The position numbers and the translations under genes were made by a program. Of a stretch of 64,000 nucleotides of DNA, positions 1-64,000 are shown piece after piece (the first letter of the stretch is position 1; each line of letters begins with the position of its first letter). The stretch covers positions 397,617-461,616 of the forward strand of contig MKVX01000005.1 in assembly GCA_001899255.1 (NCBI GenBank). Direction: 5' to 3'. Under the pieces are notes generated by a model. That model worked only from the letters and a program-made list of their open reading frames with translations. It was not told where the DNA came from and ran no database searches. The DNA comes from Rhizobiales bacterium 62-47. GTDB taxonomy: Bacteria; Pseudomonadota; Alphaproteobacteria; Rhizobiales; Xanthobacteraceae.

Positions 1-2
1 TC

Positions 3-599
3 GATGCGGCGCGTAACGGCACCTTCCTCGGCGATAGCTACAACGATCGTCCGACCTCCGCGCAGCGCGCCGACGACCTGCGGCTGCAGATGTCCGAACT
101 GAGCGCGCAGCTCAAGGAGAAGCAGGCGACGCTGGAGCAACTGAAAAAGGACGTTGCGCTGGAGGATGCGCGCTATCGGCGCAACTTCGCCGCGCCGGTC
201 ATCGTGCCGTCGTCGGGCACGGTGTGGGAAGTGCTGACGGCACAGGGCGAACACGTCGAGCGCGGGCAGGACCTCGTACGCATGCTGGATTGCAACGCGG
301 CGGTGGTGACGGCGGTGGTCAGCGAATCCGATTACAATCGCCTCAGCATCGGCACGCAGGCGACGTTCCGCTTTCGCGATGGCGATACCAGGCCGATGAT
401 CGGCCATGTCGTCAGCCTCACCGGGGTGGCGACGGCCGCCTCGAACTTCGCCATCGCACCGTCGTCGCTGCGCAAGGAGCAGTACCGCGTCACCGTGGAC
501 GTGCCGGCGCTGAACGGTCAGGGCTGCAAGCTCGGCCGTACCGGACAAGTGGTGTTCGGCAACAAGGTGGACGCGCCGGTCGCCGCCACGGCGCAGTGA
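3..599 (+). CDS. HlyD-family membrane-fusion / periplasmic adaptor protein (3' part)
   Basis: The reading frame is open from the window edge, so the N-terminus lies upstream; 198 codons plus stop are visible. The visible part has a charged helical stretch (SELSAQLKEKQATLEQLKK), then a beta-rich stretch with the lipoyl/barrel-sandwich look of adaptor proteins (VPSSGTVWEVLTAQGEHVER) and a C-terminal beta-barrel (LGRTGQVVFGN). Such proteins span the periplasm and serve polymer or small-molecule export. It ends 1 nt before the start of the PilZ glycosyltransferase, so the two are almost certainly cotranscribed; a role in exopolysaccharide assembly or export, like the Alg8/Alg44 pairing, is inferred from that. 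The exact family cannot be settled without the N-terminus. Confidence 0.75.
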   Translation, partial: DAARNGTFLGDSYNDRPTSAQRADDLRLQMSELSAQLKEKQATLEQLKKDVALEDARYRRNFAAPVIVPSSGTVWEVLTAQGEHVERGQDLVRMLDCNAAVVTAVVSESDYNRLSIGTQATFRFRDGDTRPMIGHVVSLTGVATAASNFAIAPSSLRKEQYRVTVDVPALNGQGCKLGRTGQVVFGNKVDAPVAATAQ

Positions 600-600
600 C

Positions 601-2565
601 ATGATCGACGCGCTGGTCAGCATTCTCGTCAATGCCTGGCCCGGCATCGCCGCCGGCGGTCTGGCGATCGCGTCGCTGGCCTGGCTCGATCGCGACAACT
701 CGCTGCATCGCATGATCGTGTGCAGCGTCGCCATCATCCTGATGTGGCGCTACATGGCGTGGCGCATCAGCGGGTCGCTGCCCGAACCGGGCCTGACGCT
801 GGATTTCGCCGTCGGCGTCATTTTCGTCCTCATCGAAATGCTGTCGATGCTGTCGACGACGATGTCGCTGTTCTTCCTGACCAGGATCCGCAATCGCACG
901 CCCGAGGTCGAAGCCAACCTGTCGCGCCTGCACAGCCAGCCGCTGCCGCTGATCGACGTGCTGATCTGCACCTACAACGAAGATCGCCTGATCCTCGAAC
1001 AGACCATCGTCGGCGCGGTCTCGCTGGATTATGCCAATGCGCGCGTCTGGGTGTGCGACGACGGCCGCCGCCCCTGGCTCGAACAGCTCTGTCAGGCGCA
1101 TGGTTGCGGCTACATCACCCGCAAGGACAATGCACACGCCAAGGCCGGCAACATCAACAACGCGCTGGTCTATCTCGCCGGGCTCGAACAGCCGCCGGAC
1201 TATATCTCGATTCTCGATGCCGACTTCGTACCGAAGCCGGAATTCCTCACCCGCTGCATGGCGCTGATGGGGGACAGCCGTGTCGGCATCGTGCAAACGC
1301 CGCAGCATTTCGTCAATGCCGATCCAATTCAAGGCAACCTCTCACTCAACGGCATCTGGCCCGACGAGCAGCGCTATTTCTTCGACGTGCTGATGGCGTC
1401 GAAGGATGCGTGGGGCGCGGCGTTCTGCTGCGGCACCTCGTCGGTGATCCGGTTCGCGCCGCTGATGATGATCGGCGGCTTCCCGACCGATTCGGTGACG
1501 GAAGATTATCTGGTGACGCTGCGGCTGCGCGAGATCGGCTATCAGACCATCTATCTCAACGAGCAGCTGTCGATGGGCCTGGCGCCGGAAGGCATCAAGG
1601 AATACGTCACGCAGCGCAGCCGCTGGTGCCTCGGCTTCGTGCAGATCTGTCGCGGCAAAAGCGGCCCGCTGCGCTTCGGCAACAACCTGACGCTGGTCGA
1701 TCGCGCCATTCTGTCGGAGACGTTCCTGTACTGGAGCGCGACGCACTGCTTCCGCGTGCTCGGCCTGCTGGTGCCGCCGCTTTATCTGCTGTTCGGCATT
1801 CAGGCGGTGCACGCCACCATGGCCGATGCGGTCAATAATTTCCTGCCGTATTTCGTCGTGCAGATGAGCATCATGGGCTGGATGACGCGCGGCCGCATCC
1901 TGCCGATCATGGCGGATATAAGCCAGTTGCTGGCGGCGCATACCATTCTGAAAGCGGTCGGCGTCGGGCTGGTGAAGCCGGTCGGGCAGAAGTTCAAGGT
2001 CACCGCCAAGGGCGGCGATCGCGGCAACCTGTTCGTCGAGTGGCCGCTGATGCGGCTGTTGTTGCTGTATCTCGCGCTGACGATTGCCGGCGTGGTCTAC
2101 GCTTTCGTCGTCAACGGCGGCTGGTCGGTGCAGGATTCCAGCGCCATCGCGCTGGTGTGGAGCTGGTACAACATCATCATCCTGACGCTGACCTGTCTGG
2201 TGTGCATCGAGCAGCCGCGCAAGCGCAAGGCCGAACGTCTGCCGGGCAGCGGCCGCGTTGGCGTATACTGCGACGGCGAAGTGGTGTGGCAGCCGATCCT
2301 CGATGTCTCGACCAGCGGACTGCGCATCAAGGGCAAGCTGCCGTTCGATGTCGGCGCCACGGTGCAATTGCAGATCGGCAGCGTGACGCTCGATGCCGTC
2401 GTCAAGCGCAAGACCGAACAGGATTTCGCCGTGCGAATCGAGGACAGCATCGAGGCCCGCAAGGCGATGATCCGGCAGGTCTATGGCAGCCGCTACAGCG
2501 CTTCCGTCAGCGAGGTCGCGCCGCGCGAACTGGTCAAGGCGCTGCTCAGTCGGGCTTTGCGGTGA
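601..2565 (+). CDS. Cellulose-synthase-like family 2 glycosyltransferase with C-terminal PilZ domain
   Basis: A 654-residue inner-membrane processive glycosyltransferase. Two or more N-terminal membrane segments precede the GT-A domain: VLICTYNED near 120, DD at 153-154, DAD at 206-208, TED at 300-302 and the QRSRW signature at 338-342, all hallmarks of BcsA-like synthases. A second membrane bundle covers roughly 360-530. The C-terminal part (about 538-630) has the PilZ pattern: an arginine-rich RKRKAER stretch then DVSTSGLRI, the residues that bind c-di-GMP in this family. Polymer synthesis is therefore probably switched on by c-di-GMP. The sugar substrate cannot be read from sequence. It follows the adaptor gene with a 1-nt gap. 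No BcsB-like gene follows, arguing against a standard cellulose operon. Confidence 0.88.
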   Translation: MIDALVSILVNAWPGIAAGGLAIASLAWLDRDNSLHRMIVCSVAIILMWRYMAWRISGSLPEPGLTLDFAVGVIFVLIEMLSMLSTTMSLFFLTRIRNRTPEVEANLSRLHSQPLPLIDVLICTYNEDRLILEQTIVGAVSLDYANARVWVCDDGRRPWLEQLCQAHGCGYITRKDNAHAKAGNINNALVYLAGLEQPPDYISILDADFVPKPEFLTRCMALMGDSRVGIVQTPQHFVNADPIQGNLSLNGIWPDEQRYFFDVLMASKDAWGAAFCCGTSSVIRFAPLMMIGGFPTDSVTEDYLVTLRLREIGYQTIYLNEQLSMGLAPEGIKEYVTQRSRWCLGFVQICRGKSGPLRFGNNLTLVDRAILSETFLYWSATHCFRVLGLLVPPLYLLFGIQAVHATMADAVNNFLPYFVVQMSIMGWMTRGRILPIMADISQLLAAHTILKAVGVGLVKPVGQKFKVTAKGGDRGNLFVEWPLMRLLLLYLALTIAGVVYAFVVNGGWSVQDSSAIALVWSWYNIIILTLTCLVCIEQPRKRKAERLPGSGRVGVYCDGEVVWQPILDVSTSGLRIKGKLPFDVGATVQLQIGSVTLDAVVKRKTEQDFAVRIEDSIEARKAMIRQVYGSRYSASVSEVAPRELVKALLSRALR

Positions 2566-2623
2566 CGGTGATCGCGCGCGTTTGCTCGCGGCAAGCGCAG
2601 TTTCAAATCCGTTTCGATCCCGC

Positions 2624-2650
2624 AAAAAAGCCCCGGCTTGCGCCGGGGCT
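2624..2650 (-). terminator. Rho-independent terminator after the ammonium transporter gene
   Basis: A 9-bp stem (AGCCCCGGC / GCCGGGGCT, 2629-2637 with 2642-2650) and a 4-nt loop. Read on the minus strand it is followed by a run of six T, the classic intrinsic terminator layout. It lies about 90 nt beyond the stop of the minus-strand amtB. The T run is on the minus-strand side, so it serves amtB rather than the plus-strand glycosyltransferase. Confidence 0.85.
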
Positions 2651-2737
2651 GAGGACGGTCGAATGCAGGGTTTGGGGGAGGAGGCTTCGACCGGATTGAT
2701 GAGGAGCGCGATCGAGAGGACCGCGCTCCTGAGTCGC

Positions 2738-4258
2738 TCACATGTTGTAGGCGCGTTCGCCATGATCGGTGATGTCGAGGCCTTCGCGTTCGGCATCGGT
2801 GGTCGGGCGCAGGCCGATCACGAGATCGACGACCTTGTAGAGGATCGCCGAGCCGACGCCGGACCACACTAGTGTCGCCAGCACCGCCTTGCCCTGCGCC
2901 AGCATCTGCGTGGCGAAGTCGTAGGTGCCGGCATTGTTGCCCGCGAAGTTCGTGTAGTCGGTGATGCCGACCCCGCCGAGTGCCGGGTTGACGAGGATGC
3001 CGGTGCCCAGCGCGCCGATGATGCCGCCGACGCAATGGATGCCGAACACGTCGAGCGCGTCATCGTAGCGGAAGGTGTTCTTCACGGTGGAGACGAAGAA
3101 CAGGCAGACCGGTGACACGATCAGGCCGAGCACCAGCGCGCCGATCGGTCCGGCGAAACCGGAGGCGGGCGTCACCGCGACGAGACCGGCCACCGCGCCC
3201 GAACAGATGCCGAGCAGCGACGGCTTGCCCTTGAGGATCCATTCGGTCAGCAGCCAGGACAGCGCCGCGCCGGCGGTCGCCACCATGGTGTTGACGAAGG
3301 CCAGCGCCGTGGTGCCGTTCGATTCCAGATTCGAACCGGCATTGAAACCGAACCAACCGACCCACAGCAGTGAGGCGCCGATCATGGTCATGGTCAGCGA
3401 GTGGGGCGGCATCAGGTCCTTGCCGTAGCCGACGCGCTTTCCGACGATCAGCGCACCGACCAGACCGGCGATGCCGGCATTGATGTGCACCACGGTGCCG
3501 CCGGCGAAGTCGAGCGCGCCCGAGCCCGCGAGCCAGCCGGCGCTGCCGGTGATTTCGTCGAGCTTGGCCTGCGCCGCCGTCTTCGCTGCGCCGTTGGCTG
3601 CCGCCGCCACCGCCTTCGCAGCTGCCGCGACGTCATCGGGCGCGGGGATGAACCAGACCCAGTGCGCGATCGGGAAGTAGACGAACGTCACCCACAGCAG
3701 CACGAAGAAGAACACCGCGGAGAACTTGATGCGTTCGGCGAAGGCGCCGACGATCAACGCCGGAGTGATCATCGCGAAGGTCATCTGGAAGACGAAATAG
3801 GCGAACTCCGGAATCACGACACCGTTGGAGAACGTCGGCGCGGTGGAGTTGGCATCGACGCCCATCAGGAAGGCCTTGGCGAAGCCGCCGACATAGGGTG
3901 TCAGCGCGCCACCGGAGTCGGTGAAGGCCATCGAATAGCCGTAGAGCGTCCAGATCACGCCGACCAGCGCCACGATGGCGAACACCTGCGTGAGGATCGA
4001 GGCCATGTTCTTGGCGCGCACCAGGCCGCCGTAGAACAATGCGAGGCCGGGCACCGACATCATCAGCACGAGGGCCGAACAGATCAGCATCCACGCGGTG
4101 TCGCCTTTGTTGGGGACCAGCGCGGGCGTTGCCGGTGCGGCTGCGGCGGCGGGCGACGCGGCGGTCTGGGCCAATGCGAGATCGGCAAAACCGGCCACGC
4201 AGATGAGGCCGGCTGCGGCGGCAAGCAAACCCGCGCGGCGAGGCAGTTTGAACGTCAT
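2738..4258 (-). CDS. amtB: Ammonium transporter AmtB (first copy)
   Basis: A 506-residue Amt/Rh-family ammonium channel. An N-terminal signal-like segment ending LALAQT precedes 11 predicted membrane helices, as in AmtB, whose signal peptide is cleaved. Recognised features are DTAWMLICSALVLMM in the first helix, ALFYGGLVRAKN, DFAGGTVVHINAG (carrying a pore His) and DVFGIHCVGGIIGALGTG. A hydrophilic Ala/Lys-rich insert after IAHWVWFIPAPDD makes it longer than the usual 430-450 residues. ATG 4258 is chosen because AGGAG sits about 8 nt upstream; an upstream in-frame start lacks this. It lies 37 nt after glnK, the usual pairing in which GlnK blocks the channel when nitrogen is plentiful. Confidence 0.95.
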   Translation of the reverse strand: MTFKLPRRAGLLAAAAGLICVAGFADLALAQTAASPAAAAAPATPALVPNKGDTAWMLICSALVLMMSVPGLALFYGGLVRAKNMASILTQVFAIVALVGVIWTLYGYSMAFTDSGGALTPYVGGFAKAFLMGVDANSTAPTFSNGVVIPEFAYFVFQMTFAMITPALIVGAFAERIKFSAVFFFVLLWVTFVYFPIAHWVWFIPAPDDVAAAAKAVAAAANGAAKTAAQAKLDEITGSAGWLAGSGALDFAGGTVVHINAGIAGLVGALIVGKRVGYGKDLMPPHSLTMTMIGASLLWVGWFGFNAGSNLESNGTTALAFVNTMVATAGAALSWLLTEWILKGKPSLLGICSGAVAGLVAVTPASGFAGPIGALVLGLIVSPVCLFFVSTVKNTFRYDDALDVFGIHCVGGIIGALGTGILVNPALGGVGITDYTNFAGNNAGTYDFATQMLAQGKAVLATLVWSGVGSAILYKVVDLVIGLRPTTDAEREGLDITDHGERAYNM

Positions 4259-4295
4259 CGAAGGTACTCCTGATTGAGTGAAAGCGAGCGCGGGA

Positions 4296-4868
<573 letters not shown>

Positions 4869-4936
4869 TTAAAGGCATGCCAGAATCCGGGCGCAATCGT
4901 GCCCCTGATCTGGGCAGCCGAAGTAGCGCTGTGAAT

Positions 4937-6265
4937 TTACTGCAGCGCTTCGCCGTGCTGGGTGAGGTCGAGGCCTTCGAGCTCCTGATCGCGCGAGACG
5001 CGCAGCGGCACGAAGCCGCCGACGACCTTGAGCAGCACGAAGGTCACCGCGACGGACCAGACCAGCGTCACCGCGACGCCGTAGAACTGGATCAGCAGCT
5101 GCTGCGGGTTGCCTTCGAGCAGTCCCGAGGTGCCGCCGATCGCCTGCACTGCGAACACGCCGGCCAGCAACGTGCCGATCAGGCCGCCGATGCCGTGCAC
5201 GCCGAACACGTCGAGCGAATCGTCGTAGCCGAAACGGTGCTTGAGATAGGTACAGGCCCAGTAGCAGACGGCGCCGGCGACGATGCCGATGATGATGCCG
5301 TGCCATGGCGCGACATAGCCCGACGCCGGCGTGATGGTGCCGAGCCCGGCCACCGCGCCGGAGATCATGCCGAGCACAGATGGCTTCCGCCGCGTCACCC
5401 ATTCGATGGCGCCCCAGGTCAGCGCCCCGGCGCAGGCGGCCAGATGCGTCGCGGTGATCGCATAGACGGCGCGGGCATTGGCGCCGAGCGCCGAACCGCC
5501 GTTGAAGCCGAACCAGCCGACCCACAGCAGGCCGGTGCCGATCACCGCCAGCGACAGGTCGAACGGCGACAGGTTGTCGTGGCCGTAGCCGTGCCGCTTG
5601 CCGATCACCATGGCGGCGACCAGACCGCCGACACCGGCGCTGAGATGCACCACGGTGCCGCCAGCGAAATCCAGCACGCCGGCCGCGCCGAGGAAGCCGC
5701 CGCCCCATACCCAATGCGCCAGCGGGATGTAGACGAAAATGAACCAGCCGATCGAGAACAGCAGATAGGCCGAGAACTTCATGCGGTCGGCCACGGCACC
5801 CGCGACCAGCGCGACGGTGATGACCGCGAAGGTCATCTGGTAGAGCATGAACAGCACTTCCGGAATCGTTTTCGCGAGCGGATTGACGCTGTCCATGGTC
5901 ATGCCGGCGAGGAAGACTCGATTGAGCGATCCGAGCCAGCGGCCTTCGCCGCCGAAGGTCAGGGTGTAACCGAACGCCACCCACAGCAGCGAGATCAGCG
6001 CCACCGCGGCGAGGCTTTGCGCCATCGTCGCCAGCACGTTCTTCTTGCGCACCATGCCGGAGTAGAACAGCGCCAGACCGGGGATGGTCATCATCAGCAC
6101 GAAGGCGGTGGCGACGATCATCCAGGCGGTGTCGGCGGCGTTGATGGTCGATGCTTCGGCGGTCGTGGCCTGCGCCAGTGCCGGAGTTGCGAGGGATGCG
6201 AGGGCGAGGCCCGGGCAGATGCCGCGTGCGGCAGCATAGGCCGCGCGGCGTGAAGATGATTGCAT
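4937..6265 (-). CDS. amtB: Ammonium transporter AmtB (second copy)
   Basis: A 442-residue Amt-family channel, closer to the usual family length than its neighbour because it lacks the long hydrophilic insert. A signal-like N-terminus ending TPALAQA is followed by NAADTAWMIVATAFVLMM, ALFYSGMVRKKN, DFAGGTVVHLSAG and DVFGVHGIGGLIGTL. At the second pore position the paralogue has DVFGIHCVGG where this copy has DVFGVHGIGG. ATG 6265 follows GGGGGA at about 6 nt. It is the downstream gene of the second glnK-amtB operon. The four genes form a tandem glnK-amtB-glnK-amtB block, so the copies probably arose by duplication and then diverged. Confidence 0.95.
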   Translation of the reverse strand: MQSSSRRAAYAAARGICPGLALASLATPALAQATTAEASTINAADTAWMIVATAFVLMMTIPGLALFYSGMVRKKNVLATMAQSLAAVALISLLWVAFGYTLTFGGEGRWLGSLNRVFLAGMTMDSVNPLAKTIPEVLFMLYQMTFAVITVALVAGAVADRMKFSAYLLFSIGWFIFVYIPLAHWVWGGGFLGAAGVLDFAGGTVVHLSAGVGGLVAAMVIGKRHGYGHDNLSPFDLSLAVIGTGLLWVGWFGFNGGSALGANARAVYAITATHLAACAGALTWGAIEWVTRRKPSVLGMISGAVAGLGTITPASGYVAPWHGIIIGIVAGAVCYWACTYLKHRFGYDDSLDVFGVHGIGGLIGTLLAGVFAVQAIGGTSGLLEGNPQQLLIQFYGVAVTLVWSVAVTFVLLKVVGGFVPLRVSRDQELEGLDLTQHGEALQ

Positions 6266-6344
6266 GCTAGTCCCCCAACCCGGTTCTCAACACGCGAGGG
6301 CCGATCCGCCGATGACGATCGGCCGCGCGTGGTCGTTATCGTCG

Positions 6345-6851
<507 letters not shown>

Positions 6852-7024
6852 CTATAAGCATGTGGGCGCGGCGCGGGCATGTTCGGGGCTGTCGAATCCG
6901 TCACAGGCAGGCGGGCTTGATTCCTGCCGTGATTCTTGGCGTCATTCGTTCACGCTGAATCGCGCACACTGACGTCCCGTCCTTTCCCCGGCCATCCGGT
7001 CCGGCAACGTTTCGAGGCAAGTGC

Positions 7025-7897
7025 ATGGCCAACGGTCCCTGGTTCTACGCCGAGGGCGACAAGCAGTTAGGTCCGTATTCCGAAGCGGAATTGCGCGACT
7101 TCATCGCGCGCGGAATGATCACCGCGGCGACCTTCGTCTGGACTCAGGGCATGTCGGGCTGGCTGCGCGCCGGCGATATCCCAGGCCTGATCCCGAACGT
7201 CTCGCCGCTGCCACCGGGTCCGCCGGTCCCGGCGCAACCAGCCTCCGGCAGCATGCGCAGCGGCTCGCTGTCGATCGATTTCGGCATCTGGGATTTCACC
7301 TGGCGGACTCTCGTATGGGTCATCTGCTCGGCGTTCGTCATCCCGGTGCCATGGATTCTGGTGTGGTACCTCAAGTGGCTGGTGCCCTGCGTGCAGGTCC
7401 CGGGACGGCCCAACCTCAGCTTCGAGGGTACGGCGATGACCGTCGTTCCGTGGTTTTTCGGAGCCTTCGTGCTGTTTGTCGCCGTCGGCATGACCGGGAG
7501 CGAATGGCTCAACAACCTGATGATCCTCGTTCAGATGGCGCTGTACTGGCTCTTCATCAAATGGTTCGTCGCAAGCCTCGCCTCGAACGGACAGCCGCTC
7601 GGATTGAGTTTCTCCGGTTCGATCTGGGCCTATCTCGGCTGGACTATTCTCTCGATCGTTTCCATCGTCACGATCATCGGCTGGGCATGGGTTTATGTCG
7701 CCTGGGTGCGGTGGTTCTGCCGGAATATCCAGGGCACGCGGCGCGAGGTGGTCTTCAACGGCAGCGGACTTGAGTTTCTCTGGCGCGCGATCGTATTCGT
7801 CATCGCCGCCTCGTTCATCATCCCCATTCCGTGGATGTATCGCTGGATGATGCGCTGGATGCTCGAGCAGACCGAATTGGTCGAACGCACGGCGTGA
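7025..7897 (+). CDS. Membrane protein with N-terminal GYF-like (DUF4339) domain
   Basis: A 290-residue protein. Residues 1-55 (GPWFYAEGDKQLGPYSEAEL through WTQGMSGWLRAGDIP) match the GYF_2/DUF4339 module, a small aromatic-rich domain found at the start of many bacterial membrane proteins. The rest is strongly hydrophobic with several Trp-rich segments, for example WRTLVWVICSAFVIPVPWIL and the related WRAIVFVIAASFIIPIPWMY near the end. This suggests an internal duplication of a membrane unit, similar in style to DUF898 proteins. No catalytic motif is visible and the function is unknown. It stands alone between the glnK promoter region and the convergent GST gene. Confidence 0.7.
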   Translation: MANGPWFYAEGDKQLGPYSEAELRDFIARGMITAATFVWTQGMSGWLRAGDIPGLIPNVSPLPPGPPVPAQPASGSMRSGSLSIDFGIWDFTWRTLVWVICSAFVIPVPWILVWYLKWLVPCVQVPGRPNLSFEGTAMTVVPWFFGAFVLFVAVGMTGSEWLNNLMILVQMALYWLFIKWFVASLASNGQPLGLSFSGSIWAYLGWTILSIVSIVTIIGWAWVYVAWVRWFCRNIQGTRREVVFNGSGLEFLWRAIVFVIAASFIIPIPWMYRWMMRWMLEQTELVERTA

Positions 7898-7910
7898 CGA
7901 TGTCGGGCCC

Positions 7911-8579
7911 TCACGCCTTGCCGATAGTGTAAGGCCCGCCTTTCTCCAGGGCGCGCCGATAGGCCGGACGCGCGTGAATGCGCTTGAGGAAGTCCATCGC
8001 CTTCGGATGATGATCGCTCAGCCCGGCGCGCGATGCAGCGGCTTCGAGCGGGAAACTCATCTGGATATCGGCGGCGGTGAAGTCGTTGCCGGCGAACCAT
8101 TCGCTCTTGGTGAGTTCGGTCTCCCAGAACGCCATGTGCTGCTTGAGTTGCGGATTGACCAGCGTGGTCAGCGCTTCGCGCGCGATCTTGCCGACCAGCG
8201 GCCGCAACAGCACCGGGGAACGGCGCGGCATCAGCGTGAACAGCAGCTTCATCAGCAGCGGCGGCATCGCCGAGCCTTCGGCATAGTGCAGCCAGTAAGT
8301 GTAGCGCAGCCGTTCCGGCGTGTTCGGCGGCGGGATCAACCGGCCGTCGCCGTAGTTGCCGACGATGTATTCGATGATGGCGCCGGATTCGGCGATGGTG
8401 TTGCCGCCGTCGGTGATCACCGGCGATTTGCCGAGCGGATGAATGACGCTGAGTTCGCGCGGCGCCAGCATGTTGGACTGTCGCTGGTAACGCACGATCT
8501 CATACGGCACGCCGAGTTCTTCGAGCAGCCACAACACCCGCTGCGACCGTGAATTGTTCAGATGGTGGACAGTGAGCAT
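7911..8579 (-). CDS. Glutathione S-transferase family protein
   Basis: A 222-residue cytosolic GST. The thioredoxin-like N-terminal domain starts MLTVHHLNNSRSQRVLWLLE and includes NPLGKSPV-type HPLGKSPVITDGG and ESGAIIEYI, the glutathione gamma-glutamyl binding region. The helical C-terminal domain includes WFAGNDFTAADIQMSFPLEA, the conserved N-capping region. Starts farther upstream would add non-GST sequence, so ATG 8579 is used. It is transcribed away from the DUF2239 gene; the space between holds a repeated ATATTTTACCCGG-type motif that may control both genes. Confidence 0.9.
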   Translation of the reverse strand: MLTVHHLNNSRSQRVLWLLEELGVPYEIVRYQRQSNMLAPRELSVIHPLGKSPVITDGGNTIAESGAIIEYIVGNYGDGRLIPPPNTPERLRYTYWLHYAEGSAMPPLLMKLLFTLMPRRSPVLLRPLVGKIAREALTTLVNPQLKQHMAFWETELTKSEWFAGNDFTAADIQMSFPLEAAASRAGLSDHHPKAMDFLKRIHARPAYRRALEKGGPYTIGKA

Positions 8580-8704
8580 GCGTCGATCCTTTGTCGCGGG
8601 CGGGTCACCCGCAGTCTGCGCCACGCCGTCGGCCGGCGGAAGCGGCTTCGGTGTCCGAGACAACGCGGGCGGAGGCCGAAAGCTGCGAAAAGGCCCCACC
8701 GTTA

Positions 8705-8751
8705 GATATATTTACCCGGGTGATATTGACGGATATATTTTACCCGGATAT
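8705..8751. promoter_or_regulatory. Two direct copies of a GATATATTTTACCCGG motif between divergent genes
   Basis: 8705-8726 reads GATATATTTACCCGGGTGATAT (partly palindromic: TATTTACCC / GGGTGATA) and 8731-8751 reads GGATATATTTTACCCGGATAT. The start-to-start spacing is about 26 nt. The AT-rich block is unusual in this GC-rich sequence and sits centrally between the GST gene (minus) and the DUF2239 gene (plus), 32 nt before the latter's ATG. It looks like a shared operator overlapping promoter elements. The regulator is not identifiable here. Confidence 0.55.
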
Positions 8752-8782
8752 AAAGCGTCGAAACCACACGAGTCGCGCCGCC

Positions 8783-9409
8783 ATGAGCCAGCATTTCACC
8801 GCCTTCGACGGCCAAAGCCACCTCGCCACTGGGCCATTGGCCGAGGTGGCGCTCGCCGTCAAACACGCGACGGCCGCCGCGGCGCAGTCCGCCATCATCA
8901 TCTTCGACGACGCCACTGGGCGGCCGATCGACCTCGATCTGCGCGGCAGCGACGCCGAGATCGTGGCCCGCCTGCCGCAACCCGCCGCTGCCGCCGAGAC
9001 CGATCCCGCCGCACCGCGCGGACGCGGACGTCCCAAACTTGGCGTCGTCGCCCGCGAAGTCACGCTGTTGCCGCGTCACTGGGACTGGCTTGCCGCGCAA
9101 CCCGGCGGCGCCTCGGTGGCGCTGCGCAAGCTGGTCGACGAAGCCCGGCGCAACAACGGCGAGCGCGATCGTCAGCGCCTGGCGCGCGATGCCGCCTACC
9201 ACTTCATGTCGACGATGGCGGGCAATCTGCCCGGCTTCGAGGATGCCGCGCGCGCGCTGTTCGCTGCCGATCGTAGCCGCTTCGCCGCGTGCATTGCCGG
9301 ATGGCCGCAGGATATCCGCGATCACATCGTCAAACTCGCTTCCGTCGCATTCCCGAGCGAAGCAGCGACCGCTTCGCTCCAAGAAAACGTGTCGGACCAA
9401 GAAAGTTAG
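8783..9409 (+). CDS. DUF2239 family protein
   Basis: A 208-residue protein of the DUF2239 family. Seen features are the N-terminal block (FTAFDGQSHLATGPLAEVAL), the FDDATGRPIDLDLRG segment, a basic linker PRGRGRPKLGV, and VTLLPRHWDWLAAQPGGASV, a very characteristic family segment. The GRGRPKLGVV linker resembles an AT-hook, and the following helical region could bind DNA, but a role is not established for the family. ATG 8783 lies just after the AT-rich operator-like repeats; longer upstream starts would run through them. Confidence 0.8.
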   Translation: MSQHFTAFDGQSHLATGPLAEVALAVKHATAAAAQSAIIIFDDATGRPIDLDLRGSDAEIVARLPQPAAAAETDPAAPRGRGRPKLGVVAREVTLLPRHWDWLAAQPGGASVALRKLVDEARRNNGERDRQRLARDAAYHFMSTMAGNLPGFEDAARALFAADRSRFAACIAGWPQDIRDHIVKLASVAFPSEAATASLQENVSDQES

Positions 9410-9475
9410 TAAAGCCAGCGGTGTGCCAACGAGGCGCTCGCGCCACGCCCGCGGTTCGCCGCGCAAGGAATCGTC

Positions 9476-10825
9476 ATGACCGCTGCGCGCCCGCTGTGGC
9501 TCGACTATCTCACCTTTCTGCTGCCGATGATGGCGAGCAACATCTTGCAGGCGTTGTTCGGCACCATCAACAGCATCTATCTCGGCCAGATGATCGGCGT
9601 CGAAGCGCTCGCCGCCGTCGCCGGCTTCTTTCCGGTGATGTTCTTTTTCGTCGCGTTCATCATCGGCCTCGGCGCCGGCGCGTCGGTGCTGATCGGCCAG
9701 GCGTGGGGTGCCGGCGAGCCGGCCAAGGCAAAGGTCATTGCCGGCACCACGCTGAGCGTCGCGTTGCTTGGCGGTGCCTTGATCGCGGTGTTCGGCGGCA
9801 GCTTCGCACGCCAGTTGATGCTGGCGCTGGCGACGCCGGCTAATGTGTTGGACGCCGCTACCGCTTACGCCCGCATCATGATGATCGCGATGCCGGCGAC
9901 CTTCGCTTTCATCCTGATGACGTCGATGATGCGCGGCGTCGGCGACACCGTAACGCCGCTGTTCGCGCTGTCGGTGTCGACCGCGATCGGCCTCGTCGTC
10001 ACGCCGGCCCTGATCCAGGGCTGGCTCGGGTTGCCGAAACTCGGCGTCGCCAGCGCGGCCTATGCCTCGGCGATCGCCTCGGTGGTGACGTTGCTTTGGC
10101 TTGCGCTACATCTGCGCCGCACCAACCACGCCCTCGCGCCCGATATGACCCTGCTGCGCGGCCTGCGTCCGGATCCGTTGCTGTTGCGCAAGGTGCTGCG
10201 TATCGGCCTGCCGACGGCGGTGCAGCTCGTCGTGATGTCGCTCGCCGAACTGGTGTTGCTCGGCCTCGTCAATGGCTTCGGCTCCGATGCCACGGCGGCC
10301 TATGGCGCGGTCAATCAGGTGCTGAGCTACGTACAGTTTCCGGCTATCTCGATTGCCATCACCGCATCGATTTTCGGTGCGCAGGCGATCGGTGCCGGTC
10401 GCGTCGACCGGCTGGGCGCCATCGTTCGCACCGGCCTGTTGCTGAACCTGATCATGACCGGCGCGCTGGTGCTGCTCGGCTATCTGCTGTCGCGGCTGAT
10501 CATCGGCCTGTTCATCACCGATGCCCATGTGCTCGAACTGGCGCAACATCTGCTGCACATCGTGCTGTGGAGCACGGTGCCGTTCGGCATGGCCGGTGTG
10601 TTCTCCGCCACCATGCGCGCCAGCGGCACGGTGCTGGTGCCGATGCTGCTCTCGATCTTCGCCATTGTCGCGATCGAGGTGCCGGTTGCGGTGGCGCTGA
10701 GCCGAATCATCGGCGTCGATGGCGTGTGGATCGCGTATCCGGCGGCGTTCTGCGCCATGATGCTGCTGCAGATGAGCTATTATCTATTAGTCTGGCGCAA
10801 GAAAAAGATTCGGCGCTTGATCTAG
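9476..10825 (+). CDS. MATE-family efflux transporter
   Basis: A 449-residue inner-membrane antiporter of the multidrug and toxic-compound extrusion family with 12 predicted helices in two similar halves. Seen signatures include PMMASNILQALFGTINSIYLG in helix 1, GLGAGASVLIGQAWGAGEP, and, opening the second half, LRIGLPTAVQLVVMSLAELV. MATE proteins export cationic compounds using proton or sodium gradients. ATG 9476 has AAGGA at about 6 nt. It stands alone; the substrate cannot be inferred. Confidence 0.93.
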   Translation: MTAARPLWLDYLTFLLPMMASNILQALFGTINSIYLGQMIGVEALAAVAGFFPVMFFFVAFIIGLGAGASVLIGQAWGAGEPAKAKVIAGTTLSVALLGGALIAVFGGSFARQLMLALATPANVLDAATAYARIMMIAMPATFAFILMTSMMRGVGDTVTPLFALSVSTAIGLVVTPALIQGWLGLPKLGVASAAYASAIASVVTLLWLALHLRRTNHALAPDMTLLRGLRPDPLLLRKVLRIGLPTAVQLVVMSLAELVLLGLVNGFGSDATAAYGAVNQVLSYVQFPAISIAITASIFGAQAIGAGRVDRLGAIVRTGLLLNLIMTGALVLLGYLLSRLIIGLFITDAHVLELAQHLLHIVLWSTVPFGMAGVFSATMRASGTVLVPMLLSIFAIVAIEVPVAVALSRIIGVDGVWIAYPAAFCAMMLLQMSYYLLVWRKKKIRRLI

Positions 10826-10936
10826 ATTACCGTCGGCTTCCGTGCCGCGAGCCGGAATATATTATGACCATCATAAAAAGAGTGGACGCGGCCGGCAAGC
10901 CGCGCCACAATCCTCGCGAAAAGTCGGGAGGTTCGT

Positions 10937-11545
10937 GTGGCCAAGACCAATCCGCAGTTTCTGTTCGATTTCGGCAGTCCGAATGCCTATCTCAGCCATA
11001 AGGCTATTCCCGCCATAGAGCAGCGTGCCGGCGTGACATTCGAATACGTGCCGGTGCTGCTCGGCGGCATCTTCAAGGCGACAAACAACAGGTCCCCGGC
11101 CGAGACGCTGGCCGGCGTCAAGAACAAGCGCGAATTCATGGAGCTGGAGACGCAACGCTTCCTGAAGCGTTTCAACGTCAAGCCCTATGTCTGGAATCCG
11201 CATTTCCCCGTCAACACCTTGATGCTGATGCGCGGCGCCATTGCGGCGCAGGCCGAAGGGGTGTTCGAGAAGTATGTCAATGCCGCGTTCCATCACATGT
11301 GGGAAGCGCCGAAGAAGATGGACAACCCCGAGGTGCTGGGGAAAGCGCTGACGGCGTCCGGTCTCGATGCGGCGAAGCTGTTCGCCCGCGCGCAGGAGCC
11401 GGAGATCAAGAACAAGCTGATGACCAACACCCAGTCGGCGGTGGAGCGTGGCGCGTTCGGTTCGCCGACGTTCTTTGTCGGCGATGAGATGTTCTTCGGC
11501 AAGGAGCAGTTGCGCGAAGTCGAGGAACTAGTGACGGGCAAGTAG
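10937..11545 (+). CDS. 2-hydroxychromene-2-carboxylate isomerase / DsbA-like thioredoxin-fold protein
   Basis: A 202-residue protein of the HCCA isomerase / GST-kappa group. It opens PQFLFDFGSPNAYLSHKAIP, the family's start, where the Ser in the DFxSP-type motif replaces the redox Cys; it ends with the cis-Pro segment GAFGSPTFFVGDEMFFGKEQ. These enzymes use glutathione in ring-cleavage pathways for naphthalene-like compounds, but many members have unknown substrates. The start is GTG at 10937 with GGGAGG about 5 nt upstream. No aromatic degradation genes are adjacent, so only the family is assigned. Confidence 0.85.
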   Translation: MAKTNPQFLFDFGSPNAYLSHKAIPAIEQRAGVTFEYVPVLLGGIFKATNNRSPAETLAGVKNKREFMELETQRFLKRFNVKPYVWNPHFPVNTLMLMRGAIAAQAEGVFEKYVNAAFHHMWEAPKKMDNPEVLGKALTASGLDAAKLFARAQEPEIKNKLMTNTQSAVERGAFGSPTFFVGDEMFFGKEQLREVEELVTGK

Positions 11546-11566
11546 AAGCGCGACACGATCAATTAC

Positions 11567-11682
11567 CGTCATTGCGAGCCAACGGGTCCGGCTCTGCCGG
11601 CCCGATGACAGGCTCCGCGAAGCAATCCAGAAGCAACAAAAGAAGACTGGATTGCTTCGTCGCTCCGCTCCTCGCAATGACG
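11567..11682. repeat. Dispersed inverted repeat, 'CGTCATTGCGAG...CTCGCAATGACG' family, copy A
   Basis: Ends are CGTCATTGCGAG and its complement CTCGCAATGACG, with inner arms GAAGCAATCCAG and CTGGATTGCTTC. The whole can fold as a long hairpin. It lies in the gap between two plus-strand genes. Related copies occur at about 13563, 14291 and 26335. This type of intergenic palindrome is common in Bradyrhizobium-like genomes. Confidence 0.85.
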
Positions 11683-11736
11683 CTGCTTTTGGCGCAAGCC
11701 GGCACAGACGAGTCGAACCATCGGAGACATCCAACC

Positions 11737-12474
11737 ATGTCCAAACGCAATGCCACCGTCGCGGTGATCGGCGCCGGCGATTACATCGGCGCCGAGATCG
11801 TCAAGAAATTCGCCGCAGAAGGCTTCACGGTGTTCGCCGGACGCCGCAACGGCGAAAAACTTGCACCATTGGTGCAAGAGGTCGAGGCGGCAGGCGGCGC
11901 GATCGTTGCGCGCTCGCTCGATGCGCGCAAGGAAGAGGAGATCAACAGCTTCCTGCAGGACGCCGACAAGCACGCGCCGCTCGAAGTTATGATTTTCAAC
12001 GTCGGCGCCAACGTCAATTTCCCGATTCTCGAAACCACCGACCGGGTGTTTCGCAAGGTCTGGGAAATGGCCTGCTGGGCCGGCTTCCTCGCCGGGCGCG
12101 AGTCGGCGCGGCTGATGCTGCCGCGCGGCCAGGGCAACATCTTCTTCACCGGCGCTACCGCAAGCCTGCGTGGCGGCTCGGGTTTCGCCGCGTTCGCCAG
12201 CGCCAAGTTCGGCTTGCGCGCCGTGGCGCAGGCGATGGCCCGCGAACTCGGGCCGAAGAACATCCATGTCGCGCACCTCGTCATCGATTCCGGTGTCGAT
12301 ACGGCCTGGGTGCGTGAACGCCGCGAGCAGCTGTGGGGCAAGGAGGCGCTCGACAATCCCGATCTGCTGATGCCGCCGGCCTCGGTCGCGGCGTCGTACT
12401 GGCAGCTCTATCAGCAGCCGAAGAGCGCGTGGACTTTCGAGATGGAAATTCGCCCGTTCGGCGAGAAGTGGTAG
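11737..12474 (+). CDS. Short-chain dehydrogenase/reductase-like protein lacking the catalytic Tyr
   Basis: A 245-residue Rossmann-fold protein. The nucleotide-binding motif is AVIGAGDYIGAEIVKKFA near the start, and NVGAN takes the place of the usual NNAG. In classical SDRs the active site is YxxxK; here the equivalent is FASAK (AAFASAKFGLRAVAQ), so the proton-donor Tyr is Phe. This substitution makes ordinary dehydrogenase chemistry doubtful; the protein may have altered activity or only bind cofactor. ATG 11737 is chosen since sequence upstream is the dispersed repeat. No operon partner is visible. Confidence 0.85.
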   Translation: MSKRNATVAVIGAGDYIGAEIVKKFAAEGFTVFAGRRNGEKLAPLVQEVEAAGGAIVARSLDARKEEEINSFLQDADKHAPLEVMIFNVGANVNFPILETTDRVFRKVWEMACWAGFLAGRESARLMLPRGQGNIFFTGATASLRGGSGFAAFASAKFGLRAVAQAMARELGPKNIHVAHLVIDSGVDTAWVRERREQLWGKEALDNPDLLMPPASVAASYWQLYQQPKSAWTFEMEIRPFGEKW

Positions 12475-12633
12475 CTGGCCGCGCGGTCATTTCATCGGAT
12501 CGATGTCGATCATCGACCCAGCCGATGGCAACAACTCGGAGCGGGAGTGCGAAAACCACGTCGCACTTTCGGTGTCGATGCTTTAGGTTGACCGCCGCAG
12601 TGCCATAATCAAGAAACGTGGGAGTTGGACGAC

Positions 12634-13554
12634 ATGCGCATTCTGGTGGTTGGGGCCGGGGCGATCGGCGGGTATTTCGGCGGCAGGCTGCTGCAAAGCG
12701 GCGCCGACATCACCTTCCTGGTGCGGCCGCGCCGCGCCGAGGAACTGGCGCGCGACGGTCTCGTCATCAAGAGTCCGCATGGCGATGCGACGCTGCCAAA
12801 GCCGCCGACGGTGCTGGCGCAAGACCTCAAGCAGCCGTTCGACATCATCCTGCTAAGCTGCAAGGCATTCGATCTCGACGACGCCATCGCCTCGTTCGCG
12901 CCGGCGATGGGGCCGCAAAGCGCGATCATGCCGATGCTCAATGGCATGCGGCATCTCGACGTGCTGGATCGTCACTTCGGCCGCGAGCGCGTGCTCGGCG
13001 GCCAGTGCGCCATTGCTGCGACGCTCGACGCCAATCGTCATGTCGTGCAGTTGACGCCGATGCAATCGCTCGGCTTTGGCGAGCGCGACGGCAGCATGTC
13101 GGCACGCGTCAACGCGGCGAACGAGATCTTTGCGCGCGGCAATTTCGACGGCAAGGCGAGTGCGACCATCGTGCTCGACATGTGGGAGAAGTGGGTGCTG
13201 CTGGCGACGCTGGCGTGCTCGACCTGCCTGATGCGCGCGGCGATCGGCAAGATCCTGCTGGCCCCGGGCGGCCGCGACTACATTCTCGGCGTGCGCGACG
13301 AGATCATCGGCATCGCCACTGCCGCCGGTTATGCGCCGCGTATGCCGTTCATCGAGCGCATCACCGGCATCCTCACCGCCGAAGGATCGCCGTTCACCGC
13401 GTCGATGTTCCGTGACATCGTTGCCGGGCTGCCGATCGAGGCCGATCATATCGTCGGCGATCTGATTGCGCGCGCGGCCGCCGCCAAGCTCGAGGTGTCG
13501 CGGCTGCGTATCGCTTATACGCATCTGAAAACGTATGAGGCGCAGCGGGGCTAG
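12634..13554 (+). CDS. 2-dehydropantoate 2-reductase (ketopantoate reductase family)
   Basis: A 306-residue protein with N-terminal MRILVVGAGAIGGYFGGRLL, the PanE/ApbA NADPH-binding start, and a helical C-terminal catalytic domain (KASATIVLDMWEKWVLLATL, matching the family's conserved Lys segment; then FTASMFRDIVAGLPIEADHI). PanE reduces ketopantoate to pantoate for CoA synthesis. Many bacteria carry several paralogues, so this one may not be the biosynthetic enzyme and no gene symbol is given. ATG 12634 is placed 9 nt after GGGAG; a TTG 9 nt upstream is too close to that site. Confidence 0.88.
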   Translation: MRILVVGAGAIGGYFGGRLLQSGADITFLVRPRRAEELARDGLVIKSPHGDATLPKPPTVLAQDLKQPFDIILLSCKAFDLDDAIASFAPAMGPQSAIMPMLNGMRHLDVLDRHFGRERVLGGQCAIAATLDANRHVVQLTPMQSLGFGERDGSMSARVNAANEIFARGNFDGKASATIVLDMWEKWVLLATLACSTCLMRAAIGKILLAPGGRDYILGVRDEIIGIATAAGYAPRMPFIERITGILTAEGSPFTASMFRDIVAGLPIEADHIVGDLIARAAAAKLEVSRLRIAYTHLKTYEAQRG

Positions 13555-13562
13555 TCGAACGT

Positions 13563-13682
13563 TCTGTCCTTGCGAGCGAAGCGAAGCAATCCAGTCTTTT
13601 TTTCGTGGTGCTGGATTGCTTCGTCGCGGAGCCTGTACTCGGACGGCGCAAAGCGCCGATCCGGGTTCCCCTCGCAATGACG
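13563..13682. repeat. Dispersed inverted repeat, copy B
   Basis: Begins TTGCGAGCGAAGCGAAGC and ends CTCGCAATGACG, with the paired inner arms GAAGCAATCCAG and CTGGATTGCTTC. It carries the extra block CGGAGCCTGTACTCGGACGG, shared in inverted form with the copy at 14291. It fills the gap between the convergent ketopantoate reductase and cytochrome genes and could act as a bidirectional terminator. Confidence 0.85.
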
Positions 13683-13692
13683 ACGCCAGGAA

Positions 13693-14271
13693 TCACATCC
13701 GCGACAGGTAATGCGCCAATGCGACGATCTCCTCGTCGTTGAGCGGATAGGCGACGTCGGCCATCGCCGCCATGCCGCCGCCGGAGCGATTGCCCGATTT
13801 GTAATCGCGCAGCGCTTTCAGCAGATAGTCCTCGCGCTGCCCAGCGATGCGCGCCACCGCCTTGGTACCGGCGTAGCTGTCGGTATGGCATGACGCGCAG
13901 CGGCGGCCCTTGGCGGCCATCTCGCCCTTTTTCGTCAGATCTGGATTGTCATCCTGCGCGCCCTTGGGCGGCGTCAGCGAGGCGAAGTAGGCGCCGAGAT
14001 TGCGCACATCCTCGTTGCTGAGCTGCTCGACGATCGGCTGCATCTGCTCGTTCTTGCGGGTGCCGGCGCGGAAGAACACCAGTTGCCATTGGATGAACTG
14101 ATCCGGTTGCCCGGCCAGCGACGGAATGTTCTCGGTCTGCGAGATGCCGTTCTCGCCATGGCAGGCGGTGCAGACTTCGGCCTTGGCCTTGCCGGCCGCG
14201 ATGTCGGCGGCGTGGGCGAACTGTCCGGATAGAAGCATCGCGACCGTCGCCGCAAGAAAAATAATTCGCAT
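13693..14271 (-). CDS. Periplasmic diheme cytochrome c (class I, tandem domain)
   Basis: A 192-residue exported protein with two haem-binding CxxCH motifs, CTACH and CASCH, each starting one cytochrome c domain, like cytochrome c4 / c553 proteins. A signal peptide (MRIIFLAATVAMLLSGQFAHA) directs it to the periplasm. Distal Met candidates are NEQMQP and GGMAAM. ATG 14271 has GGAGG about 11 nt upstream; other in-frame starts slightly upstream are possible. It lies downstream of, and on the same strand as, the sorbosone-type dehydrogenase and is a plausible electron acceptor for it, although a repeat of about 150 nt lies between them. Confidence 0.9.
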   Translation of the reverse strand: MRIIFLAATVAMLLSGQFAHAADIAAGKAKAEVCTACHGENGISQTENIPSLAGQPDQFIQWQLVFFRAGTRKNEQMQPIVEQLSNEDVRNLGAYFASLTPPKGAQDDNPDLTKKGEMAAKGRRCASCHTDSYAGTKAVARIAGQREDYLLKALRDYKSGNRSGGGMAAMADVAYPLNDEEIVALAHYLSRM

Positions 14272-14290
14272 ACCAATACGTGCCTCCACC

Positions 14291-14440
14291 GCCATTGCGA
14301 GGAGCACCCGGATCGGCGCTTTGCGCCGTCCGAGTACAGACTCCGCGACGAAGCAATCCAGTCATATCACCTGACTCTGGATTGCTTCGCGGAGCCTGTC
14401 ATCGGGCCGGCAGAGCCGACTCGTTGGCGCGCAATGACGG
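14291..14440. repeat. Dispersed inverted repeat, copy C (long form)
   Basis: Starts GCCATTGCGAGGAGC and ends GCGCAATGACGG, with inner arms GAAGCAATCCAG and CTGGATTGCTTC around a short AT-rich centre. Its left arm shares CGGATCGGCGCTTTGCGCCG with copy B and its right arm shares CGGGCCGGCAGAGCCG with copy A. It lies between the dehydrogenase and cytochrome genes and may attenuate transcription of the latter. Confidence 0.85.
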
Positions 14441-14468
14441 GACCTGATGTCCTACGAGTGATCAGCGC

Positions 14469-15740
14469 TTACTTCTTGGCTTCTTTCTTGTCGTAGCTGA
14501 TGCGGTAGATCGCACCCGCCCAGTCGTCAGCCACCAGGATCGAACCGTCCTTGGCCAGCACGATGTCCGCCGGACGGCCAAGATAGGTCTGCTTGCCTTC
14601 GATCCAGCCCGAGGCAAACACCTCCTGCTTGGCATTCTTGCCATCGGGACCGACGATCACCCGCATGATCCGTGCGCCCTGATACTGGTGCCGGTTCCAT
14701 GAGCCGTGTTCGGCGATCAGGATGTTGTTCTTGTACTCGGCCGGAAACTGGTTGCCGGTATAGAACTTCATGCCGAGCGGCGCGACGTGGTCGCCGAGCT
14801 TCAACACCGGCGGCGTGAACTCGGAACACTTGTGCCCCATGGCGAACTTCGGATCGGGAATGTCGCCCTGATGGCAATACGGATAGCCGAAGTGCTCGCC
14901 CAGCCTGGAGATCATGTTGAGCTTGTCGCTGGGCGAATCGTCACCGAGCCAGTCGCGGGCATTTTCGGTGAACCAGTACTTGCCGCTGCGCGGATCGACG
15001 TCGCCGCCGACGCTGTTGCGGACGCCGAGCGCGACGATTTCAGCATTGCCGGTCTTGGGATCGACGCGGCGAATCTGCGAGACGCTGGTCGGCGGGATGC
15101 CGATGTTGAACGGGGGGCCGAGCGGAATGTAGAACCAGCCGTCCTTGTCGACCGCAATGTATTTCCAGCCATGCGCCGCATAGGACGGCATGTCGTCGTA
15201 CACCACCTTGGCTTCCGGCATCTTGTCGAGATTGGCTTCCGGATTGTCGTAGCGCATGATCTTGTTGACATCGACCACGTAAAGCGCGCCGTTGAGGTAA
15301 GCGAGACCGGTCGGCATCGACAGGCCCTTGATGATGGTCTTGACCTCTTTCTTGCCGTCCTTGTCGGTAATCGCATAGACGTTGCCGAGGCCGAACGAAC
15401 CGACGAACAGCGTGCCCTTGTCGCCCCATGCCATCTGCCGCGCGGCGAGCACGCCGGTGGCATAAGGCTCGATCTTAAAGCCCTTCGGCAGCTTGATCTT
15501 CTTCAGTGCCGCGGCGATTTCGGAATCGGACATGCCGGTCGGCGGTCCGGAGGGTGGCGCGAGGCCTTTCTGCGCTTCGGTTTCGTCGCCGAGGAACCAG
15601 TCCGGCGGTGGATTGGTCCAGAAATCCTTGGTACCGGATTGATAGCTCTTCAATCCGTCGGCGGCCGTTGCGTGCTGCGCGCCGCCGACCGACAGAATTG
15701 TCGCCAGCGCCAGCACCGATCCATAAAAGATTGATTTCAT
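14469..15740 (-). CDS. Periplasmic PQQ-type sugar dehydrogenase (L-sorbosone dehydrogenase-like)
   Basis: A 423-residue protein with a signal peptide (MKSIFYGSVLALATILSVGG, cleaved near ATAADG) and the beta-propeller pattern of soluble PQQ sugar dehydrogenases: LPKGFKIEPYATGVLAARQM, then NSVGGDVDPRSGKYWFTENA, IAEHGSWNRHQYQGARI and DGSILVADDWAGAIYRI. Family members oxidise aldoses or sorbosone in the periplasm. PQQ dependence is inferred from the fold, not shown. ATG 15740 follows GGGAGGG. The diheme cytochrome gene lies downstream, which fits a periplasmic oxidation pathway passing electrons to cytochromes. Confidence 0.88.
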   Translation of the reverse strand: MKSIFYGSVLALATILSVGGAQHATAADGLKSYQSGTKDFWTNPPPDWFLGDETEAQKGLAPPSGPPTGMSDSEIAAALKKIKLPKGFKIEPYATGVLAARQMAWGDKGTLFVGSFGLGNVYAITDKDGKKEVKTIIKGLSMPTGLAYLNGALYVVDVNKIMRYDNPEANLDKMPEAKVVYDDMPSYAAHGWKYIAVDKDGWFYIPLGPPFNIGIPPTSVSQIRRVDPKTGNAEIVALGVRNSVGGDVDPRSGKYWFTENARDWLGDDSPSDKLNMISRLGEHFGYPYCHQGDIPDPKFAMGHKCSEFTPPVLKLGDHVAPLGMKFYTGNQFPAEYKNNILIAEHGSWNRHQYQGARIMRVIVGPDGKNAKQEVFASGWIEGKQTYLGRPADIVLAKDGSILVADDWAGAIYRISYDKKEAKK

Positions 15741-15973
15741 CGCGTCCCTCCCGTGCAGCCATCCAGGGGCTGCGTTTGTTATTGGTATGATCGAGAAACG
15801 AAGTGGGTCCGCATCGAAGATGCGAGACGGGCGAAAGCTAGCACATCCATTGCGGGAATGAAGTGCATTGCGCGCTATGCTGTCCGAACAAATTTGCGCC
15901 GGTCGATTTGCCGCCGCATGTTGCTTAAAATTTGTTCGGCTCGCCGCGTGCGCCGCACAAAGACAACGCGATG

Positions 15974-18211
15974 CTAACGTCGCTTCACCGTCAGCAGGCC
16001 GGTGCCGCTGTTGTTGCGATAGAAGGTGTCATAAAGAGCGGGAATGCCGAGCACGGCGTCGTTGACGAAGATCAGCAGTTCGCCGCTGCGTGTCGGCCGG
16101 ATGGTGGCCTCGATGGTGCCGTCTTCGGGATCGGGGTCGAGGAACACCTCCTCACCGCCGACCGCGCCGTAACGCAATACGAGACGGAACCATGGCCGCG
16201 TCAGCTCGCGCCGCAGCGGCACGCCGAGCACCAGCAAGGCTTGTTGCCACAGCGTCGGCGCATCGGTGGTGTAGAAGCCGCCGAGCGGCGAGGCGATATC
16301 GCCGTCGCGAAACGGCGTGGTCGTCTCGACCTTGATGAGGTAACGGGCGCCGTTGCCTTCGACGAAAATTCCCGTGTTGTTGCAGAGCTGTGAGGTGGCG
16401 AAGGTCGCGGTGGCCTGCTCGCCGCGGGCGAGGCCCCTGGCCATGGCATCGTCGCGGCAGGTCAGCCCGGCGACGTCCTGCACATTGTAAAGCAGGTGGC
16501 TGCTGAGCGTGAGGCCGAGATAGACGAACAGCACGGCGAACAATGCCGGCGCCCAGCGGCGTTTCAGCCCTTCATGGAACGCTGTATATAGCCGGCTACT
16601 ACGCAAGCGATAGATCCAGTTGTCCGGCAGGCCCTGCGGTGCGGTCGGGCTGCGCCGCCAGATGGCGCCCATCCGGTCGGATATGCTGGCCGCCAGCCGG
16701 GTGCCGCCATAAATCAGGCCGCACACCACGATCAGCAAGGCGAGAAACTGGAACGGACTGCGGGCGTAGCCATCGATCCAGGTCTGCGCGAAACCGGGCA
16801 GGAAGCCGCCGACGATGCGGATCAGGTCCGACACCCAGCGGATCGGGCTGGTGTATTCGTCCTTGGCTGGCAGCTTGCGCAGCAGCGGATACAGCAATAG
16901 CCACGCCGTCGCGCCGACGGTGAGGAAGTAGACGATGCGGCGTGCCCAGATCACGTTCCAGACGTGTTCCTGCGCCTTGGCGCGCTCGGTCGCCGCCGCG
17001 CCGCGTTCCATGCCGTATTGCTCTGGGGTGAGGATGGCGCCGTCGTCGGTGGCGACGTCGTAAGTGGCCGGCAGCCCGACCGGCGCATAGGCGCGGGCGT
17101 GGCTGGCGATGCGGCGGAACGCGCTCTCGTGGATTTTCGGCCGTGCGATCAACACCTCGTCGTGTCTGGCGTAGCGATAGGTGCACAGCTCGGCCAGCTT
17201 GCGCGGGCCGTAACGGTAATAGCCGCCGATGCCCTTGCGTGGATCGTAGAGCCGCCCGTCCTTGTCGCGCCGCGAAATGGCGTTCTTGAAAGTATCGGGA
17301 TCGGCGGGAGGCGTCGCGCGATCGGATTTGAAGCGCAGGCCGCAGCGTTGCGCCTCGCCGATCATCCAGACGAATGGAATGTAGGCCAGTGCATCGTCGG
17401 GATAGCCGCCGCCGACATTGGAATGCACGCCGGCGAACCAGAGTTGGCTGACCTGCTCGTCGGCGACGTAACGTTGGCCTTCGGGGCGCGGCGGCGCCGG
17501 CGCCACGCTGCGTTCGTCCCACAATTCGGGATGGAACGTGGTGCGTTCCTCGTCGAGCGCCAGCGCCTGACAGGCGCGGCTGACGCGGGCGAGATCGAGC
17601 CGATGGTCCGGCAACTCCAGCGGCCAGATCCATTTGCTGACGCCGCGCGTCATCTCGTCGAGCGGCAGGCCGTAGGCGGCGACGGTGTCCCAGACGCCGA
17701 TGAAGCGAATGCGCGCGATGCTGCGGTTGGCGGCCCTGTCGTAGCGCGGCAGGACCAGATCGCGCAGCGCACGGAACGGCACCTCGATGTGCCAGAAGGT
17801 GTGATAGCGCTCGCGGCGATAGGCGCGATAGGCGGCGCGCGCCTTGCGGTCCAGCTCCTGCTCGGTATCGGCGGTGACGAGGCCCTGATTGAGGATTAGC
17901 CCCATCACCACGCGGATGGTGAAGCCGCCGCGGCTGAAGCCGAAGCCGTAGATGTCGTCGTCGTCACTGCGATAGTTGCGGCAGGCGAATTTGTAGAGAT
18001 CGATGACGTTGCGTTTCAGGCCGATGCCGAAGGCGCCGCCGAGGATCGCCAGCGGCTTGAACGACGAGGTGCCGACGCCATCGTCGTAGAACGCCACCTG
18101 ATCGGAACCGGACAGGTCGAGCGCCTCGAAGGTCCGCCAGACATTGGTGCGCCAGACTTTCGCCGCCGAATTTCCGGTGCCGTCCGACAACAGGATGATC
18201 TTACGGCCCAT
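15974..18211 (-). CDS. DUF2235 alpha/beta-hydrolase-like membrane protein
   Basis: A 745-residue protein. Residues 1 to about 370 form a DUF2235 domain: it opens GRKIILLSDGTGNSAAKVWR and has the nucleophile elbow GFSRGGFTIRV, the GxSxG-like site of the Tle-type phospholipase fold, plus HSNVGGGYPD. The second half has at least three hydrophobic segments (for example FQFLALLIVVCGLIYGG and ALFAVLFVYLGLTLSSHLL) and a C-terminal beta-rich region. It is thus a membrane-anchored hydrolase. No type VI secretion gene is near, so an effector role is not supported; a lipid or other ester substrate is possible. The start has GGGGG 8 nt upstream. Confidence 0.82.
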   Translation of the reverse strand: MGRKIILLSDGTGNSAAKVWRTNVWRTFEALDLSGSDQVAFYDDGVGTSSFKPLAILGGAFGIGLKRNVIDLYKFACRNYRSDDDDIYGFGFSRGGFTIRVVMGLILNQGLVTADTEQELDRKARAAYRAYRRERYHTFWHIEVPFRALRDLVLPRYDRAANRSIARIRFIGVWDTVAAYGLPLDEMTRGVSKWIWPLELPDHRLDLARVSRACQALALDEERTTFHPELWDERSVAPAPPRPEGQRYVADEQVSQLWFAGVHSNVGGGYPDDALAYIPFVWMIGEAQRCGLRFKSDRATPPADPDTFKNAISRRDKDGRLYDPRKGIGGYYRYGPRKLAELCTYRYARHDEVLIARPKIHESAFRRIASHARAYAPVGLPATYDVATDDGAILTPEQYGMERGAAATERAKAQEHVWNVIWARRIVYFLTVGATAWLLLYPLLRKLPAKDEYTSPIRWVSDLIRIVGGFLPGFAQTWIDGYARSPFQFLALLIVVCGLIYGGTRLAASISDRMGAIWRRSPTAPQGLPDNWIYRLRSSRLYTAFHEGLKRRWAPALFAVLFVYLGLTLSSHLLYNVQDVAGLTCRDDAMARGLARGEQATATFATSQLCNNTGIFVEGNGARYLIKVETTTPFRDGDIASPLGGFYTTDAPTLWQQALLVLGVPLRRELTRPWFRLVLRYGAVGGEEVFLDPDPEDGTIEATIRPTRSGELLIFVNDAVLGIPALYDTFYRNNSGTGLLTVKRR

Positions 18212-18410
18212 GTGGTGGCCCCCGCAGCGGCTGCTGATGACAGTCGCGTGATGAGCGAAGCATGGCACATTCGTTGCGAACGCAAAATCAATTGGCTGTC
18301 AGGCAATTGCCACGCATTTGCCGACAATTGTCCGCGACGCCAGACGGCAGAAATAAATCTAGCGCGGCCCGAGTCTCCTCCACATGACGCCTTTGCCATG
18401 GAGGATCGTG

Positions 18411-19358
18411 ATGAGCCGAACACCAATCAATGATGATGAAATCAAGCTGACCCGTCGTCACGCTCTCGAATGCATGGTGTGGGCGGGCACCGGCGTGCTG
18501 TGGACCATGAGCGGCGGCGTTCCGGTGGCGCGCGGCCTGCTCGGCGAAGCCAAAGCCGCGACCGATACCGGCTTCAGTTTCCTGCAGATGAGCGACAGCC
18601 ACATCGGCTTCAACAAGGCCGCCAATCCCGACGCGCTGGCAACGCTGCGCGAAGCGGTTGCGAAAGTGAAGGCGATGACGGTGAAGCCGTCCTATATCCT
18701 GCACACCGGCGACATCACGCATCTGTCGAAGGCGTCGGAATTCGACAATGCCGATCAGGTGTTCGGCGAGACCGGGTTGAAGATCCACTACGTTCCCGGC
18801 GAGCACGACATCATCGATGAAGCGCGCGGCAAGGCCTATCTCGACCGCTACGGCAAGGGTAGCAAGGGCGCGGGCTGGTACAGCTTCGACGACCATGGCG
18901 TGCATTTCGTCGGGCTGGTGAATGTCGTCGATCTCAAGAGCGGCGGTCTCGGCAATCTCGGCGCCGAGCAACTGGCGTGGCTGGAAGACGACCTGCGCGG
19001 CAAGAGCGACAGTACGCCGATCGTCGTGTTCGCGCACATCCCGCTCTACGTACTTTATGAGCAATGGGGCTGGGGCACCGACGACGGCGCCCGCGCGCTG
19101 GCGCTGCTGAAGCGGTTCGGCTCGGTCACCGTACTCAACGGCCACATCCATCAACTGGCGCAGAAGGTCGAAGGCAACATGACCTTCCACACCGCGCTGT
19201 CGACGGCATTTCCGCAGCCCGCGCCGGGATCGGCGCCATCGCCCGGCCCGATGCTGGTGCCGGCGGAGAAACTGCGCAGCCTGCTCGGGCTGTCGTCGGT
19301 GACGTTACGCCAGACCGGTACGCCGCTGGCCATCGTCGACACCACGCTCGGTTCCTAA
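18411..19358 (+). CDS. Tat-exported calcineurin-like metallophosphoesterase
   Basis: A 315-residue protein. The N-terminus has a twin-arginine signal (KLTRRHALECMVWAGTGV). The catalytic domain shows the metallophosphoesterase metal ligands: MSDSHIGF (DxH), HTGDITH (GDxxx), VPGEHDI (GNHD-type, with GEHD) and FAHIPLY then LNGHIHQ. It should act in the periplasm on a phosphoester, which cannot be identified. ATG 18411 follows GGAGG by 8 nt. A cupredoxin gene follows 5 nt later and an ECF sigma / anti-sigma pair comes next, so these four genes may form one envelope-stress or phosphate-related unit. Confidence 0.9.
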   Translation: MSRTPINDDEIKLTRRHALECMVWAGTGVLWTMSGGVPVARGLLGEAKAATDTGFSFLQMSDSHIGFNKAANPDALATLREAVAKVKAMTVKPSYILHTGDITHLSKASEFDNADQVFGETGLKIHYVPGEHDIIDEARGKAYLDRYGKGSKGAGWYSFDDHGVHFVGLVNVVDLKSGGLGNLGAEQLAWLEDDLRGKSDSTPIVVFAHIPLYVLYEQWGWGTDDGARALALLKRFGSVTVLNGHIHQLAQKVEGNMTFHTALSTAFPQPAPGSAPSPGPMLVPAEKLRSLLGLSSVTLRQTGTPLAIVDTTLGS

Positions 19359-19363
19359 GCGAG

Positions 19364-19753
19364 ATGCCTGCCATGGGAAATCAGATTGAGAACAACCCAC
19401 ATCACGCCAATCGCAACTTCCTGCGCGCGATCGTTGTCGCGATCGCGGCGGGCCTCGCCACCGGCACGCTCGCCGCGCAACGAGCCCGCGCCGCGCTCGA
19501 AAATCCTGCCGCGATCGCCATCGACAACTTCACCTTCGCGCCGGCCGAACTGACGGTGCCGGTAGGGACGACAGTCAAATGGAGCAATCACGATGACATT
19601 CCGCATTCCATCGTCGGCAACAACGCTGCATTCCGGTCGGCGGCGCTCGATACCGACGACTCCTATACGTTCACCTTCAAGAACGCCGGAACCTTCACGT
19701 ATTTTTGCGGACTGCATCCGCACATGACGGGTAAGGTGATCGTCAAGCCGTGA
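19364..19753 (+). CDS. Exported cupredoxin (plastocyanin/amicyanin-like)
   Basis: A 129-residue small copper protein. After an N-terminal hydrophobic signal/anchor (RAIVVAIAAGLATGTLAA) comes the cupredoxin core: IDNFTFAPAELTVPVGTTVK, then the type I copper ligands as His in IPHSIV, and Cys, His and Met in YFCGLHPHMTG. It should carry electrons, or bind copper, in the periplasm. The gene starts 5 nt after the phosphoesterase stop (ATG 19364; ATG 19373 is also possible), so the two are cotranscribed. Confidence 0.9.
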   Translation: MPAMGNQIENNPHHANRNFLRAIVVAIAAGLATGTLAAQRARAALENPAAIAIDNFTFAPAELTVPVGTTVKWSNHDDIPHSIVGNNAAFRSAALDTDDSYTFTFKNAGTFTYFCGLHPHMTGKVIVKP

Positions 19754-19796
19754 ACCGCCGCATGTCGTCCACGCCGGATGCCGATGGATATGCTAA

Positions 19797-20378
19797 ATGG
19801 TGAGACGTGGGCTTCCCCGGCGTATCGAGACCGCGGACATCATCGTGCCGACCAAGGACGATCACGCGTTATTCGATGACGTCTTCCTGCCGCATCTTCA
19901 GGAAGCTTATCGTCTTGCGCGCTGGCTGACCGGCAACGCCAACGATGCCGAGGATGTGGTGCAGGAGGCTGCGCTGCGCGCCTTCCGCGCCATCGCGGCT
20001 TCGGATGTGGTCAACCCGCGGGCGTGGAGCCTGACCATCGTGCGCAATACCGCTTATAGCTGGCTGATGAAGAACAAGCCGAAGGATGTCGTCTTCGCCG
20101 AGGAATTGAACGATGCCGACCGTCGCCGCCTCGATGACGACCCCCAGGGCCGCACGCCGGAGGATGTTGTCATTCTCAATGCCACCGCCGACGAAGTGCA
20201 CAAGGCGCTGGCTGCGCTGCCCGCGCTGTTTCGCGAGGTCGTGGTTTTGCGCGAGATGCACGAACTGAGCTATCGCGATATCGCGGCGGTCACAAACCTG
20301 CCGATCGGCACCGTGATGTCGCGCCTCGCGCGCGCCCGGCAAATGTTGATCGGGACACTCGGACAGGCCCGGCCATGA
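19797..20378 (+). CDS. ECF-family RNA polymerase sigma factor
   Basis: A 193-residue sigma factor. Region 2 is visible as EAYRLARWLTGNANDAEDVV with QEAALRAFRA, and region 4 as LPALFREVVVLREMHELSYR then LPIGTVMSRLARARQ, the DNA-binding helix pair. Its stop overlaps the start of the anti-sigma gene by 4 nt (ATGA), the standard coupling for ECF/anti-sigma pairs. It likely controls its own transcription and perhaps the phosphoesterase-cupredoxin genes just upstream. ATG 19797 is used; a GTG slightly downstream is possible. Confidence 0.93.
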   Translation: MVRRGLPRRIETADIIVPTKDDHALFDDVFLPHLQEAYRLARWLTGNANDAEDVVQEAALRAFRAIAASDVVNPRAWSLTIVRNTAYSWLMKNKPKDVVFAEELNDADRRRLDDDPQGRTPEDVVILNATADEVHKALAALPALFREVVVLREMHELSYRDIAAVTNLPIGTVMSRLARARQMLIGTLGQARP

Positions 20379-21121
20379 CGCCATCCTTGCCAGACAGCGA
20401 CGACCTGACCCTGCAGGCCTACTGCGACGGCGAACTCGACGCCGCCGCCGCAATTGCGTTCGAGCGTCGTCTGGCCGATGACGCCGAATTGCGCCGTCGC
20501 TGCGATCAGGTGATGGCATTGCGAAACCGATTGCGCAGCCTGTCGCGCGAGATGCCGCCGGGCGATTTCGCGACGCGGATCAGGGCTGCGGTCGGCAAAC
20601 CGCCGCAGCATGAACGGCGCTGGCCGTGGCGCGCCATGGCGGCCTGCCTGCTGATCGGGGTGCTGGCGGGCGGCGTGATGACGCAGATGGCCGAGAACTA
20701 TCGCCGCGACGATGCCGCGGCCAGCGTCATCGTCGGCAATCATATTCGTGGCGCGCTGGCGCCGCAGTCGTTCGATGTGGCGTCGTCGGACCGCCATACC
20801 GTGAAGCCGTGGTTCGCGGCGCGCGTTGCCGAATCGCCCAAGGTGCCGGATCTCGCACCTGCCGGGTTCGTCCTCGCAGGCGGCCGTATCGATGTGATCG
20901 GGCAGACGCCGGTGCCGACCATCGTCTACAGGCACGCCGCCCATCTGGTCAGCGTCACCGCCCTGCCGAACGACCGGCCGGTCGGCGCGACGACCATCGC
21001 CGGCTACCATCTGCGGAGTTGGCGCGACGGCAGCTTCACCTATGTCGCGGTGTCGGATTTGCCGGAGGCCGATCTGGCGGCGTTCGAGCGGGCCTTCCTG
21101 GCCGAAGCCGGGCAGCTCTGA
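20375..21121 (+). CDS. Transmembrane anti-sigma factor
   Basis: A 248-residue protein. The cytosolic N-terminus (DLTLQAYCDGELDAAAAIAF and RRRCDQVMALRNRLR) matches the anti-sigma domain fold but lacks the complete HxxxCxxC zinc motif. One membrane helix (WRAMAACLLIGVLAGGVM, about 88-108) is followed by a periplasmic domain of about 140 residues resembling those of RskA/FecR-like regulators. It should hold the sigma factor inactive at the membrane until a signal in the periplasm releases it. The 4-nt overlap with the sigma gene supports this. Confidence 0.88.
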   Translation: MTPSLPDSDDLTLQAYCDGELDAAAAIAFERRLADDAELRRRCDQVMALRNRLRSLSREMPPGDFATRIRAAVGKPPQHERRWPWRAMAACLLIGVLAGGVMTQMAENYRRDDAAASVIVGNHIRGALAPQSFDVASSDRHTVKPWFAARVAESPKVPDLAPAGFVLAGGRIDVIGQTPVPTIVYRHAAHLVSVTALPNDRPVGATTIAGYHLRSWRDGSFTYVAVSDLPEADLAAFERAFLAEAGQL

Positions 21122-21205
21122 CGCCTGGCTTTGCTCCCGCCAGATACGACAAAGCCGCCTTGCGGCGGCTGTCGATCGTTGAAATCGATATCGATTTGCC
21201 AATTC

Positions 21206-21280
<75 letters not shown>

Positions 21281-21644
21281 ATCCGAGACAATTCGGCGGC
21301 GCACCGCCGAGCGGCAGAGCTATGCCAAATGCAGCCCGCGAATGCAACAGCCAGTCGGCCTGTTGCATGCGAATAAAAATGTCGCCGGAGGTCGCGACGT
21401 CGCAATCCGGGCGAATTGGCCGGACAGATTGCCATGCGATCCGGTCCTGGATCGCCGGGTAGTTAGATATCGCATTGATATATAATGGAATTTCTCGGAT
21501 CAGGGTCGTCAGCGCGTGGTTGGCCGGTGAGGCGTTATGGACCGGCGCGCGAAGTTCCGGCGGATTGCAAAATACGCCCGCGCGCGCCATCTACAGCGAC
21601 GGCCGTGTTACATCGGGCCACGCAGAACATCAGGTGAGGTTGAC

Positions 21645-22565
21645 GTGACAATCGTAGAGCAGGGCAACGGCGCGGCGCCACCGGCAGCCGCCGATCTCAT
21701 CAAGGATACCAGCACGCAGACGTTCATGAAGGACGTCATCGAGGAATCCAGGCGCCAGCCGGTGCTGATCGATTTCTGGGCGCCGTGGTGCGGCCCATGC
21801 AAGCAATTGACGCCGATCATCGAGAAGGCTGTCCGCGCCGCCAAGGGTAGGGTGAAGCTGGTCAAGATGAATATCGACCAGTACCCGGACATTCCCGGCC
21901 AGATGGGCATCCAGTCGATTCCGGCGGTGATCGCGTTCGTGAATGGCCAGCCCGCCGATGGTTTCATGGGCGCGGTCCCGGAAAGTCAGGTCACGGCGTT
22001 CATCGACAAGCTGACCAAGGGGATGCCGGACCCGGCTGGCGACGTCACCGGGCTGCTGCAGGAGGCCGAGGCCGCGCTGGCGGCCGGTGACGCCGGCACC
22101 GCTGCGTCGATCTATGCCGAGGTGCTGGCCGTCGATGCCACCAACATCGCGGCGCTGGCCGGGCTGGCGCGCTGCTATGCCGAAACCGGTGCGCTCGATC
22201 AGGCCAAGCAGACGCTGGCGATGGTGCCCGAAGCCAAACGTAACGATGCCGCGGTCAAGGCGGTGCAGGCGGTCATCGATTTAGCCGAGCAGGCGCAATC
22301 GCTCGGCCCGGTGACCGAACTGGAACAGAAAGTCGCCGCAAACCCGCTCGATCATCAGGCGCGATTCGATCTCGCCATCGCGCTCAATGCCGGTGGCAAG
22401 CGCAGCGAAGCGACGCAGCATCTGCTGGAGATCGTCAAGCGGGATCGCAAATGGAACGACGACGGTGCCCGCAAGCAGCTCGTGCAGTTCTTCGAAGCTT
22501 GGGGTGGCGCCGACGAGGCGACTGTCGACGGCCGCCGCCGGTTATCGACAATTCTGTTTGCCTGA
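21645..22565 (+). CDS. Thioredoxin-TPR protein (CnoX/YbbN type)
   Basis: A 306-residue protein. Residues 30-130 are a thioredoxin domain with the redox site FWAPWCGPCK (Cys49 and Cys52) and the cis-Pro in QSIPAVIAF. The rest is helical TPR-like sequence (GDAGTAASIYAEVLAVDATN and later repeats). This is the CnoX/YbbN architecture, chaperones that protect proteins from oxidation; unlike E. coli CnoX, both active-site cysteines are present. The start is GTG 21645 with AGGTGAGG about 5 nt upstream; a longer frame upstream lacks thioredoxin similarity. The Lon-N gene follows 69 nt later. Confidence 0.92.
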   Translation: MTIVEQGNGAAPPAAADLIKDTSTQTFMKDVIEESRRQPVLIDFWAPWCGPCKQLTPIIEKAVRAAKGRVKLVKMNIDQYPDIPGQMGIQSIPAVIAFVNGQPADGFMGAVPESQVTAFIDKLTKGMPDPAGDVTGLLQEAEAALAAGDAGTAASIYAEVLAVDATNIAALAGLARCYAETGALDQAKQTLAMVPEAKRNDAAVKAVQAVIDLAEQAQSLGPVTELEQKVAANPLDHQARFDLAIALNAGGKRSEATQHLLEIVKRDRKWNDDGARKQLVQFFEAWGGADEATVDGRRRLSTILFA

Positions 22566-22634
22566 TATCGGACACGTTGATGGTTTCGGATCGCTGCGAT
22601 CCAAAACCAGTTTGAGCTAGCATCGGACCGACAC

Positions 22635-23309
22635 ATGCCGATCAATTCCGACTATCGCGGGCCCGGCGAACTGCCTGAAGTAATTCCGGTGTTTCCATTG
22701 CCCGGTGCACTGCTGCTGCCGCGCGGGCAAATGCCGCTCAATATTTTCGAGCCGCGTTATCTGGCGATGGTCGACGATGCCTTCCGCGACGGCCACCGCC
22801 TGATCGGCATGATCCAGCCGGACGCCGCGCATTCGCGACAGAACAACGAACCCGCCTTGTTTCACGTCGGTTGTGTCGGCCGCATCACCCAGCTCGCCGA
22901 GTCCGGCGATGGCCGCTACATCCTCGAACTCACCGGCATCTCCCGTTTCAAGGTCGTCGAGGAGATCAAGGCGCTGACGCCGTATCGGCAATGCAAGGTG
23001 GACTTCTTCGCGTTCATCGACGACTTCACCGCACGCAAGGGCGAGGAAGAGGTCGATCGCGCCGCGCTACTGTCGGCGCTGACGGCCTTCCTCAAGGTGA
23101 ACAATCTGAAGGTTGACTGGGAAGGCGTCGAAAGCGCGCCCAACGAGGCGCTGGTCAATGCGCTCGCGATGATGTCGCCGTATGGCGTGGCGGAAAAGCA
23201 GGCCATGCTGGAGGCGCCGGACCTCAAGACCCGTGCCGAGATTCTCATCGCGGTGACCGAGATGGATCTCGCCAAGAAACGCACCAGCGGCGATCCGCCG
23301 TTGCAATGA
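22635..23309 (+). CDS. Lon N-terminal (LAN) domain protein
   Basis: A 224-residue protein consisting only of the Lon substrate-binding domain: VIPVFPLPGALLLPRGQMPL with NIFEPRYLAM at the start, CVGRITQLAESGDGRYILEL in the middle, and a helical bundle at the end. It has no ATPase or protease domain, so it is a stand-alone LON-domain protein, common in alphaproteobacteria, of unproven function. It lies between the CnoX-like gene and the Trm112-like gene; the three may be cotranscribed and relate to protein quality control. Confidence 0.92.
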   Translation: MPINSDYRGPGELPEVIPVFPLPGALLLPRGQMPLNIFEPRYLAMVDDAFRDGHRLIGMIQPDAAHSRQNNEPALFHVGCVGRITQLAESGDGRYILELTGISRFKVVEEIKALTPYRQCKVDFFAFIDDFTARKGEEEVDRAALLSALTAFLKVNNLKVDWEGVESAPNEALVNALAMMSPYGVAEKQAMLEAPDLKTRAEILIAVTEMDLAKKRTSGDPPLQ

Positions 23310-23399
23310 GCGGCGATTCCGGCCATTGCGAAGCGTCCAGAGCTGCCGCGATCGGAATGACGGCGCGCTGCCGACGATAATACGACTGGAGAGACTGCC

Positions 23400-23591
23400 A
23401 TGACCGCCGACCGTCCGGAATCCACCGTCGATCCCAAGCTGCTGGAGATTCTGGTGTGTCCGGTCACCAAGGGCGCGCTCGAGTTCGACGCCGCGCGGCA
23501 GGAGCTGATTTCGCGCTCCGCCAAGCTGGCCTATCCGATCCGCGACGGCATTCCGATCATGCTGCCGGAAGAAGCCCGCGCCCTCGACTGA
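23400..23591 (+). CDS. Trm112-like (YcaR/UPF0434) small protein
   Basis: A 63-residue protein with the family's pattern [17 protein letters not shown] followed by [19 protein letters not shown]. Bacterial Trm112-like proteins are small methyltransferase partners or of unknown role. Only one Cys of the usual zinc site is present, which is typical for the YcaR subgroup. GGAGAG lies just before ATG 23400. The gap in front of it (23310-23399) has a worn fragment of the ATTGCGA...GGAATGACG repeat. Confidence 0.9.
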
Positions 23592-23844
23592 GCGCGCCGC
23601 CGCGCCACGGCCGAATGCGACTGCCGCATTCGAGGCAAATTCGCGGTTAATTAGCGCGCCAACCTTCATCGCTTGTCAAATGCAGCGCGACACAGTTCGC
23701 CACGCCAAGACCCCATTGGCGACCCGGCGGCGTCGCGTCGCGTTCGCATGAGGGCTGCAAGGCCCGTGGTCCCGATGTGCCTGCTCAATTCTGCCTGTGC
23801 CGGCGCGATCGTCGCGCCACCACCAACTGAATGAGGAAGGGGCC

Positions 23845-24846
23845 ATGCCGAAAATCACCAAATCGCAATTGAAGAGCGTGCTGGCGACCGCCGACGAGGT
23901 TCGCGCCTGGCAAAGCCACGTGCCGCCGGTTCGCACCCGGATTGCCGGCATGCAGGGCAGCCGCCACGCCGTCGAAAAAGTTTTCACGGCGTCGATGCGC
24001 AACGCCAAGGTCGATGTCGAGAAGCTGGCGACCATTCGCAGCAACCATGCCGCCGAACTCAATCGCCTGCTGAAAGCCGAGGAGGCCGAGGCGCTGAAGG
24101 GCTCGGCGAAAGCCAAGACCATGCTGGCCGCCAACATCGCCAGCCGCCGCGAGGCGCTGCAACAGCTGCACAACGTGCCGCTGACGCCGGCGCTGCCGAC
24201 CTTCATCACGCTGACCGAGCCGTTTCTGATCTGGGCGACGCCGCGCAGCAACCTGCTGTCGGACTCGCAGGTGCAACCCTGGGGCAGCTACGCCAAAATC
24301 AAGGTGGCACCGACCTCGGGCGGTTACGAGAAGCTGAGTTTCTATTTCCTCTGGAACAATCCGAGCGACTATCACGCGGTGATCAACGCCAGCAGCTATC
24401 TGGCGCTCAACGGCTACTTCCGCGCCTATGCCGAAGGCAGCCTGTCCTATTTGTGGAACGTCGGCGGCCACACCAGCAGCATGTATCTGTCCGCCAGCCT
24501 GAATTGCTGGGAGTGGTGGAATCAGCCGCCGACCCTGACGCGCAGCGATACCAAGCCGGTGCTCGAACTGTCGGCCAATGCCGGCTTCTTCGACGATACG
24601 CAAACCAAGACGTTATCCGACGTCGTCGATTTCGAAGTCGATCAGTTCGTCGTGCCGCCGAATGGCGTGGTGGTGTTCGAAGTGGCGCTCAACATGTCCT
24701 ACAGCGTCGACGATGGCCATGTGCACATCAACTTCGAGGACGGCGGCCATGAAGTGGTGTGCCCGGCGATTTCCATCGCGCTGTTGACGCCGCCGGTCGC
24801 GACCAATGTCGTCAACGCGACGCATGCCTCGCTGGCGCCGGTGTAG
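23845..24846 (+). CDS. Unrecognised protein: helical N-terminus plus Trp/Tyr-rich beta region
   Basis: A 333-residue protein that I do not recognise. Residues 1 to about 120 are charged and helical, probably coiled-coil (VEKLATIRSNHAAELNRLLK with KAEEAEALKG). The remainder is rich in Tyr, Trp, Asn and Ser and looks like a beta-sandwich, for example YEKLSFYFLWNNPSDYHAVI, LNCWEWWNQPPTLTR and VPPNGVVVFEVALNMSYSVD. There is no signal peptide or membrane segment. ATG 23845 has a strong AGGAAGGGG upstream. Codon use matches the chromosome. It stands alone between the Trm112-like gene and a dispersed repeat. A structural or carbohydrate-binding role is conceivable but not shown. Confidence 0.75.
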   Translation: MPKITKSQLKSVLATADEVRAWQSHVPPVRTRIAGMQGSRHAVEKVFTASMRNAKVDVEKLATIRSNHAAELNRLLKAEEAEALKGSAKAKTMLAANIASRREALQQLHNVPLTPALPTFITLTEPFLIWATPRSNLLSDSQVQPWGSYAKIKVAPTSGGYEKLSFYFLWNNPSDYHAVINASSYLALNGYFRAYAEGSLSYLWNVGGHTSSMYLSASLNCWEWWNQPPTLTRSDTKPVLELSANAGFFDDTQTKTLSDVVDFEVDQFVVPPNGVVVFEVALNMSYSVDDGHVHINFEDGGHEVVCPAISIALLTPPVATNVVNATHASLAPV

Positions 24847-24909
24847 CAACACAGTTGTGGATTAGATTGAGGTCATTGCGAGCGACAGATCGGCAACGCC
24901 TGACGTCGC

Positions 24910-25001
24910 CGTCACCCTGAGGTGTGTCATGCGAAGCGTGACGCCTCGAAGGGCGACGGCGATCCTTCGAGGCTCGCTACGCTCGCACCTGAGGATGACG
25001 T
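24910..25001. repeat. Dispersed repeat of a second family (GTCACCCTGAGG...CCTGAGGATGACG)
   Basis: The left part CGTCACCCTGAGGTG and the right part CACCTGAGGATGACG pair as inverted ends, with inner blocks GCCTCGAAGGG and CCTTCGAGGC forming a second stem and GGCTCGCTACGCTCGC on the right arm. It lies between convergent genes, and is preceded at 24873 by a lone GTCATTGCGAGCGA end of the first repeat family. Confidence 0.8.
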
Positions 25002-25023
25002 TGCCCGCGTCGCGACTCTCCGC

Positions 25024-26244
25024 CTACAGCGCTTCGCCCCTGAGCAGGCGCGGCACCTCGCCGGATAAACCCGCCGCCTGTTTGATGAACATGCTCTTCA
25101 GCGGCGGCAGGCGATCCACCAGCCCCAGCCCGATGTCGCGCACGCCGCGCAGCAACGTCGATTCGTTCGAGAACAGGAAGTTCAGCGAGTTGGTGGCGAC
25201 GCCCATCGCCACAGTGTCGAATCGCCGCCAGCGTTGATAGCGCTCGAGCACATCGGCCTGCCCCGGATCGATGCCGAGCCGCGCCGCATCGACGATGACT
25301 TCGGCCAGCGCCGCGACATCCTTCAGGCCCATGTTGAGGCCTTGTCCGGCAATCGGATGGATGACATGCGCGGCGTCGCCGATCAGCGCCATGCGATCGG
25401 CGATGAACGAACGCGCGACGAAGTAGCCCAGCGGAAACGCGCGCGGTCTGTCGAGCGCCTTGACCTCGCCGAGGTGCAGGCCGAAACGCTTCTCAAGTTC
25501 GGCATGAAATTCGTCGTCGGGCAGCGCGACGATGCGCGCTGCCTCGCGGCGGGATTCGCTCCACACCAGCGACGAGCGTTTGCCCTTCAGCGGCAAAATG
25601 GCAAACGGCCCTGCGGGCAGGAAATGTTCTTCGGCGCGGCCCTGGTGATCGCGCTCATGGCCGACGGTGACGACGATGCCGGACTGGTCGTAATCCCAGC
25701 CGTGGGTGGCAATGCCCGCGCGCTCGCGCAGTTTCGAACGCGCGCCGTCGGCGGCCACCAGCAGGCTGGCCTCGATGGTACTGCCGTCGGCGAGCGTCAC
25801 CGCAATGTGTTCGGGCTGCGCATCATAGGTGGTGACAGCGGTGGCGCGCAGCGTCACGCCGGCGGCCTCCGCGTGCTGCACCAGCGCGTCGATCAGCAGG
25901 CGGTTCTCGACCATGTGCGCGAAGGGTTCGCCCGGCTCGACATTGCCGGCGAAGGTGAGGAACACCGGACGCGTGGCATCTTCGAGCTTGGAATCGGTCA
26001 CCACCATATCGAGGATCGGTTGCGCGTCGGGGCCGACGACTTCCCACACGCCGATGGCTTCGAACAACCGGCGGCAGGCGGCGACGATGGCGGTCGCGCG
26101 CGGATCGCGGCTGGGCCGCGACGCCAGCGCCGGATCGGCAACGATGACCGGGACGTCGGGGCCGAGCCCCTGGCGCAGCGCCAGTGCCAGCGCCAATCCG
26201 GCGAATGCCCCACCGCAGATGACGATGCTTCGTTGTGCCGCCAT
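25024..26244 (-). CDS. UbiH/UbiF-family FAD-dependent hydroxylase (ubiquinone biosynthesis)
   Basis: A 406-residue flavoprotein monooxygenase. FAD motifs are IVICGGAFAGLALALAL at the start, ADGARSKLRERAGI near the middle (DG motif), and GDAAHVIHPIAGQGLNMGLK with DVAAL, the signature of UbiH/UbiF/VisC enzymes. Such enzymes add a hydroxyl group to the ubiquinone ring; which position cannot be told. Codons and length are normal. It is convergent with the unrecognised gene at 23845 and divergent from the TesB gene. Confidence 0.92.
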   Translation of the reverse strand: MAAQRSIVICGGAFAGLALALALRQGLGPDVPVIVADPALASRPSRDPRATAIVAACRRLFEAIGVWEVVGPDAQPILDMVVTDSKLEDATRPVFLTFAGNVEPGEPFAHMVENRLLIDALVQHAEAAGVTLRATAVTTYDAQPEHIAVTLADGSTIEASLLVAADGARSKLRERAGIATHGWDYDQSGIVVTVGHERDHQGRAEEHFLPAGPFAILPLKGKRSSLVWSESRREAARIVALPDDEFHAELEKRFGLHLGEVKALDRPRAFPLGYFVARSFIADRMALIGDAAHVIHPIAGQGLNMGLKDVAALAEVIVDAARLGIDPGQADVLERYQRWRRFDTVAMGVATNSLNFLFSNESTLLRGVRDIGLGLVDRLPPLKSMFIKQAAGLSGEVPRLLRGEAL

Positions 26245-26334
26245 GGCTTTCGACTCTTCTCACAACTGGACTTGCCAGCGGGTTATAGCTGAGCGAAACA
26301 GGTTTCCCAACGCTCTAATCGAGTAGCTTTCCAT

Positions 26335-26418
26335 CGTCATTGCGAGGGGCGAAGCGACGAAGCAATCCAGGGCTTCCGTGCCAGAAGACTGGATTGCTTC
26401 GCTTCGCTCGCAATGACG
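26335..26418. repeat. Dispersed inverted repeat, copy E (short form)
   Basis: A compact, nearly perfect hairpin with ends CGTCATTGCGAG / CTCGCAATGACG and inner arms GAAGCAATCCAG / CTGGATTGCTTC, separated by a short loop. It lies between the divergent hydroxylase and TesB genes, the only copy found in a divergent gap. Confidence 0.88.
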
Positions 26419-26459
26419 GATAGATTGAAGCCCGCATGTGACCAAACCACGGGAATTCC

Positions 26460-27316
26460 ATGTCCAAAAGCCTGATCGATCTGCTCGCCATCCTCGACCT
26501 TGAGCCGATCGAGGTGAACATGTTCCGGGGCACCAGCCCGAAAACCAGCTGGCAGCGGGTGTTCGGCGGTCAGGTGATCGGGCAGGCGATGGTGGCAGCG
26601 TGCCGGACCGTCGAGGGCCGCAAGCCGCATTCGCTGCATTGCTATTTCATTCTGCCCGGCGATCCGCAGATTCCGATTATCTACGAGGTCGAACGGCTGC
26701 GCGACGGCAAGAGCTATGCGACGCGCCGCGTCACCGCCATCCAGCACGGCCACGCCATCTTCTCGATGATGGTGTCGTTCCATGCCGAAGAGCAGGGCGC
26801 GTTCAATCATCAAGACAAAATGCCGGACGTGCCGACGCCGGACAAACTCACTGCCGAGGAAGTCGCCAAGCAGCCGATGTTCCGCGAGATGCCGGAATTC
26901 ATCCGGCGCTATTATGAGTCGGATCGCCCGATCGAATTGCGGCCGGTCGAGCTTGGCCGTTACTTCGGCCAGAAGATCGAGGATGGCCGCATCCATATCT
27001 GGATTCGCACTGCCGCCAAGCTGCCGGACGATCCGGCGCTGCATATGTGCGCGCTCGCCTATGCTTCGGACTTCTCGCTGCTGGATGCGGCGATGGCGCG
27101 CTACGGCCGCACGCTGTTCGAGAAGGGCATGATGCCGGCGAGTCTCGATCATGCGATGTGGTTTCATCGGCCGTTCCGCGCCGACGAATGGCTGCTCTAC
27201 GCGCAGGATTCTCCGAGCGCGCAGGACGGTCGCGGCCTGACCCGCGGCCAGATCTTCCGGCCCGATGGCACGCTGGTGGCTTCGGTGGTGCAGGAAGGCT
27301 CGCTGCGCGTGCGGCG

Positions 27317-27320
<4 letters not shown>
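26460..27320 (+). CDS. tesB: Acyl-CoA thioesterase II
   Basis: A 286-residue double-hotdog thioesterase, the usual TesB length. Seen segments are LLAILDLEPIEVNMFRG at the N-terminus, RVFGGQVIGQAMVAA, HCYFILPGDPQIPIIYEVER, and near the C-terminus SLDHAMWFHRPFRADEWLLY then GRGLTRGQIFRPDGTLVASV, with the catalytic Asp, Thr/Ser and Gln positions of TesB. It hydrolyses acyl-CoA esters to free acid and CoA. Its stop overlaps the convergent gamma-glutamyltransferase stop by 3 nt. Confidence 0.95.
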
Positions 27321-29065
<1,745 letters not shown>

Positions 29066-29214
29066 TGCTCATGCTCCGGCAAAGGCCACGATGGGTTGTG
29101 TCAGATCGAATTGACGCGTTCAGGTGGTGACGCGTCCGGCTCCTGGGTTCTTAATGCTATATTGGGTTCCGTGCGGTAGGCAAAAGACCTCAGGGATTCG
29201 TGAGGTGGTTCCGC

Positions 29215-30603
29215 ATGTCGGTTGCTGTGGCATCTGAAGTCGACAAGGCAGGTCAGCAATCCGCTTACCCGCCGCGTTCTGCCGTGGTGGCCTGGATTTT
29301 CTTCGACTGGGCCGCGCAGCCTTATTTCACGCTGATCACGACCTTCGTGTTCGCGCCGTATTTCGCCACCTTCGTAGCGGCGACACCGGACCAGGGACAG
29401 TCGCTGTGGGGCTTCGCCACGGCCGGCGCCGGTCTGCTGATCGCAATGATGTCGCCGGTACTGGGCGCGATCGCCGACGCCAGCGGCCGGCGCAAGCCGT
29501 GGATCGCGGGCTTCGGCGCGCTGCTGGTGATCGGTTCCAGCCTGATGTGGATCGGCAAGCCGGGCGATCCCAGCATCATCGTGCCGCTGCTGATCGCCTA
29601 CGGCATCGCGACCGTCGGCGTCGAGTTCGCGACCGTGTTCAACAACGCCATGATGCCCTCGCTGGTGCCGCCGGAAAAAATCGGCCGGCTCTCCGGCACC
29701 GGCTGGGCCACCGGCTATATCGGCGGCATTCTCAGCCTGATCCTCGTGCTCGGATTTCTCGCGGCCAATCCGGATACTGGCCGCACCATGCTCGGTATCA
29801 CACCGCTGTTCGGGCTCGATGCCGCCGCCCATGCCGGCGACCGCATCACCGGGCCGCTGACCGCGCTGTGGTTCATCGTCTTCGTGCTGCCGATGTTCCT
29901 GCTGACGCCGGACTTTCCATCCAAGCGCCCGGTGCGCCAGGCGTTGCGCGAAGGCCTGCGCGAATTGCGCCAGACGCTCGGCGAACTGCCCAAGCGTAAA
30001 TCGCTGGCGTCGTTCCTGCTCGCCAACATGGTCTATACGGATGGCCTCGTCTCGCTGTTTGCGTTCGGCGGCATCTATGCGGCCGGTACCTTTGGCTGGC
30101 GCACGATCCAGATCGGCACGTTCGGCATTCTGCTGGCGCTCGCCGGCACCTTCGGCGCCTGGCTCGGCGGCAAGCTGGACGACCGGCTTGGGCCGAAGCG
30201 GGTGATTGCCATCGCCCTGACGTCGCTGCTGTTGTCGATCATCGCCATCCTGCTGGTCGATCGCGATTCGATTCTGTTCGTTCCGGTGACGCCGCCGCAG
30301 CCGGGCGGTGGCTTGTTCGCGGCGCCCGCCGAAAAAGCCTATCTCGTGCTCGGCGGGGTGATCGGCATGATGGGCGGACCGCTGCAGGCGGCGTCGCGCA
30401 CGCTGTTGATCCGCATGGCGCCGAAAGATCGCATCACGCAGTACTTCGGGCTGTTCGCCTTGACCGGAAAAGTGACGTCGTTCATCGGCCCGCTGTTGAT
30501 CGGCATCGTCACCGCCGTCACCGCCAGCCAGAAAGCCGGCATGGCGGTGCTGGTGGTGTTCTTCGTCGCAGGCCTCGCGCTGCTGTCGCGGGTGAAAAAC
30601 TAA
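29215..30603 (+). CDS. MFS transporter of the UMF1/ATG22-like group
   Basis: A 462-residue transporter with 12 predicted helices. The start (VVAWIFFDWAAQPYFTLIT) and FATFVAATPDQGQSLWGFA are typical of the UMF1 / Vacuole effluxer Atg22-like family, whose bacterial substrates are mostly unknown. SPVLGAIADASGRRKPWI is the MFS loop between helices 2 and 3. ATG 29215 is preferred because GAGGTGG lies 6 nt before it; a GTG at 29200 would add five residues. It stands alone. Confidence 0.9.
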   Translation: MSVAVASEVDKAGQQSAYPPRSAVVAWIFFDWAAQPYFTLITTFVFAPYFATFVAATPDQGQSLWGFATAGAGLLIAMMSPVLGAIADASGRRKPWIAGFGALLVIGSSLMWIGKPGDPSIIVPLLIAYGIATVGVEFATVFNNAMMPSLVPPEKIGRLSGTGWATGYIGGILSLILVLGFLAANPDTGRTMLGITPLFGLDAAAHAGDRITGPLTALWFIVFVLPMFLLTPDFPSKRPVRQALREGLRELRQTLGELPKRKSLASFLLANMVYTDGLVSLFAFGGIYAAGTFGWRTIQIGTFGILLALAGTFGAWLGGKLDDRLGPKRVIAIALTSLLLSIIAILLVDRDSILFVPVTPPQPGGGLFAAPAEKAYLVLGGVIGMMGGPLQAASRTLLIRMAPKDRITQYFGLFALTGKVTSFIGPLLIGIVTAVTASQKAGMAVLVVFFVAGLALLSRVKN

Positions 30604-30607
30604 GCCT

Positions 30608-30722
30608 TCTTCACCTCTCCCTGTAAGGGAGAGGTCGACCGACGTCGCGCAGCGAACGCGGTCGGGTGAGGATCACTGGTCAGACCCCCCACCCCGGCCC
30701 TCCCCCTTGCAGGGGAGAGAGC
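30608..30722. repeat. Third repeat type: CCTCTCCC-TGTAAGGGAGAGG palindrome pair
   Basis: CCTCTCCCTGTAAGGGAGAGG forms a tight hairpin just after the MFS stop. A second, complementary part CCCCCTTGCAGGGGAGAG closes the repeat, with CGACGTCGCGCAGCGAACGCG between. It sits in the convergent gap between the MFS gene and purH and may terminate both. Confidence 0.75.
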
Positions 30723-30723
30723 A

Positions 30724-32316
30724 CTAGTGCCGGAAATGTCGCGTGCCGGTGAGCACCATGGCAATGCCGTGCTCGTCGGCCGCCTTGATGACTTCGTCGT
30801 CGCGCACCGAACCGCCGGGCTGAATCACCGCCGTCGCACCGGCCTCGATGCAGGCCAGCATGCCGTCGGCGAATGGGAAGAACGCGTCGGACGCGACGAC
30901 CGAGCCCTTGGTCATCGGCACCGCGAGCTTGAGTTCGCGCGCGGCATCTTCCGCCTTGCGCGCGGCGATGCGCGCCGAATCGACACGGCTCATCTGCCCG
31001 GCGCCGATACCGACGGTGGCGAGATCCTTGGCGTAGATGATGGTGTTCGACTTGACGTGCTTGGCAACGCGGAAAGCAAAGCGCAGGTCGCGCAACTCCG
31101 CTTCGCTCGGGGCGCGCTTGGTCACGACCTTCAGCGTCATGTCGTCGACCACGGCATTGTCGCGGCTCTGTACGAGAAGGCCGCCGGCAACGGTCTTGGC
31201 GGTGAGGCCGAGCGCACGCGGATCGGGCAGGCCGCCGGCCAGCAGCAGCCGCAGGTTCTTCTTCGCGGCGACGATGGCGATAGCTTCGTCGGTGGCGTCC
31301 GGTGCGATGATCACTTCGGTGAAGATTTCGGTGATGGCGCGAGCGGCGTCGGCATCGAGCGTGCGGTTGAGCGCGACGATGCCGCCGAACGCCGACGTCG
31401 AATCGCAGGTCAGCGCCTTGCGATAGGCGCTGACGAGATCGGAGCCCTCGGCAACGCCGCACGGATTGGCGTGCTTGATGATGGCGACGGCGGCAGTGCG
31501 CTTGGCATCGAACTCGGCGACGCATTCGTAGGCGGCGTCGGTGTCGTTGATGTTGTTGTAGGACAGTTCCTTGCCCTGCACCTGTCGCGCGGTGGCGACG
31601 CCGAAGCGCTGATCGGGCGTGCGATAGAACGCTGCGTGCTGGTGTGGGTTCTCGCCGTAGCGCAGCGACTGCACGAGGCGGCCGCCGAAGGCGCGATAGT
31701 CCGGCGCATCGGTTTTGAGTTGCAGCGCGAACCAGTTGGAGATCGCCGCGTCATAGGCGGCAGTCCGGGCATAGGCTTTCGCGGCAAGCCGCTTGCGCAG
31801 CGCGAGTGTGGTCGCGCCCTTGTTGGCGGCGAGTTCGTCGAGCACCGCCTGATAATCTTGCGCTTCGACGACGACAGCGACGTCGTCGTGGTTCTTCGCC
31901 GCGGCGCGGATCATCGCAGGGCCGCCGATGTCGATGTTCTCGATGCAGTCGTCGTAGGCTGCGCCTTTGTCGACGGTGGCTTCGAACGGATAGAGATTGA
32001 CCACCAGAAGATCGATCGGCGCGATGCCGTGATCCTTCATCGCCTTGGCGTGCTCGGCGTTGGCGCGGATCGCCAGCAGGCCGCCATGCACCTTGGGATG
32101 CAACGTCTTGACGCGGCCATCCATCATTTCCGGGAAGCCGGTGAGGTCGGAGACGTCGGAGACTTTGAGACCCGCCGCGGCGATGGCCTTCGCTGTGCCG
32201 CCGGTCGACACCAGCTCAATGCCGTGGCCGGCGAGCGCCTTGGCGAATTCGATCAGGCCGGTTTTATCGGAAACGGAAAGCAGGGCGCGGGTGACGCGGC
32301 GCGGAGTATCGGACAT
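30724..32316 (-). CDS. purH: Bifunctional AICAR transformylase / IMP cyclohydrolase
   Basis: A 530-residue enzyme that performs the last two steps of IMP synthesis. The N-terminal cyclohydrolase domain starts [19 protein letters not shown] and has STGGTAKAI and [20 protein letters not shown]. The transformylase domain has the catalytic [11 protein letters not shown] segment and [20 protein letters not shown]. Length is normal. It has AGGAA upstream of ATG 32316. It is the last of three minus-strand genes (rsmB, heparinase-like, purH), an arrangement I recall as common in related genomes. Confidence 0.97.
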
Positions 32317-32527
32317 GAATGTAGGTTCCTGGAAAGCGACGCATTTTCCAGCAAAACGGCTCGCGGTTCGGCGCGGAAAAGCGTCCTGACGTTAAGGCAG
32401 CCGGGTAGCACGGTTTGCCCGGCGACGGAACCGGTTGTGGTCGCCGGGGCGCGGAATTTGGCCGAAAAACCTGACTATCGCGGGCCGAGTCATTGTCCAG
32501 CAGGTGGGCCGGCGGCCCGTCGGGCGT

Positions 32528-34282
32528 TCAGAGCGGCAATTCCGGCTCGTGGCGGGCGGCGCGCCGCGCCGATGTCGCCGAAGGCGAGGCGGTCGAGCGC
32601 AGGAAGCTCCAGCGGATACTGGCGGCCTGCTGGGCGTTCTGCCGGATGACGATCTGGGCCGTGCGGCGGGCGCCGTCATTGCCGGCCAGAAATACGCTGT
32701 CTTCCAGGTCGACCTTGTCGTCGGCGGCTTCGAACGTCCACACCTCGCGATTGGGCAGCACCAGCATGACGCTGCGCGCGTCGCTGAGCCGGCTGGCCTT
32801 GATCGAGGGATGCAGATGGAAACGTAACGCGAAGTCGGCACTGGCTCCGCGAATCCGCGCGCCTTGAGGCGGCGCCACGGTGTCCTCGCCATCGAGCCGC
32901 AGGCCGTCGTCGGCGACCATCAGCACGCGGCGATGCATGACGCCGAAGCGATGCAGGTAGCCGTCGTGCGATGCGGTGAGCACCGTGCCGCCCGAGGTCG
33001 TTTCACGATAGCTTTCGACCTCGCTGGGGCCGCCGACGATCGGTGCGCCGCGCAGCAGTCGCTTCATCGCCGAGCGTTCGACGAACTGGCACGACGAGGT
33101 GTCGTGATAGGTCATGGTCGAATGCGCCGGCGTGCTGCGTGCGAAGACGCGCCAGCTATCGCGGCCGGTGGCCGGCATGCCGCAATTGATGACGATGCGA
33201 TTTTGTCCGGACGACAATTCGAAGGCGAGGCAGCCGGCATGCGCTTCGCTGCTGACATTGGCGGGCGGCGGCGGGCCGCAATCGGCGATCACTGTCATCG
33301 CCCCGGCATCGAGGCGTTCGTAACCGGAGTGCGGCATCGTGGCCATCGGGCTGCCACGGGTATCGTCATAGGCGAGCAAGGTCGCCAACAGGTCCGACGG
33401 CGTGCCGCTCATGCCGTTGAACAGCGCGAAATTGCCGTCGCCATGGCGAAAGAATCGCAACATCGGCATCATGCGGTCGATGGCGTTGAGCAGCGCGGCG
33501 GGCGGCGGAATGTTGCGCGCGGTGAAGGTCTGCCGCAGCGGCAGGAGATCGATCAGCAATTCGATCAGCGCACCGGGATTGCGCGAGACGTGACCGCCAT
33601 CGGGCAGGATCTGCCGTTGCAGTTCGTCGGAGAGTTTGCGCGTCGCGTTGCGAATCTGTCCCGCCTGATTGGCGAGACACAGCGACGCGTAGCATAGCGC
33701 GATCAGCACCTGCAGCCGCGGGACGCCGTCGGCAATATCCAGCGCGGCGAGCCGCAACTGGCGGATCTCGCGGCTCAATCCGCGCAGATAGCGGCGATAG
33801 AATTTGCTGTCCGTATCGTTGAGCACCAGCGGGGCTTGCGACAACAGCGAGATGATGCGGCGCGCCTGCACGTCGGCGCGGCGGCCGACCGCGCGCTTGC
33901 GACTGGGGCCGGAGAGCCAGTCGTCGATCAGCGAGCGCGCATTGGCGCGGGTGATCGCGGTATCGGCGGCGCGCAAGTGGCGCAGCCAGCCGAATCCCAG
34001 CAGCGCGGCTTCCCAATCTTCCGACGGCGGTTCGAGTTCGAAGATCGACCGGCTGTGACAGGTGACGATCTTGCCGGCGAATACGAATCGCCCGGCATAG
34101 ATCTCGGCGGCGCGCGTGGCATCGGCGGTGCGCAGGTCGTGTGGGGCGATGATCAGGCGATCGGTCCGGCCGGGCCATAGTCGTGCCAGCGCCGCCGAAC
34201 CGCCGCTGGCGCGCGACATCGCCGACCGGGCGAAGCGGCCGAGAATCAGCGTCGAAAGGCGTCGGCGGTGGGCGGCGGACAC
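32528..34282 (-). CDS. Heparinase II/III family protein
   Basis: A 584-residue protein. The N-terminal alpha-toroid region has FELEPPSEDWEAALLGFGW and HVSRNPGALIELLIDLLPLR, and the C-terminal beta-domain starts around HAGCLAFELSSGQNRIVINC with TPAHSTMTYHDTSSCQFVER. These match the alphaproteobacterial heparinase II/III-like family. The true substrate is unknown and these genes are usually next to rsmB and purH as here, so a cell-wall or capsule polysaccharide lyase role is only inferred. The start is GTG 34282 with AGGGAA about 9 nt upstream. Confidence 0.88.
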   Translation of the reverse strand: MSAAHRRRLSTLILGRFARSAMSRASGGSAALARLWPGRTDRLIIAPHDLRTADATRAAEIYAGRFVFAGKIVTCHSRSIFELEPPSEDWEAALLGFGWLRHLRAADTAITRANARSLIDDWLSGPSRKRAVGRRADVQARRIISLLSQAPLVLNDTDSKFYRRYLRGLSREIRQLRLAALDIADGVPRLQVLIALCYASLCLANQAGQIRNATRKLSDELQRQILPDGGHVSRNPGALIELLIDLLPLRQTFTARNIPPPAALLNAIDRMMPMLRFFRHGDGNFALFNGMSGTPSDLLATLLAYDDTRGSPMATMPHSGYERLDAGAMTVIADCGPPPPANVSSEAHAGCLAFELSSGQNRIVINCGMPATGRDSWRVFARSTPAHSTMTYHDTSSCQFVERSAMKRLLRGAPIVGGPSEVESYRETTSGGTVLTASHDGYLHRFGVMHRRVLMVADDGLRLDGEDTVAPPQGARIRGASADFALRFHLHPSIKASRLSDARSVMLVLPNREVWTFEAADDKVDLEDSVFLAGNDGARRTAQIVIRQNAQQAASIRWSFLRSTASPSATSARRAARHEPELPL

Positions 34283-34405
34283 GCGCGGCGGGTTCCCTGA
34301 ATCAATTTCAGCTTGATGAAATTTAGCTGCGAATCCTTCTTAATCCGGAAATGCCGCCAGCGCACCATCCGGAAACTGCTCATCCCAAGCAAATACCTGT
34401 AAGTG

Positions 34406-35755
34406 CTAGGCTTTCACCAGCCGTGCCGCGTAAAAGCCGTCGAGGCCGCCAAGCCGCGGATCGCTGGGGTGCGGCAGATGGCAAGGCAGCGTGCGCAGAT
34501 CGCCGTCGGCACTGATCAGTTCGCTGAGGCCCGCGACTTCCGTTGGTGCGACCGGCGCGCGCCGCACACCCGAATCGCCGGCGAGCAATTCGGCAATCGC
34601 CTGCTCGCCTTCTTCGGGTTCCAGCGAACAGGTGCAATAGACCAGCGTGCCGCCCGGCTTGAGCAGGCTGACCGCGCGCCGCAGCAGGCGCCGCTGCAAC
34701 GCCGTCAATGCATCGATATCGCTTTGCTGCTTCAGCCACGCCACGTCCGGATGGCGGCGAATGGTGCCGGTCGCGGTGCAGGGCGCGTCGATCAGCACGC
34801 CATCGAACAGCTCGCCTTCGCCATCCCATTCTGCGGCGTCGGCCACCAAGGTCTGTGCCTCGAGCCTCAGTCGCGCCAGATTGTCGCGCAAACGGGCGAC
34901 GCGGTTGGGCGAACGGTCGAGCGCGGTGACGTGGGCGCCATTGTGAATCAATTGCGCGGTCTTGCCGCCCGGCGCGGCGCACAGATCGGCGATGCGGCGG
35001 CCTTCGATGTCGCCGAACAGCCGCACCGGCAATGCCGCGGCGGCGTCCTGCACCCACCATTGGCCTTCGTTGAAACCGGGCAGCATCGTCACCGAACCTT
35101 GCAACAAGGTGCGGACGGTGCCGGTCGGCAATGCTTCGCCATGCAACCGCGTCGCCCAATGTGCTGCATCCGACTTCACCGTCAGATCGAGCGGCGGCTC
35201 GTGACCGATGGCGGCGGCGATGGCGTTGGCATTGGCTTCGCCGTAATGCGCAATCCAGCGTGCGAGCAGCCATGGCGGCACGTCGAGCGCGCGCGATTCG
35301 ATTTCATCGATCAGCGGCTGGCCTTCGCGCGCGCAGCGGCGCAGCACGGCGTTGACGAGACCGGCGTATTTCGCGGCGCGACGGTCGCTTTGCACCAGCC
35401 GCACCGAGAGATCGACGGCGGCGTGATCTGGCACTTCCATCCAGAGAATCTGCGCGGCGCCGATCAACAGCGCGCTCTGCGCGCGCGGTGCGTCGGTGGG
35501 AATGCCGCGATCGAGCAGGCGTGACAGCACATGGCCGAGCGTGCCGAGCCGGCGCAGGATGGTCGCGACCAGGCGGCGCATCAACGCGCGATCACGATCG
35601 GCCAGCGCTTTGAGGCCGGGATGCGCCGCCGCACCGTCGAGTTGATCGTCGAGTGTGCGATGCTTGTGCAGCACGCCGTCAAGAATGTCCGCAGCGATAC
35701 GACGCGCTGCTAATCCGGGCACCTCGGCGGGCGGAGCAAATCTTGAAGCTGGCAT
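34406..35755 (-). CDS. rsmB: RsmB-type rRNA cytosine-C5 methyltransferase
   Basis: A 449-residue protein. The N-terminal NusB-like RNA-binding domain (ARRIAADILDGVLHKHRTLD to about 150) precedes a SAM-dependent methyltransferase domain with LCAAPGGKTAQLIHNGAHVT (SAM motif I), VLIDAPCTATGTIRRHPDV and the catalytic Cys in LVYCTCSLEPEEGEQ. It should methylate a 16S rRNA cytosine (C967 in E. coli). ATG 35755 is used; upstream in-frame sequence runs through the region facing the SdhAF4 gene and is not protein-like. Confidence 0.93.
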   Translation of the reverse strand: MPASRFAPPAEVPGLAARRIAADILDGVLHKHRTLDDQLDGAAAHPGLKALADRDRALMRRLVATILRRLGTLGHVLSRLLDRGIPTDAPRAQSALLIGAAQILWMEVPDHAAVDLSVRLVQSDRRAAKYAGLVNAVLRRCAREGQPLIDEIESRALDVPPWLLARWIAHYGEANANAIAAAIGHEPPLDLTVKSDAAHWATRLHGEALPTGTVRTLLQGSVTMLPGFNEGQWWVQDAAAALPVRLFGDIEGRRIADLCAAPGGKTAQLIHNGAHVTALDRSPNRVARLRDNLARLRLEAQTLVADAAEWDGEGELFDGVLIDAPCTATGTIRRHPDVAWLKQQSDIDALTALQRRLLRRAVSLLKPGGTLVYCTCSLEPEEGEQAIAELLAGDSGVRRAPVAPTEVAGLSELISADGDLRTLPCHLPHPSDPRLGGLDGFYAARLVKA

Positions 35756-35979
35756 GAACTGGAAACATCGATGCAAATGGCGGGCGATGGCGCGGCGCTG
35801 CGCGCACGCACCTTCGTGGTGACAAATTATTGTGTGACACGTGAATATGCCAAATGTAAGAATCCGGCGTATAATATCTTCGATCGAAAACTGAGTGTGG
35901 TGTGAACGTGCAGCACGGATCGGATCGTGCGAACCGCGATCGCGACCGTGCAAGTCATAACGCAACGGGAGAGATAGCG

Positions 35980-36192
35980 ATGCATGACGATCCGGTGCGG
36001 ACTGCTGAAACCGAAACTCCGCGCAAACCTTTGACGCCCGCGGCCCAGCGCGCGCTCGCCGAGGCGGAGGCGCGGCGTGCCGTCGCGTTGGCCAACGCGC
36101 AACCACTTGCCAAGGAGTACCAGGGTCCGAAGGGGCTCGACCCGACCCGCTTCGGCGATTGGGAGAACAAAGGCATCGCCTCGGATTTTTAA
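35980..36192 (+). CDS. DUF1674 / SdhAF4-like succinate dehydrogenase assembly factor
   Basis: A 70-residue protein. The conserved end GLDPTRFGDWENKGIASDF is the diagnostic DUF1674 signature, found in the SdhAF4 family, which helps flavinate and assemble the succinate dehydrogenase flavoprotein. The N-terminal part is charged and helical. GGGAGAGA lies 6 nt upstream of ATG 35980; a GTG at 35902 is possible but less well placed. It is divergent from rsmB. Confidence 0.9.
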   Translation: MHDDPVRTAETETPRKPLTPAAQRALAEAEARRAVALANAQPLAKEYQGPKGLDPTRFGDWENKGIASDF

Positions 36193-36279
36193 GATATCCG
36201 CGCTCATGCTGAGGCTATTGGCTGAATGCAACCATAGATTGTGGTTGTCAGTTTGATGGACTCAGTTTAGCGTAGGAAT

Positions 36280-36876
36280 ATGTACCCAATACGCAGAATA
36301 TATCCTGCATCGGGCGGCTTTCGGCGCAGCGGCATGGCGGCAGTCCTGCCGTGGATTTTCGTGCTGGGTGTCGCCGCGGGCTCGATGTTGCCCGCGGTCC
36401 GGCAGTGGCACGAGCGTGGAACGGTGTCCACGCCGGTGTCGCGTTCGCAGGCCTCCGCGCCGGACGACGACGCCAGTGTGCTGTGGTCGCGACCGGGTCA
36501 GCTCGATGCGCGGCATCCGGCCGAAGTGCTGCGGACCATCGATGGCGATACGTTCGAGGCGCGCGTGCATCTGTGGCCGGGTCTCGACAAGACGACGCGG
36601 GTGCGGCTGCGCGGCATCGATGCGCCGGAGCTGAAGGCGGCCTGCGCGGAGGAATTTCGCATGGCGCAGGCGGCGAGCGGGGCTTTGCGCGAACTCCTGG
36701 CCGAAGGCAGCGTCACCATCTTCAATATCGGCCCCGACAAATACAATGGCCGGGTGGTGGCCGATGTTGCCACGCGCAAGACGCCGAACGTCTCGGAAGC
36801 GATGCTGGCCGCCGGACATGCCCGGCGTTATGGCGGCGGCCATCGCAGCGGCTGGTGCGACCGCGCCTCGCGATGA
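36280..36876 (+). CDS. Membrane-anchored/exported thermonuclease-like protein (SNase fold)
   Basis: A 198-residue protein. An N-terminal membrane segment (MAAVLPWIFVLGVAAGSMLP) is followed by a staphylococcal nuclease-like domain: VLRTIDGDTFEARVHLWPG, RVRLRGIDAPELKA (catalytic Asp and Arg), and YNGRVVADVATRKTPNVSEA. The family cleaves phosphodiester bonds using calcium, but some family members are inactive; the Asp-Arg-Glu set appears largely present. The start may be ATG 36280 or ATG 36334. It is convergent with the L,D-transpeptidase gene, 10 nt away. Confidence 0.85.
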   Translation: MYPIRRIYPASGGFRRSGMAAVLPWIFVLGVAAGSMLPAVRQWHERGTVSTPVSRSQASAPDDDASVLWSRPGQLDARHPAEVLRTIDGDTFEARVHLWPGLDKTTRVRLRGIDAPELKAACAEEFRMAQAASGALRELLAEGSVTIFNIGPDKYNGRVVADVATRKTPNVSEAMLAAGHARRYGGGHRSGWCDRASR

Positions 36877-36886
36877 CCGGTGGCGG

Positions 36887-37399
36887 TTATCGTGTCACGA
36901 CGACGTGGGTGCCGACCGAGACGCGCTGGTAGAGGTCGGTGATGTCGTCATTAAACATTCGCACGCAGCCATAGGAGACGAAGCCGCCGACCGAGTTCGG
37001 CCGGTTGGTGCCGTGGATGGCGTATTCGCCGCCTTCCAGCGTCATCGCCGCCACGCCCATCGGATTGGCGGGCGAGCCGCCGGGGATGACGTCGGGAATG
37101 CTGGGATTGTCGCGCTTGACGTCGGCGGGCGGCGACCAGGCCGGGTGCTGATACTTGCCGCTGATGCGCGTCTCGCCGGCCCAGCGCTTGCCGGCTTTGC
37201 CGACGCCGACCGGATAGCGCACCGCGCGCTCTCCATCGAGCACCAGATAGAGCCGCCGCTCACTGGTTTTGACGACGATGGTGCCGGGCGAATATTCGCC
37301 GCGATAGGCCACGACATCCGGCCGTGCCAACGCCGGCGATGCGGTCAAAGCAACCGCGCCCATGGTGGCAGCCAGCGCCACCGCAATTTTCAACGACAT
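36887..37399 (-). CDS. L,D-transpeptidase (YkuD domain)
   Basis: A 170-residue exported enzyme. A signal peptide (SLKIAVALAATMGAVALTAS, cleaved near ALARPD) is followed by the YkuD catalytic domain: IVVKTSERRLYLVLDGERA, YAIHGTNRPNSVGGFVSYG and the catalytic motif SYGCVRMFNDDI, with His and Cys residues intact. It makes 3-3 cross-links in peptidoglycan or attaches proteins to it. ATG 37399 is chosen at the signal peptide; an upstream start adds 12 non-signal residues. Confidence 0.94.
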   Translation of the reverse strand: MSLKIAVALAATMGAVALTASPALARPDVVAYRGEYSPGTIVVKTSERRLYLVLDGERAVRYPVGVGKAGKRWAGETRISGKYQHPAWSPPADVKRDNPSIPDVIPGGSPANPMGVAAMTLEGGEYAIHGTNRPNSVGGFVSYGCVRMFNDDITDLYQRVSVGTHVVVTR

Positions 37400-37666
37400 C
37401 GACGACTCCGCTTCATCGGCCGGCGGCGCCTGCACGCCCTCGTCGGCCGGTCATTTCTCGCACGATCTTGATCGACGGCCTTCACCAAACGGTTGCCGCC
37501 GCCGCGCACCTTGCGTCGCGCGGGCCGATCAAAAGAAAATGTTCGCAACAAAGTAAATGCCCGGGAAACAACACTCAGCCGAAAACACAAATGTCTGAGG
37601 CGGGTGCCCCTGACATTTGCGTGAGGGGAGATGCGATCGTGGAGGGATATCGTTCGCCGAAAAGCA

Positions 37667-37700
37667 AAGGCCCGATTCGGTGGTTGCCGAACCGGGCCTT
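37667..37700 (-). terminator. Intrinsic terminator after acsA
   Basis: A near-perfect hairpin with arms AAGGCCCGATTCGG / CCGAACCGGGCCTT around a short TGGTTG loop; read on the minus strand it is followed by TGCTTTT. It lies 25 nt after the acsA stop. Confidence 0.8.
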
Positions 37701-37724
37701 GGTAACAGCAGCGATGCCGCAGGC

Positions 37725-39677
37725 CTACGCCGGCGCCTTCTTCTTGTTCTGGCGGTTGGTGACGAGATCGTCGACCACGGTCGGATCGGCGAGCGTCGTG
37801 GTGTCGCCCAGGCTCGAGGGTTCGTCCTCCGCGATCTTGCGCAGGATGCGGCGCATGATCTTGCCGGAGCGGGTCTTCGGAAGGCCGGGCGCGAACTGGA
37901 TCAGATCGGGCGACGCGATCGGTCCGATGTCCTTGCGCACCCACGCCACCAGATCCTTGCGCAACTGTTCGGTCGGCTCGACGCCGGCCATCAGCGTCAC
38001 GTAGGCGTAGATGCCCTGACCCTTGATGTCGTGCGGGTAGCCGACCACGGCGGCTTCCGACACCGCGTCATGCGCCACCAGCGAACTTTCGACCTCGGCG
38101 GTGCCCATGCGGTGACCGGAGACGTTGATGACGTCATCGACGCGGCCGGTGATCCAGTAGTAACCGTCGGCGTCGCGACGGCAGCCATCGCCGGAGAAGT
38201 ACTTGCCCTTATAGGTCGAGAAGTAGGTCTGCTCGAAGCGGGCGTGATCGCCGTACACCGTGCGCAACTGGCCGGGCCATGAACGCGCGATGCACAGGTT
38301 GCCCTGGCATTCGCCTTCCAGCACGTTGCCGTCGGCATCGACGATGGCCGGCACCACGCCGAAGAACGGCTTGGTCGCCGAGCCCGGCTTCAGCTTGGTG
38401 GCACCCGGCAGCGGCGCGATCAGGGTGCCGCCGGTTTCGGTCTGCCACCAGGTGTCGATGATCGGGCAGCGGTCGTCGCCGACGACGCGATGATACCATT
38501 CCCATGCTTCCGGATTGATCGGTTCGCCGACCGAGCCGAGCAGCCGCAGCGATTGCCGCGAGGTCTTCTTCACAGGCGCGTCGCCGGCCTGCATCAGCGC
38601 GCGGATGGCGGTCGGCGCGGTGTAGAAGATGTTGACCTTGTGCTTGTCGATGACGTTCCAGAACCGCGAAATGTCCGGATAGGTCGGAATGCCCTCGAAC
38701 ATCAGCGTGGTCGCGCCGTTGGCCAGCGGCCCGTAGAGAATGTAGCTGTGGCCGGTGACCCAGCCGATATCGGCGGTGCACCAGTAGATGTCGCCGTCGT
38801 GATAATCGAAGGTGTACTTGTGCGTCAGCGAGACGTGCAGCAGATAGCCCCCGGTGGTGTGCAGCACGCCCTTCGGCTGGCCGGTCGAGCCCGAGGTGTA
38901 GAGCAGGAACAGCGGATCTTCGGCGTTCATCGGCTCGCATGGGCAATCGGTGCTGACCGATTTCACAGCTTCGTCGTAATAGACGTCACGGCCGGCCTGC
39001 ATGTTGACCTTGCCGCCGGTGTGCCGCACCACGATCATGGTCTTGACGCCGCCGGCCTTGTCGGCGGCCGCGTCGGCGTTGTCCTTGAGCGGCACCTTCT
39101 TGCTGCCGCGCAGGCCTTCGTCGGCGGTGATGACGATCGATGAGGTCGCGTCCTTGATGCGGCCCGCCAGCGAATCCGGCGAGAAGCCGCCGAACACCAC
39201 CGAATGAGGCGCGCCGATGCGCGCGCAAGCGAGGATGGCGTAGGCCGCTTCGAGAATCATCGGCATGTAGATGGTGACGCGGTCGCCCTTCTTGACGCCC
39301 TTCGCCTTCAGCACGTTGGCGAACTTGCAGACTTCCGCATGCAATTGCTTGTAGGTGATCTTCTTGTCGACGCCGGGATCGTCGCCCTCGAAGATGATCG
39401 CGACCTGATCGCCGCGCGTGGCGAGATGGCGGTCGATACAGTTGTAGGCCGCGTTGAGGATGCCGTCCTCGAACCACTTGATCGAAATGTTGCCCGGCTC
39501 GAACGACCAGTTGCCGGCCCTGGTCGGCGGTTTGATCCAGTCGAGCCCCTTGGTTTGCTCCATCCAGAAGCCATCGGGATCCTTGACCGATCGATCGTAC
39601 ATCTCGCGGTACTTCGCTTCGTCGATATAAGCGCGTTTCGCCCATTCCGCGGGTACGTCGTAAACCTTATCGGACAT
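37725..39677 (-). CDS. acsA: Acetyl-coenzyme A synthetase
   Basis: A 650-residue enzyme of the adenylate-forming family, the usual Acs length. It joins acetate and CoA using ATP through acetyl-AMP. Seen motifs are [20 protein letters not shown] (P-loop-like A3), [13 protein letters not shown] (A5), [20 protein letters not shown] (A7) and the catalytic Lys near the end in [17 protein letters not shown], the site acetylated in regulation by Pat/CobB-type enzymes. ATG 39677 is preceded by GGAGGAA; an ATG one codon earlier and a GTG further up are less well spaced. It has its own terminator downstream. Confidence 0.96.
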
Positions 39678-40133
39678 CATTTCCTCCACGCTGCGCCGCC
39701 ATTGCCGGCTTCATGGCCCGGCGCTGGCAGCATTCCGATGTTCGCTGTTGTACCGATTATGCGTCCGGGCAACAGATGGCTACAAGCCGAAAGGCATAGG
39801 ACTTTTGGGTGCATTCGCAGTGGTATTGCGATCCGAGGTCAACTGGATTGCTTCCCCGGCGCCCCGGAAGCCGGACGCATCGGTCGCGGCGGCGGCCAGG
39901 ACGGCGCGATCGGCGCGATGGGCCGTAAGACCGCGACTGGCTTCGGCTGCGACATCACTTCCCCGCGAAAACGGTACTGGGAGACCGATCCGACGATTCG
40001 TCGGGCTGGTACAGGCGGCCGTGGACGCCTAAATCGCCCGGTCGAGGCCGGTGTGGACCCGCTTTGCCGGGAACAAATACCGGGGTCCCGACATTTTGTG
40101 TTTGCGTAAGGAGCCGCAGAGGCACCTAAGATT
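39678..40133. other. 456-nt gap between divergent acsA and topoisomerase IB genes; nothing identified
   Basis: The stretch should hold the promoters of acsA (minus) and of the topoisomerase gene (plus). I see no clear -35/-10 pair, operator repeat, RNA or supported small gene. An in-frame open stretch of about 90 codons on the plus strand (39748-40032) resembles no known protein and lacks a ribosome site. Confidence 0.6.
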
Positions 40134-41279
40134 ATGACAGATCTACAGAATTTTGAGATTCTGCGGGATAGTGGCGGGCCGGCGCGAAGGTCGGCGCCGC
40201 AGCCTGCCCGGTTCGCCCCGGCTCCCGGACGGGTGAGCGACCGGCACGGTGCCCGCGTATCCGTCGAGCGGTTGGCCAGCGAACTGGGCCTGACGCTCGG
40301 CACCCAGGACGCCCTGACAATCCGCCGCATCAAGCGCGGCAAATCCTACTCGTTCATTCGCGCCAACGGCACCCGCATCCGCCACGCCGGCACCATTCGG
40401 CGGCTGAACGCGATGGCGGTGCCGCCGGCCTATGCCGAGGTGCGCTACGCCGCCGACCCGACCTTCCATCTGCAGGCGGTGGGACGCGATGCCGCGGGGC
40501 GGCTGCAATACCGCTATCACGCCGATTGGGAAAAAGTGCGCGAGCGGCGCAAGGCGCACCGGCTGGCGACGCTGGTCGGCGCGCTGCCGAAAATTCGCCG
40601 CGCCGTGTCGCAGCATCTGTCCGGCGACCAGCCGACCCGCGAATTCGCGCTGGCGGCGGTGATCGAACTGGTGGCGCGCACCGCGATCCGCCCCGGCAAC
40701 GAATCCTATGCGCGGCTCAACGGCACGCGCGGCGCGACGACATTGTTGAAGTCGAACGTGACGATCGAGGACGATTGCATCGTGCTGACGTTCCGCGCCA
40801 AGGGCGGCAAGGCGGTGCGCAAGGAATGCGACGCCGCCAAGCTCGTGCGCGCCATGAGCATCCTGCGCGGCGTACCCGGCAAGCGGATGTTCCAGTATAA
40901 GGACGAAGGCGGCACGACGCGCCTCGTCAGCACCGCGCAGGTCAACGCGTTCCTGCGCGAGATGTCCGGCATCAAGATTTCGCTGAAGGATTTCCGCACG
41001 CTGATGGCGTCGGCCGTGGTGCTGGAATCGCTGTCGCGATTGTCACCGGCCGCGAGCGCGCGCGGCCGCCGCAAGCAGGTGCTCGACGCCGTGCGCGCCG
41101 CCGCCGACGAACTGTCCAACACGCCGACGATCTGCCGCAAGAGCTACGTTCACGACACCATCGTCACCGCGTTCGAGGACGGCATTCTCGAACGCTTCGC
41201 CGCGACGATGAAAGGCTATCGCTCGCAGGCCAAGCGCGAGCAGTTGCTGATTCAGGTGGTGGCGACGGCGGGATTGTAG
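40134..41279 (+). CDS. DNA topoisomerase IB (poxvirus/eukaryotic type)
   Basis: A 381-residue protein of the bacterial topoisomerase IB family. Features are SFIRANGTRIRHAGTIRRLN (N-terminal domain), AAVIELVARTAIRPGNESYA with the active Arg, LTFRAKGGKAVRKECDAAKL, ISLKDFRTLMASAVVLESL with an Arg-Thr, and the probable catalytic Tyr in RKSYVHDTIVTAFEDG. It relaxes supercoils through a 3'-phosphotyrosine link. Bacterial members occur patchily and were probably acquired from other domains. The ribosome site is weak (an AAG just before ATG 40134). Confidence 0.9.
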   Translation: MTDLQNFEILRDSGGPARRSAPQPARFAPAPGRVSDRHGARVSVERLASELGLTLGTQDALTIRRIKRGKSYSFIRANGTRIRHAGTIRRLNAMAVPPAYAEVRYAADPTFHLQAVGRDAAGRLQYRYHADWEKVRERRKAHRLATLVGALPKIRRAVSQHLSGDQPTREFALAAVIELVARTAIRPGNESYARLNGTRGATTLLKSNVTIEDDCIVLTFRAKGGKAVRKECDAAKLVRAMSILRGVPGKRMFQYKDEGGTTRLVSTAQVNAFLREMSGIKISLKDFRTLMASAVVLESLSRLSPAASARGRRKQVLDAVRAAADELSNTPTICRKSYVHDTIVTAFEDGILERFAATMKGYRSQAKREQLLIQVVATAGL

Positions 41280-41305
41280 CGCACTGACGTGGTGATGTGT
41301 GGGCT

Positions 41306-41719
41306 CTAAATCCCGCCCATCTTGCAGACGATCTTCCACTCATCGGCAGTCACCGGCTGCACCGACAGCCGCGACAGCTTGATCAGCGCCATTCCGGCGA
41401 GGCGCTTGTCCTTCTTCACATCGTCGAGCTTCACCGGAGTCTTGAGCGGCTTGTCGGCCTTGATGTCGACGCAGACGAACTTGCCGGTCTTGTCGGTCGG
41501 ATCGGGATAGTGTTCCTTGATGATCTCGGCGATGCCGACGATCTCCTTGCCTTCGTTGGAATGATAGAAGAAGGCGCGGTCGCCCTTCTTCATCTTCATC
41601 ATGAACAGCTTGGCGCTGTGATTGCGCACGCCGGTCCATGCTTCGCCCTTGGCGCCCTTGGCCACCTGCTGGTCCCATGACCACACCGAAGGCTCGGATT
41701 TCACCAGCCAGTAGTTCAT
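41306..41719 (-). CDS. EVE-domain protein
   Basis: A 137-residue protein that is a single EVE domain (related to YTH/PUA folds that bind modified bases). Diagnostic segments are NYWLVKSEPSVWSWDQQVAK, WTGVRNHSAKLFMMKMKKGD and RAFFYHSNEGKEIVGIAEI. Substrate and function are unknown; the fold suggests recognition of modified nucleic acid. ATG 41719 has AAGGAAG about 10 nt before; a GTG at 41728 is an alternative. Its 3' end converges with topoisomerase IB. Confidence 0.92.
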   Translation of the reverse strand: MNYWLVKSEPSVWSWDQQVAKGAKGEAWTGVRNHSAKLFMMKMKKGDRAFFYHSNEGKEIVGIAEIIKEHYPDPTDKTGKFVCVDIKADKPLKTPVKLDDVKKDKRLAGMALIKLSRLSVQPVTADEWKIVCKMGGI

Positions 41720-41738
41720 GATACTCACGCTTCCTTAT

Positions 41739-41826
41739 GTCATGGCCGGACTTGTTCCGGCCATCCACGTCTTTATCCATCCTCAATATCAAGACGTGGA
41801 TGCCCGCGACAAGCGCGGGCATGACG
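41739..41826. repeat. Fourth repeat type (CATGGCCGGACTTG...CAAGCGCGGGCATGAC)
   Basis: Arms CATGGCCGG-CTTGTTCCGGCCATCCACGTCTT and AAGACGTGGATGCCCG pair across a short AT-rich centre, with inner mirrored hairpins TGGCCGG/CCGGCCA and TGCCCGCG/CGCGGGCA. It fills the gap between gpsA and the EVE gene and resembles a widespread repeat of Bradyrhizobium-like genomes. Confidence 0.8.
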
Positions 41827-41833
41827 AAAGGTG

Positions 41834-42811
41834 TCATCCCTCCGCGCGAAACGGTCGCGTCAGTAATTGCTCGATGGCTTCGTCGATGGTCACCGCGCGC
41901 GCCAGAATCGCCGCGACGGCTTGCGCGAGCGGCATATCGACGCCCTTGGCGAGCGCGAGTTCGGCCAGCACCGGCGCGGTGAATTCGCCTTCGCTCAAGG
42001 TGTCGCCGGGCTTTTCGCCGCGGCCCAGCGCGACGCCGAGCGAGAAGTTGCGCGATTGCGGACTCGAGCAACTCAGGATCAAATCGCCGAGTCCCGACAG
42101 GCCGGAGATGGTGTCGCTGCGCGCGCCACAGGCGCGGCCGAGCCGCATCAACTCGGCAAAGCCGCGCGTGGTCAGCGCCGCCAGCGCCGACGCGCCGAGC
42201 TTGCGCCCGGCAACGATGCCGGCGGCAATCGCGAACACGTTCTTCGCCGCGCCGCCGATCTCGACGCCGCGCATGTCGGTGGTGTGATAGGGCCGGAACG
42301 TTGCCGAACCCAGCGCATGCACCAGCGCCTGCGCCAGCGTGTCGTCGTGTGCCGCCAGCGTCACCGCGGTCGGCAGCCCGCGCGCCACGTCGTCGGCGAA
42401 ACCGGGACCGGAGAGAATGGCCGGTGCGGCGCGCGGCGCGGCTTCGGCAATCACTTCGGTCATGAATTTTTGCGTGCCGTGCTCGATGCCCTTGGCGCAG
42501 GCGACCAGCGGCGTGCCCTCGGCAAGATGCGGCGCGAGCGCGGCTGCGCCTTCGCGCGAGCGCTGCGCCGGCGTCACCAGCAGCACGATGTCGCTGCGCG
42601 CGGCGTGGGCAAGATCGCTGGTGATGTCGATTCCGGCGGCGATCGATGCGCCCGGCAGTCGCGTATTCTGGCGGGTCGCGCGCATGGTCTGCGCCTTGGC
42701 GGCATCACGTACATAAAGCACGACGTCGCGTCCGGCGCGCGCGGCGGCGCTGGCCAGCGCCGTGCCCCAGGCGCCGGCGCCGATCACCGCGACGGTTTGA
42801 TAGCGAGGCAT
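41834..42811 (-). CDS. gpsA: NAD(P)-dependent glycerol-3-phosphate dehydrogenase
   Basis: A 325-residue enzyme that makes glycerol-3-phosphate for phospholipids. It opens [20 protein letters not shown] (nucleotide site) and has [20 protein letters not shown] with the catalytic Lys, and [20 protein letters not shown] near the C-terminal part. ATG 42811 is 1 nt after the tsaD stop, so the two are translationally coupled; the pairing of tsaD with gpsA is widely conserved. Upstream in-frame starts lie within tsaD and are rejected. Confidence 0.95.
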
Positions 42812-42812
42812 C

Positions 42813-43904
42813 CTAGAAACCCGCGCGGGTATTGGCGAACGTCGCCGGCACCTCGACGTTGTCATCGAGTCGCCAACGCGCGCGCGGCGGTGCCTCGAGC
42901 GCATCGGTAAGGCCGAGTGCGAGTCGTTCCGCGCCGGCCCATGCGATCATCGCGCCGTTGTCGGTGCAGAGCGCCGGCGGCGGCACGATCAGTTCGGTGC
43001 GTGCCCGGGCCGCGACATCGCGCAGCGCGCCGCGAATGGCCTGATTGGCGGCGACGCCACCGGCAGCGACTAATGCGGTCGGCGGACCGAACTGTTCGGC
43101 GAACAGTTGCAGCCCGACATCGAGGCGATTGGCGATGGAGTCGAGCACCGCAGCCTGAAAGCCGGCGCAGAGATCGTTGATGTCCTGCGCTTCCAGCGGC
43201 GTCATGCGGCTGGCTTCGTTGCGTACCGCCGTCTTCAGGCCGGACAGCGAGAAGTTGGCATCGGGCCGTCCGAGCATCGGGCGTGGGAAATGAAACCGCG
43301 TGGCATCGCCGGCATTGGCTGCGTGTTCGACCTGCGGGCCGCCGGGATAGGGCAGGCCCAGCATCTTCGCCACCTTGTCGAAGGCTTCGCCGAGCGCGTC
43401 ATCGACGGTGGTGCCGAGCCGCACATAGTTGCCGACGCCAAGCACCGCGACGATCTGGGTGTGGCCGCCGGAGGCGAGGAACAGACAATAGGGGAACGCC
43501 AGCGCATCGGTCAGGCGCGGCGTCAGCGCATGCGCCTCGAGATGATTGACCGCGAGCAGCGGCGTGTCGTGCACCAGCGCAATCGCCTTCGCCGTGGTCA
43601 GGCCGACGATGACGCCGCCGATCAGCCCCGGCCCGGCAGCCGCGGCGACGCCGGACAGTTGCGCGTAGGTCACGCCGGCCTCTTGCATGGCGGTGGCGAC
43701 GATGCCGTCGAGCATATCGACATGGGCACGCGCGGCAATCTCGGGAACGACACCGCCGAACGGCGCGTGTTCGGCGATCTGCGAGCGAACGATATTGGAC
43801 AAAATGCGGCCATGGCCGTCGTTGCCGCGCTCGACAACGGCCGCGGCGGTTTCGTCGCAGGTGGTTTCAATGCCCAAAACCAGAATCGGCGTCTCGATAG
43901 CCAA
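42813..43904 (-). CDS. tsaD: tRNA threonylcarbamoyl transferase component TsaD
   Basis: A 363-residue enzyme forming N6-threonylcarbamoyladenosine (t6A) at position 37 of ANN-reading tRNAs with TsaB, TsaC and TsaE. It has [16 protein letters not shown] at the start, the metal-binding HLEAH motif ([12 protein letters not shown]), [20 protein letters not shown] and [17 protein letters not shown]. The start is a TTG at 43904 with AAGGG 6 nt upstream; a better start is not visible. The gene is divergent from hemC. Confidence 0.95.
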
Positions 43905-44055
43905 TGTCAGCCCTTGCGTTCGCCGTCAAACCAGCGTTTTGCTTCCAGGAAATACCGACGTCTCGTGGAGTCTGATCTGACAATCGCCTGCCGCATTCGC
44001 GGATACGGCAAATGCCAAATCGACGTCACTAGCCGTAGCATTGTGAGGCTATCAG

Positions 44056-45021
44056 GTGCAATCTTCCGGCGAGCAATCTTCAGGTCAGGCCGACGTTGTC
44101 GTCACCATCGGCACGCGGGGCAGCCCGCTGGCGCTGGCGCAGGCGCACGAGGTGCGCAACCGGTTGGCGCGCGCCCACGCCATCGACGCGGAGCGCATTG
44201 CCATCAAGGTGATCCGCACCTCGGGCGATGCGATCCAGGACCGCGCGCTGTCGGAGGCTGGCGGCAAGGGCCTGTTCACCAAGGAAATCGAAGAGGCACT
44301 GCTCGCCGGCAGCATCGATCTGGCGGTGCATTCGTCGAAGGACGTGCCGACGTTTCTGCCCGATGCCACCTGGCTGTCGGCGTTCCTGCCGCGCGAAGAT
44401 CCGCGCGATGCGTTCATCAGCCGCACGGCATCGTCGCTGCAGGATCTGCCTGCCGGCGCCACGGTCGGCACCGCGTCGCTGCGGCGTCAGGCGATGGTGT
44501 TGCGGCTGCGGCCCGATCTCAAGGTCAGCGTCATGCGCGGCAACGTCGAGACGCGGCTGCGCAAGCTGGACTCGGGCGAAGCCGATGCGACGCTGCTGGC
44601 GCTGGCCGGGTTGAAACGTCTTGGCCTCGCCGACAAGGCGACGCGCATCTTCGAGATCGATGAATTCCTGCCGGCGGTGGGACAGGGTGCCATCGCCATC
44701 GAATCGCGCCGCGACGACGATCGCACCAATGCGCTGGTCAAGGGCATCGGCAATGCCGATGCCGAAGTGGCGCTGACTGCCGAACGCAGTTTTCTGGCGC
44801 TGCTCGACGGCTCGTGCCGGACGCCGATCGGCGGTCATTGCCGTGTGCAGGGCGAGCGGATTCATTTCAGCGGCCTGATCATTTCGCCGGATGGCCGCGA
44901 GGAATATGCGACGACTCGCGAAGGGCCGCGCAGCGAAGCGGCGGCATTGGGAACCGATGCGGCGCGCGAATTGCGCGAGCGGGCCGGCGAACGATTCTTC
45001 ACGCTGTTCTCGGGTGCATGA
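44056..45021 (+). CDS. hemC: Porphobilinogen deaminase (hydroxymethylbilane synthase)
   Basis: A 321-residue enzyme that joins four porphobilinogens. Seen are TIGTRGSPLALAQAHEVRNR, the substrate-binding HSSKDVPTFLPD and the cofactor-carrying Cys in LDGSCRTPIGGHC. The start is GTG 44056 with GAGG about 8 nt upstream. It begins a plus-strand run hemC, hemD, mitofilin-like, hemY. Confidence 0.96.
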   Translation: MQSSGEQSSGQADVVVTIGTRGSPLALAQAHEVRNRLARAHAIDAERIAIKVIRTSGDAIQDRALSEAGGKGLFTKEIEEALLAGSIDLAVHSSKDVPTFLPDATWLSAFLPREDPRDAFISRTASSLQDLPAGATVGTASLRRQAMVLRLRPDLKVSVMRGNVETRLRKLDSGEADATLLALAGLKRLGLADKATRIFEIDEFLPAVGQGAIAIESRRDDDRTNALVKGIGNADAEVALTAERSFLALLDGSCRTPIGGHCRVQGERIHFSGLIISPDGREEYATTREGPRSEAAALGTDAARELRERAGERFFTLFSGA

Positions 45022-45055
45022 ATGAAACGAATTCCGGATTCGGGATACTAGCCGC

Positions 45056-45802
45056 GTGGCCATTCTCGTCACCCGTCCACATCCCGACAGTGCAGCCACG
45101 GCGGCTGCATTGCGTGCCAAAGGCTTCGAGGTGCTGCTGGCGCCGATGCTGCGTTTCGAGCCGGTGGCGTTTCATCTCGATGAGAACGCACGTTTCGAGG
45201 CCGTGATCGTCACCAGCAGCAATGCGCTGCGTGCGCTCGACGAAAGTCCGGCGCAACGCGATTTGCTTGGGCTGCCGCTGCTGGCGGTCGGCGAGCGCAC
45301 GGCACAGGCGGCACGCGCCAGCGGCTTTGGCAATGTCACCGCGGCCGGTGGCGACGCGACGTCGCTGCGCGATCTGATCGTCGCGCAGGCGCGCGCCAGG
45401 CGGATCAGGAAAGCGGGTCGGCTGCTGTATCTCGCCGCCGCCGATCGGGCGCGCGAATTGGGTGCCGATCTCGGCGAACTCGGCTTCAACGTCACCACTG
45501 TCACGGTGTATCGCATGAATACGGTGGCCGATCTGCCGCCGGAGGTGCGTGACGCCTGTGTGGCTGGTCGCATCGAAGCGGTACTGCACTACTCGGCGCG
45601 CAGCGCCCGCGCTTTTCTCGATGCGGTGCGGGGTGCCGGCATCGAAATCTCCGCGCTGGCGCTGCCGCATTGCTGTTTTTCCGATGCTGTAGCGGCGATC
45701 GTCCGCGATGGCGGCGCCACCCAGGTTGCGGTGGCGCGCGTACCGGATGAAAATGCCATGTTCGAGGCGCTTGACCGTGCGTTGCGGTCGCGCGCAGGTT
45801 AA
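45056..45802 (+). CDS. hemD: Uroporphyrinogen-III synthase
   Basis: A 248-residue protein matching HemD: it starts AILVTRPHPDSAATAAALRA, has FEAVIVTSSNALRALDE and AVLHYSARSARAFLDAVRGA, the variable-sequence two-lobed fold that closes hydroxymethylbilane to uroporphyrinogen III. The start is GTG 45056, 34 nt after hemC, with a weak GGGA upstream; the one ATG nearby is stopped in frame. It completes the tetrapyrrole ring made by HemC. Confidence 0.92.
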   Translation: MAILVTRPHPDSAATAAALRAKGFEVLLAPMLRFEPVAFHLDENARFEAVIVTSSNALRALDESPAQRDLLGLPLLAVGERTAQAARASGFGNVTAAGGDATSLRDLIVAQARARRIRKAGRLLYLAAADRARELGADLGELGFNVTTVTVYRMNTVADLPPEVRDACVAGRIEAVLHYSARSARAFLDAVRGAGIEISALALPHCCFSDAVAAIVRDGGATQVAVARVPDENAMFEALDRALRSRAG

Positions 45803-45916
45803 AATTAGTAAAATCGGGATACGTGCCGCGAAAAATGGCGCGTGCAGTTGGTTCGCGATGCGCTACAAGCGAAGCTGAGCCGGATAGGCACAGAACGGGA
45901 TCGAGGAACTTCGCTC

Positions 45917-47098
45917 ATGGCCGAAGACAAACCGGAACAGACCGAAGCGCCTCCGGATTTCAGTCGGCCCAAGCGCGCGCCTCCGACCATCGATCTCGAA
46001 GCCACCGAAGTGTCCCGCGAGCCTGATGCCTCGACGGCTTCCGATGCCGGATCGGCCGGAGAGGATTCGCCTTCGACGGCGGCATCCGAGCCTCCGCGGC
46101 GTTCGTCCTTGATGCCGGCCGCGATCGTCGCTGCGGTTGTCGGCGCGTTGGCTGGCGGTGGCGCGATTGGCGCGGCGTCATGGCTCGGCTGGCCCGCGCC
46201 GCCGCAGGTCGCACCGGTCGCGCCGCAGATCGATCGCGCCGGTCTCGATGCGCTGGCGGCGCGTATCGCGGCAGTTGAATCGAAGACTGCTGCGGAATCA
46301 AAACCCGCTGTAGCGCCGGTGGACACCAAGTTGGTCGCGCGCGTCGATGCCGTCGAGCAGGCGGTCGGCGCGTTGCGCAAGGATGTAGCGGGCCTGCAGC
46401 AGCAGATCGCGCGCTCCAGCGCGAGCATCGATGAGTTGAAATCCGCACCGCGCGAGAGCGCTGTGTCGTCGCCGCCTGCGCCGGACCTGTCGCCGCTCAC
46501 TGCGCGGCTCGATCAGATCGAGAGCACGACGCGTGCGTTGTCGGCGGCGACACAACGCAATGCGGCCGCGGCCGATGACAAGCCGTTGCGGCGGGTCGTC
46601 GCGGCGACGATGCTCGACCAACTGGTGCGGCAGGGTGAATCCTACACCGCCGCACTGAATGCAGCGAAGCCGCTGGCCGGCGATGCCGCAATCCTGAAGC
46701 CGCTCGATCGGTTCGCCGCAGCGGGCGTGCCGAGCGCCAACGCGTTGTGCAAGCAATTGCTGACGCTGATCGCGGGTCTTGCGCCAACCGAAGTCAAGGT
46801 TGACGAAGGCGCGGGCATTGTCGATCGGCTCAAGGCAGGCGCCGAGCGGCTGGTTCGGATTCGCCGCGTCGGTCCGCAATCCGGTGAGAGCCGCGATGCG
46901 GTGCTGAGCCGCGCCGCGGCGTTCGCGCGCCTCGACGATGTTGCCTCGGCCAAGCGCGAACTGAATACGCTCGCCGCTGCCGACCGTGCGCCGTTGCAGC
47001 CGTGGATCGAACAGGCGGACGCGCGTGACGCCGCGCTTGCGGCCTCTCGTCAATTTGCATCCGACGCCACCGCGGCGCTCGGCAAGTCAACCCCGTAG
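45917..47098 (+). CDS. Mitofilin-like inner-membrane protein linked to haem genes
   Basis: A 393-residue protein. After a disordered Pro/acidic N-terminus there is one membrane helix (LMPAAIVAAVVGALAGGGAI, about 66-90), then a coiled-coil region (VARVDAVEQAVGALRKDVAG with LQQQIARSS) and a C-terminal helical domain. This is the alphaproteobacterial mitofilin / COG4223 family, the bacterial relative of mitochondrial Mic60, and in this clade it stands between hemD and hemY as here. It probably shapes or organises the cytoplasmic membrane. GAGGAA is 8 nt before ATG 45917. Confidence 0.86.
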   Translation: MAEDKPEQTEAPPDFSRPKRAPPTIDLEATEVSREPDASTASDAGSAGEDSPSTAASEPPRRSSLMPAAIVAAVVGALAGGGAIGAASWLGWPAPPQVAPVAPQIDRAGLDALAARIAAVESKTAAESKPAVAPVDTKLVARVDAVEQAVGALRKDVAGLQQQIARSSASIDELKSAPRESAVSSPPAPDLSPLTARLDQIESTTRALSAATQRNAAAADDKPLRRVVAATMLDQLVRQGESYTAALNAAKPLAGDAAILKPLDRFAAAGVPSANALCKQLLTLIAGLAPTEVKVDEGAGIVDRLKAGAERLVRIRRVGPQSGESRDAVLSRAAAFARLDDVASAKRELNTLAAADRAPLQPWIEQADARDAALAASRQFASDATAALGKSTP

Positions 47099-47099
47099 G

Positions 47100-48758
47100 A
47101 TGGCAATGCTCCGGATCATTTTGTTCCTGCTGTTGATTGCCATCGCTGCGCTGGTGGCGACGTGGGTTGGCGACCAGAGCGGCGACGTGGCGCTGACGTG
47201 GAGCGGCTGGCGAATCGAGACCTCGCTGCCGGTATTCGTCTTGCTGGTGGGGCTGGTTTCGGTTGCGGCGATCATTGCCTGGTCGCTCGTTCGCGGCATC
47301 TGGCGGGCGCCGCATCGGGTGCGGCGGGCGCGTCACGAGCGGCGACAGGCGCGGGGCCGCCGCGCCGTGACGCAAGGCCTGTTGGCGATCGGCCAGGGCG
47401 ACAGCATCGCTGCGCGCAAGCATGCCGGCGTCGCCAAGCGTCTGGCGACAGAAGATCCGCTGGCGCTGTTGCTGCACGCACAGTCGGCGCAAATGGACGG
47501 CGATCGCGATGGCGCGCAGCGCGCGTTTCGTGCGATGGCGCAGCGCAAGGACACGCGGCTGCTCGGCCTGCGCGGTTTGTTCATCGAAGCCCAACGCGCC
47601 GACGATCCGGTGGCCGCGGTGGAAATCGCCGAAGAAGCGTTGAAGCTGGCGCCCTCGTCGAGCTGGGCATCGCATGCGGTGCTGGGTTTTCGTTGTGCCA
47701 AAGCGGACTGGCCCGGCGCGCTGACCATCCTCGACAACAATCTCGCCGCGGGTCTGCTCGACAAGGCCTCGTATCAGCGGCAACGCGCGGTGCTGTTGAC
47801 GGCCCGCGCGCTGGAACTCGAAGGCAGCGACCGCGATGTCGCGCGGCACAATGCGCTCGAAGCGGCCCGGCTCGCGCCGACATTGGTGCCGGCTGCGACG
47901 CTCGCCGGCAAGCTGCTCAGCGAGGCGCATCAGGTCCGGCGCGCGATGCGTATCATCGAGGCTGCCTGGACAGTCAATCCGCATCCGGATCTTGCCGATG
48001 TCTATGCGCATGTGAAGCTGGGCGATTCAGCGCGGCAGCGTCTGGCGCGCGTCGAAGCGCTGGCGGCCAAAGCACCGGGACATCTGGAGAGCGCGGTAGC
48101 GCTGGCACGTGCCGCCATCGACGCCAGCGAATTCGGCCGCGCCCGCGAAGCGCTCGCGCCATTCGTCGCCGCACCGACGCAGCGCGTGGCCATGCTGATG
48201 GCGGAGATCGAGCGCACCGAACACGGCGACAGCGGCCGCGCCCGCGAGTGGACGTTGCGCGCGGTGCGGGCGTTGCACGATCCGGTGTGGACAGCCGACG
48301 GTTATGTTTCGGATCGCTGGCGGCCGGTATCGCCGGTCACCGGACAACTCGACGCGTTTCAGTGGCAGATGCCGCTGGCCGCGTTGCCATCCGAGCACGC
48401 CGTCGTCGTCGAACCCGAACCAGTGCGCGAACCCTTGCTGGCGCCGCCGCGTGCCGAGTCCGCCGAAGCCGACGCGCCGGTGCAGCCCGGGGATGCCCCA
48501 GTCGCCGCCGAAGAGGAGCGCGGTGCACAGATGCGGCCTGAGTCCGCCGCGCCCGTCAGCACCGCACCGCCGCCGGTGTTTCGTGCCCGGCAGGACATGA
48601 CGCGGAAAACCGCTGCGCCGATTCCGCCGGTGATCCCCATTGTCCGTGCGCCGGACGATCCGGGCGTCGATGAGGACTCCGACCGCGATGAATTCGACGG
48701 CCCAGCGACCAAACAGGCCGGAGGCTGGCGCGGCTTCGTCGCGCGCTGGGTCGGTTAA
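47100..48758 (+). CDS. hemY: HemY-family TPR membrane protein
   Basis: A 552-residue protein. Two N-terminal membrane segments (MLRIILFLLLIAIAALVATW and LPVFVLLVGLVSVAAIIAW) are followed by the HemY-type TPR-rich domain (KHAGVAKRLATEDPLALLLH, LKLAPSSSWASHAVLGFRC and others) and a Pro/Glu-rich tail. Alphaproteobacterial HemY is implicated in late haem steps but its precise role is not settled. It starts 1 nt after the mitofilin-like gene stop (ATG 47100; ATG 47106 also possible), so the two are coupled. Confidence 0.88.
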   Translation: MAMLRIILFLLLIAIAALVATWVGDQSGDVALTWSGWRIETSLPVFVLLVGLVSVAAIIAWSLVRGIWRAPHRVRRARHERRQARGRRAVTQGLLAIGQGDSIAARKHAGVAKRLATEDPLALLLHAQSAQMDGDRDGAQRAFRAMAQRKDTRLLGLRGLFIEAQRADDPVAAVEIAEEALKLAPSSSWASHAVLGFRCAKADWPGALTILDNNLAAGLLDKASYQRQRAVLLTARALELEGSDRDVARHNALEAARLAPTLVPAATLAGKLLSEAHQVRRAMRIIEAAWTVNPHPDLADVYAHVKLGDSARQRLARVEALAAKAPGHLESAVALARAAIDASEFGRAREALAPFVAAPTQRVAMLMAEIERTEHGDSGRAREWTLRAVRALHDPVWTADGYVSDRWRPVSPVTGQLDAFQWQMPLAALPSEHAVVVEPEPVREPLLAPPRAESAEADAPVQPGDAPVAAEEERGAQMRPESAAPVSTAPPPVFRARQDMTRKTAAPIPPVIPIVRAPDDPGVDEDSDRDEFDGPATKQAGGWRGFVARWVG

Positions 48759-48784
48759 GCGCTGATTTCGTCGCTTCGTACCCG

Positions 48785-48798
48785 TTGATCCAGGTCAA
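48785..48798 (+). promoter_or_regulatory. FNR/FixK-type binding box
   Basis: TTGATCCAGGTCAA matches the TTGAT-N4-ATCAA consensus of FNR/FixK/AadR proteins with one mismatch, and the FixK2 pattern TTGA-N6-TCAA exactly. It lies about 85 nt before the start of the small exported Cys protein gene, a usual distance for activation. It suggests control by low oxygen through FixK. Only the sequence match supports this. Confidence 0.6.
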
Positions 48799-48882
48799 CG
48801 TCGTGTGTCCCTGGATCTCTAAGCTGCATTGAACAGTCCACTGAAGGTGGATTTGTCATGCGTAAGCGCGAGGAGGGTAATC

Positions 48883-49134
48883 ATGCGTCCTTCAATTGGA
48901 TCAAAAACGGTTGCGGGGATTGCCGGGAGCGTCCTGCTTGGTCTCGCGGGAATCACCCTCCACCCAGAACCGGCGATGGCTGTGGTGTACTGCCAGTACG
49001 TCAATTATCCGCAAGGCTGCGTGGCGAGGGCTGGCGTCGTGCTCAGGCCTCGCCCGGTGGCGCGCGCCGCTGTCCGGCACAATGCCGGAGGCAATTTGAA
49101 TGGCGGCGTCAATCGTGTGGGGGTGCGGCGGTAG
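48883..49134 (+). CDS. Small exported Cys/Arg-rich protein
   Basis: An 83-residue protein with a signal-like N-terminus (SKTVAGIAGSVLLGLAGITL) and a short mature part with two Cys and many Arg: AVVYCQYVNYPQGCVARAG, then VLRPRPVARAAVRHN. I recall similar small proteins in Bradyrhizobium but know no function. AGGAGGG sits 7 nt before ATG 48883. The FixK-type box upstream suggests low-oxygen expression. The Cys pair could bind metal or form a disulphide. Confidence 0.75.
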   Translation: MRPSIGSKTVAGIAGSVLLGLAGITLHPEPAMAVVYCQYVNYPQGCVARAGVVLRPRPVARAAVRHNAGGNLNGGVNRVGVRR

Positions 49135-49235
49135 AGACTGAGATCAAGCGTCAGACGCCGGCGGCTTGCAACGACGTCCGATAGGTTTGGTCGAGGCGGC
49201 AATTGCACTCGACATTGAAGCTCATCTTCCGGGCC

Positions 49236-49355
49236 ATGTGCGCGAGGCGGTTGCCGATCGTTCGCGCGATCATATCCGTACATGGCGGGCGTGTTTCAGT
49301 AGAGAGCGGACAGGGCGGCGGCGCCAACTTCCGCGCCCATCTCCCCTTCAGTGAG
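49236..49355 (+). pseudogene. Remnant of a histidine kinase C-terminus
   Basis: One frame reads LPIVRAIISVHGGRVSVESG then GGGANFRAHLPF, the typical end of a sensor kinase ATP-binding domain (G2 box to the terminal strand). Nothing upstream resembles the rest of a kinase, and the preceding small-protein gene is unrelated. It is a leftover gene end near the island boundary. Confidence 0.6.
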
Positions 49356-49366
49356 GAAACATCCAG

Positions 49367-49546
49367 ATGGCCGACACCCCGAAACTATCCGTCGAAAAAG
49401 CTCTGAAGAAACTCCGAGAAAACGACGCAAAGTTGAAAGACACCTCGCGCGCCGAAAAAACCGATGCCCTGAATGAAGAAATAGAGCGAATGCGCGCGCA
49501 GCGCCTGCGCCTCGACCGGCAATTGTCCAAGCGCGACCAAGTCTGA
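49367..49546 (+). CDS. Small charged coiled-coil protein
   Basis: A 59-residue ORF of alternating charged residues: MADTPKLSVEKALKKLREND, KLKDTSRAEKTDALNEEIER, then RMRAQRLRLDRQLSKRDQV. It is strongly helical with probable coiled-coil. ATG 49367 follows GAGGAAAC by about 10 nt. No function is known. It lies between two gene remnants, so it may itself be part of a decayed region, but its frame and ribosome site are intact. Confidence 0.55.
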   Translation: MADTPKLSVEKALKKLRENDAKLKDTSRAEKTDALNEEIERMRAQRLRLDRQLSKRDQV

Positions 49547-49603
49547 GTGCGGACGGGTCTGCTGGCGCAGGCCTTTGCAACTGAGCCGGCTGCAGTGAGG
49601 GCC

Positions 49604-49839
49604 ATGACGCTCCTCATCCGTGAAATCCGGCACACGCCGCTGCTGCGGATTCTGATCTTTGTGCCCGTGGAATTGGTTGCTGCTTGGATTGTGAGCCTAC
49701 CGCACATACCGCCCTGTTTGTGCTTGCCATTCTGGCAATCGTTCCGCTCGCCGCTGTGCTCAGTCATGCGACCGAGGCAATTTCTGAAAAGATGGGCGAG
49801 GGGCCTCTGGGGCTTTACCGACGGGACGTGAACGGTTAG
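49604..49839 (+). pseudogene. Remnant of a Ca2+/H+ antiporter (ChaA/Cax type) N-terminus
   Basis: The first frame reads MTLLIREIRHTPLLRILIFV with PVELVAAWIV. After a frameshift near 49,690-49,705 another frame continues AHTALFVLAILAIVPLAAVL with SHATEAISEKMGEGPLGL, which is the typical first two helices of the CaCA family. It then ends in TAG at 49837 with no further similarity. The shift plus loss of about 80 percent of the protein shows it is dead. Confidence 0.65.
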
Positions 49840-49943
49840 AAACCGCGCGCCGGTCCGGATTCTGCGGAGATTGACGCCGCAGCGTCATCGTCAGCGAAAA
49901 CTGGTCCGCCGGCACGACTAAAAGCAAGTCTTTACAATGGCTT

Positions 49944-50019
49944 GCCGCAATAGCTCAGCTGGTAGAGCACGTCATTCGTAATGACGGGGTCGGGGGTTCG
50001 AATCCCTCTTGCGGCACCA
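49944..50019 (+). tRNA. tRNA-Thr (anticodon CGT)
   Basis: A complete cloverleaf: acceptor GCCGCAA paired with TTGCGGC, D-arm TAGCTCAGCTGGTAGAGC, anticodon stem CGTCA/TGACG around loop TTCGTAA (anticodon CGT), T-arm GGGGGTTCGAATCCCTC, discriminator A and CCA encoded. Its 3' half overlaps the end of the recombinase gene on the other strand, which marks it as the probable integration site of the following island. Confidence 0.96.
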
Positions 50020-51690
50020 TTCCTGAACAGATTTACGAACCGCAGGCGCGGGTTGGCCATTCGGACCGAAGGTAGCCCGGATGTTGTCGTTTGAGCCGAT
50101 GATGCGGATCGTGGTGTCGGACACGACGATCGCGTCCACGATAGCTCTCAGATAGGCCTTCCGGGCGGCGACATCGCCTGACACAAGCTGTTCTCGCATC
50201 AAGCGGGTGAAGCGATCAATGGCGACAGGATCGATCTCGATCGGGACCGTGCTGGACTTCTTAGCATAATCGAGGGCCTCAAGGGCCCGGTCCCGGCTCG
50301 TCTTCAAGGCGGTCACGCGTTCCCTCAGCGTTGGGTCGGTGCCGTCGATGGTGCCCGCCTCAATCGAGGCATAGAGACGGGAGAGCCGTTCTTCGGCGTC
50401 GGTGACCTGACGGGCAAGATCGACCAGACGGCGGTCGGCGGAGGCTTGGCGGTCGTCGCGGCGGGCCTTGAGGGTGGTCAGGATAGCTGTGACCCGTGCG
50501 GGCTGCAGGAGCTGGTCCAGCAGGGCCTCAAGCACGAGCTTTTCGATGACGGGCCGGGCAATCTTGCGGTTGCTGCAAGAGGCGCCATCATCGTGCTTAT
50601 GCTGTCCCTTTTTGATGGACTGGATGCATTTGTAATAGTTGTAGACGACGCCGGTCCGAGAAGTGCCGGTGGCGGTCGTCAGGGCGCAGGACTTGGCGCA
50701 GTCGCAGCGGACAAGGCCGCCCAGCAAAGACGGCGCCGAGGCGAGCCGCGGCCCGCGAGACCTCGGGCGGCGCGACACCAGCAGGGCCTGAACCGCCTCG
50801 AAGGTCGCCGCATCGATGATGACCGGAATTTCGTATTCGATGATTTCGGACTGCGCCTTGCGCTCGCCGTCGCCCTTCCGATCAAACTCATTGAAGTTCC
50901 GCACGCCGGTGTAGGCGCGGCGCGTCAGCATCTCGTGAATAGTCCCAGTCCCAAACAGCGATCCGTTGCGCGAGCGATAGCCACGTGCGTTCAGCCACTC
51001 CGCGATCTTCTTCGTTCCCAATGGGCCGCTATTGCCATCCCCGTTCTTGGCCAAATCGAATGTGCGAATCACAATCTCCGCTTCGACCGGCTCGACGGCG
51101 AGTTTCTTCTTTTGCTTGTTACCGATGATCTCTGCATCAACGGATTTGTAGCCATAGGGAATGATTCCGCCGTTGGAGTAGCCGAGTTGTGCATTGGCCT
51201 TCATCGTTCTCATTGTCGAACGACTTGTCTCCTTCGACTGGTATTCATTCACTATGCCGATGAACTTCCTGAACATATCGCCAGTGTCATCGTTCGCCAG
51301 CGGCTCGGCATGCGAAATCAATTCAACCTTGTGCTTGCGTAGGGTTTGGACCGTGAGCTCTTGCTCCACTTGATTCCGGAAGGCACGCGAAAACGAGTAC
51401 ACCATGATCGCGTCGACGGTGCGCGTACCATCGGTCGCACGCGCAATCATCTGCTCGAATGCTGGCCGCCTCATGTTGGTGGCAGTCTCACCCTCTTCAC
51501 GGAAGATGCCGGCGATATGATCGCCATCGCGCTTGCAACGCGCGATCAGATTTTCCTCCTGTGAATCGAGGCTGAGCTGGTTGCTGCTCTGTTTTTCCGT
51601 CGACACCCGAATATAGATCAAGACATTCCGGGGCCGCGGCTCAATGTTCTTGTCAGGCGTTGCGACAGCTTGAAGGTGCTTGCGGGCCAT
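49972..51690 (-). CDS. Large serine recombinase (site-specific integrase)
   Basis: A 572-residue recombinase. The resolvase domain has NVLIYIRVSTEKQSSNQLSL with the catalytic Ser in RVSTEKQ, and YSFSRAFRN. The Recombinase domain has LGTKKIAEWLNARGYRSRNG, then a zinc ribbon (VRCDCAKSCAL ... YYKCIQ ... CSNRK) and a coiled-coil C-terminus. It should integrate and excise the island. ATG 51690 follows GAGGAAG by 6 nt. The last 15 residues (WCRKRDSNPRPRHYE) are encoded by the antisense of tRNA-Thr, and the stop lies inside that gene. Serine recombinases at tRNA genes are less common than tyrosine ones. The next-in-line genes are transcribed the same way. Confidence 0.93.
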   Translation of the reverse strand: MARKHLQAVATPDKNIEPRPRNVLIYIRVSTEKQSSNQLSLDSQEENLIARCKRDGDHIAGIFREEGETATNMRRPAFEQMIARATDGTRTVDAIMVYSFSRAFRNQVEQELTVQTLRKHKVELISHAEPLANDDTGDMFRKFIGIVNEYQSKETSRSTMRTMKANAQLGYSNGGIIPYGYKSVDAEIIGNKQKKKLAVEPVEAEIVIRTFDLAKNGDGNSGPLGTKKIAEWLNARGYRSRNGSLFGTGTIHEMLTRRAYTGVRNFNEFDRKGDGERKAQSEIIEYEIPVIIDAATFEAVQALLVSRRPRSRGPRLASAPSLLGGLVRCDCAKSCALTTATGTSRTGVVYNYYKCIQSIKKGQHKHDDGASCSNRKIARPVIEKLVLEALLDQLLQPARVTAILTTLKARRDDRQASADRRLVDLARQVTDAEERLSRLYASIEAGTIDGTDPTLRERVTALKTSRDRALEALDYAKKSSTVPIEIDPVAIDRFTRLMREQLVSGDVAARKAYLRAIVDAIVVSDTTIRIIGSNDNIRATFGPNGQPAPAVRKSVQEWCRKRDSNPRPRHYE

Positions 51691-51784
51691 GGAGACTTCC
51701 TCACGCGGTACTGAAAACGAGTCTAGCCCTGCAGCCGAATCAGGGAAAGCATTTCCTTTGTCCCAGGCTACTGCACAGTTAAGA

Positions 51785-52144
51785 TCAACCGAAGGGCACT
51801 TCGTTATCGACCACATTCCAGCGCTTGCGTAAGGCCTCCCACAACAGCTCCTTCTGGTTTGCCAGCAGCAGCTCGAACGCGTCCTGCGCGCAGTTGGAGA
51901 CGCGACGGAAGCCTTCGACGAACATGTCGTGACGCTGATCTTCGGTCAGTTCGCGGAGCTGACGAATCGCCGGCAGCCGACCGAGCACCCTGAAGCACTT
52001 CTCCGGATCCGGGTCAAAATCGGTCTTGTTGGCGATCGCATCGATCGACTCCAGCACCAGCCAGAGCCCGGCCTCGACGGCGAGGTCGGCAAAAGTCGCA
52101 AACGGGATGGCGTTGTTGTCGAGCGGAAGGTTGCTATCAGACAT
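51785..52144 (-). CDS. Hypothetical island protein, 119 residues
   Basis: A 119-residue acidic, helical protein starting MSDSNLPLDNNAIPFATFAD and containing DFDPDPEKCFRVLGRLPAIR. I do not recognise it. It has AAAGGA upstream of ATG 52144 and lies 21 nt after the related small gene at 52166-52438, so they share a transcript. It has no transmembrane segment. It could be an accessory transfer protein, but that is only inferred from position. Confidence 0.6.
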   Translation of the reverse strand: MSDSNLPLDNNAIPFATFADLAVEAGLWLVLESIDAIANKTDFDPDPEKCFRVLGRLPAIRQLRELTEDQRHDMFVEGFRRVSNCAQDAFELLLANQKELLWEALRKRWNVVDNEVPFG

Positions 52145-52165
52145 GGTCGTGGTCCTTTCGGCTGG

Positions 52166-52438
52166 TTAGAAGGAAGATTTGCGGGAAGAGTCGAAGACAG
52201 CGTCGAGCACCGCCGAGAAGTAGCGCTCGATGGCATCGAGCTCGGCGGGCACGATCGGTGTGGGATCCGCGATCTCGTTGATCACGGTCCAAAACTCGGG
52301 GTCGGACGGACGCAAGCGGGCGGCAGCGCCGCGATTCCGCGTTGCCACGGTCGGCATGGCGACCGGCACCGGCGGCAACGCGGCCGGGGCGGTCACTCGC
52401 GGCCGTAACAGCTTCTTCGGAATGCGCGATTTAGCCAC
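52166..52438 (-). CDS. Hypothetical island protein downstream of the deleted relaxase copy
   Basis: A 90-residue protein from a GTG that overlaps the stop of the relaxase remnant (GTGGCTAA). The N-terminal half is basic and Pro-rich (VAKSRIPKKLLRPRVTAPAA); the C-terminal half has PTPIVPAELDAIERYFSAVL. The latter resembles PITVRELDTIQIYLGDLIDQ in the gene after the full-length relaxase, so the two are paralogues. The function is unknown; position suggests a relaxase partner. The much longer open frame upstream of the GTG runs through the relaxase remnant and is rejected. Confidence 0.6.
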   Translation of the reverse strand: MAKSRIPKKLLRPRVTAPAALPPVPVAMPTVATRNRGAAARLRPSDPEFWTVINEIADPTPIVPAELDAIERYFSAVLDAVFDSSRKSSF

Positions 52439-52703
52439 AGTCGCACTCCGTGGATTGATCGCGCTCGTGCGAGTACTCCTCGACCCACGCAGCGTGGTCC
52501 GGCACGGGATCGAGGGTGCTGGTCTTGACTTGGAGTCGTGGCGCCCAGTTGGTCCAATGGGCAGGCCGCCGCTGGTCAAAGCTGCTTGCCGACGAGACCC
52601 AATAGCTCGCGGGCCCACGGCAGCCGAGATAATACCCGGACCGCTCGGTGTACCCCCTCGCCGTTGTACCAGCTGCGATTGTCGCGACCACGAAAGCCTC
52701 CAT
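52431..52703 (-). pseudogene. Internally deleted MobF relaxase copy (two ends joined)
   Basis: The 90-residue frame has the relaxase start (MEAFVVATIAAGTTARGYTE, then YYLG and SSASSFDQR) joined directly to its C-terminal tail (WAPRLQVKTSTLDP ... QSTECDCG). The full-length neighbour at 53809-56466 begins MEAYVVATIAAGTTARYYSK and ends SRVQVKSSTLDP ... SRSYVRG, so about 800 codons are missing, including His motif III and the helicase. The first catalytic Tyr pair is altered (RGY for RYY). The start, the hairpin around it and the GTGGCTAA junction downstream are kept. It cannot nick DNA in the usual way, but its intact frame could encode a small protein. Confidence 0.8.
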
Positions 52704-52713
52704 CGAAGGAGGC
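52696..52713 (-). promoter_or_regulatory. Hairpin enclosing the start codon of the relaxase remnant
   Basis: GCCTCC and GGAGGC (6-bp arms) flank the six nucleotides containing the ATG. The same hairpin is present at the start of the full-length relaxase. There is no normal ribosome site upstream of either start, and the GGAGG lies after the ATG. It may regulate translation. Confidence 0.45.
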
Positions 52714-52859
52714 TGTCTGTAATCGCGCCCGTCGGATCATGTTGCAGAGCAATTGAACGAGATCGGTCCTTTGCGGTTCGAAAAGATCCTGAGATCGGAA
52801 TCTCCGGTGATTGCTGGTTGTGATTGGAAGTCCAAACCGCTGCCGTTCCTTGCTCGCTC

Positions 52860-53525
52860 CTATCGATCGTGATCGATTGCACGAATTTTACGAACCCGCA
52901 GCAGGAGCCGTGCGAGCCAAGCGCAGATGCTGCGTTCAGTGGCCGCTTTGCTGCCGAAGAATGCGAATTCGGGATTGGCCGCCGCGATCTCCACTGCCTC
53001 CAGCGTGCGCTTGGTCGCGGTGACGCGCTGGATCAGCGCTGCGATTTCCGGACGGGTAATGACGAGCTTCGCTAATCCAATCGCCTCTTTCCTCGCTGGC
53101 GCCTCCAGGATAAGGTTAACGAGTTCGCGGAGCTCGGGTGGGCTGCCAAGGCCGACAACCAGGGGCCGCAACTCCTCGTCAGCAAGCAACAGTTCAATGG
53201 CCTGATGGAAGGCCTCGTCTCCGATCGCGGTCGCGGCGCCGCGAATTGTGGCGCGCGAGCGATCATCGTCGCCGACCGAAACATTGATTTGGCGCTTGCC
53301 TGCGGCTTTGTGTTTCTTCCGGTGCCTTTCCTTACGCAGCGACGCTTTTGAGCGTTCGGTCCGCATGAAGGCCATGACGCCCTTCATGCCGCCGGTCCGG
53401 AGCTCGTCGTCCGTCAGAGGGCCGATGATGGTGTTGCACGGTTGTGCCGCCGCGCCGGCGTCGCCGGGTGCATCGTCGGCGGCACCGCTCTCGGCTTCTT
53501 CGGAGTCTTGATCAGTAGGGCACAT
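52860..53525 (-). CDS. Hypothetical island protein, basic N-terminal region and helical C-terminus
   Basis: A 221-residue protein from ATG 53525 (a GTG five codons upstream is possible). It has an acidic N-terminus (TDQDSEEAESGAADDAPGDA), a very basic stretch (SLRKERHRKKHKAAGKRQIN), then helical Leu/Ala/Glu-rich sequence (ELLLADEELRPLVVGLGSPP, TATKRTLEAVEIAAANPEFA). I do not recognise it. It lies immediately before the second partner gene and is transcribed with the relaxase group. The basic stretch could bind DNA. Confidence 0.6.
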   Translation of the reverse strand: MCPTDQDSEEAESGAADDAPGDAGAAAQPCNTIIGPLTDDELRTGGMKGVMAFMRTERSKASLRKERHRKKHKAAGKRQINVSVGDDDRSRATIRGAATAIGDEAFHQAIELLLADEELRPLVVGLGSPPELRELVNLILEAPARKEAIGLAKLVITRPEIAALIQRVTATKRTLEAVEIAAANPEFAFFGSKAATERSICAWLARLLLRVRKIRAIDHDR

Positions 53526-53532
53526 GGCGTCG

Positions 53533-53816
53533 CTAGGCACGATCTAGGGACGGAAGCCCTGATGGGCCTTCCGCTCTGGGGATGGAAATGGGCTGGGTGA
53601 GCGCGTCTGGGGCCGTTCCGGTGGGCAGCTGGTCGATCAGGTCGCCCAGGTAGATTTGGATCGTGTCCAGCTCCCGCACGGTGATCGGAATCATCTCCGG
53701 CAGATCGTCGAGCACGATCGAGTCGTCCGGCGATGCGCTGGCCGAGGTCGCGCGTCGGGGCCCTTGACGGTCGTGACCCCAGGCGGTCCCCGCCCTGTCT
53801 TTCGCGACTTAGCCAC
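53533..53816 (-). pseudogene. Second relaxase-partner gene, apparently frameshifted
   Basis: The GTG at 53816 overlaps the full-length relaxase stop (GTGGCTAA), as in the other copy, and gives VAKSRKTGRGPPGV. That frame stops early. The paralogue-like C-terminal part (LDDLPEMIPITVRELDTIQI, then YLGDLIDQLP) is in the next frame and ends at 53533. One open stretch from GTG 53715 gives 60 residues. Either a frameshift broke the gene or the shorter 60-residue form is used. The resemblance to the gene at 52166 is limited to about 25 residues. Confidence 0.5.
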
Positions 53817-56466
53817 GGACGTAACTCCGTGACTGGTCGTCCTCCCGGGCGCGAGCGGACGCCCGCGCAGCCAACTCCAGGGTTGGGTCGAGCGTCGAGC
53901 TTTTTACCTGGACCCGGGACAGTCTGGCGGCCAGCCAGCTAAGGCGGGTCTCGGCTGAGACGGTCGCGCCGCGCCGCTCGGAGAGCGGAAGGTCAAGCCG
54001 CGCCTGGGCGTCGATCTGCCGGGAGTCGGCGTAGATGCCCACAAGGTCCCTCGCCCTGGAAAACGCCACATAGGCGTCGTGCCGGGTCATGGACGGATCG
54101 GCCCAGACGAAGCACTGATCCGTGGTCAGGCCTTGTGCGCCGTAGATGGTGGTGCTGTAGGCATGCCCCAGCCGGGCTCGACCGTGCTCGTCGGCGAGCT
54201 CACGGACGGGGAACGTCGCAAGCCGCCCATCGATCGATACGCTGATGATCGGATCGAGCGCGCCGTCATTTTCGACACCGGTAATGGTGGCAGTGCTGCC
54301 GTTGATGACGCCGAGTCCGTCGTGACGGACCAGGAACCGCACCCGGTCGCCGACCGCGAACTCAAGCGTCTGACCGTGGCCCGACGGCGTCACCGCGGGA
54401 ATAGCAATCCTGTTGCCCACGATCAGCCCGGCGCGTTTCAGGCGTGCCCGCACCTCATCGTTCAGCGCGCAAATCTGAGCATTCGTCTTGGCGATCAGCA
54501 GCACGTTCGGGTTGGTGACGACGCGTTGGGTTTCCTCCCAGGCATCGACCAGAGCCCTGACCGTTGCTTTCTCGCCAGCGGCGAAAGTCAGGCAGCCGCG
54601 CTCGTCGAACGCTCGCAGGCCTGCTTCGGCTCGTCCATTTGCGAAATCAGTGACGGCTTCGCGCATCCAGCGCTGGCGCTGCCGCACGATGGCGTCGACG
54701 CGGGCGGTATCCGTGACGTTGGCGACAATTGCCAGCCCCGGTCCGGCACCGATGGCTTGGAGTTGTGTGCGGTCGCCAACCAGGATGACCTTGGCGCTGG
54801 CTTCCACGGCTTTGCCGATGATCGCGTGCATCTGGCGCGAGGACAGGAGGCCGGCCTCGTCGACGATGAGCACTGTGTTGTCGTCTAAGAATGGCTTCGA
54901 CGTCTGTGCGAGCCACGAATCCGTCGCACGTGATTCGATGCCAAGCACCTGCAGTTCCAGCGCGATCTTCCACGCCGTAGCCGATCCGATCACGCGTCGG
55001 CCCGCATGCATGTGCGCGGCCACCACGCTGGCGAGCAGGTGCGATTTGCCCGAGCCGGCCGCCCCCTGAATCACCGCGATTGCGGCGGACGACGTTGCCG
55101 CTAATGCGGCCCGGGTCTGTTCGTCGGACAGCCTACGCTCGCGGCACAACCACAGAACGTGATCGCGATCAGGCGCCGGCCGTTCCTCCCGAACTAGGCG
55201 CTCGGTGAAGGCGACCAGTTCACGCTCGATTGCGATCTGCTCTGGCGTCGAATAGACGGGCTGCTGCAGGGCATCCCGTCCAAGCTCGACGACGCGTCCT
55301 GCTTCTATCAGGCGGTCCACTTCCTGCTCGACGCGCGTCGCGTCGGCGCCAGTGCCGACAAGGGAGGATGCGACGGCTGCATACAGGTGGCGACGCTCAA
55401 AGACGCTTTCGTGTTCGGTCAACTGCTCTGGCAGGGCCGCAATGCGCTCGGCGATCAGCTTCTCCTGTTCAGCGTGATCCCACGTCCGTGACGTGCGGAG
55501 GTGCTCCATGAGTCGATTGACGTCCAGGAACATCGCGGCTTCCTCGGCCCACAGTTCGAAACGATCAGTGACGCGCTCCTCCTGCTTCGATGAACGCGTT
55601 CCGAGTGCGATGGCCGCCGCCAGTGCCGGTGCTTCCGCCGTCGACAGTCCTTCCGCAGCGATGGTCTGTTCGATTTCCTTGCGGCGTCCCGACAGGTGGC
55701 GCTGCAACGCCACAAAGCTCTTGGCGAGGTTTCCGGATTGCTCGCCGCCGCTCAGCGTATGCGGAACGACGATTTCGAAGGTGCCGTTCTTGCCGATCTC
55801 GCCGATTTCAAAACCAATTTTCTTCAAATTTGAAGACAATGCGAGATGGTACACCGCGCCGGCCGCCATCTTGTGCGCGAACAGGTGGCGCGCGTCGAGC
55901 GCGCCGACGGTACCGTCCTGCCGCAACGAAAAATTTAGTAAAACTGCATGCGTATGCAGGTTGGGATCGGGATAGACCTTGCCGTCATCGTGCTCGACCG
56001 GGCGCGCTTCCCCATGCTGGAACGCGGCGACAGTGAGCGTGGCCCGTTCAAGGCGATGGCCGTTCTTGCCACGCCGGCAAAACGCCGCATTTCTTTCCAG
56101 GAAGGCGATTGTTGCTTCGCATGCTTCGTGCTGAGCCTTCTCAATCGCACGACGCATCTGGTCATCCGCAAGGGCGAACACGACGGAGACAGATTTCGGT
56201 GCCGACAGCGTCAGATCGATACCGCCGACGCGCTTCGCCGTGTCGCCGCTGTTGGAGAGGAGGGGCTGTCCATCAGCGTCAAGAGACGCGTGGAGCCGCT
56301 CGAAGAGCGCATTGTCAACTTCAGCGCCGTGCCTGACGCCAAAATTATTCGTCGATGAAATCCAGCGGCCGGCGGGCTCACCGCCGCCGAGATAATACTC
56401 TGACTGCTTGCTGTAGTATCGAGCTGTCGTCCCAGCAGCGATCGTCGCAACCACGTAAGCCTCCAT
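53809..56466 (-). CDS. MobF-family conjugative relaxase with helicase domain (TrwC/TraA-like)
   Basis: An 885-residue protein. The N-terminal relaxase domain has paired catalytic Tyr (ARYYSKQSEYYLGG), GGIDLTLSAPKSVSVVFALA, and motif III PDPNLHTHAVLLNFSLR with the three His metal ligands. The C-terminal helicase has Walker A (IQGAAGSGKSHLLASVVAA), Walker B (VLIVDEAGLLSSRQ), GDRTQLQAIGAG and STTIYGAQGLTTDQC. It should nick DNA at oriT and unwind it for transfer to a new cell. ATG 56466 is within a hairpin and lacks a normal ribosome site. A deleted copy lies downstream. It is divergent from the unrecognised gene at 56679. Confidence 0.93.
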   Translation of the reverse strand: MEAYVVATIAAGTTARYYSKQSEYYLGGGEPAGRWISSTNNFGVRHGAEVDNALFERLHASLDADGQPLLSNSGDTAKRVGGIDLTLSAPKSVSVVFALADDQMRRAIEKAQHEACEATIAFLERNAAFCRRGKNGHRLERATLTVAAFQHGEARPVEHDDGKVYPDPNLHTHAVLLNFSLRQDGTVGALDARHLFAHKMAAGAVYHLALSSNLKKIGFEIGEIGKNGTFEIVVPHTLSGGEQSGNLAKSFVALQRHLSGRRKEIEQTIAAEGLSTAEAPALAAAIALGTRSSKQEERVTDRFELWAEEAAMFLDVNRLMEHLRTSRTWDHAEQEKLIAERIAALPEQLTEHESVFERRHLYAAVASSLVGTGADATRVEQEVDRLIEAGRVVELGRDALQQPVYSTPEQIAIERELVAFTERLVREERPAPDRDHVLWLCRERRLSDEQTRAALAATSSAAIAVIQGAAGSGKSHLLASVVAAHMHAGRRVIGSATAWKIALELQVLGIESRATDSWLAQTSKPFLDDNTVLIVDEAGLLSSRQMHAIIGKAVEASAKVILVGDRTQLQAIGAGPGLAIVANVTDTARVDAIVRQRQRWMREAVTDFANGRAEAGLRAFDERGCLTFAAGEKATVRALVDAWEETQRVVTNPNVLLIAKTNAQICALNDEVRARLKRAGLIVGNRIAIPAVTPSGHGQTLEFAVGDRVRFLVRHDGLGVINGSTATITGVENDGALDPIISVSIDGRLATFPVRELADEHGRARLGHAYSTTIYGAQGLTTDQCFVWADPSMTRHDAYVAFSRARDLVGIYADSRQIDAQARLDLPLSERRGATVSAETRLSWLAARLSRVQVKSSTLDPTLELAARASARAREDDQSRSYVRG

Positions 56467-56476
56467 CGAAGGAGGC
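56459..56476 (-). promoter_or_regulatory. Hairpin enclosing the start codon of the full-length relaxase
   Basis: GCCTCC / GGAGGC arms flank the ATG exactly as at the remnant (52696-52713). Beyond the hairpin both copies share further upstream sequence: CTGTCYGTARTCGCGCCYGT and GTTGCAGANCAATTGAA. This conserved 55-60 nt could hold the promoter, a control element, or part of the transfer origin. Confidence 0.45.
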
Positions 56477-56678
56477 TGTCCGTAGTCGCGCCTGTCGTTT
56501 CACGTTGCAGATCAATTGAAGAAAAGTCCGGTTCGAGCGACCCCAAGAGCGGCGCCAGTCCAGATGACACTGAGGGAAAACGCTCGGATTTTACTCAAAA
56601 TCCCAACGAGCTTTTCGCCGACCCGAAATGACTGCTTGGGTAATCAACACCGGCAACTTGATTGGCAGAGGAAGCGTC

Positions 56679-58121
56679 ATGCTATTTGGAAGACCGGACA
56701 CCTTTGGAAGTCGTCACAGCGCGCGCATCTATCTGGAAGAAGATCACCTGGCAGCAATACATGGACAGCGCCGGGACGCTACAATCCATGTCATCCGGGA
56801 TCCTTTCAGCCTCAAGCAGATCCCCGTTGTCTACTACAACGCCAAGTTCGGAGTGCCGCCGCTTCCAACCGATCAGAACGTTCTTGCTCAATGGCGTACT
56901 AAGGAGCTCCAGGCGGTCACGGAATATCAGCTACGTAACCGCGGCGTTAAACTCGACGGAGCCCAACTCGAGGGATTTTTGCGTGGCGATTGGATCGCCA
57001 TTGTTCCGGCACACGACGACGAAGGGCAAGCGGGGAATCCGGATCAAGGAGTGGTCGTGGGTACCCTGAGGACGGCCCTGTACGCTCACTGCGTGCGAGC
57101 AAACCGGGTGCTGCAAATGGCGAAATTTCGATCAGAGCGAGACAAAAATCCCCGCACACAGATGGATTCAACGTTCCGAGATCAACTAAAGAGTTCGGAG
57201 CTTGCGGAGGTTGAGAGGATATTCAGGGAGGCCAGCGATCTTTATAAATCGCCGGATGTGAGCGACGGCGAGCGCAACGTTGATTCGCGTCATGTCTACG
57301 AAGATGGAACCCGGGTCGGGAAATGGTTCGGCATGACACCGCTTGCAATCCGATCTCAAGCTGCGGCTGAAATTCACTCTTATGAGCAAATCTACGGACC
57401 CTTCAGTTATCAAGCTGTGGCGGACCGGGAGCTGCCGCTCATAGATGCATTGCGACGAGCGCATTTGCGAGCGCTCACTGTGCACCGCATTGCGCGAAAG
57501 GCGGCCAAGCAGGTGGCGAAGGGCAAGCCCGTGAGGCCCGACACCGGGGCGCGGATGGCGTTCGGAGAGGAATTCGATCTGAATCTCTGGGGCTGCTTTA
57601 TCGTGGCGCTCTATGGAGGCATCAACCCGGCCGCGCTGTACGGCGAGTTCGAGTCCTTGACCGATCTCTTCGATCTTGCCGGCTGGTTTGGGTATTTTGC
57701 ACGCGGCGACCATGAAGTCTTGCCGCCCGAAATTGCTGTCACCCTTGTCGACTGCCTCTCATCGAGTCCGAGGTTTGGCGTAACCGAAGCTGATGTTGGG
57801 GATCTCGAAAAGATCTATAGAGAGATCCGATATCTGACCGACCTGCTCGTCGGAGAAGCAGACCTCCGAGGGGCGGCAGAGCAGGCCATTACAACGCGAA
57901 CCTCTGTTAAAGTCAGTCCGCTGTATTACAGCGTCGTCCTCACACCGATGATAAAGAAAAAAGCTGCAAAGCCTGACGGTGCGAAGACGCGACTCGACCC
58001 GCGATTCAAGGTTGGAAAAGGCTATGAAGGCGTCACCCTTTCCGTGGACTACGAGAATCTGCCACAGATGACTAAAGGCGAGAAGCTGTCCGTGTGGCGT
58101 TTCCGCCCGTTGTTATGGTGA
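56679..58121 (+). CDS. Unrecognised 480-residue island protein
   Basis: ATG 56679 has GAGGAAGCG 6 nt upstream; a longer frame from 56628 has no ribosome site. I do not recognise the protein. It is soluble and mixed alpha/beta, with stretches such as LAAIHGQRRDATIHVIRDPF, TVHRIARKAAKQVAKGKPVR and EFDLNLWGCFIVALYGGINP. It has no clear enzyme motif, signal or membrane anchor. Its GC content and codon use are visibly lower than those of the chromosomal genes, consistent with transfer. It is divergent from the relaxase. Confidence 0.7.
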   Translation: MLFGRPDTFGSRHSARIYLEEDHLAAIHGQRRDATIHVIRDPFSLKQIPVVYYNAKFGVPPLPTDQNVLAQWRTKELQAVTEYQLRNRGVKLDGAQLEGFLRGDWIAIVPAHDDEGQAGNPDQGVVVGTLRTALYAHCVRANRVLQMAKFRSERDKNPRTQMDSTFRDQLKSSELAEVERIFREASDLYKSPDVSDGERNVDSRHVYEDGTRVGKWFGMTPLAIRSQAAAEIHSYEQIYGPFSYQAVADRELPLIDALRRAHLRALTVHRIARKAAKQVAKGKPVRPDTGARMAFGEEFDLNLWGCFIVALYGGINPAALYGEFESLTDLFDLAGWFGYFARGDHEVLPPEIAVTLVDCLSSSPRFGVTEADVGDLEKIYREIRYLTDLLVGEADLRGAAEQAITTRTSVKVSPLYYSVVLTPMIKKKAAKPDGAKTRLDPRFKVGKGYEGVTLSVDYENLPQMTKGEKLSVWRFRPLLW

Positions 58122-58240
58122 ACAGCCTCAATTGACGACGATGGGGGCGCCGATGTTCAATTGGTCTGCAACATCGCGCCGGTTAATCGGCCACCCTGCT
58201 CGCACGACAGCACCCACTGCCGTGAAAGCAGGAGATGACC

Positions 58241-58928
58241 ATGACTTTGCAGAGAACTTGCCGGACCATCCGAACGATCGTGCAAACCCGCCTCGCCGAA
58301 ATCAACGACGATCTCGGCGACAAGCCCCTGGTTCAGGCTGCTCGCAATCTCGGGCGGGGGCGCCACCGACGTCGCAGCTGCGATGCTCGCCCGCTATCCG
58401 CATTGCTATCTGGTCAACGCGGATTATTCGAGCCTTCCCCGTATCGAACTGGCCGAATACAGAACGTGCCAGGTCGATAACGTCCCGCTGATCCGCGTGA
58501 GCGAGAAGGCTATGCGCGGACTGATCAAGGGCCGTCGAGCGTACATGACCACATTCCTGGAACACGGCGTGACCTTGGTCGAGGGCGACGGGGAAATGCC
58601 GTTTGCGACGGGACGCGACGTCATCCTTTCGATCGTGAACAATGGTTGGCATATCTTGACGGTCGATGACGCTCGTCACGTTCTCGACGGCCGCGACATC
58701 GCCAACTCCGCGGGCGGCTATCTCACAACGCGCGGCGGCTGGTTGTCTGATGTGGAGAGGGACGCTGACGCAATCGGCATCGCGGGAAGCCTGTTCCCCT
58801 TCTGCGAGCAGGTGATCGCGAGCCGGGCAGCCGTCATCGTGATCTACACGCCCGGGCTGCCGCGGCCGCTGAGGCTCTGGCGTCTCAGCCCGACGTGGAT
58901 CATGCCGCCGCTTCCGCCGGTCGCGTAG
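58241..58928 (+). pseudogene. Unrecognised island gene with a probable frameshift
   Basis: The gene starts at ATG 58241 (GGAG at a good distance) and reads MTLQRTCRTIRTIVQTRLAE, INDDLGDKPLVQAARNLG. In a G-rich run near 58351-58360 the protein-like reading moves to the next frame: GGGATDVAAAMLARYPHCYL, then VNADYSSLPRIELAEYRTCQ to a stop at 58926-58928. The first frame stops early in Arg-rich nonsense. One base changed in the poly-G run would join them to about 228 residues. I do not recognise the family. The part from 58383 (181 residues) could also be a separate gene, but has no ribosome site. Confidence 0.55.
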
Positions 58929-59255
58929 ACTACGCCCGGCTGCAAAATCATCGAACAGGGCGCCCAAACGGGTGTCCTGTTCAATCTAACTGTCAGGTCA
59001 ACTGGCGAGCCGAGGCTTACGCAAAGAGGACCCGCGGCGGCATCGTCAAGCGACTTTGGTGTCGAACCCCGTTTCCGCACGCTACTTAAGTCGGTCGCAC
59101 GTGAGGACTTGATTGATGGCTCCCCTCCGCGCCTACCACTGCACTCTTCTGAGTCCCCTTACCGATTTCGGTATCAATCGAATTCGACGCATTGGATTCA
59201 GTTGGCAGGAGGCAGTCTCGTGAATGGCTGTCTCAGTTGATTGAAGGAATAAGCA
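58929..59255. other. 327-nt gap between unrecognised island genes
   Basis: No supported gene, tRNA or terminator is seen. There is a short imperfect repeat just before the next start (GGAGGCAGTCTCGTGAATGG and GGCTGTCTCAG, 59209-59236), recalling the GGAGGCTGTCTG element before the relaxases. The stretch probably holds the promoter of the following gene. Confidence 0.45.
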
Positions 59256-60470
59256 ATGACAACTTGGTTGGACCGTTTCGTATTGGACGCTGGCCGCGAA
59301 GTGATGGCTGCTCTCGTAGCCAAGGGTCAGGGGCACTTGCCTCACGCGAAGAATCCGCTGCTTGCTATGATGGCGACAGCGAACCAAGCGGCTGTCATCC
59401 GCGCGAACTCTTCAGATGGGGTCGATATCAACACGGAATTTGACGCAACGATCGCGCGCTGGTTCCTTGATCAAAGTGGACACTGCGATCGTCACGTCGT
59501 GGCATTCCAATTCGACTACAAAACCGTCGACTATCTCCTTCAGCAGCAAGTCACGAGAGAAATGGCTTATAAGGCTGGGATGTTCAATACGCGCTATCTT
59601 GGCGTCTACCTGGACTTTGTTGATCAAGCAATGCTGGTGGACGATCAGCTAGAAGTCTCCGCCGTCGCGCTCTTGAACCAATGGAGCGCAGATGGACGGG
59701 GTCTTGCGGCACCACGCGTGTTCATGGTGGTGTCGCCGCCCGGTGAATTTAGCCGCCGAATTCTGACGTGGGTGTGGGGTTCACCCAATGAAGTCATCGC
59801 CACTGATGCCCTACCGCCACTCAGCGGTCCGGCAAATCAGGAACCGGTCAGCGCCGATCTATTGCAAGCAGCGGGGCTGACAGCCTCTGGCCTCGCCAAA
59901 GAACTTGAGCGAATCGTCTGCCTCGCTTGTTGGTATGCAGCCTGCGAGCATGACCTCGGCTTGGCAAACCATCTGCGGAAACTCGATATCAGAGAAGCTG
60001 AGGGGCTCGGAGCCGCTGACGTATTCCTTCCTGAAGGTTGCACGTTCTTCAATGTGTCACGACTGCCTTCGCTTCTCGGACCAAGCTGCGCGGTCAAATC
60101 CGATGAGATGCACAATCGGTTCTATCCTGCGATCCTGATCGATCCATATCACCGTAGCGTCAAGTCAATTGACGTGACGGATGAGCTGGGATCGCTGCAA
60201 GGCGCGATTGGCGGCTCCATTCATTTGGCTGCCGAATTGACCGACGGCGATATTCTGTATGTCGACGAGGAAGGCCTGTTCAAGCACCGGCTGGCCTTCG
60301 AAATCGACGGCCAGAGCTTTCCAGGCCGCGGATTGATCGTCGGGTCACACGGAGATGAATACGACGTTGCGGCCATAAAATGCTGCGTCGAGGACGTCAT
60401 TCGGCGCATCAAATTCAGTGAGCCGGATCCAGCACTGGGTACCAATCGTGTCGTTGCCGTTCCGGCGTGA
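59256..60470 (+). CDS. Unrecognised island protein with a possible DUF3846-like C-terminus
   Basis: A 404-residue protein; ATG 59256 follows AAGGAATAAGCA. Residues 1 to about 280 match nothing I know (start MTTWLDRFVLDAGREVMAAL; a Cys/Trp stretch VCLACWYAACEHD). The last 110 residues (HRSVKSIDVTDELGSLQGAI, LYVDEEGLFKHRLAFEIDG and GRGLIVGSHGDEYD) look like the DUF3846 domain, found in phage and plasmid proteins and suspected to be accessory. Codon use is lower in GC than the chromosome. It lies alone between gaps of 327 and 552 nt. Confidence 0.6.
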   Translation: MTTWLDRFVLDAGREVMAALVAKGQGHLPHAKNPLLAMMATANQAAVIRANSSDGVDINTEFDATIARWFLDQSGHCDRHVVAFQFDYKTVDYLLQQQVTREMAYKAGMFNTRYLGVYLDFVDQAMLVDDQLEVSAVALLNQWSADGRGLAAPRVFMVVSPPGEFSRRILTWVWGSPNEVIATDALPPLSGPANQEPVSADLLQAAGLTASGLAKELERIVCLACWYAACEHDLGLANHLRKLDIREAEGLGAADVFLPEGCTFFNVSRLPSLLGPSCAVKSDEMHNRFYPAILIDPYHRSVKSIDVTDELGSLQGAIGGSIHLAAELTDGDILYVDEEGLFKHRLAFEIDGQSFPGRGLIVGSHGDEYDVAAIKCCVEDVIRRIKFSEPDPALGTNRVVAVPA

Positions 60471-61022
60471 TGTTGCAGCCGTCGCAATTCGCTGTGTCGT
60501 TTCTCCACCCCTTAGGTAGGCACCAGAGACTGCCGGCCCGAACACGTCGCTTGGTGTTGCAGACTTAAATCTCGTCCATGCCGGCGTTGGCCGGCTCTCG
60601 CACGACAACTGAAAGCCGACAGCTCTACTGAGCCGCTCGCCGGGGGCAGTCGGTCCCGCGTGCCGCCTGCGGCGGCGCTATGCTGACGCTCCTGCGGCTG
60701 CCCTGCTAACCGGTCTCGCGGCTGCCGACTGGCCTCCGCTTCGCTGCGGCGCAGACGCCCTTTTTCCTTTTTGCGAACTAAGGGCTCCGCCCTCGCGCGG
60801 GCAAGGGTAAAGTCCCGGCAGTGCCGGGACCGGCCGGCGCGGTCTCCCCGACCTTCCGCGCGGACTACCTTTCGACGAGTCCCATTCCCGACAACCGCTT
60901 GTGCAGGCCGGGTGATCCCCCTCCGCCGCGGCCGCCCTTGCCCTTGCTACCCCGGTCTCGCCGACGGGCAGGGTTGCAGCGCGTGTTGCGCTTGCACCCC
61001 AACCCTTAGAAGGAGATCGCCC
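60471..61022. other. 552-nt non-coding region before the ParB-like gene, with a perfect 9-bp palindrome
   Basis: The stretch is GC-rich and pyrimidine/purine biased, with several runs CCCTTTTTCCTTTTT. At 60812-60830 GTCCCGGCA-G-TGCCGGGAC is a perfect 9-bp inverted repeat. The region may be the regulatory or centromere-like region of the ParB-like gene or a transfer/replication element. No parS of the TGTTTCACGTGAAACA type is seen. It has no supported gene: open frames through it have no family match. Confidence 0.5.
60812..60830. repeat. Perfect palindrome GTCCCGGCA-G-TGCCGGGAC
   Basis: Nine-bp arms around a single G, about 190 nt upstream of the ParB-like start. Its core GTCCCGGC/GCCGGGAC also forms the arms of the hairpin after that gene (63015-63042), so both may be binding sites for one protein or RNA structures. 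Confidence 0.5.
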
Positions 61023-63007
61023 ATGTCTGCCAAGAAGATTCAAACGGCCCTCGCGAGCGGCGCGGAGGTTTTGATTCCGCTCGACAAGCTGAAGAAGTCC
61101 CCCAAAAACGCGCGCAAGACGCTGCATCGCGAAGCGTCCATCGAAGCCTACGCGGCCAGCATCGCCGCGAAAGGCATCCTGCAAAATCTTGTCGTCGAAC
61201 CGGAATTTGATAGCAAGGGGACGGCCACGGGTTTCTATTTCGTGACCATCGGCGAAGGGCGTAGGCTGGCGCAGCTTTTGCGCGTCAAGCGCAAGGAGAT
61301 CAAGAAGACCGAACCGATCCGCTGTGTCATCGACACTGCCAACGATCCGCACGAGATCAGCCTCGACGAAAATATCACGCGGGAGAGCATGCATCCCGCC
61401 GACCAGTTCGAGGCCTTCAAGAAGCTGGCGGACGAACGCGGTTTTGGCGCGGAAGAGATCGCCGCGCGATTCGGCGTGACGCCTCATGTCGTGCGCCAGC
61501 GGCTACGGCTGAGCGCGGTGTCGCCCCGGCTGATAGAGGCCTACCGCAACGGCGAAATGGGATTCGAGCAGTTGGTGGCGTTCGCCCTGATCGACGATCA
61601 CGACCGGCAAGAAGAGATCTATAGTCGGCTGATCTATAGCCGCGATCCCGTCACGATCCGCCGGATGCTGACCGAAACCAACGTCGCCGCCACCGACCGT
61701 CGCGCCATCTTCGTTGGACACGAGGCCTATACCGAAGCGGGCGGCACGATCCTACGCGATCTCTTTACCGAAGATCGCGGTGGCTATTTCGAGGATGCCG
61801 CGCTGCTGGACCGGCTGGCATTGGAGAAGCTGCAATCGGTCGCAGCGACGTTGCAGAAGGACGAGGGCTGGAAATGGGCGGAAGCAAACCTTGATTTTCC
61901 GCACGGTCATGGCTTGCGGCGCGTCTATCCACGCGCGGTCGAGCTTTCGGCAGAGGACCTTGCCGCCTATGAGGCCGTGCAGGCCGAGTTCGACGTCCTG
62001 ACTAAGCAACATGAGAGTTTTGAGGAGCTTCCCGAGGACGTCGATGCCCGGTTCGGTGAACTCGAGGCCAAGATCGAGCGCTTTGAAGCCCTGCGGTACG
62101 CCTACGATGCCGATGACATCGCCTGCGGCGGCGCATTCGTGGTTCTCAACCATGATGGTGAAGTTCGCGTCGAGCGCGGCTTTATCCGTCCCGAGGATGA
62201 CAATCGTCAACAGAACGCGCCAGCCAAGGGCAGCGTGCAAGACGGTGACGATGATGGCACCGCCGCCGATGACGAGACGGAGTCCGAAGGACTTTCGGAC
62301 AGTCTGGTCGCTGACCTCACGGCCTACCGAACCCTTGGCCTTCGTCTGGCGTTGTCAGAGCAACCTGATGTCGCCCTTCTCTCCGTCACCCACGCGCTGC
62401 TGGCGCAGACGTTTTATCAGGGAGCCGAGGCCAATGTCCTCGATCTTCATCCGGGCGCTTTGTTTCTGGGTTCTCATGCGGTCGGCATCGAGAACACCGA
62501 AGCGGGCCGATCGTGGTCCGATCGCCACGCGCGCTGGGCGGCGCAGTTGCCGCGTGATGTTGTCGATCTCTGGGCGTTCGTCGTTGCCTCGACCACGATA
62601 GCCGCATGGCGATCTTCGCGCACTGCGCAGCGTTGACCATCAACGCGGTCAAGTTGCCGCGCGATCTTCGCCCGCGTGCACTGGCAACCGCCGACAAACT
62701 GGCCGAGGCCGTCGCTCTCGATATGACCGGCTATTGGCGACCGACCGTGCGAACCTATCTCGGGCGCGTCACCAAGGCGCGTATCCTCGAAGCGGTGCGA
62801 GAAGCCGTGAGCACTGAGGCGGCGGACCGCATAGCCGACATGAAGAAGCCGGACATGGCGGAGGCCGCCGAGCAGTTGTTGGCTGCGACAGATTGGCTAC
62901 CCGCGCTGATGCGGACGCCACAGGTTGCGCAGCAGGACGTAGCGCAATCAGTGGCGGATGCTGCCACGGATGGACCAGCGAAAGCCTACGCCAACGCGGC
63001 CGAGTGA
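61023..63007 (+). pseudogene. ParB/RepB-like protein gene split by a one-base frameshift
   Basis: The first frame (61023-62636, 537 residues) begins MSAKKIQTALASGAEVLIPL and holds a ParB N-terminal nuclease-like domain (SPKNARKTLHREASIEAYAA, TIGEGRRLAQLL, ENITRESMHPADQ) and helix-turn-helix EEIAARFGVTPHVVRQRLRL. It ends in nonsense (STTIAAWRSSRTAQR). The next frame continues CLDHDSRMAIFAHCAALTIN to 63007, which is the missing C-terminus of plasmid-type ParB-like proteins. Joining them needs one base added near 62585. A separate start at ATG 62606 overlaps the first stop, so a two-protein or coupled arrangement is possible. AAGGAG precedes ATG 61023. Confidence 0.8.
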
Positions 63008-63014
63008 TGAGCAA

Positions 63015-63042
63015 GGCCGGGACCCGTGTTGCGGTCCCGGCC
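63015..63042 (+). terminator. Strong hairpin after the ParB-like gene
   Basis: GGCCGGGACC and GGTCCCGGCC form a perfect 10-bp stem with an 8-nt loop, 8 nt after the stop. It lacks a clear T run (CTCTCGTC follows), so it may end transcription poorly or be a binding site; the core repeats the palindrome upstream of the gene. Confidence 0.55.
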
Positions 63043-63764
63043 CTCTCGTCAGCAAGTACCGAATTTTTGGGCCGCGCGCCTTACGGCGCGCTGCCATCAT
63101 CACGATGCCAGTATCCCGACCGGAAGCATTTGAAATCAAGAAGAAGAGGCGGCGCGGCCCATTCTCGTCCCGCCGCCAAGGGGACCGGTGTCAGATCGAT
63201 ACTGTGCGATCAGTCGCCGTTGCGGTGGGACCAGATCAGTGTTTAGCGTTGTTGCCTTTCGGCGAGGTCGACCATCCGGACGGTCGGAGTCCTCACGCCG
63301 AGATCGCATCGTTGACCGAATTCCGCGAGGTCTTCGACCAGAGGCATCCGAATGTGTGCGCACTGAAATCGAACGCTGTCGGTCCCGATGTCGGATCTTT
63401 ATCGTCGTTGACGCGCCAGCAAGCGTCTTGGCGCCCTCAATAAGGCCGTTTCCTTGGGTCGGTCCGATAACCGCAGCTATTGATGATCTCTGTCAGCCGT
63501 TCACGTGGCGCCTCCTCTGCAACCTCGAACGGACGGATCAGGCCCGAGGGACGGCAGGAGCCTCGATCGCCTTCCCGCAACGGCTTCGCCGACTTTTTTC
63601 CCCTGCCGCGAAGTGGCGGCATTCCTCGCGAGTCAAAAAAGCCGTCTCACGCCGTCCTACGCGCTGCTGCGGGCCTGACGGCTGCGGGCCGATCGCTCCC
63701 CGGGCCAAGGACCGCCATCGAGGCTGCGACGGTCGCGGCCCGACAACAGAACGGAGAGAACACC
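63043..63764. other. 722-nt region without a supported gene
   Basis: No protein family is recognised on either strand. A minus-strand open frame of 61 codons (63437-63622) holds [20 protein letters not shown], which looks protein-like, but it has no clear start or family. Runs of CTTTTTTCCCC and CAAAAAAGCC flank a short GC-rich hairpin-like segment (63590-63660). The 3' end should hold the promoter of the DUF736 gene. Composition is like the region before the ParB-like gene. Confidence 0.45.
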
Positions 63765-63923
63765 ATGGCTACCATCGGAACCTTCACCGCGTCGAACAAC
63801 GGCTTCACGGGCTCGGTCAAGACGCTCACGCTCAACGTCAAAGCAACCTTCGTCGCAGCCGAGAAGGACAACGACAAAGCACCGGACTATCGCATCCGGG
63901 CGGGTGCCACCGATTATGCGTAG
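63765..63923 (+). pseudogene. DUF736 gene, truncated after 52 codons
   Basis: The protein begins [20 protein letters not shown] and continues [20 protein letters not shown] with [12 protein letters not shown], the N-terminal half of DUF736, usually about 100 residues and common in plasmids and integrative elements of Rhizobiales. At the point where the family continues (about GATEFGAAW) the frame ends in TAG, and inverted repeats begin 5 nt later. The truncation is thus probably by an insertion. GGAGAG is just before ATG 63765. Confidence 0.75.
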
Positions 63924-63927
63924 CGCG

Positions 63928-64000
63928 GGATTATGCGGAGTCGTTTGCTGGTAGCCGCGGTTTTCAAGGGCTTTTGCGGCTGTGTCGCTCCGCATAATCC
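63928..64000. mobile_element. Possible insertion element end with 13-bp inverted repeats
   Basis: GGATTATGCGGAG at 63928-63940 and its exact complement CTCCGCATAATCC at 63988-64000 are separated by 47 nt. A partial third copy, GATTATGCG at 63912-63920, lies in the last codons of the truncated DUF736 frame. The arrangement looks like the recombination or transposase sites at the end of an element whose genes are beyond the window. Confidence 0.5.

Follow-up and report, generated by a model that had tools for sequence, protein, structure and literature searches.

The window, by which we mean the whole stretch of 64,000 nucleotides analysed, carries on its minus strand a full-length MobF relaxase gene (53809..56466; 885 codons from its ATG) with a TrwC relaxase domain followed by an SF1 helicase. 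Its product matched TrwC (PF08751, 7e-56) and AAA_30 (4.5e-41) in Pfam and the MobF family NF041492 in NCBIfam (1e-54, 186 bits with a cut-off of 100). The gene is followed on the same strand by dsA (53533..53816), whose frame, opened by GTGGCTAA, ends after 41 codons (97 in the related island L005), and by orfB (52860..53540; 226 aa), a module of a different type, relaxase-dsA-orfB, which is also found in L005, L083 and L084. Beyond it, again on the minus strand, lie a frame of 90 codons from its ATG (52431..52703), dsB directly downstream (52166..52438; 90 aa; 80 homologous proteins at E <= 0.001, its own cluster included), orf119 (51785..52144; 119 aa) and a large serine recombinase gene (49972..51816), whose 3' end is located inside a tRNA-Thr(CGT) at 49944-50019. 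The contig stops where the window stops, and this arrangement of recombinase and tRNA was seen at one end. Thirteen nucleotides of the tRNA 3' end recur at 59702-59714; this candidate attachment repeat was discarded, as it lies within a frame conserved in L084. A DNA search with the left end in 8 genomes of the genus returned matches mostly to tRNA sequence, and Rfam at gathering thresholds gave nothing beyond one tRNA between 49000 and 60500.

Sequence comparison confirmed that the 90-codon frame descends from a second MobF relaxase gene and is a remnant that keeps the leader, the start region and the 3' junction of the full gene and has lost the approximately 800 codons between them. An ungapped DNA repeat on the minus strand (52577-52757 and 56340-56520; 139/181 nt or 77% identical, E 7e-37) spans 54 nt of upstream sequence, the start hairpin and some 42 codons. 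The match between the 3' ends, which contain the GTGGCTAA junction, is weaker (69/111, 62%, E 5e-5), and the full gene is itself a mosaic, nearest to L003 and L004 and in some stretches to L122 up to about nucleotide 1350, and to L005 beyond; its 3' end is therefore not a direct sister of the remnant's end. The first 42 or so codons and the last 111 nt are the only recognisable relaxase parts of the remnant. The original prediction that the two genes share start, end, start hairpin, upstream sequence and junction was borne out by the DNA alignment of both loci that it had proposed, since the similarity is not limited to a handful of codons and includes both ends. In the protein database the short protein matched the N-terminus of a relaxase, P0002; it matched no family in either Pfam or NCBIfam, and it does not qualify as a MobF relaxase, a class that calls for a TrwC relaxase domain with the catalytic tyrosine and the histidine triad at the positions which we take these residues to occupy.

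Both genes are likely to start at codon 5, a GTG (52691 in the remnant, 56454 in the full gene), and not at the ATG. Of 22 relaxase start regions, twelve lack an ATG at codon 1; all twelve carry ATG, GTG or TTG at codon 5, preceded in 10 of them (not in L144 and L145) by a purine-rich stretch resembling a Shine-Dalgarno sequence. Protein clusters P0001 and P0084 start at codon 5; the assignment is only likely because P0002, P0003 and P0085 had their start called at codon 1. A start at codon 5 would give products of 86 aa for the remnant and 881 aa for the full gene, and what had been described as a start-codon hairpin would become a hairpin over the Shine-Dalgarno sequence.

In the remnant, the predicted inner hairpin over the Shine-Dalgarno sequence, AGCCTCC-ttcgat-GGAGGCT, occupies 52695..52714 and, in the predicted fold, is extended to a stem at 52683..52727, in which the likely GTG start is paired as well; the corresponding predicted structures of the full relaxase leader lie at 56458..56477 and 56446..56490, all on the minus strand. 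Stems with 6 or more pairs at most 5 nt from the likely start occurred at 27 of 30 relaxase or short-form sites, including all four short forms, versus 15 of 130 controls, which were other start sites of the same loci. This count leaves out the second copies L075 and L076, L127 (same matches as L125), and L126, L141 and L146, in which the relaxase 5' end is missing, cut or rearranged. The hairpin arms of L085, L090, L091 and L147 have a different sequence with the pairing retained. Predicted pairing of the Shine-Dalgarno sequence was 0.99-1.00 in the four short forms, compared with 0.52-0.92 for the same zone at four other starts within the window. Taken singly, two of the four short-form hairpins (0.057 and 0.070) and 4 of the 26 full ones failed against shuffles at 0.05, and in a close set of 12 sequences changes on both sides of a pair did not outnumber those of shuffles (109/500), though the covariation score was higher (6/500). 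A hairpin of this kind might also function as DNA, a counterpoint to any leader acting at the RNA level.

Upstream of the hairpin, a 17-nt motif, TTCAATTGNTCTGCAAC, is located 37 nt before the ATG of both the remnant (52741..52757, minus strand) and the full relaxase (56504..56520, minus strand), and a third site lies on the plus strand upstream of the region of a 181-aa gene (58156..58172), as it also does in L003 and L004. These are three exact matches in the window; 0.21 would be expected with up to 3 mismatches. The distance of 37 nt applies to both relaxase copies of the window, L003 and L004, except for 38 nt at the L003 full gene. In L081 both copies are preceded by a changed motif, TATTTGGYCTGCAAC, and the third site, before the 181-aa gene, is without the changed letters, which speaks against the argument drawn from the motif. 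Across the order the motif matched 3 of 397 genomes, namely its own and two with single matches, whose 16-kb surroundings contained no match to an island protein; among viral contigs 50 stretches matched and none of the 50 encoded island proteins. Matches outside the island are therefore likely due to chance. A scan for sigma-70-type promoters found 0 (2.4 expected), and the motif was not upheld as a demonstrated promoter.

The suggestion to look for the same short form in related islands proved fruitful, as the remnant is present in three others (L003, L004 and L081), in each case, as in the window, directly before dsB-orf119-recombinase; two of them are from Bradyrhizobium and one from another member of the family. 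Bradyrhizobium strain SZCCT0399 is one carrier of a short form. Among the 14 islands that carry this type of recombinase (E <= 1e-150), these four have the short form and seven a full-length relaxase at this place (split over two frames in L144); in L141 the relaxase end is cut by the contig, and L126 and L146 have a broken relaxase, which in L126 lies behind foreign DNA of IS-like appearance on visual inspection and in L146 is rearranged. A protein search with the short form matched 19 genomes, 11 with weak matches (E 0.0027-0.0097) being left out. Further short forms, P0003 (identical to that of L004), P0084 and P0085, are called proteins; since a protein search favours open frames, they were left out of the argument from length changes, which rests on the window, L003, L004 and L081.

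Relatives show the layout without the deletion, with a full-length relaxase that overlaps a homologue of this downstream gene. At all nine such relaxase ends the next frame has a candidate start 8 or 11 nt upstream of the point at which the relaxase stop ends (seven of the nine have other candidate starts as well). The leaders of the four short forms and four full genes form two groups (SH-aLRT 99.2, ultrafast bootstrap 84). Together, these data agree with the proposed duplication and subsequent internal deletion, and the sequences support the view that, of two relaxase copies produced by duplication, one was hollowed out. The neighbouring genes do not demonstrate a single deletion: L122, which has a full relaxase, falls inside the short-form group when the recombinase is used for the tree, and in the dsB and orf119 trees both L122 and L126 are intermixed with that group.

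At the junction (52431..52438, minus strand), GTGGCTAA joins the stop of the remnant to the GTG start of dsB. In all four short forms the stop overlaps the downstream start by 8 nt, as is characteristic of a coupled leader whose stop overlaps or adjoins the next start, and all four retain GTG or ATG as the overlap start, whereas behind the full relaxases of L003, L004 and L081, which are followed by no ds match, this start codon is lost in every case (GCG, GTA and GCG). There are two exceptions: L082 retains GTGGCTGA with no ds match behind it, and the full gene of the window retains GTGGCTAA before the short dsA frame. Moreover, dsB has a GGAG-like sequence of its own, so that an uncoupled start is possible.

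The short forms differ in length (90, 80, 71 and 69 codons), and start, hairpin and overlapping stop are in register in all of them. All four frames are open, with a probability of 0.001-0.33 in neutral simulations depending on divergence and ancestor; the +1 frame is likewise free of stops in all four, which makes the open frame weak evidence, and we dropped it as decisive proof of translation. In the first 15 codons pN/pS was 0.16-0.36 among the window, L003 and L004 and 0.48-0.76 in pairs with L081; after codon 15 it was 0.55-1.4 in the short forms versus 0.16-0.26 in full relaxases. As judged from these ratios, the remnant past codon 15 evolves almost free of protein constraint.

What the deletion has removed are the catalytic and helicase parts, and what it has retained are the upstream motif (changed in L081), the inverted repeat over the putative Shine-Dalgarno sequence, the open frame and the stop/start overlap. 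We lean, with some reserve, towards the explanation that the remnant is a leader cistron placing the predicted excision genes (dsB, orf119 and the serine recombinase gene) under the translational control of the relaxase. A transcript would begin upstream of the hairpin, which would block translation until a signal opens it; ribosomes on the short frame would then terminate 5 nt beyond the dsB GTG and reinitiate there, the peptide itself being a by-product. The full relaxase gene, which has this motif and hairpin in front of it as well, would be activated together with the short frame, and excision and DNA processing would in this way be timed together. More tentatively, and with the balance of probability against it, the arrangement may be a duplicated RNA switch, in which the copied Shine-Dalgarno hairpin of the relaxase heads a hollow leader gene and one signal, consisting of a factor that opens the hairpin and a regulator of the 17-nt motif, starts both DNA processing and excision. 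If true, a relaxase gene would have been turned into a pure control cassette.

Somewhat unlikely, in our estimate, is that the remnant is a decaying relic, with selection acting only on the promoter region and the start of the downstream gene and the frame open by chance in G+C-rich DNA. The near-neutral pN/pS past codon 15, the open +1 frame and the overlap start kept by L082 would all be expected of a relic, and so would the low identity of the short forms to that of the window (44-58%; in L003 and L004, dsB is 69-71%, orf119 54-69% and the recombinase 87-92% identical). However, a relic accounts poorly for start, hairpin and stop staying in register in frames of different lengths, for an overlap start lost behind the full gene and kept behind the short form in the same three islands, and for the coding-type pattern of the first 15 codons.

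An improbable reading makes the hairpin and the adjacent conserved TGGTYGC a relaxase-binding or oriT-like site, of which the remnant would be a second copy. The inverted repeat persists through sequence change, a hairpin adjoins nic in known MobF origins, and codon 6 is GTT at 20 of 30 sites when GTT makes up only 7 of the 67 Val codons of this relaxase, an excess suggesting constraint on the bases themselves; low-G+C early codons are, however, common for translation reasons as well. The 3' arm, moreover, holds or adjoins the purine-rich Shine-Dalgarno-like stretch at translation distance, and a copy of oriT has no need of an open frame, a 3' end or an overlap. The least probable reading, and one that we abandoned as first choice, is that of the original prediction, a mini-relaxase or regulatory peptide competing with the full enzyme or tuning it. 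In its favour, the first 15 codons show conservation of a synonymous type among the window, L003 and L004, and P0003, P0084 and P0085 exist as called proteins. The product nevertheless matches no Pfam or NCBIfam family, keeps neither the tyrosine positions (both of the first pair are lost in L003, the second pair in L004) nor most of the sequence, shows the pN/pS of 0.55-1.4 reported above for codons after 15 and is predicted to be unfolded (mean pLDDT 47, from an alignment of only 4 sequences).

The preferred reading, a translationally coupled leader, treats the four diverged islands as a natural deletion experiment, in which a relaxase gene lost its coding middle and retained the control parts at its ends; the outcome suggests that it is the start hairpin and the stop/start overlap which matter for the downstream genes. 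Far relatives of the window relaxase are the MobF relaxases of Methylobacterium plasmids (best plasmid match NZ_CP043630.1, annotated mobF, 47% identity over 98% of the relaxase). Among the literature matches listed, we found no description of a hollowed-out relaxase leader, and truncated relaxases were left out of an analysis in one of the sources (PMC10711300). In IMEMl R88B-like elements of Mesorhizobium, as in the islands described here, a MOBF relaxase gene, traA, precedes a putative excision gene, there a putative RDF gene, and the authors suggest that transcription may couple excision to expression of the relaxase (PMC8627217). Their passage on this point differs from our reading in suggesting only transcriptional coupling and in making no mention of a remnant relaxase (PMC8627217). 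Control of the E. coli gene iraD runs through a short ORF upstream of it, the stop of which overlaps the iraD start, and the regulation, as outlined in that report, acts at the initiation region of the leader ORF (PMC5574718). The putative leader of the islands resembles it in the overlap of stop and next start and, unlike the iraD leader as presented there, would be a hollowed-out relaxase remnant carrying its own predicted hairpin at the initiation region.

The short frame (90 codons, 52431-52703, minus strand) was compared with the gene of the MobF relaxase (885 codons, 53809-56466, minus strand; TrwC domain 7e-56, MobF model above cut-off) and showed DNA similarity to both its ends. The leader and about 42 codons aligned ungapped over 181 nt with 77% identity, while the final codons, together with the GTGGCTAA junction, gave a weaker match than the 5' one (111 nt, 62% identity). 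About 800 codons are absent from the middle. The original observation of a relaxase deprived of its central part is correct. The minus-strand order in the window is full relaxase, dsA, orfB and short form.

A scan with the full relaxase, using one genome per species, returned three Bradyrhizobium loci (L003, L004 and L005) with 75-82% identity. L003 and L004 each carry the full relaxase, a downstream short form and then dsB, orf119 and the serine recombinase of the window type. A more diverged short form of 71 codons occurs in a family member (L081); it was missed by tblastn at 1e-3 and spotted by reading the gap. A search of 150 relatives with the short protein returned its own genome and one weak match with two stops, and nothing more. 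Run against 265 genomes of genus g25, the same search matched 19 of them at E 0.01, eight of which were read, the remaining 11 being weak matches; G740 and G840 (those of L003 and L004) hold short forms, and G685, G721, G727, G729, G746 and G818 full or broken relaxases instead. Protein searches over 5.8 billion sequences added two short forms, P0084 and P0085. The short form is real and occurs in four islands.

The recombinase was then searched (E ≤ 1e-150) in two overlapping sets of 265 and 391 genomes, yielding 14 distinct islands. Four carry a short form and seven have a full-length relaxase at its position (L085, L089, L090, L122, L144 in two frames, L145 and L147); L141 is cut by the contig end, and L126 and L146 have broken relaxases. 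In all nine relaxase ends read, the next frame has a candidate start that precedes the last base of the relaxase stop, by 8 nt in L085, L122 and L126 and by 11 nt in L089, L090, L141, L144, L145 and L147; seven of the nine have other candidate starts too. By this layout and these overlaps, the operon normally opens with the relaxase, and the short form stands in its place. In L126 (6600-6960) the relaxase is cut by a foreign stretch, IS-like by eye, with the last ~250 codons and the dsB overlap retained. The recombinase 3' end lies inside tRNA-Thr(CGT) (window 49944-50019), the left end of the island; the matches to the related recombinases of L003, L004, L122 and L085 end within tRNA-Leu(CAA). 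Contig C5 (G000) stops at the last base of the window, so that the right end of the island and any transfer genes there lie beyond it.

In a tree of leaders, the four short forms and the four full genes from the same islands formed separate groups (support 99.2/84), and in the window, L003 and L004 MEAF is common to the short forms and MEAY to the full genes. Of the predicted duplication followed by internal deletion, one duplication is thus supported by the leader split, while the neighbour-gene trees fall short of proving a single deletion: L122, with its full relaxase, falls inside the short-form group in the recombinase tree, and the trees of dsB and orf119 mix L122 and L126 with that group. 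A later regain through recombination may account for this, or there may have been two deletions; recombination is plausible because the full relaxase of the window, judged by its nearest relatives, is itself a mosaic. Compared in 150-nt steps, this gene is mostly nearest to L003/L004 (73-89%) up to about 1350 nt, with three steps nearest to L122 (81-86%), and beyond that point nearest to L005 (71-89%, with L122 equally near in one step). The L005-like 3' part is followed by dsA and orfB of L005 type. At 53533-53816, the gene opened by the GTGGCTAA of the full relaxase runs for 41 codons before it stops (97 in L005), and its homologous remainder runs on in another frame.

Upstream, TTCAATTGNTCTGCAAC has three exact occurrences in the window, where 0.21 would be expected when allowing up to 3 mismatches: 37 nt ahead of the full-gene ATG, 37 nt ahead of the short-form ATG, and a third upstream of the region of the divergent 181-aa gene. 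The pattern recurs in L003 and L004 at a spacing of 37 nt, except for 38 nt ahead of the L003 full gene. L081 has the motif in the form TATTTGGYCTGCAAC ahead of both full gene and short form, as would be expected if one regulator read both copies, and its third site, ahead of the 181-aa gene, is without this change. In L003, L004 and L081 the stretch upstream of the 181-aa frame is 14 nt longer than in the window (58172-58383), where the 5' part of that frame may therefore be out of frame.

The start had been placed at the called ATG, which is probably wrong; codon counts favour codon 5, four codons downstream. ATG is missing at codon 1 in 12 of 22 further relaxase start regions, all 12 having ATG, GTG or TTG at codon 5 (15 ATG, 13 GTG and 2 TTG over all 30 sites), and a GGAGG-like purine-rich stretch precedes codon 5 in 10 of the 12, being absent in L144 and L145. 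Clusters P0001 and P0084 begin at codon 5; P0002, P0003 and P0085 are called from codon 1. Given this evidence, GGAGG is most likely the Shine-Dalgarno (SD) sequence, and the hairpin previously assigned to the start codon most likely pairs it. Codon 6 is GTT in 20/30 relaxase or short-form sites, against 7/67 Val codons in the window relaxase, which hints at base-level constraint beside the hairpin.

Stems with 6 or more pairs, at most 5 nt from the codon-5 start, were found at 27 of 30 sites (23/26 full, 4/4 short; not at the L081 full gene, L144 or L145), against 15 of 130 other starts of these loci that have an SD-like sequence, these controls being mechanical frames rather than curated genes. 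Compared with shuffles of their own leader, 24/30 sites reached p < 0.05 (22/26 full, 2/4 short), and L085, L090, L091 and L147 retain the stem despite quite different letters. Among the 12 closest rows, 96% of inner-helix cells were paired and the covariation score was equalled by 6/500 shuffles; two-sided changes of pairs showed no excess over shuffles (109/500). An outer helix is predicted to reach over the start codon in full and short copies of the window, L003 and L004. Predicted SD pairing reached 0.99-1.00 across the four short forms and 0.82-1.00 across the full genes that match them; the corresponding zone of four other window start regions gave 0.52-0.92.

The suggested mini-relaxase is not favoured, as the short forms do not keep the Tyr positions, their predicted structure is unfolded (a model from 4 sequences), and their pN/pS after codon 15 is 0.55-1.4, full relaxases showing 0.16-0.26. 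Over codons 1-15, pN/pS is 0.16-0.36 among the window, L003 and L004 and 0.48-0.76 in pairs with L081. The frame is open as far as the overlap in all four short forms; since the +1 frame is equally open in all four and neutral simulation gave 0.001-0.33 for the four open frames, this is suggestive only. The junction is more informative. In L003, L004 and L081, where no match to the dsA/dsB type follows the full relaxase, the overlap start codon is lost in 3/3, and it is kept in 4/4 short forms, with dsB frames of 90-93 codons. The argument is weakened by L082, a further relaxase locus retaining GTGGCTGA without such a match, and by the L081 full gene, where the following frame is open for 99 codons despite the lost start codon.

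The short form is best read, on these sequence comparisons, as a control relic and not as a mini-enzyme. It would act as a leader cistron: transcription would begin in the motif region, a putative promoter, the hairpin would gate translation of the short frame, and ribosomes finishing at its TAA would restart at the overlapping dsB GTG, followed by orf119 and the recombinase, so that the recombinase operon might be co-timed with the relaxase. The motif, inverted repeat and overlap are all present in the sequence. These parts are of known kinds; their arrangement, with a hollowed-out relaxase as leader, was not found among the literature matches listed. The proposed role resembles that of the E. 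coli iraD leader ORF, a tested case of such a design (PMC5574718). A putative excision factor is encoded downstream of traA in Mesorhizobium, and its authors suggest that excision may be coupled to relaxase expression (PMC8627217).
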